Source: Candidatus Levyibacteriota bacterium (GTDB lineage: Bacteria; Patescibacteriota; Microgenomatia; Levybacterales; UBA12049). Taken from it: a stretch of 37,780 nucleotides of DNA. The position numbers and the translations under genes are program-made. This document shows positions 1 through 37,780 of the stretch, in pieces (the stretch's first letter is position 1; each line of letters begins with the position of its first letter). The notes below the pieces were generated by a model, which ran no database searches, was not told the origin of the DNA, and worked only from the letters and a program-made list of their open reading frames with translations. Where the stretch lies: assembly GCA_016182205.1 (NCBI GenBank), contig JACOXW010000003.1, positions 1 through 37,780 on the forward strand. Direction: 5' to 3'.

Positions 1-151
1 ACACGCGAACACTATTTTTTGATTTTATATATTGAGCACTTATGGATGGAGCGGAGACTGCTGCCTTACCCGGCTTTGCCGCTGCATAAATCTCAGCGCT
101 TGGAGAAAGAAAAAAAATTGCAGTAACAATTATTAAAATCCAATATTTCAT
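1..151 (-). CDS. Secreted/exported protein, N-terminal fragment (runs off window start)
   Basis: ATG at 151 on minus strand; MKYWILIIVTAIFFLSPSAEIYAAAKPGKAAVSAPSISAQYIKSKNSVRV..., signal-peptide-like N-terminus; frame open to window edge. Confidence 0.6.
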   Translation of the reverse strand, partial: MKYWILIIVTAIFFLSPSAEIYAAAKPGKAAVSAPSISAQYIKSKNSVRV

Positions 152-174
152 GAATTGTGCTTTATCGGATGTTA

Positions 175-354
175 TCACTTTTGGAGGATTTCTTCACTTG
201 CCCAGTTCCCTATCCACACTGCTACAAAAACAACGAGCGCAAGGTTCATGCTGTTTGAGAAATACCATGCAATCACAAGGCCGATAAACGAAGGAATAAG
301 GTAGTGTTTGTACCCATGTGTATGCCTTTGATGTTTGGTACCTTTCTTTGCCAT
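175..354 (-). CDS. Small membrane protein, 59 aa (not in ORF track)
   Basis: Minus-strand ORF MAKKGTKHQRHTHGYKHYLIPSFIGLVIAWYFSNSMNLALVVFVAVWIGNWASEEILQK*; hydrophobic segments; TTGACA-18-CATATT-7-ATG upstream. Overlaps the track ORF 194..403 in another frame, which looks spurious. Confidence 0.65.
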   Translation of the reverse strand: MAKKGTKHQRHTHGYKHYLIPSFIGLVIAWYFSNSMNLALVVFVAVWIGNWASEEILQK

Positions 355-431
355 TACTATTAATATGGACTATTTTTAAACCACCTGTCAAGAGGAAATT
401 CAAAGGTAAATCCTGCCGATGAGAAAAAAGA

Positions 432-457
432 GGATCCGGCCCACCTAGGCCGGATCC
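432..457 (-). terminator. Intrinsic terminator of the DUF378-like gene
   Basis: Perfect 10-bp stem GGATCCGGCC/GGCCGGATCC with 6-nt loop, followed on minus strand by TCTTTTTT. Confidence 0.85.
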
Positions 458-480
458 TAATAAGGCTTACCTACAAATAA

Positions 481-678
481 TTATTTTTTCTTCATTCCAA
501 GCATCTTGTAGGCCATCATTACGGCTGCAACTCCGATAGCGATATTTACAACTCGTTCCACTGTTGAGTCCATTCCAAGCACCGAATCCAAAAGAGGATA
601 ACTCATTAATCCATCCAAACCTAAAGACACACCACCCAATACCAAAAGCCAACCAGCTAGTGTTTCAAAACTTTTCAT
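481..678 (-). CDS. DUF378-like small membrane protein
   Basis: MKSFETLAGWLLVLGGVSLGLDGLMSYPLLDSVLGMDSTVERVVNIAIGVAAVMMAYKMLG...; two-TM DUF378 pattern; strong SD AAAGGAGGTGAG upstream. Confidence 0.7.
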   Translation of the reverse strand: MKSFETLAGWLLVLGGVSLGLDGLMSYPLLDSVLGMDSTVERVVNIAIGVAAVMMAYKMLGMKKK

Positions 679-889
679 TTTTCTGTCTCACCTCCTTTCA
701 TCCTTTTTCCGAAATTAGTAACAAATATGTGCTAAAACAATATTGAAGTTATGCAGCGTTCTTCTCCTCTGCAAATATTGAAGAAACCCTAAGGTAAAGA
801 CTAGTAGTCCTACTATGTGTGTCACACTATCCAGCGTACTATGAATAATTCATATTTGTCAAGATGATGAAAAGAGGTCAGAAGGATAC

Positions 890-1570
890 TTATTGATCCT
901 CTGAGGAGGACTGATCGTCACTGTTATACTGCTTTTGAAGTTTGCGTATCTGCTCCTCATCCATAGTGTTCCCGCTGTTTTTCTGCATTTGTTGTGTAGC
1001 ATCCTTCATAAGTTTGGAATAATCGGTAAATTTCACATTCGTAGGCGGAACGAAAAGAGAGTCGGAAACAACTGCAGGTTTGCAATACTTCTTAAACTTT
1101 TCCAAATCACCCAAAACGTTCTCTGGTTTTTCCTGTGAAGACGGAGATTTTTTCGCCTCAGGGGTAATCCCTTCCATCATCTCAGACATATTAAACTCTA
1201 TCATCATACCTTCTTTGCCGTTCCAAAAATACATTTTATTGTCTTTTATAATTGCACTTCCTGATTCCTCAGATGTTTTCCCGGTCATATCGGTTCTGAT
1301 AGCCCCTGATTTGACATAAGCCAGAGTTTTTCTTCCCGTCTCATCTGTATAATCACATTGAAGACTTAATGACTTTGAAAGAGCATCTTTTATAGAAGTG
1401 AATGCGTCTTTTGATTCTTGTTTTGTGGTTTTATCTGAAGCTGTCTGTAGGCTAGAACCGGACGGATTATTTTTACCCAAAAACATATATCCGCCAATTC
1501 CTGCAAGAAGTAACAAGATGACAACACCTATAATAAGTCCCTGTTTTGAATTTCCTCTTGATGCTTCCAT
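890..1570 (-). CDS. Membrane-anchored hypothetical protein (226 aa)
   Basis: N-terminal TM (GLIIGVVILLLLAGIGGYMFL) plus hydrophilic exterior; promoter TTGACA-17-TACCAT-7-ATG. Confidence 0.7.
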   Translation of the reverse strand: MEASRGNSKQGLIIGVVILLLLAGIGGYMFLGKNNPSGSSLQTASDKTTKQESKDAFTSIKDALSKSLSLQCDYTDETGRKTLAYVKSGAIRTDMTGKTSEESGSAIIKDNKMYFWNGKEGMMIEFNMSEMMEGITPEAKKSPSSQEKPENVLGDLEKFKKYCKPAVVSDSLFVPPTNVKFTDYSKLMKDATQQMQKNSGNTMDEEQIRKLQKQYNSDDQSSSEDQ

Positions 1571-1636
1571 TAGCCTGATGGTAAATCAAAGCGCAGACCT
1601 TGTCAACAAGCAAATCAGATATTTTGTATTAAAAAA

Positions 1637-2674
1637 CTATTTTTTTAGATATGTATCGAAAAAACGAACTGACCGATCAAGCGCCAATGAAAGGTTCTGT
1701 GAAAGATTATGATCATCACCATCGTAGGTATAAAATTCAACGGTCTTTCCTGCTTTCTGTAGCGCGTCCTTCAGACGTTCACTAAAAAGTACAGGCACTT
1801 CCTGATCAAGAGTACCATGATGCAACTGCAGTGGTCCTGAAATATCTTTTACATGATAAATCGGTGCTATTGATTCCCAAAAACCAGGATTTTGTTTGAA
1901 GTCTCCATATTTCTCTATCAATGCAAGTCTGCTTGGCCTGCGTGTTGCCCGTTCTCTTTCAGACGGTATAAACGGTTGTGATCTGTGCCAATTATTTGCT
2001 AAATCTTCATATGAAGCAACAACTCCTGCCCATATAACTCCTGCCTTAATGTCCTTATTTATTACCATAGTTCGGAGTGTGATACTTCCACCCAATGAGT
2101 GACCCCACATACCGATTCGTTGCGGGTTAGCGTCTTTGTACTTTTTAATTGAGGAAACAGCATTTAACACATCGACAGTATATGCCGGAGAATAATACGC
2201 TCCTTCCGGCTTACCTTCTGATTTTCCATGTCCACGATAATCCGGCCGAAAAACAATATAACCGTTCCGAGAAAACGCATCGGTATATGCCACATAACGC
2301 TCTGTTGTACTATATTCAGCAGGCGGAATATAGCCATGATTAAAAATAATTACAGGCCATCCGTTTTTGGGTGTTTTTCCCTCTGGAACTGTCAGGAGTG
2401 CATAAATTTTGAACCCGTCTGACAAATATGATGTAATATAGCGGTTGTAATTACTACCCGGATCAAGAGTTTGCTCAATTGTTATTTTACTTCCAGGATA
2501 GGTCTGTTTTCTCATAGAGTTGATTGAAAGAGGATTTTCTTGCGTTATTTGATCTTTTTTTTCTGTTGTAAGCGGTAAAGCGACAAAGGATTTTGTATTA
2601 AGTGACTTGAAAAATATAAAAAGGAGAAGTCCTAAAGAAAAAGTACCGATACCTATAAGCAGCAGCTTCTTCAT
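1637..2674 (-). CDS. Alpha/beta hydrolase, prolyl oligopeptidase/acyl-peptidase-like, membrane anchored
   Basis: Motifs IIFNHGYIPP, GMWGHSLGGSI (nucleophile elbow), HHGTLDQEVP, DDHNL; N-terminal TM. Confidence 0.85.
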   Translation of the reverse strand: MKKLLLIGIGTFSLGLLLFIFFKSLNTKSFVALPLTTEKKDQITQENPLSINSMRKQTYPGSKITIEQTLDPGSNYNRYITSYLSDGFKIYALLTVPEGKTPKNGWPVIIFNHGYIPPAEYSTTERYVAYTDAFSRNGYIVFRPDYRGHGKSEGKPEGAYYSPAYTVDVLNAVSSIKKYKDANPQRIGMWGHSLGGSITLRTMVINKDIKAGVIWAGVVASYEDLANNWHRSQPFIPSERERATRRPSRLALIEKYGDFKQNPGFWESIAPIYHVKDISGPLQLHHGTLDQEVPVLFSERLKDALQKAGKTVEFYTYDGDDHNLSQNLSLALDRSVRFFDTYLKK

Positions 2675-2757
2675 AAGAAGAACTTATTATACCATTTTTG
2701 AACAAACAGAATAAACTCTTAAGATATTTTACCTCTCACTTTAGTATAATACAGGTA

Positions 2758-5382
2758 ATGGTTGAGACAGCAAGACAAAGATCTCCCGAGGTTGAAGAAA
2801 CAACCTCAAATACAACGGGTTTGCAAGGCAGACTACTTCTTGCACGCCCTGAATTACTAAATCCCGAAAATCCTTGTACTCAGGAAGCTCTGCAAAGCAT
2901 TGTGGGTTTTGATGATCGAGGTTATGGATCTTTTCAGAAAGCGTCTGTAACAGACCGTGCAATGTACTGGAATACTCAAATAAGAAGAAATCTTGTGGAA
3001 AATTCTCAAAGTGCAATACGCGCTGCCTGGCAGGAGAAAGTTGTAGCAAGCTTCAACAAAGATAACAGTCCTATTTCGGCTCTCTCTCCCCTTCTTTCTC
3101 ATATCGGTATCGCGTCAGAACCAGGAGGATTTACGAAAGCCCACGCGGCAAAACTCTATGGCAGATATTTCTCTTCAAATGATGAAAATGCGGGTGTCAA
3201 GAAATTTGTTGCGGATGTTTTGGAAACCTATCAACAGAATGGGACAATAGACAAAGTAACAATTCTACAACACGCAAAAGAGCTAACCTGGCTTGCCAAT
3301 ATTTTCGGCGAAAAAGCAAAGGATATGGTCAGAGAGCTTGTCTTTGCTGAAACAAACCTAAAGACTGCACCAAACTTTGTACAAACACTCTCAGAAGCCA
3401 AAGACGACCCGGTGACACATAGACCCGTTATGCGGATAAATGATCTAAACAGTTACGAAAAACGAATTCTCAAATTTATTTCCGGCATGGGACCGGACAT
3501 AGAACCCGGTAATGAAGAATCCGAATCACCAGAAATACCCGGTGAGTTACCGATTGAAAAACACAGGACGGAAATTCAAGATCATATCAGAAATAATGAT
3601 ACCACGCTTGTTATCGGCGGGACTGGATCCGGAAAAACCATGCGTGTTCCCCAAATGATACGAGAGATTATGGGCCCAAATGATAAGCTTATTGTTACTG
3701 AACCCCGTCAAATCAACACAAGCGAACTGGCTGCAAATGTCGCTCGGGAAGCTGGAGTTACACTCGGAAAAGAAATTGGATTTCAACATGGAGCAGACAG
3801 TAATTATTCTGACGAGTCAGATACAATTTTTATGACCGAAGGAACTCTTATCTTAAAGCTCTTAGAAGACGACACACTGAAAGAGACCAACTATGTTATG
3901 GTAGACGAAATCCATGTTAGGACAAAAGATACAGAAAAACTTCTTGAATTGTTAAAACAGGCACAACAAAAGCGACGACAAGCCGGCATACCACCGCTAA
4001 AAATTATCGGCGCATCAGCCACCGTTAACAAACAGGAACTGCAAGATTATTTCGGAGTTGACAAATCTATTGAAGTAGAAGGACGGACATTTCCTATCAG
4101 AGAAAATTTTTCAGACGTAGATATTCCAAGCGATCAAATGCCGCAAGCATCAGCAAAAATAGTCAAAGATATTGTACAAAGCGGAAGGAAGGGTGATATT
4201 TGTATTGCAATTGCTGGAGTTGCGGATATAGGAAAACACGCCCAGGCGATCTTGGCAGAAAACCCGGATGTTATGATTGTTAGACTTCACTCAGGCTCTT
4301 CACAGCGTGAAAAAGATGAAGTGGGCAAACCACCGCCTCCTGGAAAACGTCGTGTTATCATAGGAACAGATTTTATTCAAACAGGTGTCACAATCAAAGA
4401 CTTGAAATTCGTCATTAACACTGGCGAACAGTTTCAACAAACCGTTGACCCGCGAAGCGGCCTGGAGTACATCAGCCGAACGCAACAGTCTAAAGCAGAA
4501 ATTGCCCAATGGAGCGGGCGTGTAGGAAGAACCTCTCCCGGAACTGTCTATAATTTATTCACAAAAACCAACTATGATCAAAGGCAGGAGTACCCAACCC
4601 CTGAAATAAGAAGGACAGATCTTACCGATGTTGTTTTGGAAATAAAACTTAGAGGCATTCAGGATTTTTCAGACTTTAAAGTTCTCTCTTACCCGCTCGA
4701 CCAAGAGCGTCTTGAATTTGCAAATGAAACGCTGCTACGGCTAGGTGCTTTAAATCCCGACAAAACCATAAATGCAATTGGCAAACGCATGGTTGAACTA
4801 CCCACAGATTACCATTTTGCCAGAATGATTGTTGAAGCACAAATGCGAAGAAAGGGCGTGAAGGAAATATGCACTATTGCAGCACTGGCAGAAGCAAGGT
4901 CGCTTTTCTCAAGGGATAGGGCAAAAGCAGACGCAGCCATGACAACTTTTAAAAATCCCAACTCGGATTTTCTGACATTACTCAATATTTGGCGGGCATA
5001 TGAAGCAAACGGAAAAAGTTCGCAGTGGGCCGAAGAGAATGGACTCAATCCGCAATCACTTACTCAAGCTGAAAAAGCAATCGATAAACTGGTCAAACGT
5101 GGACGTGGAGATCGATCACCACAAGCCACAGATGAGGAACTTGAGCATTACATTTTCACGGGTCTTCGTGACAGACTAATGCAGTACGACCCCATCAGAA
5201 GATCATACAGGTGGAATCGGTCAAATGCAGTAAATCTCAATTTACGCATCGACAGACGATCAGCACTTTCCCCTGCGACACCCCCATACATTGTCGCAGC
5301 GAGTAACTCTCCTGTAGAAAACGGCAGAGCTGTATTTGTATCTAACTGTCAACGAGTGAAACCGGAGTGGATTACAAATTAA
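2758..5382 (+). CDS. DEAH-box ATP-dependent helicase (HrpA/HrpB-like)
   Basis: GGTGSGKT (Walker A), VDEIH (motif II), GASAT, GTDFIQTGVTI, QWSGRVGRTSPG (motif VI), C-terminal NCQRVKPEWI. Start moved from 2698 to 2758 because TATAAT at 2745-2750 lies inside the 5' part of the track ORF. Confidence 0.9.
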   Translation: MVETARQRSPEVEETTSNTTGLQGRLLLARPELLNPENPCTQEALQSIVGFDDRGYGSFQKASVTDRAMYWNTQIRRNLVENSQSAIRAAWQEKVVASFNKDNSPISALSPLLSHIGIASEPGGFTKAHAAKLYGRYFSSNDENAGVKKFVADVLETYQQNGTIDKVTILQHAKELTWLANIFGEKAKDMVRELVFAETNLKTAPNFVQTLSEAKDDPVTHRPVMRINDLNSYEKRILKFISGMGPDIEPGNEESESPEIPGELPIEKHRTEIQDHIRNNDTTLVIGGTGSGKTMRVPQMIREIMGPNDKLIVTEPRQINTSELAANVAREAGVTLGKEIGFQHGADSNYSDESDTIFMTEGTLILKLLEDDTLKETNYVMVDEIHVRTKDTEKLLELLKQAQQKRRQAGIPPLKIIGASATVNKQELQDYFGVDKSIEVEGRTFPIRENFSDVDIPSDQMPQASAKIVKDIVQSGRKGDICIAIAGVADIGKHAQAILAENPDVMIVRLHSGSSQREKDEVGKPPPPGKRRVIIGTDFIQTGVTIKDLKFVINTGEQFQQTVDPRSGLEYISRTQQSKAEIAQWSGRVGRTSPGTVYNLFTKTNYDQRQEYPTPEIRRTDLTDVVLEIKLRGIQDFSDFKVLSYPLDQERLEFANETLLRLGALNPDKTINAIGKRMVELPTDYHFARMIVEAQMRRKGVKEICTIAALAEARSLFSRDRAKADAAMTTFKNPNSDFLTLLNIWRAYEANGKSSQWAEENGLNPQSLTQAEKAIDKLVKRGRGDRSPQATDEELEHYIFTGLRDRLMQYDPIRRSYRWNRSNAVNLNLRIDRRSALSPATPPYIVAASNSPVENGRAVFVSNCQRVKPEWITN

Positions 5383-6629
5383 GCCGCAAACGAATATTCA
5401 AAAACCGTCACCGCTTCTTGTTTCTTTCTCGTCATTTCTTCAACAGGGATAGGTGCTTGAGGCCTTTCCAACCCAACCATGGCAGATTCTACGGGTCCTG
5501 TAGAACGTTTTAAAAATCCGAATGTAACTACCACCAAACCTCCTTCATCGGTGAAATAAATTCCTCCAGTCCAACCTGCAGGCTGTCTTAGTTCCCCATT
5601 TTGCTGTAACTCACGAAGTTTCACCCTGCGATACGACTCTCCTGCATGTTGAGGCGTTGGGTCAAAATACTGACTATATCGCTGTCTGTCACTAGTATCG
5701 ATGTACCCTTTTCCTCGTAAACCTTCAACAAAGTGTATTATGTCATCTAGATCACTCTCAAAAACTTCTGCGTGTGCCTGCTTCAATGCCGAATGATTAA
5801 TATGTGATAACGGTCTCCAGAGTTTGTCTATAAATTCAATATTTCCCATGTCCGCCGGACGGTATCCTGGTAACGAAATAACATACCCCATAGCATCGGC
5901 CTGGGCATGTCCGTTCCGGTAATATGGTAATACTGCGTCATTGATCACTTCTACCACACTCTCACCTGTGATGTGACTTACTCCTTCATCCCAAAGTTGT
6001 CTGCTCCTGCTGTCTTGAATTTCATCGGCTGATAAGTCCTTGTTTACCTCACTGAATCGAAACATTTGCTGATGTGGATCAAAAAGAGTTCTTAAGCCTT
6101 CACCATCAAGGCCAAAGGAATTGTTCTCTCCCCACATAACCGGCCTTCCGTCTTTTTGCAATTTCTCAAGTACTCGGGCCTCATGATGCACAACGCGCTC
6201 CAAAATATGACGTGGAAGATCTACAAATGCAGGAGGCACGCCATCTTTACCGCCGAAATTGATTGACATAACACTCATTTCTCCCCATGGACTGATCGGC
6301 TGAATCCATGCTCCTTCAATGGTATCCAACGCCTCCGGTTCAAAGCGGTATTCAATACTTCCATCCGCTCCGGGTTGTATATAACTAAAAAGCATTGTCC
6401 TATCACCAAAATCCAGAACTTGACCCCCCATTACATCTTTTACTCTTCCGATATTCCCTTCATGATCATATATGGCATGCGAATTAACGCCAATAAGTCC
6501 GGCAGTTCTGTGTCTATTTAAGGAATCTTCTCGTCCCAAACGAGGTGTAGGACGGTCATAGGGAAGCAACCCGCAAACTTCTCTGCGTACTGGTGAAAAG
6601 CGAGAACTACTATTGTGTTCCGCACTCAT
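5379..6629 (-). CDS. Hypothetical protein, 416 aa, no family recognised
   Basis: Long uninterrupted ORF with coherent composition; TATAAT in upstream region; convergent with helicase. Confidence 0.75.
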   Translation of the reverse strand: MSAEHNSSSRFSPVRREVCGLLPYDRPTPRLGREDSLNRHRTAGLIGVNSHAIYDHEGNIGRVKDVMGGQVLDFGDRTMLFSYIQPGADGSIEYRFEPEALDTIEGAWIQPISPWGEMSVMSINFGGKDGVPPAFVDLPRHILERVVHHEARVLEKLQKDGRPVMWGENNSFGLDGEGLRTLFDPHQQMFRFSEVNKDLSADEIQDSRSRQLWDEGVSHITGESVVEVINDAVLPYYRNGHAQADAMGYVISLPGYRPADMGNIEFIDKLWRPLSHINHSALKQAHAEVFESDLDDIIHFVEGLRGKGYIDTSDRQRYSQYFDPTPQHAGESYRRVKLRELQQNGELRQPAGWTGGIYFTDEGGLVVVTFGFLKRSTGPVESAMVGLERPQAPIPVEEMTRKKQEAVTVFEYSFAA

Positions 6630-6755
6630 ATAATAAAAATAAATTCTCTAGATTGATTATAAACCCTTTTGTCAATGTCTATATGACAAAATTCCTACAC
6701 CCAGAATATTAAATCACTAAAGATTCTCAGGAATACGGGTAAAGAGGAAATAAAA

Positions 6756-7028
6756 CTACGCCAATCCTAATTGCTGTTCATGCGTTTTCTTTTTTTGTGC
6801 CCTGGCATTTCTGGGAAGTCCAAGAATTGCCATGGGTCTCTCTCGCCATACATCGTCTTCTTTATATTTAAGAGTATAAATGTGCAAAAGAATCCATCCT
6901 CTAGTTAGTAACTCGTTTACCTCGTCACGTCCTTTCGCTTCGATGTTATGTCCCACAAGATTCTCAATATCCAACTCCCATAAAAATTTACCCTCAAGAT
7001 TGTTTTCTTCAGTATCAATATCTTTCAT
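6756..7028 (-). CDS. Hypothetical protein (90 aa)
   Basis: ORF with upstream TTGGAA-16-TACAAT close to ATG. Confidence 0.6.
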   Translation of the reverse strand: MKDIDTEENNLEGKFLWELDIENLVGHNIEAKGRDEVNELLTRGWILLHIYTLKYKEDDVWRERPMAILGLPRNARAQKKKTHEQQLGLA

Positions 7029-7066
7029 AGTTTTCTTATTGTAAGAACAGATAGAAATATTCCAAA

Positions 7067-7462
7067 TTAGATTGCGTGAGAAAATCTTTGGAGCAGAGAA
7101 GGTCTACGATTTTTTTGAAGTTCTTCCTCCTTAATGTCCTCTGTAGTACCGGTTTCTCCTTTCAAGAATGCATTCTCTACTTCAAGATCTCTAATTCGAT
7201 CTTTTAGTTTCTCTATTTCTTCTTCCGCATGACGAATAGTTATATTTTTACCATGAATGGTAAAACGCGAAGACAATGCCTCTATGCCGTGTATGATCCA
7301 GGCTACAGATAATCCAAAAATTATTGATCCAATAACCAAAAGATAAAGAGGGATTCCCATGAGGGCATAATCACCAAAGCGAAGCGCTACAACACCCGGG
7401 TTCTGAATTGCAAAATACGCAAGCCCGAGTCCTACGAGAAACATAAAAATTAATGCTACCAT
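7067..7462 (-). CDS. LapA (DUF1049)-like membrane protein with C-terminal coiled coil
   Basis: MVALIFMFLVGLGLAYFAIQNPGVVALRFGDYALMGIPLYLLVIGSIIFGLSVAWI... typical two-TM LapA pattern. Confidence 0.75.
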   Translation of the reverse strand: MVALIFMFLVGLGLAYFAIQNPGVVALRFGDYALMGIPLYLLVIGSIIFGLSVAWIIHGIEALSSRFTIHGKNITIRHAEEEIEKLKDRIRDLEVENAFLKGETGTTEDIKEEELQKNRRPSLLQRFSHAI

Positions 7463-7580
7463 ATATTTATATCTTAGAAAATAATAATGAGAACAGATAC
7501 CAGGAAAGTGTAAGAGATTGGTGAGAACACCTACTGAAATGTCTTTTTTAGAAAGTCAATATAGGACCATTGAAGGAGAG

Positions 7581-8249
7581 TCAACTGATGATATTTATTG
7601 CCCGCGCTGCAATCATAGCCAAAACCACAAGTGAGATTGACCCCTGCAGCATTAAAAACCCCTTCATTTTCTTTGAAAGAACGAGCGTATCGGTAGGGGT
7701 AAATGCCATGCTCGAGTAAAACGACATGAAAATATAATCAAGAAAAGCGGGTTTCCATGCCTTCCAACCAACCAGTTCATTCACCTCTTGTGGAAATAAT
7801 AAATCAGCCTTCAAAGACCTGGTATCTTTTTCGTGTGCTCTTTTTATCGGCCCACCTCTGTCTAAAAGCCAGTACCACATGGCAAAAATCAGCACATTAG
7901 AAACCCAGATTAAAAAAGCGTCCCAAAGAATTACTACTCCAAGCTTTTGTTGCGGAAGCGTAATTACAAGCGTTAGTACATCACGGACTAACAAAACAGT
8001 AAGAAATATATTTACTGTAAGAAGAAGTTTTCGAACAAGTTCTTTTTTATTATAGGAAATAAGAACCAATGCAACCGCAATAACCAGAAGATGAGACATC
8101 GGAATTACTACCCAAAATGCAGGACCGAAAAAAGATGCAATCGTTTTTGCAGTGGAAATTTTTGTTGACAAAGATGTATGAATTACCCCAAGAATAAGAA
8201 GTGCTATAAATACCTGTATATCATATGCGCGTTTTTGTAATACCTCCAT
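7581..8249 (-). CDS. Multi-TM membrane protein, DUF1345-like
   Basis: Several TM segments; C-terminus FLDYIFMSFYSSMAFTPTDTLVLSKKMKGFLMLQGSISLVVLAMIAARAINI resembles DUF1345; own promoter TTGACA-17-TACCGT-6-ATG. Confidence 0.65.
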   Translation of the reverse strand: MEVLQKRAYDIQVFIALLILGVIHTSLSTKISTAKTIASFFGPAFWVVIPMSHLLVIAVALVLISYNKKELVRKLLLTVNIFLTVLLVRDVLTLVITLPQQKLGVVILWDAFLIWVSNVLIFAMWYWLLDRGGPIKRAHEKDTRSLKADLLFPQEVNELVGWKAWKPAFLDYIFMSFYSSMAFTPTDTLVLSKKMKGFLMLQGSISLVVLAMIAARAINIIS

Positions 8250-8307
8250 ACACTAACGGTACGGACATTTTTACCAAATGTCAATCTGTTTTCCTTTGCA
8301 GTAGTAT

Positions 8308-8337
8308 AAAAAAGCTCTCACTTTTTCAAGTGAGAGC
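8308..8337 (-). terminator. Intrinsic terminator of the ncRNA
   Basis: GCTCTCACTT-GAAA-AAGTGAGAGC (10-bp perfect stem) followed by TTTTTT on minus strand. Confidence 0.9.
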
Positions 8338-8535
8338 TCGAGGTGAGACGTGTGCGAGTCGCCAGGGAGTTGGACCCTGGTCTGCTATCTCTCTCCCCAG
8401 TGAGATAGCTGCTCTTGCGTTGAGCTAGCGGCTCATATGCACCATCAACTTTCACGTCCTTTCATGCGTCCTTGAGCTCGCGATTAAACGGCTGTAAGAT
8501 AATGGCGCATTGGTTGTTCTTTTCCCATTACACCA
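8308..8535 (-). ncRNA. Candidate structured ncRNA with tRNA-like core (unassigned)
   Basis: Minus strand: predicted -10 TATATT (8547-8542), start ~8535; helices GAGCTC/GAGCTC, GGACGTG/CACGTCT, GAGCCGC/GCGACTC, D-like arm GCTC-AACGCAA-GAGC, GCTATCTC-N10-GAGATAGC, T-like arm CAGGG-TCCAACT-CCCTG; ends in intrinsic terminator 8337-8308. Confidence 0.65.
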
Positions 8536-8568
8536 AAAACTAATATAAAAGAAGGCAAAGGTAAAATC

Positions 8569-8584
8569 TGTGATAAAAATCACA
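8569..8584 (-). promoter_or_regulatory. CRP/FNR-family operator
   Basis: TGTGATAAAAATCACA on plus strand = TGTGA-N6-TCACA; centre 8576.5 is -41.5 from predicted ncRNA start 8535 (class II spacing). Confidence 0.65.
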
Positions 8585-8612
8585 CTTTTCAAACTTTAAG
8601 AAGAATTTTATC

Positions 8613-9326
8613 CTATACGACACCCAGCAAGTATTTTTTGCGGACATCTGAGGAGTAATGCTCTATGGCATAACGAAGACATGTCCTCGGCATTGCTTTA
8701 TAGTGTTTTACAAGAAAGCTACTCAAAATTTCCCGTGAACATCGTTTGCCCACTTCCCGAAGCATCCAACCGACAGCTTTGTGGATTAAATCATGATCAT
8801 CGTGCAACAATATTCTTGCTATGCGAAAAGTCTCTTTGTACTCTTTCTTTTCCTTAATAAACTGGTATGTTGCAATTACGGCAATCCGTCTGTCCCATAA
8901 CGAATCAGATGTGGCAAGTTTTGTTAGAATTCCTGTGGATCTTTCCAATAAGTACCCTCCAACTATTTTATCTGCTGATAAGTCAACTAAATCCCAGTTA
9001 TTTATATACGCGGTATGGGAGAGATAGAAGTTGTATATTCGCTTTCGGATTTCATTTGATCCTTTTTCAAACTGAAGAACAAGAATAAGAAGCCCCAGCA
9101 AACGCTCCTCATGAATAGGAGACATCAGCAATGTCTCAACGTTTGAAAAGTTTAGTTCGCTATATTTTTTGGCAATCAACCGCAAGTTTGGCACTGTCAC
9201 GCCAATAAATATATCACCATGGCCGTACTCTCCTTCTTTTGTCTTGAAAAACTTTTGCAGCAGTGCTACTTTCTTTGGATTTGCGACATGGTGAAGGTCT
9301 TTTCGTAACTTTATTACCGACTGCAT
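8613..9326 (-). CDS. DNA alkylation repair protein, AlkD-like HEAT-repeat
   Basis: FFKTKEGEYGHGDIFIGVTVPNLRLIAKKY, ...NNWDLVDLSADKIVGGYL, ...KAVGWMLREVGKR; AlkD family pattern; TTGACT-17-TAGCAT-6-ATG. Confidence 0.9.
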   Translation of the reverse strand: MQSVIKLRKDLHHVANPKKVALLQKFFKTKEGEYGHGDIFIGVTVPNLRLIAKKYSELNFSNVETLLMSPIHEERLLGLLILVLQFEKGSNEIRKRIYNFYLSHTAYINNWDLVDLSADKIVGGYLLERSTGILTKLATSDSLWDRRIAVIATYQFIKEKKEYKETFRIARILLHDDHDLIHKAVGWMLREVGKRCSREILSSFLVKHYKAMPRTCLRYAIEHYSSDVRKKYLLGVV

Positions 9327-9398
9327 ACGTGTATGCTACTGCTTCCTTACCTTGCAGTCAATTATTATCATCTTCTTAATACAGTTTTTCGCCCCTTG

Positions 9399-9746
9399 TT
9401 ACAGAGAGTGCCGTAAAGACCGTTTATCAAAATAAAGACTGTTTGAAGAAAAATGCTTTCCCTTGTATACCTCAACTGCTCTTATGAGCGAGTCAAATGC
9501 GATTTGAATAGTACTTTCTATATCTGCGCCGCCGAAATTTACAACCAACGGCTTTTTGGGAAGAGTCAATACCATTGATCCACCAAAGTGATGTTTTTTT
9601 TCATGTTTTTTTATAAATATGGCAAGTATTGGTAAGGACGACTCAAACGAAGTCAAACGTCTAGATATTTTTTCTATCTTTTTTTCAATATGTTGCTTTT
9701 CTATGGCGGTAAGAAGAAATCCTTTCGTTGTGATCCGATACTTCAT
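9399..9746 (-). CDS. HPF/RaiA-like ribosome hibernation/interface protein
   Basis: MKYRITTKGFLLTAIEKQHIEKKIEKISRRL...VNFGGADIESTIQIAFDSLIRAVEVYKGKHF; start set at internal Met of track ORF 9399..9794. Confidence 0.65.
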   Translation of the reverse strand: MKYRITTKGFLLTAIEKQHIEKKIEKISRRLTSFESSLPILAIFIKKHEKKHHFGGSMVLTLPKKPLVVNFGGADIESTIQIAFDSLIRAVEVYKGKHFSSNSLYFDKRSLRHSL

Positions 9747-9897
9747 ATCTTTAATAAAGTGGAGCAAAAAATATTCTTTGAAAATGTCCAACAAGAATAT
9801 GAATACCCCGCTTCGTCTCCAAAAATAATGCTATGAAAAATCCGATCATGTTGTTCTCCTTCATATATAAAGTCTAACCATATTCAGCAAAATTAGC

Positions 9898-9913
9898 AGT
9901 GACAAAAATCACA
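9898..9913 (+). promoter_or_regulatory. CRP/FNR-family operator between hpf-like and crp/fnr genes
   Basis: AGTGACAAAAATCACA (GTGA-N6-TCAC); centre about -43.5 from start predicted by extended -10 TGCTATACT (9937-9942). Confidence 0.55.
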
Positions 9914-9964
9914 AGGAACCTGAAGGTAAAATTTGCTATACTACACTTCATAACTTTATCTTAT

Positions 9965-10627
9965 ATGAATATTAAGGTGAGTAAATTACAAGAAGCCTTT
10001 TTCTCGACGTATCCTGCGTTTCGATATTCAAAAGGGAAAATCCTTCTTTCCGCTTTTACTCCCGCTACTCAAATCTACTACCTTAAAAAAGGCCATATTC
10101 GACAGTACCTTACCACCGCCGCAGGTGAAGAAATAACGTTTCATGTATTCCGCCCCATAGCTTATTTTCCGATTATGCTTTCATTAAGCGATACGCAGAA
10201 TGTATATTCATTTGAAGCTCTTACAACAGTCGAAGGATATAGAGCACCGGTTACTGATGTTATAGCTTTTTTAAAAAAGAATCCTGAGGTATTATTTGAC
10301 TTAACCACCAGACTTTCCCGAGGCATCACAGGGCTCCTTGTAAAAATTGAAAATCAGACATATAAAAATGCATACCTGAAAGTTGTTTCACTCCTTATTC
10401 ACCTAACCAAAATCTATGGTGAAGGAATAGGCGTAAATGGAACCACTTGTTACCGGATATCGCTTCCTCTAAGCCAAGCAAATCTTGCTACTTGGGTAGG
10501 ATTGCAACGCGAAACTCTCAGTAGACAAATAGAAATTCTTGAAAAAAGAAAAATTATAGCTTATGAAAAACATTATATTCTGATACGAAATTTTGAAGCG
10601 TTACAAGAACAAATATCTTTACATTAA
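9965..10627 (+). CDS. Crp/Fnr family transcriptional regulator
   Basis: cNMP-like N-terminus (FRYSKGKILLSAFTPATQIYYLKKGHIRQYLTTAAGEEITFHVFRP) and HTH_Crp (LPLSQANLATWVGLQRETLSRQIEILEKRKII). Start at second in-frame Met, downstream of the operator and -10. Confidence 0.9.
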   Translation: MNIKVSKLQEAFFSTYPAFRYSKGKILLSAFTPATQIYYLKKGHIRQYLTTAAGEEITFHVFRPIAYFPIMLSLSDTQNVYSFEALTTVEGYRAPVTDVIAFLKKNPEVLFDLTTRLSRGITGLLVKIENQTYKNAYLKVVSLLIHLTKIYGEGIGVNGTTCYRISLPLSQANLATWVGLQRETLSRQIEILEKRKIIAYEKHYILIRNFEALQEQISLH

Positions 10628-10738
10628 CCGTCTTTTTTTCCTTTTGACCAAAGTCACCAAAAAGCCTGACAATGATCTATGTAAATATATTGATTGTTGT
10701 ATAACTACTGCTAGAAAAATATTATTTCTCTAGCATCC

Positions 10739-10762
10739 GGAGGAAGGATTCCCGCCTTTTTT
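10739..10762 (+). terminator. Possible intrinsic terminator downstream of crp/fnr gene
   Basis: GGAGGAAGGATTCCCGCC imperfect hairpin followed by TTTTTT. Confidence 0.4.
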
Positions 10763-10765
10763 ATG

Positions 10766-10888
10766 TTACGAACTTTTTTTTGTTGATCGACTGGATTGAC
10801 CTCCTTTTTTTCCAGCCATTCTTCCCCGATGTGAATTTCTACCACCTCTCACTCTATCTTCATGTGTTAGATTATCACCACGTGGCAT
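10766..10888 (-). CDS. KGG-motif small basic stress-type protein, 40 aa (not in ORF track)
   Basis: MPRGDNLTHEDRVRGGRNSHRGRMAGKKGGQSSRSTKKSS*; AGKKGGQ as in YciG/con-10-type KGG proteins; SD-like AAAGGGGGTGAG 4 nt before ATG. Confidence 0.7.
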   Translation of the reverse strand: MPRGDNLTHEDRVRGGRNSHRGRMAGKKGGQSSRSTKKSS

Positions 10889-11034
10889 TACGCTCACCCC
10901 CTTTCACAATAAACTTTATTTATACACTACAGGATAGGTATAAGAAACACTTAAGAGGATAGGGTGGAATATGTAAGAAAACGACAAATAACAATGTTAA
11001 ACATTGCTACCTGTCAAACCGTCACTTGAGCTGA

Positions 11035-11256
11035 CTATTTGCCTTTTCCGCAGAGACGGCAAATCTTAGGATGCATCAAAACATCATATACTGCTGAAAG
11101 TCCAACCAGAATATATACAACCTGCTCTACCATAGGCCATCCGCCAACCAATGTATTTACCAAATTGTAGTTTAGAAGCCCGATAAGACCCCAGTTAACT
11201 GCACCTGCAATAACAAGAATATATGTAGCACCATGAAGTAGTTTCATTACTATCAC
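11035..11256 (-). CDS. DUF378 family small membrane protein
   Basis: LLHGATYILVIAGAVNWGLIGLLNYNLVNTLVGGWPMVEQVVYILVGLSAVYDVLMHPKICRLCGKGK; very strong SD GGAGGAGGTGAT. Confidence 0.85.
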   Translation of the reverse strand: MIVMKLLHGATYILVIAGAVNWGLIGLLNYNLVNTLVGGWPMVEQVVYILVGLSAVYDVLMHPKICRLCGKGK

Positions 11257-11310
11257 CTCCTCCCTTCATACAGTGTAGAGAGAAAAGAAACAAATAGTCA
11301 AGGAGAGGAA

Positions 11311-11928
11311 TTACTTTTTAATTTTTTGAGATAGATGTATATAGCCGTGCAAAAAAATAAGGATGATGAATGCCCCGTAAAAAAGCACAGATACCGGCCC
11401 GAAACGTTTCATATGACTTCCAATTAATGTCGCATGCAGCACGATAAAAACTCCTGCCAGATAGACCAATTGATGTAGTCGTTTCCATTTAGGAAATGTC
11501 ATTTTCCGAATAACTGCATCAAAAGATGTTAACGCCATAAGTGTCAGGATAACAAGGGCAACGGTACTCAAGGCGATTGCTATATGATAAGTTGTGTTTA
11601 GTTGTAAAAACGGCACCAATCCACCAAGTTCATCAAAAAATCCTGAGCGCGCATGCATAAGTGCAAAAAAACACGCAGACACACCAATTGCTCGCCGCGC
11701 TTTTAGAATCTGCGAACGGAACGGAATACCAAAAAAAATTCTGGTTACTGGACCGATGTATAGCGCAATATACAAATACGTTACTGAAATCAATCCATAT
11801 CGCTGTGTAAGCTCGATTTCCGAAGAACCAGGACCATAGAGCGCATGAACGTAATAATATGTCGCTTCGGCAAATACTGCGCTAAACAACAAAATATAGA
11901 ATCGGATATTTCGTAGCAGGAAAGTCAT
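11311..11928 (-). CDS. Ferric-reductase-like/MsrQ-like heme membrane protein
   Basis: About six TM segments with spaced His (ALMHARSGF, NTTYHIA, KRLHQLVYLAGVFIVLHATLIGSH). Confidence 0.75.
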   Translation of the reverse strand: MTFLLRNIRFYILLFSAVFAEATYYYVHALYGPGSSEIELTQRYGLISVTYLYIALYIGPVTRIFFGIPFRSQILKARRAIGVSACFFALMHARSGFFDELGGLVPFLQLNTTYHIAIALSTVALVILTLMALTSFDAVIRKMTFPKWKRLHQLVYLAGVFIVLHATLIGSHMKRFGPVSVLFYGAFIILIFLHGYIHLSQKIKK

Positions 11929-11939
11929 AAGAAGGATTT

Positions 11940-12428
11940 CTACTCTACAATCAATTTCCCTACCATACCCATTTGTCTATGATTACCTACACCGCAGTAG
12001 TATTCAAACGTTCCTTCTCTGTCAGCAACAAATGAAACATCCGCGCTTTCCCCGTTTCCAATTTGTTCTGTCTTAACGTTAAATTCGTCCAAAACAAAAT
12101 TATGAAAACCGCCGACGTTTTTAAAAGTAATTTTAACCGTATCACCTTTCTTTACTCTTATTTCACCGGGCGAGAATGAAAAGTTTTGTCCTGTTACCGT
12201 AAAAGTTTTCGTTTCTCCTTTACTCATTGCTGCTTCTGCAGACTGCGTACCAGATACTTTATCAGAATCTGCTGAAGCCGCCGTAGAACCATTACTTTCG
12301 GAACCTAGCGAAGGAGTGGGCGTTGGTGTCATAGTTTGTGTGGTATTCCCACGTATGAATAAAAATCCTCCCCCGACAACAAAAAGTCCTATAATAACAG
12401 CGGAAATATATAAATTTCTCATACTCAC
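11940..12428 (-). CDS. Membrane-anchored cupredoxin (plastocyanin-like)
   Basis: NFSFSPGEIRVKKGDTVKITFKNVGGFHNFVLDEF...GTFEYYCGVGNHRQMGMVGKLIVE: His and C-x4-H-x4-M copper ligands; N-terminal TM; strong SD. Confidence 0.9.
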   Translation of the reverse strand: MSMRNLYISAVIIGLFVVGGGFLFIRGNTTQTMTPTPTPSLGSESNGSTAASADSDKVSGTQSAEAAMSKGETKTFTVTGQNFSFSPGEIRVKKGDTVKITFKNVGGFHNFVLDEFNVKTEQIGNGESADVSFVADREGTFEYYCGVGNHRQMGMVGKLIVE

Positions 12429-12537
12429 CTCCTCTCAATCTTACTACTATAGAATACCAAGCAAGTGGTGTTCTGTAAAGTATATCACTCTATTTTGAAT
12501 TTGCAATTTTAAAACAGACGGGTATACAATAATTGCT

Positions 12538-12825
12538 ATGAGTAAATACAAAGAATGCTTTAGTGACATGATAGGAAGTCATAAAACTCTTTTTGAAGAA
12601 TTTAAAATACTCCATGATAACTATGCTGAAAATAAGCCTGCTTGGAAAAAAGAATTTGATGAAAAAGGCCAAGAAGTACTGCAGATTATACGAAGATACG
12701 AACGAATTCTTTGTAGTCATTCTGAGTCAGGAAAATACGGGAAATTCTCAACAAACCTTTCAGATAAATTTTGGGCTGAAGTAAGATCTTATTTACCAAA
12801 AATAGACTTTGTCGGGGTTGAGTGA
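12538..12825 (+). CDS. Hypothetical protein (95 aa)
   Basis: ORF with TTGCAA-18-TACAAT-7-ATG upstream; the antisense ORF looks spurious. Confidence 0.6.
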   Translation: MSKYKECFSDMIGSHKTLFEEFKILHDNYAENKPAWKKEFDEKGQEVLQIIRRYERILCSHSESGKYGKFSTNLSDKFWAEVRSYLPKIDFVGVE

Positions 12826-12913
12826 CTTCTTTCTTGGTTTATTCCAAAACCAACATCCTTCAACCTCCATTTCAAATGTGAAACTGACATATATATTATT
12901 GTGAACAGGTAAC

Positions 12914-13480
12914 TCAAATACCAAATTTCTCCAGTTCTTTTAATACTTTTTCTACGGGTAATCCTACCACATTGGTGAAATCTCCTCTGATTTCCGCAAT
13001 AAACGGCCCTGCTCCATCTTGAATTCCATATCCTCCTGCTTTATCAAACGGTTCACCGGTTGCGATATAGTCTTCTATTTGTTTTTCCGAAAGCGGCTTC
13101 ATGCGTACAAAGGTTTCTTCGAAATTGGTACTTACTCTGTTGGAATCAGTATCTATGATAGTATAACCGGTAATAACAGTATGACTGGTGTTACTCAATT
13201 CAGAAAGCATACGCTTTGCATCCTGGGCATCTTTTGGTTTTCCTAGCAATTTTTTGTCTAAAACAACAACTGTGTCTGCGCCTATAATAAGCGCATTTGT
13301 AAATCGTTTTGCCACATTTAGGGCTTTTTCGTAGGATAACTTTTTTGCAAGCTCTACCGGCTGAATAGTCGTATCCAAATATTCCTCATATGTACTTTTC
13401 TCAACAACGAACCGAAGACCTGCTTCTTCAAGTAATTTTTTTCTTCGAGGAGAACCAGACGCAAGAACGATTTTTTTCAC
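12914..13480 (-). CDS. maf: Maf-like nucleotide pyrophosphatase
   Basis: IVLASGSPRRKKLLEEAGL, GADTVVVLDKKLLGKPKD, GEPFDKAGGYGIQ. GTG start; TATACT 6 nt upstream. Confidence 0.93.
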   Translation of the reverse strand: MKKIVLASGSPRRKKLLEEAGLRFVVEKSTYEEYLDTTIQPVELAKKLSYEKALNVAKRFTNALIIGADTVVVLDKKLLGKPKDAQDAKRMLSELSNTSHTVITGYTIIDTDSNRVSTNFEETFVRMKPLSEKQIEDYIATGEPFDKAGGYGIQDGAGPFIAEIRGDFTNVVGLPVEKVLKELEKFGI

Positions 13481-13549
13481 ACTGACAGTATATATGATGG
13501 CTAGCTGAATTGGTAGCCAGGTTCATCGTTAGCTGCTACAATAAAGACT

Positions 13550-14518
13550 ATGAAAAATTTTTGGGGGAATCTTCCAAAACCATTTCTGGCCCAAGCACCT
13601 ATGGAAAATGTCACCGACGTAACTTTTAGGGAAATGCTTTGTTATGTCGGAGCGCCTGACGTTTTTTTTACCGAATTTACCTCAACTGACGGCATCACAT
13701 CCCAGGGCCGTGAGAAGGTGATTCGTCGCTTTGAATATACCCAAAAGCAACGTCCGATTGTTGCACAAATCTGGGGCAATAATCCTCATCATTATAAGGA
13801 AAGTGTTTTATTCATAAAAGAATTGGGTTTTGACGGAGTTGATATAAATATGGGTTGTCCGGACAGACATATTGTTGCTCGTGGCTGCTGTTCGGGACTT
13901 ATCAACAACTCTCAACTTGCAAAAGAAATCATTCTTGCTACTTTTGAGGCTGCCGGTAAGAACTTTCCGGTAAGTATTAAAACAAGAATCGGGTACCGAA
14001 CAGTTGAAGTCGAAAGATGGATAGGATTTCTATTGGAATTACATCCCGCAGCGATAACTGTTCATTTAAGAACGGTAAAAGAAATGTCAAAAGTCCCAGC
14101 TCATTGGGAATATGCTAAGGAAATTGTTCAACTCAAAAACCGGATCAGCCCAAAGACACAAATTATTGGCAATGGAGATATTAGATCAGGGGAAGATGCA
14201 TTGAGTGCACACAGTAAATACGGCGTTGACGGTGTCATGATAGGGAGAGGAATGTTTAAAAACCTTTGGATTTTCAACAGAAAAAGGAAATTTGAGGATA
14301 TTACCACGGAAGAAAAATTAGAAACGCTTATCAGACATCTTGAACTTTTTGATAAAAGATGGCATGGAATCAAGCCTTATGATCTAATGAAAAAGTTCTT
14401 CAAAGTATATACCAGTGGTATGCCGAATGCTTCTGATATCAGGACAAAGCTTATGGAAAGTCAGACTGCAAAAGATTCAATCATATCTATACGTCAGCTA
14501 CTTTCCCAAACACCATGA
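13550..14518 (+). CDS. dus: tRNA-dihydrouridine synthase
   Basis: PFLAQAPMENVTDVTFREM, DGVDINMGCPDRHIVARGCCSGL, SIKTRIGYR, IIGNGDIRSGEDA, DGVMIGRGMF. Confidence 0.93.
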   Translation: MKNFWGNLPKPFLAQAPMENVTDVTFREMLCYVGAPDVFFTEFTSTDGITSQGREKVIRRFEYTQKQRPIVAQIWGNNPHHYKESVLFIKELGFDGVDINMGCPDRHIVARGCCSGLINNSQLAKEIILATFEAAGKNFPVSIKTRIGYRTVEVERWIGFLLELHPAAITVHLRTVKEMSKVPAHWEYAKEIVQLKNRISPKTQIIGNGDIRSGEDALSAHSKYGVDGVMIGRGMFKNLWIFNRKRKFEDITTEEKLETLIRHLELFDKRWHGIKPYDLMKKFFKVYTSGMPNASDIRTKLMESQTAKDSIISIRQLLSQTP

Positions 14519-15189
14519 AGGAGGATCTAAAATTTACAAGAAAAGAATTACTGGCCGGTGCAGCAGCTCTTTTTTTACCGACTCATCGATACGCCGAAGT
14601 TACACCATCCAGTAAGCTTGAAAAGTTTCTCTATAAAATCAAACCATTATACAAACAGGACAAAAAATCTTTTGGTGATCCTGCCTTAGATCCTTTCAGT
14701 GAATTGAAAATAGTAGCATATGAAAAACGAATGGAGGATCTCAAAATGTATGATCCTATGTATATAGCTGCAGAAAAAAAATATGGCGTCCCAAGACAAC
14801 TGCTTTGGATTATCCACGAGGTTGAAACTGATGCTTCAGCAAATCCTGCTGCTGATGCCAGCGGGTATGTCGGGGCTATGCAACTTGCTCCAATGCACTA
14901 TCAACAGGCCGCAATTATAGACGCACCGAATGGATATGAATTCCTCGATGCATTACCTCAAAGACTGTCGAAAAGAACAGGAGCCAGGACAAATGACTGG
15001 GAGGAAATTTTGCGAGGTGCAGCTTTTATAGAATGGCAACGAGAACTTCGGTATCCCCAGTATGACAAATCATCAGGTATCGCGTTGGTCATCCTAAACA
15101 ACTACTCCCATTCAGACGGCCAAGAAAGACTGGACACATTAAAGAAAATGCAGGATATGGAGCGTGTCCTCAGACAAAAAGTCGCTTAA
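14515..15189 (+). CDS. Lytic transglycosylase (SLT-like), exported
   Basis: AAEKKYGVPRQLLWIIHEVETDASANPAADASGYVGAMQLAPMHY; 4-nt ATGA overlap with dus. Confidence 0.75.
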   Translation: MKEDLKFTRKELLAGAAALFLPTHRYAEVTPSSKLEKFLYKIKPLYKQDKKSFGDPALDPFSELKIVAYEKRMEDLKMYDPMYIAAEKKYGVPRQLLWIIHEVETDASANPAADASGYVGAMQLAPMHYQQAAIIDAPNGYEFLDALPQRLSKRTGARTNDWEEILRGAAFIEWQRELRYPQYDKSSGIALVILNNYSHSDGQERLDTLKKMQDMERVLRQKVA

Positions 15190-15196
15190 ATAAGGA

Positions 15197-15574
15197 TTAT
15201 TTTTTAGGGGTAAAATCTAGTGCAAGTGAGTTGATGCAATACCGTAATCCTGTTTTAGTAGGACCATCGTCAAAAAGATGCCCTAAATGAGATTTGCAGT
15301 TACTGCATAGTACTTCAGTTCTTTCCATACCGTGGCTGGTATCCTCCTGCAAAATGATATTTCCTTTGATGCTGCTGTCAAATGAAGGCCATCCGCAGTC
15401 GCTGTCAAACTTCGTCTCTGATGAAAAAAGTATTTGTCCGCAGGCGCCGCAGTGATACATACCGTCTTCAAAGTGCTGATAAAATTTCCCGGAAAAGGGA
15501 GCTTCTGTCCCCTTTTCCCTAAGCACGTGATACTGCTCGGGCGCTAGTTTTTCTTTCCAATTTTCGTCTTTCAT
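15197..15574 (-). CDS. msrB: Peptide-methionine (R)-S-oxide reductase
   Basis: MYHCGACGQILFSSETKFDSDCGWPSFDSSI...EVLCSNCKSHLGHLFDDGP...RYCINSLALDF. Start at internal Met; extended -10 TGCTATGCT 8 nt upstream. Confidence 0.93.
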   Translation of the reverse strand: MKDENWKEKLAPEQYHVLREKGTEAPFSGKFYQHFEDGMYHCGACGQILFSSETKFDSDCGWPSFDSSIKGNIILQEDTSHGMERTEVLCSNCKSHLGHLFDDGPTKTGLRYCINSLALDFTPKK

Positions 15575-15621
15575 ACATACTAAGCATAGCAAATATATTC
15601 AACATCTATCGAAAAACTTAC

Positions 15622-16158
15622 TCACCTAATTTCTATCATCGCTTTTCCCGACTTGGCAGATGTGTCATAGTTATTCGCGTCATATCCCTCTTTTATAAAT
15701 TCGTCGTTGTGTTTTATCAGAAGCCAGGCATTTTTTCCTGCAAAGCCTCTTGTTTTGACAAGAGCAAATGATCCATGCAGTTTTTTCCCAAAAAGTTGAA
15801 ATTTTATTTCTCCTTTTTTTAACCCTTCTTCCATTACTTTCTCGCCTTCTTTTCTTTCTTTTATAACTCTTCTTATGCCTTTTGCTTCTTCGACCTCAGG
15901 CAGATAGTATCCCTCGTCCCAAATCATGACCGCCCCGGCACCATAACTCCCTTCAGGCAATATCCCTTCAAATTCCCGGTATGAAAACGTGTGATCAGAA
16001 ACCTTCATCGCCAGACGTTTCATTTTAGGGTCAAGCGTCGGACCTTTGGGAATAGCCCACGAAGGCATTATTCCGCCGATTTCAAGCCGGAAGTCATAGT
16101 GCAAACGAGTCGCTCTATGTTTATGAACTACAAAAAAAAGATGTTTTTCAGAAGTCAT
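15622..16158 (-). CDS. Stand-alone LigD-type 3'-phosphoesterase domain protein
   Basis: HLFFVVHKHRATRLHYDFRLEIGGIMPSWAIPKGPTLDPKMKRLAMKVSDHTFSYREFEGILPEGSYGAGAVMIWDEG. TATAAT just before the internal Met used as start. Confidence 0.88.
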   Translation of the reverse strand: MTSEKHLFFVVHKHRATRLHYDFRLEIGGIMPSWAIPKGPTLDPKMKRLAMKVSDHTFSYREFEGILPEGSYGAGAVMIWDEGYYLPEVEEAKGIRRVIKERKEGEKVMEEGLKKGEIKFQLFGKKLHGSFALVKTRGFAGKNAWLLIKHNDEFIKEGYDANNYDTSAKSGKAMIEIR

Positions 16159-16224
16159 ATTATAATTATACACCTTGACTTCCCTATACCCCTTATTTAA
16201 ACTACTATATAAATCAGAAAAGTT

Positions 16225-17340
16225 ATGCGGTGGATTTTTATTAGTGTTTTGGCTTTTCTCGTTATCGTTCTTTTAGGCAATGCGTGGCTTGGAAACATTA
16301 CAAAACGAATACAGCTTTTCTCTCCGATTTCACCAAAGCCAGCCTCGCAAACCCCCACGGGTGACATTCCCCGATTGGCTGTAATTTCAGAAAACTTAGA
16401 AATACCATGGGAAATAGTATTTCTGCCAGACAAAAGCGCTTTGATTACAGAACGCCCGGGAAGAATCCGTCTTCTTAGTAAAAACGGTGTTCTTTCCTCT
16501 CATCCGGTTGCAACCATCTCTGAGGTAAAACACTTTGGCGAAGGCGGATTGCTGGGAATTACTCTGCACCCTGAATTTAAAAAAAATCATTTTGTTTACG
16601 TTTACTATACATACAGTCAAAACGGCGAGAATACTCTAAATAAAATCGTCCGATATACATTTGAAAAAGATTCATTAACAAATCCCAAAACACTAGTGGA
16701 TAGTATTCCAGGGGCTATTTTCCATAACGGTGGCCGGATCAAATTCGGACCCGACGGCTTGTTGTATGTTACCACTGGTGATGCCCGCCAACCCTCACTC
16801 TCTCAAAATAAAAACGCGTTAGCAGGAAAAATCCTACGAATGACCGCTGACGGGAAAGTCGGACCTGATAATCCGTTTAATAACTATACTTATTCCTATG
16901 GGCACCGAAATCCGCAAGGCTTGGCGTGGGATAACCAGGGAAATCTGTGGGAAACCGAACACGGACAAAGCGCACATGATGAGGTAAATAAAATAGAAGC
17001 GGGCCATAATTACGGATGGCCGATAATCCAGGGAGATGAAAAACAACAAGACATGACATCCCCTGTTATCCAAAGCGGAAATGACACATGGGCACCGTCC
17101 GGGACGAGCTATCTTGAGGGCTTTTTTTATTTTGCAGGTCTTAAGGGTAATGCTCTGTATCGATTGGATCCGAAAACAAATTCACTAAAAATGTTCTTAA
17201 AAGACGAACTAGGACGAATAAGAAGTGTTACGGTAGGACCCGACAATCTTTTATACATTCTGACGAATAATCGTGATGGGAGAGGAATTCCGGGGCCAAA
17301 CGACGATAAAATTATCCGTCTTAACCCCAAACTGCTGTAG
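16225..17340 (+). CDS. PQQ-dependent sugar dehydrogenase (GSDH/YliI-like)
   Basis: IPWEIVFLPDKSALITERPGRIRLL, GEGGLLGITLHPEFKKN, HNGGRIKFGPDGLLYVTTGD, YSYGHRNPQGLAWD, WETEHGQSAHDEVNKIEAGHNYGWP. Confidence 0.9.
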   Translation: MRWIFISVLAFLVIVLLGNAWLGNITKRIQLFSPISPKPASQTPTGDIPRLAVISENLEIPWEIVFLPDKSALITERPGRIRLLSKNGVLSSHPVATISEVKHFGEGGLLGITLHPEFKKNHFVYVYYTYSQNGENTLNKIVRYTFEKDSLTNPKTLVDSIPGAIFHNGGRIKFGPDGLLYVTTGDARQPSLSQNKNALAGKILRMTADGKVGPDNPFNNYTYSYGHRNPQGLAWDNQGNLWETEHGQSAHDEVNKIEAGHNYGWPIIQGDEKQQDMTSPVIQSGNDTWAPSGTSYLEGFFYFAGLKGNALYRLDPKTNSLKMFLKDELGRIRSVTVGPDNLLYILTNNRDGRGIPGPNDDKIIRLNPKLL

Positions 17341-17360
17341 CACGTGATACAATGCATCTT

Positions 17361-18332
17361 ATGTTAATTGATGACGTTATAATTACTGTAAAAGCCGGTG
17401 ACGGAGGAGACGGTGCGGTATCTTTCAAACGTAACGCGCAGACTGCCAAAGGCGGACCGGACGGCGGAAACGGCGGAAACGGCGGGGATATATATTTGCA
17501 GGCTTCTATAAACATTTCCGATCTTTCGCAGTTCAGCTATAAAAAGCTTGCGAAAGCTGAAAGCGGAATTTCTGGAAAAAAGAAAAACCTCTACGGCAGA
17601 AACGGAAAAGATCTGACGGTATATCTCCCTCTTGGAACACGAATAACCGATAAGAGTACAGCTGCGGAGTATGAACTTAACGATGCAGCTACAAAGATTC
17701 TTATAGCAAAAGGCGGATCAGGAGGAAAAGGTAATAATGAATTTAAAACCGCTACCAATCAAACACCCCGATACGCTGAAAAGGGAGGAAAAGGTGAAAT
17801 TAAGAAAATACATCTGGAACTTCGTCTTATTGCCCAAATCGGTCTTATAGGATTACCAAATGCGGGAAAAAGCAGTTTGCTTGATGCCCTTACAAATGCG
17901 AGGCCAAAAATTGGCAACTATCCATTTACCACAACGCAACCTAATCTGGGAGTATTATACAATCTTGTTCTCGCTGATATTCCGGGTATTATTGAAGGCG
18001 CTTCAAAAGGAAAAGGTCTGGGGTTTCAATTTCTTCGCCATATTGAGAAAACACGATTGCTTCTCCACTGTATCGATGCAACCTGCGAAAACGCATTTGT
18101 TGCATATCAAATAATACGGAAAGAATTTGAGGTTTACGGGCATGATCTGGAAACCAAACCTGAAGTAATCCTTCTCACAAAAACCGATCTTATCGACACG
18201 GATACACTCACTGACCACAAAAAAACGCTTGCCAAAACAAAAAGAAAAATTATTCCCGTCTCAATCTACAATCCGTCTTCACTGAAAGAAATAGAAACAC
18301 TGATACAAGAAAACATTAAAAAGACAGAGTAA
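17361..18332 (+). CDS. obg: Obg GTPase
   Basis: Gly-rich Obg fold (KAGDGGDGAVSFKRNAQTAKGGPDGGNGGNGGD), GLPNAGKSSLLDALT, ADIPGIIEGASKGKGLGFQFLRHIEKTRLLLH. TGATACAAT-7-ATG supports 17361 over 17352. Confidence 0.95.
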   Translation: MLIDDVIITVKAGDGGDGAVSFKRNAQTAKGGPDGGNGGNGGDIYLQASINISDLSQFSYKKLAKAESGISGKKKNLYGRNGKDLTVYLPLGTRITDKSTAAEYELNDAATKILIAKGGSGGKGNNEFKTATNQTPRYAEKGGKGEIKKIHLELRLIAQIGLIGLPNAGKSSLLDALTNARPKIGNYPFTTTQPNLGVLYNLVLADIPGIIEGASKGKGLGFQFLRHIEKTRLLLHCIDATCENAFVAYQIIRKEFEVYGHDLETKPEVILLTKTDLIDTDTLTDHKKTLAKTKRKIIPVSIYNPSSLKEIETLIQENIKKTE

Positions 18333-18336
18333 ATTA

Positions 18337-18717
18337 CTACTGCGCCGAAATATCCATCATGTTTCCGTCCATATCCATTGCTTCACCGTTTTGCATTCTC
18401 ATCATCGGTTGATTCGGCTTTTGGTATTCTCCATTCCTCATCATTTTTGTGCCGTCTGAAAGTGTTAAGTCTTCGTTTAGTCTTGATACTTCCCCATCAG
18501 TCATAATCATCATTCTTCCGTTTTGCATCATTACTTTATTCATTTTGGCTTTCAAAGCCTTCACTTCATCATCTTTCTTAGACAAGAGAACACTGATAAC
18601 GCCAATTTTTGCCGTGTATTTAGCTCTCGCCATTAAATATCCGGCACCAAAACCTACAACAAGTGCAATTACTACAACCCATACGATACTATTTGTTGTT
18701 TTTGATCTCTTTGCCAT
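18337..18717 (-). CDS. Membrane-anchored Met-rich protein, DUF6799-like
   Basis: MMQNGRMMIMTDGEVSRLNEDLTLSDGTKMMRNGEYQ...MMRMQNGEAMDMDGNMMDI; N-terminal TM; TTGACA-18-TATGCT and SD AAGGAGGTGAT. Confidence 0.65.
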   Translation of the reverse strand: MAKRSKTTNSIVWVVVIALVVGFGAGYLMARAKYTAKIGVISVLLSKKDDEVKALKAKMNKVMMQNGRMMIMTDGEVSRLNEDLTLSDGTKMMRNGEYQKPNQPMMRMQNGEAMDMDGNMMDISAQ

Positions 18718-18868
18718 TTATATCACCTCCTTTTTATCTATATACAGCATAGTAAAGTTTTTTCTTTTTTGTCAAGAAATAGCATAAGAATAAGTCCTGC
18801 TACAATACGTTCTGTGCGGAAATTAATAATACTTTCACCGCAAGACGAGAAGATCAACGAATTACATG

Positions 18869-19609
18869 CTACTCGGCAGGCGTAGTTCCATAAATGATTA
18901 CCTCTGTTCCAGGATTGTCGGTTGTTGCGTACCCTGAAGAAGTCGTAAGAGCGGGAGCAGCCCAAGCAAATAATTTACCAGAATCTTCTATAGCCATATT
19001 GATACATCCATGACTCATCGGATGACCAAAGTTGTTATGCCAATATGCACCATGTATACCAAATCCGCGTGATTTTACAATGTCATTATTATAGAAAAAC
19101 ATAGTATTCGGCACATTGGGCAAATAATAATATGTATTTGTTGCTTTATTTCCGCCTTCCATTTTCGTATAGCGAAGTTTTGCCCAAATAGTAAATACTC
19201 CTGTTGGTGTCGGGTACCATTTTCCTGTAGAAACGGGAAATTCGTATACGATAGTATTTCCTTCCCGTGCATACAATTTCTGATTTGTTAAATCCACATA
19301 TATTTTTTTAGTTGCTGTCGTGTCGCCCAATACCGAAGGAAGCGGATCGATCATCGCCATGTACCGAGGGACTGAAATTTGCTTTCCCATGAATTCCCCG
19401 ACCGCAGCATTTTTTTCATATTCACCGTTTAAGTCCTCTATGCAACTAATTGTATTAGCGCATGGACGGGTAAGCGGAAGCGTATTTGACAGATAGACAA
19501 ACAAGCCTATTGATCCTATGAATGCAAAAAAGAGAGACGCTATCACTTCCTTACGCATGAGATAGTAGATACTTACTGCAGACGATTTTTTTCTATTTTT
19601 CTTCTTCAT
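18869..19609 (-). CDS. L,D-transpeptidase (YkuD domain)
   Basis: IYVDLTNQKLYAREGNTIVYEFPVSTGKW..., GIHGAYWHNNFGHPMSHGCINMAIED. Confidence 0.93.
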   Translation of the reverse strand: MKKKNRKKSSAVSIYYLMRKEVIASLFFAFIGSIGLFVYLSNTLPLTRPCANTISCIEDLNGEYEKNAAVGEFMGKQISVPRYMAMIDPLPSVLGDTTATKKIYVDLTNQKLYAREGNTIVYEFPVSTGKWYPTPTGVFTIWAKLRYTKMEGGNKATNTYYYLPNVPNTMFFYNNDIVKSRGFGIHGAYWHNNFGHPMSHGCINMAIEDSGKLFAWAAPALTTSSGYATTDNPGTEVIIYGTTPAE

Positions 19610-19707
19610 ATATCCATCTTACGTAGTTTTTTTGGCAGTTGTAAAGAGGCAATTTTAGCTACGAGAACACTTGACAATAGGCTTATAGTATGATATACTT
19701 TCTCCTC

Positions 19708-20370
19708 ATGGATAAAAAACCCCACATCTTTTCCTTTATCCTTATCGTGGCGCTCGTGCTTGGTACTGTCTTGATGCATACTCGCCCATCCAAGCCTACG
19801 CAGCGCGTGCTTTCTGTGCATGAGATATCGCTTGATAAGAGGCAACCAAACCCCTGGGTAAATAATGTGTTCAAAGACAATATTCTTCTAAATATCGCAT
19901 ATCTAAACCAAAGTATCAAAAAAGGTAAAAACATTGACTGGTCAATGGTAAGTAAACCAAAAACTGTTGAAATCACCCTACAACCTCAAGAGGTATTCGC
20001 CTATCATGAAGATGTACTTCCTCAATATATGGGTAAAGTAAAAAAAACGACCAATGCTCATTTTTCATATGATGAAGGATTTAAGTCTGACGGATATTTA
20101 GTCGGTGATGGTGTATGCCATTTAGCATCGCTCATTTATTGGGCAGCAAAAGATGCAAAACTGTCAGCTGTGGCACCTACCAATCATAATTTTGCAAATG
20201 TAGCGCAAATTCCCAAAGAATATGGTGTTTCAATCTACCATTCACCGGGAGAAAAAGCTATTAACGCAAACCAAAATTTATACGTGACGAATAACTATGA
20301 TAAGCCTGTGGTATTGCAGTTTGCATATGACGGTGAAAGCTTGAAACTCACCGTTCTTCAAAAAATTTAA
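19708..20370 (+). CDS. VanW-like exported protein
   Basis: VGDGVCHLASLIYWAAKDAKLSAVAPTNHN resembles VanW GGGVCQxSTTLYNA; promoter TTGACA-17-TATACT, ATG 8 nt after -10. Confidence 0.65.
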   Translation: MDKKPHIFSFILIVALVLGTVLMHTRPSKPTQRVLSVHEISLDKRQPNPWVNNVFKDNILLNIAYLNQSIKKGKNIDWSMVSKPKTVEITLQPQEVFAYHEDVLPQYMGKVKKTTNAHFSYDEGFKSDGYLVGDGVCHLASLIYWAAKDAKLSAVAPTNHNFANVAQIPKEYGVSIYHSPGEKAINANQNLYVTNNYDKPVVLQFAYDGESLKLTVLQKI

Positions 20371-20548
20371 AGGGCTCAAAAAAAGGTGTCCCCCCCCAAA
20401 AAAACCTGTCTGGATAAAAGTACTTACTGATTTTTTCTGGACTTTTTTCAAATCATCGCAGAGTGAATATGCATTTTGGGTATTCATGTCAAGCAGGGTC
20501 GTCTTTCGTCATTGACAAATGATTTTTATACTTGCGATACTAAATACA

Positions 20549-22105
20549 ATGTCCAGCTTTGAACCTCAAGTCAATAAGTCAATGTCAAAACCACTGCTCT
20601 TTCTCTTTATCGCGGGCTCTGCGATTCTGCTTTATACAATTGCTATCATTTCAGCAACTCATTATTTTGCTTCGAAAAACCAGTTAAGTAATACACGTAT
20701 CTATGGACACTCCTATGGAATATCTATTTCAGGCATAATAGATCTGAATGGTGTCGCTCCGGCAGACAGCAGTATTATGATACTTGCGCGTCAAGTAGGA
20801 ACAGATACGTTCACACAGGTCGTTGTTGATATTACTCCGGTTGATGGCGCAGTGTGGACATGGAACCAGGCGGAAAAAAATGTCGCATATGAACTCCAAG
20901 CAGTGCTGGAACAGAACGGAACTTCCATTGCAAAGTCAAAAACAAAAATTATTGTTGCCCCTGCAGATACCGAGACACTCAGAATAAATGTTTCACAAAA
21001 TGCACCAACAACGACCCCGACAAATACACAAAATATTCCCTCTTCACTCTCAGGAACAATTGACTTGAACGGCTATATTCCTCCTGGGAGTACGATTACG
21101 ATCGCTGCCCGCCAGGTAGGAAACACCGCTTTCACCACTGTAGCAACCGGTATCACAGCTATTGATCAAACAACATGGAGCTGGACAAATGCATTACAGA
21201 ATGCCCAGTACGAAGTACAGGGAACGCTGTTTGTCAATGGTGCCGCCAACGCCACATCCCAAGTAATAGATATGACTGCTCCAGCCACAAATGAAATCTT
21301 AACAATTAATTCGACTTCCACTCCTCCTTCTCCTTCGACAGTAACTATTTCTGGAGTGATTAATCTTAACGGTTCTGTCCCCGCAAATAGCTATATTACA
21401 CTTGGGATTAGACAAACAGGAACCCAACAATTTTCTCAAGTAGTAAACAACATTTCAGCAGTCGACCAGGCTACATGGAGCTACACCGCTGCGGCATCAG
21501 GCGCATCATACGACATCCAAGCATATCTCTGGTCCAACGGCTCTCCTATCTCACAATCACAAATACTTACAGTCTCTGCTCCGGCAAGCAGCGAAGTTCT
21601 AACTATTAATGCGCAGGCTCCCCCTTCACCACCTTCACAAAACAGCATTTCTGTTAACTGTAACAGTTATAGTTCGTCAGCCAATTTGTGGCAGGTCACC
21701 GTAAATTATAATAATACAAGCTCTATTCAAAATGCGCAGCAATATCTTCTAACGATTGGAAGTAACCCAGGAAGCAACAATTTTGTTAACTACCAAACTA
21801 CTCCTTCAACACCAAATCAAACACAAACATACGTTACAGGATATATCTTTACACAGGGGCTTACCTACTATGCACAATACGCATATTCCACGTGTGCAAG
21901 TTGCAATACGTTCTCCCCCATGTCATCTACTCTATCTTTTGTCTGTAATCAACCACCTACCGCCACTCCTACATTTACTCCTACACCGACAAATACACCA
22001 GTTCCTATAGCACCCACGAATACTCCTACGCCTACATCCACCAACACGCCGACCCCAAGCCCTACAAATACTCCTTCGCCAACCAACACTCCCACCCCAT
22101 CATAA
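20549..22105 (+). CDS. Repeat-containing surface protein with Thr/Pro-rich C-terminus
   Basis: N-terminal TM, three ~88-aa repeats, TPTPTNTP tail. TTGACA-18-GATACT-7-ATG supports start at 20549 rather than 20519. Confidence 0.8.
   Translation: MSSFEPQVNKSMSKPLLFLFIAGSAILLYTIAIISATHYFASKNQLSNTRIYGHSYGISISGIIDLNGVAPADSSIMILARQVGTDTFTQVVVDITPVDGAVWTWNQAEKNVAYELQAVLEQNGTSIAKSKTKIIVAPADTETLRINVSQNAPTTTPTNTQNIPSSLSGTIDLNGYIPPGSTITIAARQVGNTAFTTVATGITAIDQTTWSWTNALQNAQYEVQGTLFVNGAANATSQVIDMTAPATNEILTINSTSTPPSPSTVTISGVINLNGSVPANSYITLGIRQTGTQQFSQVVNNISAVDQATWSYTAAASGASYDIQAYLWSNGSPISQSQILTVSAPASSEVLTINAQAPPSPPSQNSISVNCNSYSSSANLWQVTVNYNNTSSIQNAQQYLLTIGSNPGSNNFVNYQTTPSTPNQTQTYVTGYIFTQGLTYYAQYAYSTCASCNTFSPMSSTLSFVCNQPPTATPTFTPTPTNTPVPIAPTNTPTPTSTNTPTPSPTNTPSPTNTPTPS
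20728..20993 (+). repeat. Protein repeat unit 1 (approximate)
   Basis: SGIIDLNGVAPADSSIMILARQVGTDTFTQVVVDITPVDGAVWTWNQAE...ETLRIN. Confidence 0.8.
21044..21310 (+). repeat. Protein repeat unit 2 (approximate)
   Basis: LSGTIDLNGYIPPGSTITIAARQVGNTAFTTVATGITAIDQTTWSWTNAL...NEILTIN. Confidence 0.8.
21347..21611 (+). repeat. Protein repeat unit 3 (approximate)
   Basis: ISGVINLNGSVPANSYITLGIRQTGTQQFSQVVNNISAVDQATWSYTAAA...SEVLTIN. Confidence 0.8.
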
Positions 22106-22180
22106 TTTACGCGTTCTTCCTAAGAAGCTTTAGAAATCACTGCTAGAACTTAGGTGAAATTTTTGTTAGTATACTAAGGT

Positions 22181-23179
22181 ATGAAGATACTGTTTGCCGA
22201 AGTGCAAAATTGGGAGAAAGAAACGCTTCTTAAAGAATTCCCGGAAGCCGGGATAACAATTGAAAAAATAACTGAAGAAAACGCAGACCAATTTCATGAT
22301 ATAACTATTCTCTCAACATTTATTTACTCTACTTTATCTGCAAATGTCTTACAAAAACTTACCTCGCTTAAGATGATTGCAACACGTTCAACTGGTTATG
22401 ATCATATTGATGTCGCATACTGTAAAGAAAACGGGATATCTATCTGTAACGTTCCTGAATATGGCTCTCATACAGTTGCAGAACATACATTTGCTCTTAT
22501 TCTTTCCCTGACCAGAAAGATCGACAAAGCTATAGAACAACTGCGCCGGCTCGAGTTCAATCACGAAAACCTTACAGGTATAGATCTTTTTGGAAAAACA
22601 ATCGGAATCGTCGGTCTTGGGAAAATCGGTCTAAATGTCTTGCATATAGCAAAAGGTTTCGGAATGAAAATACAGGTATTTACCGCACATCAAAAAGAAG
22701 AACTGGCAAAAGAACACGGATTTTCCTATGTAGATCTTCCGACGCTTCTTTCTACTTCAGATGTCATCACACTACACGTTCCCTATTCTCAAAAAACGCA
22801 TCATCTGATCAACTGCGAAAATATCGTGCAGTGTAAAAAGGGCTGTTTTCTTATCAACACGGCACGCGGCGGACTTATCGAAACTCAGGCAATTATTGAA
22901 GGGCTTCATAATGGTATCTTGTCCGGTGTAGGACTTGATGTATTGGAAGAGGAAAATGAAATGATGGAAGAGGCAGAAATACTAAGCCAAAATAAGTCGG
23001 GGTTTGACTTTAAAACACTTCTTCTAAACCATGTTCTTTTAAATCATCCAAATGTGGTTATTACTCCACACAATGCTTTCAATAGTAAAGAAGCGCTTAT
23101 GAATATTCTCAATACTACTCTCCAGAATATCAAGTCCTATAATGACTCAGCACCCATTAACTGTATTGATTTACGTTAG
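22181..23179 (+). CDS. D-isomer-specific 2-hydroxyacid dehydrogenase (D-LDH-like)
   Basis: ATRSTGYDHIDVAYCKENGI, GIVGLGKIGLNVLHIAKGFGM, LINTARGGLIET, GVGLDVLEEE, NVVITPHNAF. Confidence 0.93.
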   Translation: MKILFAEVQNWEKETLLKEFPEAGITIEKITEENADQFHDITILSTFIYSTLSANVLQKLTSLKMIATRSTGYDHIDVAYCKENGISICNVPEYGSHTVAEHTFALILSLTRKIDKAIEQLRRLEFNHENLTGIDLFGKTIGIVGLGKIGLNVLHIAKGFGMKIQVFTAHQKEELAKEHGFSYVDLPTLLSTSDVITLHVPYSQKTHHLINCENIVQCKKGCFLINTARGGLIETQAIIEGLHNGILSGVGLDVLEEENEMMEEAEILSQNKSGFDFKTLLLNHVLLNHPNVVITPHNAFNSKEALMNILNTTLQNIKSYNDSAPINCIDLR

Positions 23180-23968
23180 TCACTTTTGTCTATATGCCCA
23201 GAATAATCCAGGGGTAAAAACCAATGTTGCCGCGGTTACGATAAGAACAAGTGGTGTGATTCTTCCTGTAGAAATCTCAATGATACTAGCGATAAGTCCT
23301 AGCCCATTGAAAACTGCACCCATCAGAAGTGGCAATTTTATTTCATCATAATTTTTTGAGCGAAGTTCGTATATTCCCATAACCGCGTAGCCAAAACATG
23401 CAGCTCCCGCCTGCCGGTAAATAAATGCATCAGTACCTAGATAATTGAACACTGATGCAAAAAGTTTTGGAAAAAGTGGTAAAATTCCGAAAAGTCCTGC
23501 CGAAATACTTGCCAGGATAAGAATTACAGGAAGCCATCCTGGAATATCTTTATTGCCAGAGATATTCAAACCGTATTTTTTAAGTAAACTTCCAGTAATA
23601 AGAAGAATCAAAATTGATGTGACAAAAATTGCATAAACTACAGGCACTGCTTCCCCCGGTGTTAAAATGGCTCTAAGGCAAGCATAGATTGAAAGAGTGT
23701 TGAACACAAACGTTGCCAAAACGAAATATTTCATCTGATTCCAAGTCGCTTGTCCTGAGATTGCGTCAAACAGTACAACTGCGTACCCAAATGTCGCAGC
23801 GCCTGCAAGCCTGTAGATATACTCATCGTTTCCCGAAAATCCAAAGACGCTTGCAAAAAGTGCAGGCGCTAAGAGTGGAAAAAGTCCGAAGAAAACCCCG
23901 CCCAAAAATGGGATGCCCAAAAGCGCTTTCTCGAGTGAAGATAAATTCATTTGGCCCGTCTTTGCCAT
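23180..23968 (-). CDS. Multi-TM membrane protein with internal duplication
   Basis: Two similar halves (FGLFPLLAPALFASVFGFSGNDEYIYRLAGAATFGYAV / FGILPLFPKLFASVFNYLGTDAFIYRQAGAACFGYAV); TTGACA-17-TATATA-7-ATG. Confidence 0.75.
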   Translation of the reverse strand: MAKTGQMNLSSLEKALLGIPFLGGVFFGLFPLLAPALFASVFGFSGNDEYIYRLAGAATFGYAVVLFDAISGQATWNQMKYFVLATFVFNTLSIYACLRAILTPGEAVPVVYAIFVTSILILLITGSLLKKYGLNISGNKDIPGWLPVILILASISAGLFGILPLFPKLFASVFNYLGTDAFIYRQAGAACFGYAVMGIYELRSKNYDEIKLPLLMGAVFNGLGLIASIIEISTGRITPLVLIVTAATLVFTPGLFWAYRQK

Positions 23969-24011
23969 ATCTAACTATATACTGCTGTGTAGTCTTCTTG
24001 TCAAGAACAAC

Positions 24012-25715
24012 TTACCAACTTCCTCCCCCTCCGCCGCCGAAACCACCGCCACTGGATCCGCTACTGCCACTTGATGAAGGCGCTTTGGAAATTGCTGAGG
24101 ACATAGAGCTTGAGAAATCATTTACACTGGATGCAAAAACAGTTGAATTAAAAGGATGCGCTCCATAATATCCAACAACCTCTGGATTTTTTAGACCAAT
24201 TTCTTTCATGGCATCAGCAAATTTTTTAGTTAAGCCAAATACAATTGCATACGGCATCACTTCATTGAATAAATGCTTCTTTTCAAAAAATCTCTGTCGG
24301 TATTTCTCAGCCTCTGATATAAAAAGGCGGTACCCTTTTATCCGTTGATAGAGCTCATGGCCATACGCAGTTTTCTTGGGCATAGCACCGGAAAAAATTA
24401 CCAGCCAAATGCCAAAGACTACAAAACCTCCACCGACTGCTGTAGGAATTGCAAGTTCACTTGCTGCCGAAACAGAAACAACAATAACCGAAAAAATAAT
24501 CAGAATGACACCAAATATGATATATTTCGTTCTAATGCTGTCAGGATTACTAACAAATAACTTTTTATCGACAACGTCTTTATATAACGCTTTTTTCACC
24601 TCAGCCAAATCCTGATAAAATTTGTTCTTAAGTGTTGAGACAATGACAGTATTTCCATCTTCAAATAGTTTATCCAAAAGCAAAAACTCATAGGGCAAAA
24701 GATCTGACGTTTTTTTATTTAAGCGCTCTAGCTTGTAATCAGTTTTGCCGAAAACCCATTTTTTAGCAATTTCCGTAATGGTCATATAACGTCTACCAGT
24801 CAAATCGATGATAGTTGCAGTTACATCCAATGTGTCTGCCTTTTCATCCATAAGTACTCCGACTTCAGCAGGCCGCAGCTTTTCCGGAGATGTATATTCG
24901 ACAACCAAAGTTGATGAAATATTCCCTTCATCTCTCCCCTTTTTCCGCCACATTGAGAATAAATAAATAAACGACCCAAGTCCTATCAAACAAAATATCG
25001 TTATTGGAAGTGGTGTAAATAATTTTTCTGCAAACGATTTCGGCCGAGGCACTGACAAAAGTGGCACCATGCCTTTTTTATACAAAACTGCAACTGACAT
25101 GTTTTCGTTCGGACCTAATTCTCCAGATGTACTAAAGGTCGCTTGATTTTGTTTTTTCTCACTACTACATGTATCTTTAGATCCTTCCAATCCTTTATAG
25201 CAATAAACCGAAAGTAGTCCTTCCTTAGGAAGCGTTACGGCTACAGAAGTGTCAATAATTGGCACTCCCCAATCATTTCCGGTCACATTCCAGTACAATT
25301 CATCATGATCTCCAAAACCGCGCAAAATACCTTTCAGCAAGTAACTGATTACATATGTGTGCTTACCGGAAATTGTGCGGTCAGCATCACCAATTTTCAC
25401 CTGATAATTAAACCCGGTGTCTGAGACGGAATATTTAGCTTTGTTACTGTCTTGCAAGATGGAATCAAATAAAACTTCTGTGTAGTATTTACTTCCATCC
25501 TTTTGTTGATAAACATACGGAATAGTTCTGTAAATTCCATGTTTTTCAAGATTTTGAAAATCAACCGCAATTGTTTCTTTTACAGTCACAATTCCTGAAT
25601 CTTGAATTGCAATATCTGATCGATAATTATCTATTTGCCACCCTTCTTCAGCAAAAGCTACGAGGGGAAAAAATAAAAAGACGAAAACTGTTATGAAACA
25701 AATAATTTTTTTCAT
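24012..25715 (-). CDS. DUF2207 domain membrane protein
   Basis: Signal peptide, WQIDNYRSDIAIQDSGIVTVKETIAVDF..., TM segments, Gly-rich C-terminus GGGFGGGGGGSW. Confidence 0.85.
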   Translation of the reverse strand: MKKIICFITVFVFLFFPLVAFAEEGWQIDNYRSDIAIQDSGIVTVKETIAVDFQNLEKHGIYRTIPYVYQQKDGSKYYTEVLFDSILQDSNKAKYSVSDTGFNYQVKIGDADRTISGKHTYVISYLLKGILRGFGDHDELYWNVTGNDWGVPIIDTSVAVTLPKEGLLSVYCYKGLEGSKDTCSSEKKQNQATFSTSGELGPNENMSVAVLYKKGMVPLLSVPRPKSFAEKLFTPLPITIFCLIGLGSFIYLFSMWRKKGRDEGNISSTLVVEYTSPEKLRPAEVGVLMDEKADTLDVTATIIDLTGRRYMTITEIAKKWVFGKTDYKLERLNKKTSDLLPYEFLLLDKLFEDGNTVIVSTLKNKFYQDLAEVKKALYKDVVDKKLFVSNPDSIRTKYIIFGVILIIFSVIVVSVSAASELAIPTAVGGGFVVFGIWLVIFSGAMPKKTAYGHELYQRIKGYRLFISEAEKYRQRFFEKKHLFNEVMPYAIVFGLTKKFADAMKEIGLKNPEVVGYYGAHPFNSTVFASSVNDFSSSMSSAISKAPSSSGSSGSSGGGFGGGGGGSW

Positions 25716-25731
25716 ATTTTTATCTTACCAC

Positions 25732-26668
25732 TCACTTAGCAAACTGTGTGGTATAAAAAGCAATGCTTCGTGAAAGTGCCAATGGCCAAGTGCCATTGGT
25801 AAAGTTGTGATTTTCTTGGGGGTAGGTAAAATACTCAACATCCTTTCCCTTTTTCTTCAGAATCTCTGCTAACTGGTCAGACCAAATCATTGGCACTGAT
25901 TCATCCAAGACCCCCTGGTGCAGCTGTATGGGAGCGATAATCCAGTCAAAGTAGTTTGTAGGTGAATATTTCTCTACATCATACTCTTTTTCAAATTCTG
26001 CCAATACCTTACGAAGTAATTTCCCATGATCATCAAATTCATCCGTGTAGTATAAAATGGAATATGGGAACATTTTCGAGACAGGTGCCCAGAGTACTGT
26101 CGGATAAGACCTCCCGCTAATTTCCAAAACCGAAAGCGCTATCTGCCCCCCGTTACTATGACCCCAAATCCCAACGGATGTATTTCCTCTTACTGTTACC
26201 TGATTTTCTTTCTCCAAAGCTGTATTAAGAGTGGACAACGATGAAAGCAATTGCAATGCGGTTGTATATGTCTGAAATCGTTCTTCTATAGAAAGTTGTG
26301 AGGGCTTATCGGACTGCCCGTACCCTAGAAAATCGGGTGCAAGTGTAATAAAACCTGCTTTTGCCAATTCAACCGCAGTATGCTGTGTACCTATACCGCT
26401 TCTGTACTCTTTTGGATCTACAAATCCAAGTTTGGGTTTGAGACGTTTCAGAAAGTGTTTTTTCTATCTTTATAGGAGTCGGAGTAAAAACTTTTTTCCT
26501 TAAAAGACCGAACGTATATTTATCAAGCGGCTTTTGGATAATTTTCTTAATGTCATCAGCAACCGGGGATAACAATGGAGATCTTTTCTGAAAGTAATAA
26601 AAAAACATAACGGATATGACGGTAAGTGCGATAATCAGAATAAAGAGAACAAATTTTTTCGGCATCAT
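25732..26668 (-). pseudogene. Alpha/beta hydrolase, disrupted by frameshift and likely internal deletion
   Basis: ORF 26369-26668 holds anchor and N-terminus; ORF 25732-26367 holds GIWGHSNGGQ, HQGVLDESVP, ENHNF; EYRSGIGTQHTAVELAKAGF lies in the downstream frame and the IIxxHGY oxyanion region is absent. Confidence 0.7.
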
Positions 26669-26732
26669 TTATAATTATACACCCGTTAAATAAACTCTTG
26701 CGAAAAGCTTTTCTTTTCTATAGACTCACACT

Positions 26733-27002
26733 ATGCCACGCTTCCTTGAACATCCTTCTGAAAAACCTACTGCAGAAGGAAAAACGTTTATAAGAGCTAT
26801 AAGAAGGGCATACGGTCAAGACGCTACAAGACCTGATACATATGACCCTGCGAAAATTGCCGCAGCTCCCCACCAGCATCAACTTGAACAAATGCTGCAG
26901 AAAGCACGGCTAGACGGAGATGACTTCCTTCCTTTTCCTACTGTCGAATTTCTATATACTCCTACGAAAAAGGATTTGCGTGCCAAGGGAGATAGACGCT
27001 AA
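26733..27002 (+). CDS. Hypothetical protein (89 aa)
   Basis: Clean ORF, soluble, no family recognised. Confidence 0.55.
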   Translation: MPRFLEHPSEKPTAEGKTFIRAIRRAYGQDATRPDTYDPAKIAAAPHQHQLEQMLQKARLDGDDFLPFPTVEFLYTPTKKDLRAKGDRR

Positions 27003-27265
27003 AGTTGTCGTTTTTTAAGCCACCACGCTTTCAGAATACCGTATGAAAACGTTGAGAGAAGATACGTCAAAGCACCCACCAATGCATTGAAAAAAGGATT
27101 ATCTGCATTTACAAGTCTCATAACAACATAAATAATAATAAATGAAGAAACCGCTATAAATATGTTTCGAGTTGTACTTGTTTCCCATGCTTTATCAGCT
27201 TCAACTCGTTTGTTTCTTTTCTTAATAGCTTCTATTTCACTGCGAAGCTCTTCAAGTTCAGTCAT
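26999..27265 (-). CDS. Small coiled-coil/TM protein
   Basis: N-terminal coiled coil, two hydrophobic segments. Confidence 0.6.
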   Translation of the reverse strand: MTELEELRSEIEAIKKRNKRVEADKAWETSTTRNIFIAVSSFIIIYVVMRLVNADNPFFNALVGALTYLLSTFSYGILKAWWLKKRQL

Positions 27266-27306
27266 ATGAAGTGATTATCGAAAAATTACGTACACTTTTC
27301 AAGAGG

Positions 27307-28371
27307 CTATTTTTCTTCACCAGTTGTTACGACAATATCAAAACTACCTGTCTCACCTTGTTTTACTTTCACTGACGTAAATATTTCTTCCAATGCGGCA
27401 ACCACCTCTTTTTGTGTATCAGGACTCACCCTTTGTGATATTACTACCGATGTGTTTTCTTCGTCTAAATTCTTTGCATTACCAGTATCTACATTTGTAA
27501 AATCAAGATTCGTAAAGATACCCTTTGCTCTACCAGCCTGCCCTGCTTTACCTGTCCCGTTAAGCACATTTACCCGCAGTTCGGCTTTGCTCACTACTTG
27601 CGGAGTAGGCGTGGGTGACGGAGTAGGCGTGGGTGACGGAGTCGGTTGGGAAACAAATGATCCAAACATCGGCAGGCGGGTAATATTCCCTATATTTAAA
27701 GTCAGGATGACAAAAAACAATAAAGAGAAAAATACAGTTAATCCTAAAAGAAAGAAAACATTTTGTTTGGTAAAAGGTCCTTTTTTTGTTCTGACTGCTT
27801 CGGCCCGTGAACGGACTTCTTCACCGTCAGAAAGGAAATTACCTATGGTAAGCGACGATGAGTTTGCTAGTATTTGTTTTACTTCATCAAAAGTCAACGA
27901 ACGGTCTTTTTCAATACCTTCAAAAAGTGTTGTTGGAATAGCTTGATCAATTTTCCACCCGAATTTCTCAAGAGTATACTTTACTGATTGGAAAAAGTCT
28001 TTTTGAGTCGCGACAAAATAAATTTTTTCTTCATCTTCCAGCTTTTTTATAACCATGTCTGACGGTTCTATACCCGTGGCTTTTATAAATTTCTCTTTCT
28101 CTTCTTCACCTTTTTCCCCTGAAGAAACAGGAAGGGATTTTTCAAAAAGAATATCTTGTCCAAGTACCATAATCGCCTTTTGCTTTTTTAGGCTATTTCT
28201 GGCTAAAAATTCTTCAATAAGAAGCTCAAATTTTTGCCAGTCGAGGATATTTTGTTTTTTAACGAGTGTCTGTGGAAATTCAAGAAGCTCTTTTGTTTCT
28301 TCTTTAGCGCTATAAAACTCCAAAGATTTTGAGTGCAAATATAGTACGGCTTTCGGATGAGCAGAAAACAT
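27307..28371 (-). CDS. PilM/actin-like-ATPase-like N-terminus fused to TM and LytR_C domain
   Basis: C-terminal ELRVNVLNGTGKAGQAGRAKGIFTNLDFTNVDTGNA (LytR_C); Pro/Thr linker; N-terminal AVLYLHSKSLEFYS... cytoplasmic region. Confidence 0.7.
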   Translation of the reverse strand: MFSAHPKAVLYLHSKSLEFYSAKEETKELLEFPQTLVKKQNILDWQKFELLIEEFLARNSLKKQKAIMVLGQDILFEKSLPVSSGEKGEEEKEKFIKATGIEPSDMVIKKLEDEEKIYFVATQKDFFQSVKYTLEKFGWKIDQAIPTTLFEGIEKDRSLTFDEVKQILANSSSLTIGNFLSDGEEVRSRAEAVRTKKGPFTKQNVFFLLGLTVFFSLLFFVILTLNIGNITRLPMFGSFVSQPTPSPTPTPSPTPTPQVVSKAELRVNVLNGTGKAGQAGRAKGIFTNLDFTNVDTGNAKNLDEENTSVVISQRVSPDTQKEVVAALEEIFTSVKVKQGETGSFDIVVTTGEEK

Positions 28372-28501
28372 ACCGATAAAAAATTATTACCTCTTTACTA
28401 TACTTAACAACACGTATACTGTCAACTTATGTGAACAACTTGCACATCTCTTACTCAGAGCTTATTGCTTTCTTATCTACACTTCATATAGTTACTGTGG
28501 A

Positions 28502-29260
28502 ATGTCCCCACATGAAAAACCAAAAACCGGTAAAACCAAAGACAAAGCTGAAGCATTTTATAAAGAATTGTTAAGGTTTTTGCTGCAAAAAAAACTTCCA
28601 TTTATGGTCAGTGGAACATATGCGTTCACCGTCTATACAGATATCCAAAGAGATACAAAAGATATAGACATAGTTACAACACAGGAAGATTACCCCCGAA
28701 TCCTACAGACGCTGCATGCGGCCGGATATGAAACAAAACTTCATGAACTTGAACTGGATTGGTTAGCAAAAGTCTATAAAGACGATTTTTTTACTGATAT
28801 TCTTTATGCCGAGCGCAACGGTCTTCATAAAGTCGATGCAACATGGCTTGACAATGCTCACGACGCAGAAGTGTTAGGGCTTAAGGTTAAACTTGTTCCG
28901 CCTGAGGAACTTATCAGGTCAAAAGCTTATATTCAGGGACGGCATAGATTTGACGGACCGGATGTTATCCATTTAATCCTTAAGCAGGGAAAAACTCTTG
29001 ACTGGAAATTGTTAATTCAGAAAATGGATCCGCATTGGGAAGTGCTTGCCGGACATCTTATAAGTTTTCTTTTTGTATATCCTTCCGAGCGCAAAGTGAT
29101 CCCAAACTGGGTCATTGAACACATTGCCCAAAAAGCTGTTGAGCGTCTCTCGCATGAACCGACCACAACTCGCATTACCCGCGGCCTTCTCTTCTCGCCT
29201 GAAGATTATGCTGCAGGGGTAGAAAAATGGGGTTTTATGCCGATTAAAACATTGGACTAA
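28502..29260 (+). CDS. Nucleotidyltransferase-like protein
   Basis: FMVSGTYAFTVYTDIQRDTKDIDIVTTQEDYPRILQTLHAAGY...: GxxA ... TKDIDI NTase signature. Confidence 0.75.
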   Translation: MSPHEKPKTGKTKDKAEAFYKELLRFLLQKKLPFMVSGTYAFTVYTDIQRDTKDIDIVTTQEDYPRILQTLHAAGYETKLHELELDWLAKVYKDDFFTDILYAERNGLHKVDATWLDNAHDAEVLGLKVKLVPPEELIRSKAYIQGRHRFDGPDVIHLILKQGKTLDWKLLIQKMDPHWEVLAGHLISFLFVYPSERKVIPNWVIEHIAQKAVERLSHEPTTTRITRGLLFSPEDYAAGVEKWGFMPIKTLD

Positions 29261-29261
29261 C

Positions 29262-30011
29262 ATGTCAAAAAAAGAGGAAAAAATTCATATTGCTGCTGTT
29301 TCGGATATTCACTGCCATGAAAATTCAGGAGGCATGTATCAGGATTTGTTCACTCAAATTTCCAATGAGGCTGATCTCCTTCTGCTTTGTGGTGATCTTA
29401 CAGACTACGGTCAACCAAAGGAGGCGGAAGTCCTTACAAAAGAACTTTTACACTGCAAAATTCCAGTCGTCGCTATTTTAGGAAATCATGATTATGAAAG
29501 TGATAAAAACGAAGAACTTGTAGAAATACTGACAAAAAGCGATGTTACCTTCCTTCAGGGATCAGAATATATCTTTGAGAAAGGGTCCCGAAAAATTGGC
29601 ATCACCGGAGTCAAAGGTTTCGGTGGAGGCTTCAAACCAGCTATGTGGGAGAGATTTGGAGAGAAAGAACAAAAAGCTTATTATGATGCGTTAACATATG
29701 AAATACAACATCTGGAGATCGGTCTCAACCGGTTACAACCTCACCATGATTTACCTATTATTGTTATGCTCCACTTCTCACCTATTCGCCAAACGTTACA
29801 TGGTGAACTTGAAGAGCTGTATCCGTTCCTCGGCTCTACAAGACTTGAGGAGGTAATCGACCGATATAATGTCCGTTGTGTTTTTCATGGACATTCACAT
29901 TTTGGCACCGGCAGCGGAACGACAGAAAAAGGAATCCCGGTTTACAACGTCTCCTATCCTCTACTTAAAGAACTGAATCCTGAAAAACCGTACGCACTTG
30001 TAGAATTATGA
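29262..30011 (+). CDS. Calcineurin-like metallophosphoesterase
   Basis: AAVSDIHCHENS, LLLCGDLTDYG, AILGNHDYESD, MLHFSP, CVFHGHSHFGTG. Confidence 0.93.
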   Translation: MSKKEEKIHIAAVSDIHCHENSGGMYQDLFTQISNEADLLLLCGDLTDYGQPKEAEVLTKELLHCKIPVVAILGNHDYESDKNEELVEILTKSDVTFLQGSEYIFEKGSRKIGITGVKGFGGGFKPAMWERFGEKEQKAYYDALTYEIQHLEIGLNRLQPHHDLPIIVMLHFSPIRQTLHGELEELYPFLGSTRLEEVIDRYNVRCVFHGHSHFGTGSGTTEKGIPVYNVSYPLLKELNPEKPYALVEL

Positions 30012-31397
30012 GGCTTTAAGAAGTATCGTTGTGTCATTTTGATCCACAACCTCGTATCCTTTCGCTTCTATTTGCTCTCTAACTTTATCTGCCTCTTCGT
30101 ATCTTTTTTCTTTCCGGAGCGCATTTCTTTCCTCCATTAAAATCTTTATATCATCAGGAATAACTACTATTTCTTCTTTAATCTTTGTCCTGCTGTTTTG
30201 TAAATCCAAACCCAATATAGCATCCATTTTATATATGGTTCTGGCTTTTGCACTTGTTGGATAGTCAGATTTAAGCATCTCCCACATAATAGAAAGAGCC
30301 TGTGGGGTATTAAGATCATCACTTAAGGCATCTTCAAATCGTTTTTCATACTCTGCGCAGCCTACTTTCGGCTCTTCAAACGTAGCGACATCTTTATAGA
30401 GTCTATATAAGGCTTGTTGTGCCGACTGCAATGCCTCCCAAGTAAAATTCATTTCCTGCCGATAGTGAGTTTGTAAGTAGAGATATCGCAAAGCAAGCAA
30501 ATCATGTCCTCTATCCACAATGTCCTGAACCGTGTAGTTGTTACCCAAGCTTTTACTCATACGCTTTCCATCAATGAGAATAAATGCACCATGTACCCAG
30601 TAAGCAACAAATTGTTTCCCTGTCGCAGCTTCGGATTGGGCAGTTTCGTTTGGATGATGCGTTGACGCAAGATCAATTCCACCCACATGAATATCAAACG
30701 ATTCTCCCAAATATTTCATACTCATCGCACTACATTCTATATGCCATCCGGGAAATCCAATACCCCAGGGACTCTCCCATTCCATTTGCCGTGTTTCTCC
30801 TTTTGGCGAGAATTTCCAGAGTGCAAAGTCCTTTGGACTTTTCTTTTCTGGATTTGGTTCAACCCGTGCTCCCTCTTTTATTTGATCCAGATTTGATAGT
30901 TTTCCGTACTCAGGAAACTTAGCGGTATCAAAGTAAATACCATCTGAAGTTCTATAGGTGAATGCTTTTTGTTCCAATCGTTCTATTAAATCAATTTGTT
31001 CTTTGATATGATCTGTTGCCTTTGCAAAAAGCAGCGGCTTTTTCAAGTTTAATCGCTCAAAATCTTTTATAAACGTCTGTGTATAAAACTCAGCAACATC
31101 CCAGGCACTTTTTCCTTCTTTTTTTGCTGATTTTTCCATCCTGTCTTCTCCCGTATCTGCATCCCCCAGATTATCTCCAGTCAAATGTCCAACATCAGTA
31201 ATATTCATGATGTATTTAACATCATAACCATTGTGTAAAAGAACCCGAAACAAAATATCGGCTGTTGTATAGGTTCTAAAATTACCGATATGCGCGAAAT
31301 CATACACCGTCGGTCCACACGTGTACATTCCAACTTCAGGAGAATGAATTGGGACAAACTCTTCTATTTTTTTTGATAATGTATTATATAAACGCAT
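30006..31397 (-). CDS. cysS: Cysteine--tRNA ligase
   Basis: GMYTCGPTVYDFAHIGNFRTY, GWHIECSAMS, GGIDLASTHHPNETAQSEA, GKRMSKSLGN; TTGATT-17-TAAAAT-8-ATG. Confidence 0.97.
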   Translation of the reverse strand: MRLYNTLSKKIEEFVPIHSPEVGMYTCGPTVYDFAHIGNFRTYTTADILFRVLLHNGYDVKYIMNITDVGHLTGDNLGDADTGEDRMEKSAKKEGKSAWDVAEFYTQTFIKDFERLNLKKPLLFAKATDHIKEQIDLIERLEQKAFTYRTSDGIYFDTAKFPEYGKLSNLDQIKEGARVEPNPEKKSPKDFALWKFSPKGETRQMEWESPWGIGFPGWHIECSAMSMKYLGESFDIHVGGIDLASTHHPNETAQSEAATGKQFVAYWVHGAFILIDGKRMSKSLGNNYTVQDIVDRGHDLLALRYLYLQTHYRQEMNFTWEALQSAQQALYRLYKDVATFEEPKVGCAEYEKRFEDALSDDLNTPQALSIMWEMLKSDYPTSAKARTIYKMDAILGLDLQNSRTKIKEEIVVIPDDIKILMEERNALRKEKRYEEADKVREQIEAKGYEVVDQNDTTILLKAS

Positions 31398-31439
31398 ATC
31401 TGACCATTTTACGAATATTTTTGGCGGTAATCAAATCTT

Positions 31440-31850
31440 TTATTTTTTCTTTGTTATAAAAACAAAAGATTTACCAATAAAATTGGCTATTGCGAAAATA
31501 ATAGTATGGACAATACTTATAATAAAAATGCCTGCAAAGAGAAAGGTTTCAAATACTCCTGGCGTGCCAAGAAAAGCTTTAGGTTCTGATGGTATGTATC
31601 CCGGTTTAAGAGGACAATAAATCTGATTAAAGATTAATGAAAACAAAAAAACACCTATTGGAATAATTAAAATAGGTAAAAGAGTCTTAAAAGACTTCTT
31701 TTTTTTTGCCATCCAAAGTCCATAAAGCAAGTAAAAAATCAAACCTACATAAAAATACCATTCTTGGATATCTGCAAGAGACTGACCTGTTTGAAAACAT
31801 TGGTCTTCCATATTGGACACTATTGTAGTATATCTTATTCCTATTGACAA
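31440..31850 (-). CDS. Small multi-TM hypothetical protein
   Basis: Hydrophobic segments throughout; competing ORF in another frame weaker. Confidence 0.55.
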   Translation of the reverse strand: MSIGIRYTTIVSNMEDQCFQTGQSLADIQEWYFYVGLIFYLLYGLWMAKKKKSFKTLLPILIIPIGVFLFSLIFNQIYCPLKPGYIPSEPKAFLGTPGVFETFLFAGIFIISIVHTIIFAIANFIGKSFVFITKKK

Positions 31851-31932
31851 ACAAGTTCAAATTAGAGTTCAATTAAAGTATCTACCTACCCATGGAACGG
31901 TAGAGTTGTTAGTGGTTTAAAACCTGTCCAAT

Positions 31933-33309
31933 ATGACTGAAACAGAAAAAGTTATCGAAAGAGTTGCCGGCGCGCCGGCGGTAATGCTTGAGAAAACGCT
32001 TGATACATCCAAACAAATATCAGATTCGATCGTTAATCACACACATATAAAACGCGCAAACCAGTACTGGAAAACACTTGGTCCAGGACTTACCACTGGC
32101 GCCGCAGATGATGATCCATCAGGTATTGCTACATATTCACAAACTGGCGCACAATATGGATTCCAACTTCTGTGGTTGGCAGGATTTACATTTCCACTTA
32201 TGGCAATTGTTCAGGAAATGTGTGCGAGGATTGGACTGGTCACAGGGCGGGGACTCGCAGGAAATATACGAATTTATTTCCCCAGATGGGTTCTTTATAC
32301 ATCTTCAATATTACTTTTCGTCGCGAATACCTTTAATATAGGCGCAGATTTAGGCGCTATGGCAAAAGCAACACAGCTTCTTTTTCCCGAAGTGAGTTTT
32401 GGCGGACTTATTATCGTATTTACGACACTGAGCCTTCTTTTACAAATTTTTACTTCCTATGAGAAATATGCGAAGTATCTTAAATGGCTTGCGCTTGTAT
32501 TACTTTCTTATGTATTCTCAGCACTTAGCGTTAAAATAAATTTTCATGACCTGGCTTTTCATACATTTATCCCTTCAATTACACTTGGAAAAGAACAAAT
32601 CATTCTTATAGCCGGAATTCTGGGTACTACTATTTCACCCTATCTTTTCTTCTGGCAAACCTCTCAGGAGGTAGAAGAACAGATTTTAGGAGGAAAAACC
32701 ACACTAAAACTGAGGCAAAATGAAACTACAGAAGAAGAAATAAAAACCATGCGTATTGATGTCTGGTCGGGAATGTTTTTATCAAATATTGTTATGTATT
32801 TTATTATTGCTGCTTCCGCCGCAACGCTTTTTTCCCATGGAATAACCAATATTAAAACTGCCTCCGACGCAGCACTTGCTTTAAAACCGATTGCGGGAGA
32901 TAACGCATATCTACTCTTTACAATAGGAATTATCGGTACAGGCATGCTTGCAGTTCCCGTACTTGCAGGATCAGCCTCATATGCACTGGCTGAAAGTTTC
33001 CGCTGGAAATACGGACTGTATAAAAAACTTAAAGAGGCAAACTCATTTTACGGTGTTATTATTATTTCCATGCTTATTGGTCTTTCTATTAATTTCAGCG
33101 GAATTGATCAGATAAAAGCACTCATTTACTCTGCGGTATTAAACGGAATTGTAGCGCCTATTATTCTCGTGGTTATTGTTCTTATCAGCAGCAACAAAAA
33201 AATCATGGGCACTCGTGTTAACCATCCGCTTACAACAGGATTCGGTTGGCTGATCACGCTTATTATGACGTGTGTGGCATTCGCAGTGATTCTTTCTCCT
33301 CTTTTCTGA
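31933..33309 (+). CDS. Nramp-like divalent metal transporter (divergent motifs)
   Basis: LGPGLTTGAADDDPSGIATYSQTGAQYG; TM6 region GILGTTISPYLFFWQTSQEVEEQ; ~11 TM segments. Confidence 0.9.
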   Translation: MTETEKVIERVAGAPAVMLEKTLDTSKQISDSIVNHTHIKRANQYWKTLGPGLTTGAADDDPSGIATYSQTGAQYGFQLLWLAGFTFPLMAIVQEMCARIGLVTGRGLAGNIRIYFPRWVLYTSSILLFVANTFNIGADLGAMAKATQLLFPEVSFGGLIIVFTTLSLLLQIFTSYEKYAKYLKWLALVLLSYVFSALSVKINFHDLAFHTFIPSITLGKEQIILIAGILGTTISPYLFFWQTSQEVEEQILGGKTTLKLRQNETTEEEIKTMRIDVWSGMFLSNIVMYFIIAASAATLFSHGITNIKTASDAALALKPIAGDNAYLLFTIGIIGTGMLAVPVLAGSASYALAESFRWKYGLYKKLKEANSFYGVIIISMLIGLSINFSGIDQIKALIYSAVLNGIVAPIILVVIVLISSNKKIMGTRVNHPLTTGFGWLITLIMTCVAFAVILSPLF

Positions 33310-33311
33310 AT

Positions 33312-34001
33312 CTAGCCGATGGTTCCATGCCGTTTTTCAGGACTTTGTGCCTGTTCAAGTGCGGGATTCTGCATTTTTTTCTTTTTCTCTCGATCTTTCT
33401 TTTGATCCTCCATTTCCAAACGTTTCATGCGATCTGCTGCATTTTCCCGCTTTTCTTGTTGCTCTTCTACCTCTACTTCAGTCTGTGGTTTCGCACGGGT
33501 CACCAGTGGATCATAATATTCCTGCTTGTGCAATTCGTGCTGCTTTTGTTGTAATTCTTTTTGCTCTTGCGGAGTTTTTACACTGGTGCCAGATACTGCA
33601 AGTTGCTCTTTTAATGAAGCTGTGTCTTTGGACGGAGTAAATCCAAGCTGCTCTCCGACTGATCCTGTTGTTTGGTCTTTTTTCCCAAAACCCAATTGCT
33701 CTCCTAATGAACCCGTATTCTCCTTTTTATTCCCAAAGCCTAATTGTTCCAAAGTACCGACTGACTGTTTTTTCTTTTCTTCATCTGTTGATGATCCGTA
33801 GAGGCCCGCCAAAAAATCTTTATTATTTTGATCTTGTTGTTGTTTTAAGTTTGCCTGCTTTGCCAAATCTTCAGAGCTGAGCCTCTTTCCTCCGCCCACT
33901 TGTTCTACTGATGTCTCCACGGTTTGTGAAACCTGCCGCGTAAGCGTTTTCTTCGCTTGTTGGGTAATATTTCCCAATTTTCCAAGTGCTGAGTCATCCA
34001 T
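33312..34001 (-). CDS. Hypothetical charged protein with EQLGFG repeats, coupled to recR
   Basis: LEQLGFGNKKENTGSLGEQLGFGKKDQTTGSVGEQLGFTPSKDTASLKEQL; TGATG overlap with recR stop. Confidence 0.7.
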   Translation of the reverse strand: MDDSALGKLGNITQQAKKTLTRQVSQTVETSVEQVGGGKRLSSEDLAKQANLKQQQDQNNKDFLAGLYGSSTDEEKKKQSVGTLEQLGFGNKKENTGSLGEQLGFGKKDQTTGSVGEQLGFTPSKDTASLKEQLAVSGTSVKTPQEQKELQQKQHELHKQEYYDPLVTRAKPQTEVEVEEQQEKRENAADRMKRLEMEDQKKDREKKKKMQNPALEQAQSPEKRHGTIG

Positions 34002-34636
34002 CAGTATTCACTCCTTCCTTCCATAGCTCTCTCTAGAGTCACTTCATCCGCATATTCCAAATCCGCCCCAACCGGTAAACCCCTCCCGATACGAGAAATT
34101 TTTAACTTTTCACTTTGCCCGCCTGCCGGCGAGGCAGGAACTTTTAACTGTTTTGCGATATACATAGCAGTTGCTTCTCCCTCCATAGTAGGATTTGTTG
34201 CCAAAATTATCTCTTCAATTGATTTTCCATTGGTTGCGTCTTTAATACGCCTGAGTAATTGTCCTATGTAAATCTCATCCGGCCCGATGTTGTTGAGGGG
34301 ATCAATTTTCCCATGCAAAACATGGTATACTCCCCGATACTTACCGTTCTTCTCAAGCGCTAATACATCCAATGGTTGCTCCACCACACAAATCGTCTTC
34401 TTATCACGATCATTACTTGCACAAATACTACAGGGATCCTGTTCATCCACAGTATAACAAAGAGAACAAAGCACTGTATTCCCTTTTAACTGTTGTAGAG
34501 CCTGAGCAAAGCTATCAAGTTCTCCTTGTGGAACGTGCAAAAGGTAAAACGTTAATCGTTGTGCAGTCTTCGGACCGATACCGGGCAAGCGTTCAAATGA
34601 CTCTATTAGATGTTGTATTGCTTTGGGAATTTTCAT
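34001..34636 (-). CDS. recR: Recombination protein RecR
   Basis: LIESFERLPGIGPKTAQRLTFYLL, C4 zinc region CSLCYTVDEQDPCSIC, RGLPVGADLEYADEVTLERAMEGR. Confidence 0.96.
   Translation of the reverse strand: MKIPKAIQHLIESFERLPGIGPKTAQRLTFYLLHVPQGELDSFAQALQQLKGNTVLCSLCYTVDEQDPCSICASNDRDKKTICVVEQPLDVLALEKNGKYRGVYHVLHGKIDPLNNIGPDEIYIGQLLRRIKDATNGKSIEEIILATNPTMEGEATAMYIAKQLKVPASPAGGQSEKLKISRIGRGLPVGADLEYADEVTLERAMEGRSEY
34111..34138. repeat. GC-rich palindromic insertion in recR
   Basis: cactttgcccgCCTGCCggcgaGGCAGG, flanked by direct repeats aactttt (34104-34110, 34139-34145); encodes extra PASPAGGQSE in RecR. Confidence 0.6.
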
Positions 34637-35541
34637 ATTTCTTTCTCCTTTAAGACTTCCGAAACCATTGACGAAACAGTGAGTATTTCAAGTTTCCCGA
34701 ATCGCTTTTCCTTCGGAATTAGTACCGTGTCTGTCACGTACACCTTATGTACACCTGAATTGTCAAGTAGCTCTGGTGCTTCTTCTGAAAAAACAGGATG
34801 AGTCGCAAAAACATATACTTCTTTTACACCTTTTTTAAAAAGCAGTTTCGCTGCTTCTACAATAGTCTGACCGCTTGAAATCATATCATCTACAATAATC
34901 GCCCGGTCTTTCAAATGGCCTTGCACTTCTTCTGCTTTTATAGTACCGCTCACCAAATCCCGATTTTTGACAATACATGCAAAAGGCAAATCTTCCAAAA
35001 GCCCTGAAAGAATCTTTATTCTCCGAATTCCCCCCATATCCGGCGTTACAAGAACCGTATTATCATTTACCCAATTCTCCTCTTTTATTTTTTGCGCAAA
35101 TCGAGGAAGAGCGGATAAATGCACAATCGGTATATGAAACATTTCAGGAATTTTTATGGAATGGAGATCAAATGTTATTACTCTATCTGTCCCTACGCTT
35201 TCAAGCATGGTGATAACAACTTCAAGCGATACTGCTTCACCATCCCGGAAAATATGGTCTTGTCTCTGATACCCGAAATACGAAACGACAGCAGTTACAC
35301 TACGTGCTCCACTGCGTTTTAATGCATCAATCATAAAGAAAAGTTCCATGTAGTTTTGATCCACAGGTGTTGCAGTCGGCTGCACGACAACGGCATCCTC
35401 TTCCAAGACTACATCATTTAACTTAATGCGCCGTTCACCGTCTGGAAAAACATGGAGCTCCAAAGGAGAAAGCGGTATTCCCAAAAGTGCCGCAATATTT
35501 TCCGCAAGAGGCATGTTGGAAGAACCGGAAAACAATTTCAT
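34633..35541 (-). CDS. prs: Ribose-phosphate pyrophosphokinase paralog 1
   Basis: VFPDGERRIKL, VVQPTATPVDQNYMELFFMIDALKRSGA, SYFGYQRQD, DLHS, IIVDDMISSGQTI. Confidence 0.93.
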   Translation of the reverse strand: MKLFSGSSNMPLAENIAALLGIPLSPLELHVFPDGERRIKLNDVVLEEDAVVVQPTATPVDQNYMELFFMIDALKRSGARSVTAVVSYFGYQRQDHIFRDGEAVSLEVVITMLESVGTDRVITFDLHSIKIPEMFHIPIVHLSALPRFAQKIKEENWVNDNTVLVTPDMGGIRRIKILSGLLEDLPFACIVKNRDLVSGTIKAEEVQGHLKDRAIIVDDMISSGQTIVEAAKLLFKKGVKEVYVFATHPVFSEEAPELLDNSGVHKVYVTDTVLIPKEKRFGKLEILTVSSMVSEVLKEKEI

Positions 35542-35582
35542 TATCTCTATTGTATCATGTCTTCATCAATACCCAGCAAAGT

Positions 35583-36566
35583 TTACAAAAATAAATCGCG
35601 GCTGATGGAGTCACCTGATTCAATTCGTTTTATAGCCTCCACCAAAAGAGGTGCAACAGATATAACAGTTATTTTGGGATTTTTTACTACTTCGTCTCTT
35701 TGTAAAATAGTATCCGTTACTATAACTTCTTCAATCGGAGAAGTTTTGATATGTTCCAAGGCCTTTCCAGAAAAAAGACCATGGGTAACTGCAACTCTCA
35801 CGCTTTTTGCACCTTGCTGTTTTATATAGCTAGCGGCATGTGCTATCGTTCCGCCGGTATCAAGCATATCGTCAACCAACAAAACGTCTCTTCCTTTTAC
35901 ATTTCCTATCATTCCCAGTGCTTCCGATTTATTATTCACATTAATATCGCGCTCTTTATATACCAAAGCAATATCTGATGCTCCCAAACGTTTTGCATAT
36001 CCTGTTGCCCGTGTCATACCTCCCTTATCCGGTGACGCAACAACGAGATTTTTGAATCTTTTCTTTTTCAGCGCCGGAACCAATGAATAGCTGGCATATA
36101 GGTTATCCCATGGAATCTGAATAAATCCTTGCTGTTGATCTGAATGAATATCAACTGTCACAATTCTACTTGCTCCTGCATTAGTAAACATATTCGCCAC
36201 AACCGACGAGCTGATAGGAACACGCGGCATTTCTTTTCTGTCCTGCCTGGAATACCCAAAATATGGAATAATAAGGGTAATTTCACGGGCTGAGGAACGC
36301 CTGGAAGCATCAATCATAAACATAATCTCCATAATGCTCTCATTTACCGGTGTTGACGTAGGCTGGATAATAAAAACATGCCGTCTACGCATGTTCTCAG
36401 GAACTCTGACTCGAATTTCCCCATCAGAAAATATGGAAACAGGGTCGAAAATATCATGTCCTAGTAGTTTTGCAATTTTTTTTGCCAAACGGGGATTTGA
36501 TCGCCCAGTTAAGAGAATAAATTCTGGGACTGCAGGTTTGCTCAGTGTACGTTGTGTATTTGGCAT
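35583..36566 (-). CDS. prs: Ribose-phosphate pyrophosphokinase paralog 2
   Basis: FSDGEIRVRVPENMRRRHVFIIQPTSTPVNESIMEIMFMIDA, PYFGYSRQDRK, VDIHSDQQQGF, SPDKGGMTRA, LVDDMLDTGGTI. Confidence 0.95.
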   Translation of the reverse strand: MPNTQRTLSKPAVPEFILLTGRSNPRLAKKIAKLLGHDIFDPVSIFSDGEIRVRVPENMRRRHVFIIQPTSTPVNESIMEIMFMIDASRRSSAREITLIIPYFGYSRQDRKEMPRVPISSSVVANMFTNAGASRIVTVDIHSDQQQGFIQIPWDNLYASYSLVPALKKKRFKNLVVASPDKGGMTRATGYAKRLGASDIALVYKERDINVNNKSEALGMIGNVKGRDVLLVDDMLDTGGTIAHAASYIKQQGAKSVRVAVTHGLFSGKALEHIKTSPIEEVIVTDTILQRDEVVKNPKITVISVAPLLVEAIKRIESGDSISRDLFL

Positions 36567-36630
36567 ACGTGGCTATAGCCGGACAATAAACGGTATTGTA
36601 ACAAGAATTACCTTCATAGACAATATCCTG

Positions 36631-36909
36631 TTATTTACCAAGTAACCCTCCTAAACCTCCCCCCATTTGTTGGAGTTTTTTGGCTGCGACTTCTTGAGCT
36701 TTCTTTACCGCTTCGTTTACCGCGTCTTTTATGTCATCATCTGTCCTACCATTTGTGGAAAGACTTTTGATTTTCTGGTCTCCCGTAATCCGAACGACAA
36801 CTCCATGTTTTTCAACTTCAATTTCTTCTTTTTGCAGTTCCTTCTGAATAGCCATAGCCTGATCTCGCATTTTCTTAAGCTCACCAAGTTGTTGAAATGG
36901 ATTTATCAT
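36631..36909 (-). CDS. ybaB: YbaB/EbfC nucleoid-associated protein
   Basis: MINPFQQLGELKKMRDQAMAIQKELQKEEIEVEKHGVVVRITGDQKIKSL...; SD GAGGAGGTGA inside end of dnaX. Confidence 0.92.
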   Translation of the reverse strand: MINPFQQLGELKKMRDQAMAIQKELQKEEIEVEKHGVVVRITGDQKIKSLSTNGRTDDDIKDAVNEAVKKAQEVAAKKLQQMGGGLGGLLGK

Positions 36910-36912
36910 ATA

Positions 36913-37780
36913 TTATTCACCTCCTCGTAATTCTACATTTACTAACACATCTTTTCCACTTAGTGCTTTGATGACATCGTGAAGTAATGTCTTGGCAGTA
37001 TCTTTCTCAAGCTGTTCTTTATGAAAAAGATGCTGCGTCTCTATTATAAATGTTTTTTCATCAAAAAGCTTCAATCTACATCCCCGAAGCACTCCTGCCA
37101 CAGTATAGTTTTTCTCTTTAATAGCATCAATAATCTGATACCAGAACGTCGTATCAGCTGGCTTTTGTTGCGTTGTCGGCTGTGATACATTCTCCACAGT
37201 AACCGGTTCCTGCCTTACCCCTTCTTTCACTACTGCCTCTTTACTACACCATTCAATTAAAGCTATTTCTAGCGGAAGCTGCGGTAATTGCGCAAAACGG
37301 AATTCTTTTTCCGCCTTCATGACGGTTTTGAGTATATCTTTTATTGCCGATAGTGGTAAAAATGGTTGGGTAGGCTCCTCACCCTTTGAAGCTTTTACTC
37401 CAGATGCCTGAAGAAGCATACTGTGAAGCCAGGACAGGAGCTGATCCATAAAATAGGCAGTATCTATGCCGTAAGACTCGATTTTCCCAAGCGCCTCCAA
37501 CCCTGCCTGAAGATCTTTTTTTATGAACGCCTGGACAACAATCTCAACAAGCGAAGAGACATGAAGTGTATTATATAAGTTTTCAACATCTTTTTTGTCA
37601 ATATTTTTTTCTTGTACTGAGGCGACAACTTCCTCAAAGATTTTTGCGCCGTCCCTAAAACTTCCGTCTGAAAGTGTTGCGATAAGATAAAGAGCATCAT
37701 CAGCTACAGAAATCTTTTCTCCTTTTGCGATACGTGAAAATGAATGTATTAATTCATCGGTAGTTGCCCTGGTAAATGGT
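36913..37780 (-). CDS. dnaX: DNA polymerase III gamma/tau subunit, C-terminal part (runs off window end)
   Basis: Frame open beyond track Met at 37500 to the edge: RATTDELIHSFSRIAKGEKISVADDALYLIATLSDGSFRDGAKIFEEVVAS... (clamp-loader ATPase). Confidence 0.9.
   Translation of the reverse strand, partial: PFTRATTDELIHSFSRIAKGEKISVADDALYLIATLSDGSFRDGAKIFEEVVASVQEKNIDKKDVENLYNTLHVSSLVEIVVQAFIKKDLQAGLEALGKIESYGIDTAYFMDQLLSWLHSMLLQASGVKASKGEEPTQPFLPLSAIKDILKTVMKAEKEFRFAQLPQLPLEIALIEWCSKEAVVKEGVRQEPVTVENVSQPTTQQKPADTTFWYQIIDAIKEKNYTVAGVLRGCRLKLFDEKTFIIETQHLFHKEQLEKDTAKTLLHDVIKALSGKDVLVNVELRGGE

Follow-up and report, generated by a model that had tools for sequence, protein, structure and literature searches.

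Does the minus strand at 8308-8535 of this DNA encode an independent RNA, and is that RNA a tRNA, the remnant of one, or a molecule with another role? An earlier note on the 37,780-nt stretch analysed here (the window) had proposed an unannotated, independent RNA with a tRNA-like core that departs from a real tRNA. As far as sequence can tell, homologues and covariation back that proposal.

A tRNA-like core with a closed middle arm

The sequence elements named in the earlier note were each found on the minus strand where it had placed them (Table 1). Folding the core alone reproduced the tRNA-like cloverleaf exactly, with an energy of -33.0 kcal/mol and an ensemble frequency of 0.50 (z = -3.1; 1 of 200 shuffles was equally good); the 8-bp middle arm with its 10-nt loop and the lack of an encoded CCA were also as described. 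The fold of the whole region 8308-8535, which includes the terminator, was better than that of any of 200 shuffles (z = -5.0). The core's acceptor, D and T arms are arranged with the junction spacing of a tRNA (7/4/x/5 arms), and the tRNA hallmark of a 5-bp anticodon stem, a 7-nt loop and an anticodon is missing.

Table 1 Features of the locus in window coordinates
Feature	Position	Strand	Description or basis
tRNA-like core (unit 2)	8355..8434	minus	sequence, fold, homologues in three genomes, covariation
Core acceptor stem	8434-8428 / 8362-8356	minus	7 bp, one C·A mismatch
Core D arm	8425-8411	minus	4 bp
Core middle arm	8409-8384	minus	8 bp, 10-nt loop, no anticodon loop
Core T arm	8379-8363	minus	5 bp
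Core discriminator G	8355	minus	CCA not encoded
Unit 1 remnant, refolded as a long hairpin	8435..8510	minus	alignment to L041 unit 1, fold
Intrinsic terminator	8312..8339	minus	12-bp stem and T run
TATATT, possible -10	8542..8547	minus	ca. 31 nt 5' of unit 1; sequence
Proposed closing helices, 5' strands	8453..8479	minus	GAGCTC-A-AGG 8479-8470, GGACGTG 8459-8453
Proposed closing helices, 3' strands	8334..8352	minus	CACGTCT 8352-8346, CCT-C-GAGCTC 8343-8334

The window gave no Rfam match at the gathering score. At E<=10 only unrelated chance matches appeared, with neither tRNA (RF00005) nor any other credible family among them, and ARAGORN reported no tRNA in the window. A search of the whole genome with the tRNA model at E<=10 listed 34 tRNAs, and the core locus was absent from this list. 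The C at T-loop position 55, which had been counted among the oddities of the core, is present; it is not odd, since the T-loop of the genome's own tRNA-Ile(GAT), an ordinary tRNA, reads TCCGATT. Because ordinary tRNAs of the lineage have C55, this T-loop is not a mark of decay. Several ordinary tRNAs in the same genome and its relatives (e.g. L018 and L056) have this C (TCCGATT), and most tRNA genes in these genomes encode no CCA.

Relatives, compensatory change and probable origin from tRNA

Three relatives of the core were found, two in the same Levybacterales family (L041, G067:C58, JAJYEF010000009.1; L042, G082:C7, JAGOPV010000008.1, Candidatus Levyibacteriota) and the third from a different family within the class (L114, G232:C8). 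A one-sequence covariance model built only from the window's copy of the RNA ranked L041 and L042 first in 73 genomes of the GTDB family. Its top two non-tRNA-like loci scored 47.8 and 44.3 bits and ordinary tRNAs at most 40.9; lower-ranked matches, where checkable, contained or overlapped ordinary tRNAs. Models for later searches incorporated the members found earlier. With a three-sequence model, members scored 84-99 bits and tRNAs at most 57 in 82 genomes of the order, a gap that is partly built in because the three members were the training set. In 385 class genomes the same model ranked the held-out fourth member, L114, first after its own training members, at 63.3 bits, with the best tRNA at 59.2. 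Members were found in 3 of the 82 genomes of the window's order and in 1 of the 45 of G232's order, 12 of which belong to G232's genus, with no further member. A pattern scan of GTDB r220 returned two true members (G082 and G067) and six chance matches, and blastn of the RNA against 60 relatives gave just one chance match, inside a coding gene. All four members probably come from metagenome-assembled genomes, as the titles of two of the records say, the window's own being 74% complete and the others 90-100%.

The earlier note had named covariation as a check, and compensatory changes were found in the four sequences. In their alignment 92.7% of pair cells held standard pairs, and of the 24 pairs 11 had changed at both positions (mean of shuffles 6.8; 0 of 500 shuffles as high). 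The covariation score was 0.50, that of the shuffles 0.29 (0 of 500). When partners were slid by 1-3 columns as a control, 38-51% of cells were paired and 0-3 pairs covaried. In the acceptor, D and T arms, tRNA history could account for part of the covariation. That of the middle arm is not so easily ascribed to tRNA ancestry, because six of its 8 pairs covary and the three inner pairs, absent in tRNAs, sit in what would be the unpaired loop.

A reading as an ordinary, decoding tRNA whose anticodon arm is odd or interrupted would suit the G067 member (L128), which ARAGORN calls tRNA-Trp(CCA) and RF00005 scores at 51.6 bits, over the cut-off. The other three members lack a 5-bp stem capped by a 7-nt anticodon loop and are missed by RF00005 at this unit, and a normal tRNA-Trp exists in G067; we regard this reading as highly improbable. 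Decoding by the three members that lack an ordinary anticodon loop is, from their sequences, very unlikely. An intron-containing tRNA was also considered and dropped, since three of the four members cannot form an ordinary anticodon stem-loop. Ordinary tRNA-Lys genes are present in all four genomes. The GG of the D-loop is lost in three members (AACGCAA, AACGTAA and AACAGCA) and retained in L041 (AAAGGAA).

By alignment, the closest tRNA in the window's own genome is tRNA-Lys(CTT) (GAGCCGCTAGCTCAACGCAAGAGC...CAGGGTCCAACTCCCTGGCGACTC in the core versus GGGCCGATAGCTCAACGGTAGAGC...CAGGGTTCGAATCCCTGTCGGCTC), and the best tRNA alignment score of the core was 63.5, against a maximum of 49 in 60 shuffles. 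In a tree of 84 sequences and 54 sites, built without the middle arm, the four members formed one clade among tRNAs (local support 0.934), which was placed, with low support, near tRNA-Ile and not tRNA-Lys. Because this placement disagrees with the alignment, we limit the claim to derivation from tRNA, which can safely be made on sequence grounds. Elsewhere, at about 1385-1680 of L050 (G012:C52), an intact tRNA-Ile lies within the anticodon region of a degenerate tRNA-Ile-like sequence, flanked by the inverted repeats CATATGCAAAT/ATTTGCATATG and with more tRNA-Ile fragments upstream. At 1510-1660 of L051 (G080:C14), tRNA-Lys(TTT) has a partial second tRNA-Lys no more than 10 nt downstream; in this copy a GC-rich hairpin separates the remnants of the D arm and the anticodon arm.

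Both L041 and L042 have a second degenerate tRNA-like unit (unit 1) immediately 5' of the core, with RF00005 scores of 25.6 and 22.7 bits, respectively (cut-off 29), and best tRNA alignments that score 68.5 and 67.5, where shuffles reached at most 47.5 and 43.5. The best match was Arg(TCG) in L041 and Val/Arg in L042, and an Arg identity is tentative. Unit 1 is absent from L114. In the window, 8510-8435 aligned to unit 1 of L041 with a score of 45.5, above 1000 of 1000 dinucleotide shuffles (mean 23.8, maximum 43.0); the same segment had no match above shuffles with unit 1 of L042 and no similarity to tRNAs (34.5 versus a shuffled mean of 36.1). It folds into a hairpin in which ATGCGCCAT (8510-8502) pairs with ATGGTGCAT (8445-8437); the best helix has 11 bp (3 of 300 shuffles had one as long; fold z = -2.5). 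A small reading frame, MGKEQPMRHYLTAV, lies at 8484-8528 on the minus strand; it has no ribosome binding site and is probably due to chance. The element would probably have begun as a duplicated tRNA pair, a plausible ancestor because relatives (L068, L121 and L123) carry tRNA-Arg and tRNA-Lys genes in tandem.

Such a pair could also be decaying, as functionless pseudogenes on their way to being lost. The patchy presence of the members, the loss of tRNA shape from unit 1 in the window and the missing D-loop GG in three of four members fit this explanation. It is at odds with 92.7% pairing maintained through compensatory change, a longer middle arm common to the members, a single clade that spans two families, and intact terminators, and we consider it unlikely. 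A selected, tRNA-derived RNA that does not decode is what these sequences suggest, and we hold it to be likely.

Transcription unit, gene context and proposed closing helices

Both in the window and in L128, a terminator comes after the RNA. The one in the window, previously described as a 10-bp stem with T6, was measured here as a 12-bp stem with a T run. A CTGAAA-18-TATATT promoter lies immediately upstream of unit 1 in L128; the promoter scan upstream of the RNA in the window found no consensus promoter and no good -35. The next gene (7581-8249, DUF1345-like) had been credited with its own promoter, TTGACA-17-TACCGT-6-ATG, and the one homologue in the family has this layout too (TTGACC-17-CACAAT-6-ATG). 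At window 8249 and 8224 on the minus strand, the listed start of this gene overlaps GGAGGT, and a later ATG may be the true start; the equal promoter-to-ATG spacing in the G009 homologue favours a leaderless start at 8249.

The neighbouring genes look like housekeeping-type chromosomal genes and differ across the four genomes; one downstream gene is convergent, and the family of the window's downstream gene is not shared with the relatives' loci. Farther off in the window, 2698-5382 on the plus strand encodes a protein of 894 aa in which Pfam identifies DEAD and helicase-C domains, an architecture that suggests an HrpA/HrpB-like protein. Inspection of ORF translations near the four loci revealed no obvious phage or plasmid genes. 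Degenerate patterns matched six IMG/VR sequences, none of them a member (chance matches or reverse-strand tRNAs), and further pattern scans of IMG/VR gave one phage tRNA and then no match. No relatives of the RNA were found in the phage and plasmid records searched, and hence there is no sign of a mobile carrier.

Mutual exclusion between the GAGCTC closing helix and the terminator would suit an RNA that acts in cis on the DUF1345-like gene, as its leader or attenuator. Such a role is very unlikely because that gene has its own promoter, with an equal layout in the homologue, because terminators follow the RNA, and because other genes, one of them convergent, lie downstream in the relatives. 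Since the neighbours differ in all four genomes, action in trans is favoured.

The long-range closing helices themselves had been presented as the architecture of the RNA. The complementarity exists and is weakly significant: as a duplex, the closing segments reach -21.5 to -22.7 kcal/mol, and 9-50 of 1000 shuffles were as good, depending on the segment limits. It is outcompeted, since the GAGCTC of the 3' strand overlaps the terminator stem and enforcing the helices together with the cloverleaf costs 12-13 kcal/mol relative to folds with the 5' hairpin and terminator (-71.7 kcal/mol for the whole transcript, versus -83.5 with the cloverleaf alone enforced and -85.2 for the MFE). By eye, nothing comparable was seen 3' of the RNA in L041 and L042, and the 5' closing strand is mostly a remnant of the upstream tRNA-like unit, as its match to unit 1 of L041 indicates. 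We do not count the closing helices in the RNA family.

The tRNA-like module and the possible 5'/3' stem had also suggested a bacterial Y RNA, which would tether Ro60/Rsr to a nuclease, as these are features of YrlA (PMC8394870). This reading fails because a search of the four genomes, three of them at least 90% complete and the window's own 74%, yielded no Ro60/Rsr (TROVE) protein. The lack of an Rfam match and of a closing stem in the relatives also speaks against a Y RNA, which is barely tenable.

Proposed mode of action and known systems

We propose that two neighbouring tRNA genes were duplicated, probably, and gave rise to a stable non-decoding RNA that would be transcribed from its own unit and end at its own terminator. 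As sequence, homologues and covariation show, unit 2 retains the acceptor/T-arm stack, the D arm and the junction spacing and has a longer closed hairpin in place of the anticodon arm, so that it cannot decode. It is the acceptor/T-arm stack and the D arm that RNase P, 3' processing enzymes, EF-Tu and many tRNA-binding proteins recognise. The RNA would presumably be matured by tRNA enzymes and may act in trans, as a decoy, regulator or scaffold that a tRNA-binding protein or nuclease would take for a tRNA. A trans-acting tRNA mimic is the most economical reading, and we give this mechanism an even chance. The explanation as a whole, a stable tRNA-derived RNA that does not decode, probably arose from a duplicated pair and acts in trans, is somewhat favoured. 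Against it stand the small number and patchy occurrence of the members (four), the tRNA-like G067 member with its 51.6 bits, the decay of unit 1 in the window and its absence from L114, and the part of the acceptor-, D- and T-arm covariation that tRNA ancestry could explain. More tentatively, the members may represent an undescribed Microgenomatia (Patescibacteria) family of anticodon-less, tRNA-derived regulatory RNAs, originally two-unit tandems, that act as mimics in trans.

If this is true, a tRNA duplicate that lost its anticodon while its arms were kept and lengthened by compensatory change would clearly exemplify the recruitment of a tRNA to a new job, and the RNA would serve as a defined bait for finding its protein partner. 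Patescibacteria have very small genomes and little has apparently been written on their non-coding RNAs; a literature search for tRNA-like or non-coding RNAs of this group returned nothing on point.

AlaRS recognises G3-U70, which the core lacks, and the core offers no anticodon to a synthetase that reads one. Both points count against a tRNA with a role outside translation, as an amino acid donor for cell wall or lipid, in the style of S. aureus tRNA-Gly or an MprF substrate. The retained acceptor and T arms would suit such a donor, as would the loss of G18G19, common to the non-proteinogenic tRNA-Gly genes of S. aureus (PMC4052509); we consider this role distinctly unlikely.

Compared with the tRNA family (RF00005), which is the evolutionary source, the core has the same cloverleaf, 7/4/x/5 arms and normal junction spacing, whereas it has no anticodon loop and the tRNA model misses three of the four members. 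The S. aureus non-proteinogenic tRNA-Gly isoacceptors are charged with glycine and have the GG at 18-19 replaced (PMC4052509). The present RNA is likewise tRNA-derived, with this GG replaced in three of four members; unlike them, its core has no anticodon. YrlA, whose 5'/3' basal stem is bound by Rsr, resembles it in the mimicry of D, T and acceptor arms within a non-coding RNA of similar size (PMC8394870). It differs from YrlA in that the middle arm is retained, with neither an Rsr gene nor a conserved basal stem. Among these three non-translational comparators, the core may work most like tRNA-Other of Bacillus cereus, a pseudo-tRNA at a genomic island that keeps a Trp anticodon (PMC3399842). 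By description, the core differs from tRNA-Other in having a closed 8-bp arm and no anticodon; the two are alike in being tRNA-like, non-translational, part of a larger transcript and narrow in distribution (PMC3399842).

Follow-up and report, generated by a model that had tools for sequence, protein, structure and literature searches.

We found that an undescribed tRNA-like non-coding RNA of a Candidatus Levyibacteriota bacterium is probably activated, as at class II promoters, by an autoregulated Crp/NtcA-like protein. Both the RNA and the gene for this protein lie within the window, the whole stretch of 37,780 nucleotides that we analysed, which comes from contig 3 of a draft genome (584 kb, 74% complete). 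We propose that the dyad at 8569-8584 acts as the operator of an activator-dependent, class II-type promoter: the Crp/NtcA-like protein (9965-10627) would bind it near -41.5, replacing the missing -35 contact, and once bound would recruit RNA polymerase to the hexamer TATATT. The same regulator would also switch on its own gene via the operator that precedes it. The product would be a non-coding RNA of ~225 nt containing a cloverleaf derived from tRNA(Lys), with a longer stem in place of the anticodon arm. The features on which this proposal draws are as follows.

8312-8339, minus strand: intrinsic terminator, a 12-bp stem and then a T run, the sole terminator found in a scan of 8200-8700
8353-8434, minus strand: tRNA-like cloverleaf (82-nt core), the minimum-energy fold, with compensatory changes in homologs
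8437-8510, minus strand: 5' domain, a rod-like hairpin closed by AUGCGCC/GGUGCAU that ends 2 nt before the cloverleaf (fold z -2.6)
8535, minus strand: proposed transcription start (+1), predicted from the -10 position alone
8542-8547, minus strand (read 8547-8542): -10-like hexamer TATATT, 21 nt after the dyad, without a -35 box
8569-8584, minus strand: CRP-type operator TGTGATTTTTATCACA, centred at -41.5 from the proposed start and found at the same offset in the related genome G060
9898-9913, plus strand: second perfect operator, AGTGACAAAAATCACA, upstream of the crp-type gene and followed after 23 nt by the -10 hexamer TATACT (9937-9942)
9965-10627, plus strand: gene for a Crp/Fnr-family regulator with an NtcA-like sensor and the recognition helix GLQRETLSR
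10643-10658, plus strand: third operator-like site, TTTGACCAAAGTCACC, with one mismatch, downstream of crp

An earlier, sequence-only reading of this DNA had placed a CRP-type dyad and a TATATT hexamer at class II spacing before the RNA, and the dyad, the hexamer and the spacing were all recovered where it had put them. The sequence at 8569-8584, TGTGATAAAAATCACA, fits TGTGA-N6-TCACA, and the gap between it and TATATT (8548-8568) measures 21 nt; the dyad centre thus falls at -41.5 if +1 is 8535. That reading had also seen no good -35 element. Indeed, the best candidate at 17-nt spacing, CAGATT, matches TTGACA at 2 of 6 positions, and a sigma-70 two-box scan of 8200-8700 returned no promoter. 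A dyad centred at about -41.5 from a predicted start, with no functional -35, is the class II arrangement: CRP- and NtcA-dependent promoters of this class likewise have TGTGA-N6-TCACA near -41.5 and a -10 box, with no -35 box. The present case differs from them in its host (a Levyibacteriota-type bacterium of the candidate phyla radiation, CPR, with a tiny genome), in its target (a tRNA-like non-coding RNA) and in a regulator that falls below the equivalog cut-offs. The exact dyad-to--10 spacing is by itself weak evidence, because a hexamer matching TATAAT at 5 or more of 6 positions has a chance of ~1% of occurring at one given offset; the homologs described below carry the weight.

Within the 584-kb genome, exact TGTGA-N6-TCACA is present at two places. 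The motif DGTGAYNNNNRTCACH occurs without mismatch at two genome sites only, 8569 and 9898, which are 1.3 kb apart and both in the window, so that the genome's two best sites share one 2-kb locus. When one mismatch is permitted, the genome has 27 sites, versus 13 for the reversed control.

The gene at 9965-10627 had been read as encoding a Crp/Fnr regulator, and profile matches to HTH_Crp_2 (E 6.7e-13) and cNMP_binding (E 5.5e-10) place its protein in that superfamily. The protein stays under the NCBIfam equivalog cut-offs for both CRP (24.4 bits vs 266) and NtcA (56.5 bits vs 244.95), and NtcA is the closest to its sensor part among solved structures. Its recognition helix is of the CRP type, R-E-T-x-x-R. 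The helix of E. coli CRP carries Arg-Glu...Arg, and a helix of this kind is expected to read TGTGA. The protein that binds the dyad before the RNA is presumably this regulator.

A perfect operator also precedes the regulator's own gene, and this arrangement recurs among relatives. We compared 30 crp-homolog loci, the window's own included, all turned to the coding strand, and scored an operator as upstream when it had at most one mismatch and lay in the 150 bp preceding the matched coding region. Twelve of the 30 loci, all seven closest among them, carried such an operator, against a background of ~4% for random 150-bp stretches of dyad-rich loci. The strict operator pattern was DGTGAYN4RTCACH; the perfect motif was commoner than its reversed control in nine of ten genomes with such regulators, and motif sites in those ten genomes were mostly intergenic, with crp itself and DoxX, CsoR, MFS, VKOR and DsbD-thioredoxin genes among the neighbours. 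Individual examples are the dyads at L079, L072, L080, L089 and L069, which stand before DoxX, CsoR, VKOR, MFS and DsbD-thioredoxin genes. These neighbours suggest that this group of regulators may respond to a redox, sulfur or metal signal. Hexamers matching TATAAT at 5 or more of 6 positions were enriched at 20-26 nt downstream of the dyads (12/287 positions vs 19/1558, a tally that includes locus L014 in the wrong orientation, which gave no -10 match), and this spacing corresponds to the class II range, with centres at -40.5 to -46.5.

In the window, an S30AE/ribosome-hibernation-like protein gene (9399-9794, minus strand) is divergent from crp and shares with it the upstream region that holds the 9898 dyad; it is immediately preceded by a 32-aa ORF that has a good ribosome-binding site.

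The predicted RNA, ~225 nt and non-coding, comprises the 5' hairpin domain, the cloverleaf and the intrinsic terminator. The minimum-energy fold of the 82-nt core is a cloverleaf (-33.0 kcal/mol) with the acceptor stem GAGCCGC/GCGACUC, the D stem GCUC/GAGC, the T arm CAGGG-UCCAACU-CCCUG and, in the anticodon-like position, an arm with an 8-bp stem and a 10-nt loop. The nearest counterpart of the core is the tRNA-Lys(CTT) of the same genome, with which it nearly agrees in its acceptor, D and T arms, whereas the anticodon loop has been replaced together with its arm, T55 has become C, the D-loop GG is lost and a C4-A69 mismatch is present. A 7-nt anticodon loop is thus missing, and the core is not among the 33 tRNA-model matches in the genome; neither ARAGORN nor Rfam recognised it, with no RF00005 match at E 10, and Rfam at a permissive threshold gave chance matches only for this RNA and the two homologs described below. 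Lacking an anticodon, the RNA cannot decode; compared with pseudo-tRNAs, it is an RNA without an anticodon whose fold is conserved.

A covariance model built from this single sequence identified an 84-nt homolog in G060, a genome from the same family but another genus. This RNA (locus L166) has a crp homolog 560 bp upstream of it. The two RNAs have in common the acceptor GAGYCGC/GCGACUC, the D loop AACGYAA and the T loop UCCAACU. Of 24 pairs, seven are changed on both sides and still paired, whereas sliding the partner by 1-3 columns reduced this number to 0-1. A model of the two sequences then retrieved a third member in G227, which belongs to another family of the same class (locus L185), and the compensated pairs rose to nine of 24; the T loop UCCRACU is conserved among the homologs. 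The nearest relative sharing the RNA is a Candidatus Levyibacteriota MAG (JAGOPV010000008.1, Patescibacteria group). A fourth member was not found in more than 580 genomes, drawn as overlapping samples from the family, the order, the class, G227's family and the phylum, with search filters that, at their stricter settings, could have passed over divergent members; in these samples the family is rare. Other covariance-model matches that we checked were ordinary tRNAs, a DNA search for the RNA in 147 relatives gave a match to a tRNA-Lys D arm and nothing else, and of the pattern matches on viral contigs, two loci resemble ordinary tRNAs when aligned and three have no model match.

Covariation of the 5' domain between the window and G060 is weak and carries no claim, and its G060 counterpart adopts a cloverleaf-like fold that is not significantly better than shuffles (z -1.0). 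The G060 domain before the cloverleaf (L166 4692-4792; UAGCUCAG...UAGAGC D arm) resembles another tRNA-like unit, and two tRNA mimics may therefore stand in tandem on that transcript. The distance from the proposed start to the cloverleaf is 101 nt in both genomes.

If the dyad is the operator of this RNA, it would be expected upstream of the RNA's homologs, with its spacing. In G060, a dyad with one mismatch, TGTGATCTCGATCAAT, starts 150 nt before the cloverleaf, an offset identical to that in the window. A site with one mismatch would fall on one given position by chance with a probability of ~5e-5. In an ungapped comparison of the 300 nt preceding the cloverleaf, G060 and the window share 26% identity, with the dyad itself as the best-matching 16-nt block (11/16). 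Another dyad, also with one mismatch, is found 23 bp upstream of TGTGATCTCGATCAAT. Downstream of the G060 dyad, TACTAT (4/6) follows at 21 nt and TATAGT (5/6, the best -10) at 24 nt, and the dyad centre there would therefore be at -41.5 or -44.5. G227 has no dyad before the RNA, and crp is absent from the genes listed in its surroundings. Across the three members, too few for statistics, a dyad is thus present where crp is a neighbour and absent where it is not. Homologs of the RNA lie near crp in two genera. The conservation that the sequence-only reading had named as a check was found in the nearest homolog: the dyad and its -150 offset recur in G060, whereas G227 has no dyad and the best -10 in G060 sits at 24 nt. 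Further points against the proposal are that the crp-type protein of G060 is only 31% identical to the window regulator, that its gene has no dyad upstream, and that no clear terminator was seen by eye in G060 or G227. Because only three members of the RNA were found, this conservation rests on few sequences. These comparisons support the promoter dyad as a phylogenetically supported candidate operator of an undescribed tRNA-like RNA family. The claim that the tRNA mimic belongs to the regulon of the nearby Crp/Fnr protein likewise gains support from the G060 dyad, the operators before crp homologs and the CRP-type helix, all of which point to such a link.

We considered other explanations for this arrangement. 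The dyad could be a real operator at which the regulator represses, lowering RNA synthesis until a signal arrives, or its spacing from the -10 could be incidental. In some homologous crp promoters (L009, L010 and L014) the dyad does sit as a repressor site might, overlapping the best -10 or 8-14 nt from it. Repression nevertheless appears unlikely here: the RNA promoter has no -35 box, and across the clade -10 boxes concentrate 20-26 nt from dyads. From the missing -35 box and the enriched -10 boxes we infer activation over repression.

The region might instead be a leader or attenuator of the membrane-protein gene at 7581-8249 (minus strand), with the fold and terminator controlling read-through and the Crp site regulating that gene. 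The terminator does lie ~60 nt before this gene on the same strand, and a cupin gene comes next on the strand of the RNA in G060. Downstream genes differ at all three RNA loci, however, and the next gene in G227 is convergent; a leader role is therefore not common to the loci. Rfam also gave no T-box or other riboswitch match, and we consider this explanation improbable. Still more improbable is a tRNA-Lys pseudogene in decay with a dyad that matches by chance: the likeness of three arms (acceptor, D and T) to tRNA-Lys(CTT) of the same genome and the rarity of the RNA among relatives fit this idea, but seven to nine compensatory changes, the conserved T loop UCCRACU, the terminator and the same-offset dyad in G060 are unexpected under decay.

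What an activated RNA of this kind might do can be approached by comparison with known systems. Non-translating pseudo-tRNAs elsewhere are thought to occupy tRNA-binding proteins, and bacterial Y RNAs (YrlA) are structured non-coding RNAs in which a tRNA-like module is joined to another domain, a likeness to the RNA described here. Identity with a YrlA/Ro60 system was rejected: no Ro60/TROVE protein was found in the own genome (74% complete) or in 99 relatives, and Rfam gave no match. By analogy with the pseudo-tRNAs, a decoy or substrate role with tRNA-binding proteins is the most likely, and the RNA might perhaps occupy these proteins (processing or modification enzymes, a synthetase, EF-Tu) under the sensed condition. 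We hold only tentatively, as something rather less than an even prospect, the broader proposal of a conserved Levyibacteriota module in which a Crp-type regulator activates itself and a mimic with a tRNA-Lys body that adjusts tRNA processing or translation in response to a metabolic or redox signal. If true, this would define an undescribed non-coding RNA family and a Crp-type activator wired directly to a tRNA mimic.

The closest precedent is tRNA-Other of Bacillus cereus, a pseudo-tRNA outside translation that lies within a larger RNA, is iron-regulated through Fur and keeps a Trp anticodon (PMC3399842). The window RNA would likewise be a non-translating, tRNA-like part of a longer transcript under a metabolic regulator, but that regulator would be of the Crp type, and a longer stem takes the place of the anticodon arm. 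A search of the open-access literature found no CPR tRNA-like RNA and no relevant paper on CPR Crp proteins.

Transcriptional regulation and non-coding RNAs of CPR bacteria are little known. Here, a single operator motif, readable from sequence, would place both the regulator's gene and an undescribed tRNA-like RNA under one regulator. The motif also predicts targets in relatives (DoxX, CsoR, VKOR and DsbD-thioredoxin neighbours) and offers specific sites that can be tested in organisms where manipulation is difficult.

Several smaller observations concern the surrounding loci. Upstream of the crp-type gene of G060, a CsoR repressor gene adjoins a gene for a heavy-metal-binding-domain/MauE membrane protein (L166 114-1048). 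The G227 RNA (L185 1143-1472) adjoins a gene that by eye resembles one for an SPW-repeat protein, and in G049 (L068) a Pfam SPW-repeat gene flanks a dyad. Finally, the third dyad of the window (10643-10658) is followed by 650 nt without a listed ORF of 80 aa (10660-11310), a stretch that could hold another RNA.
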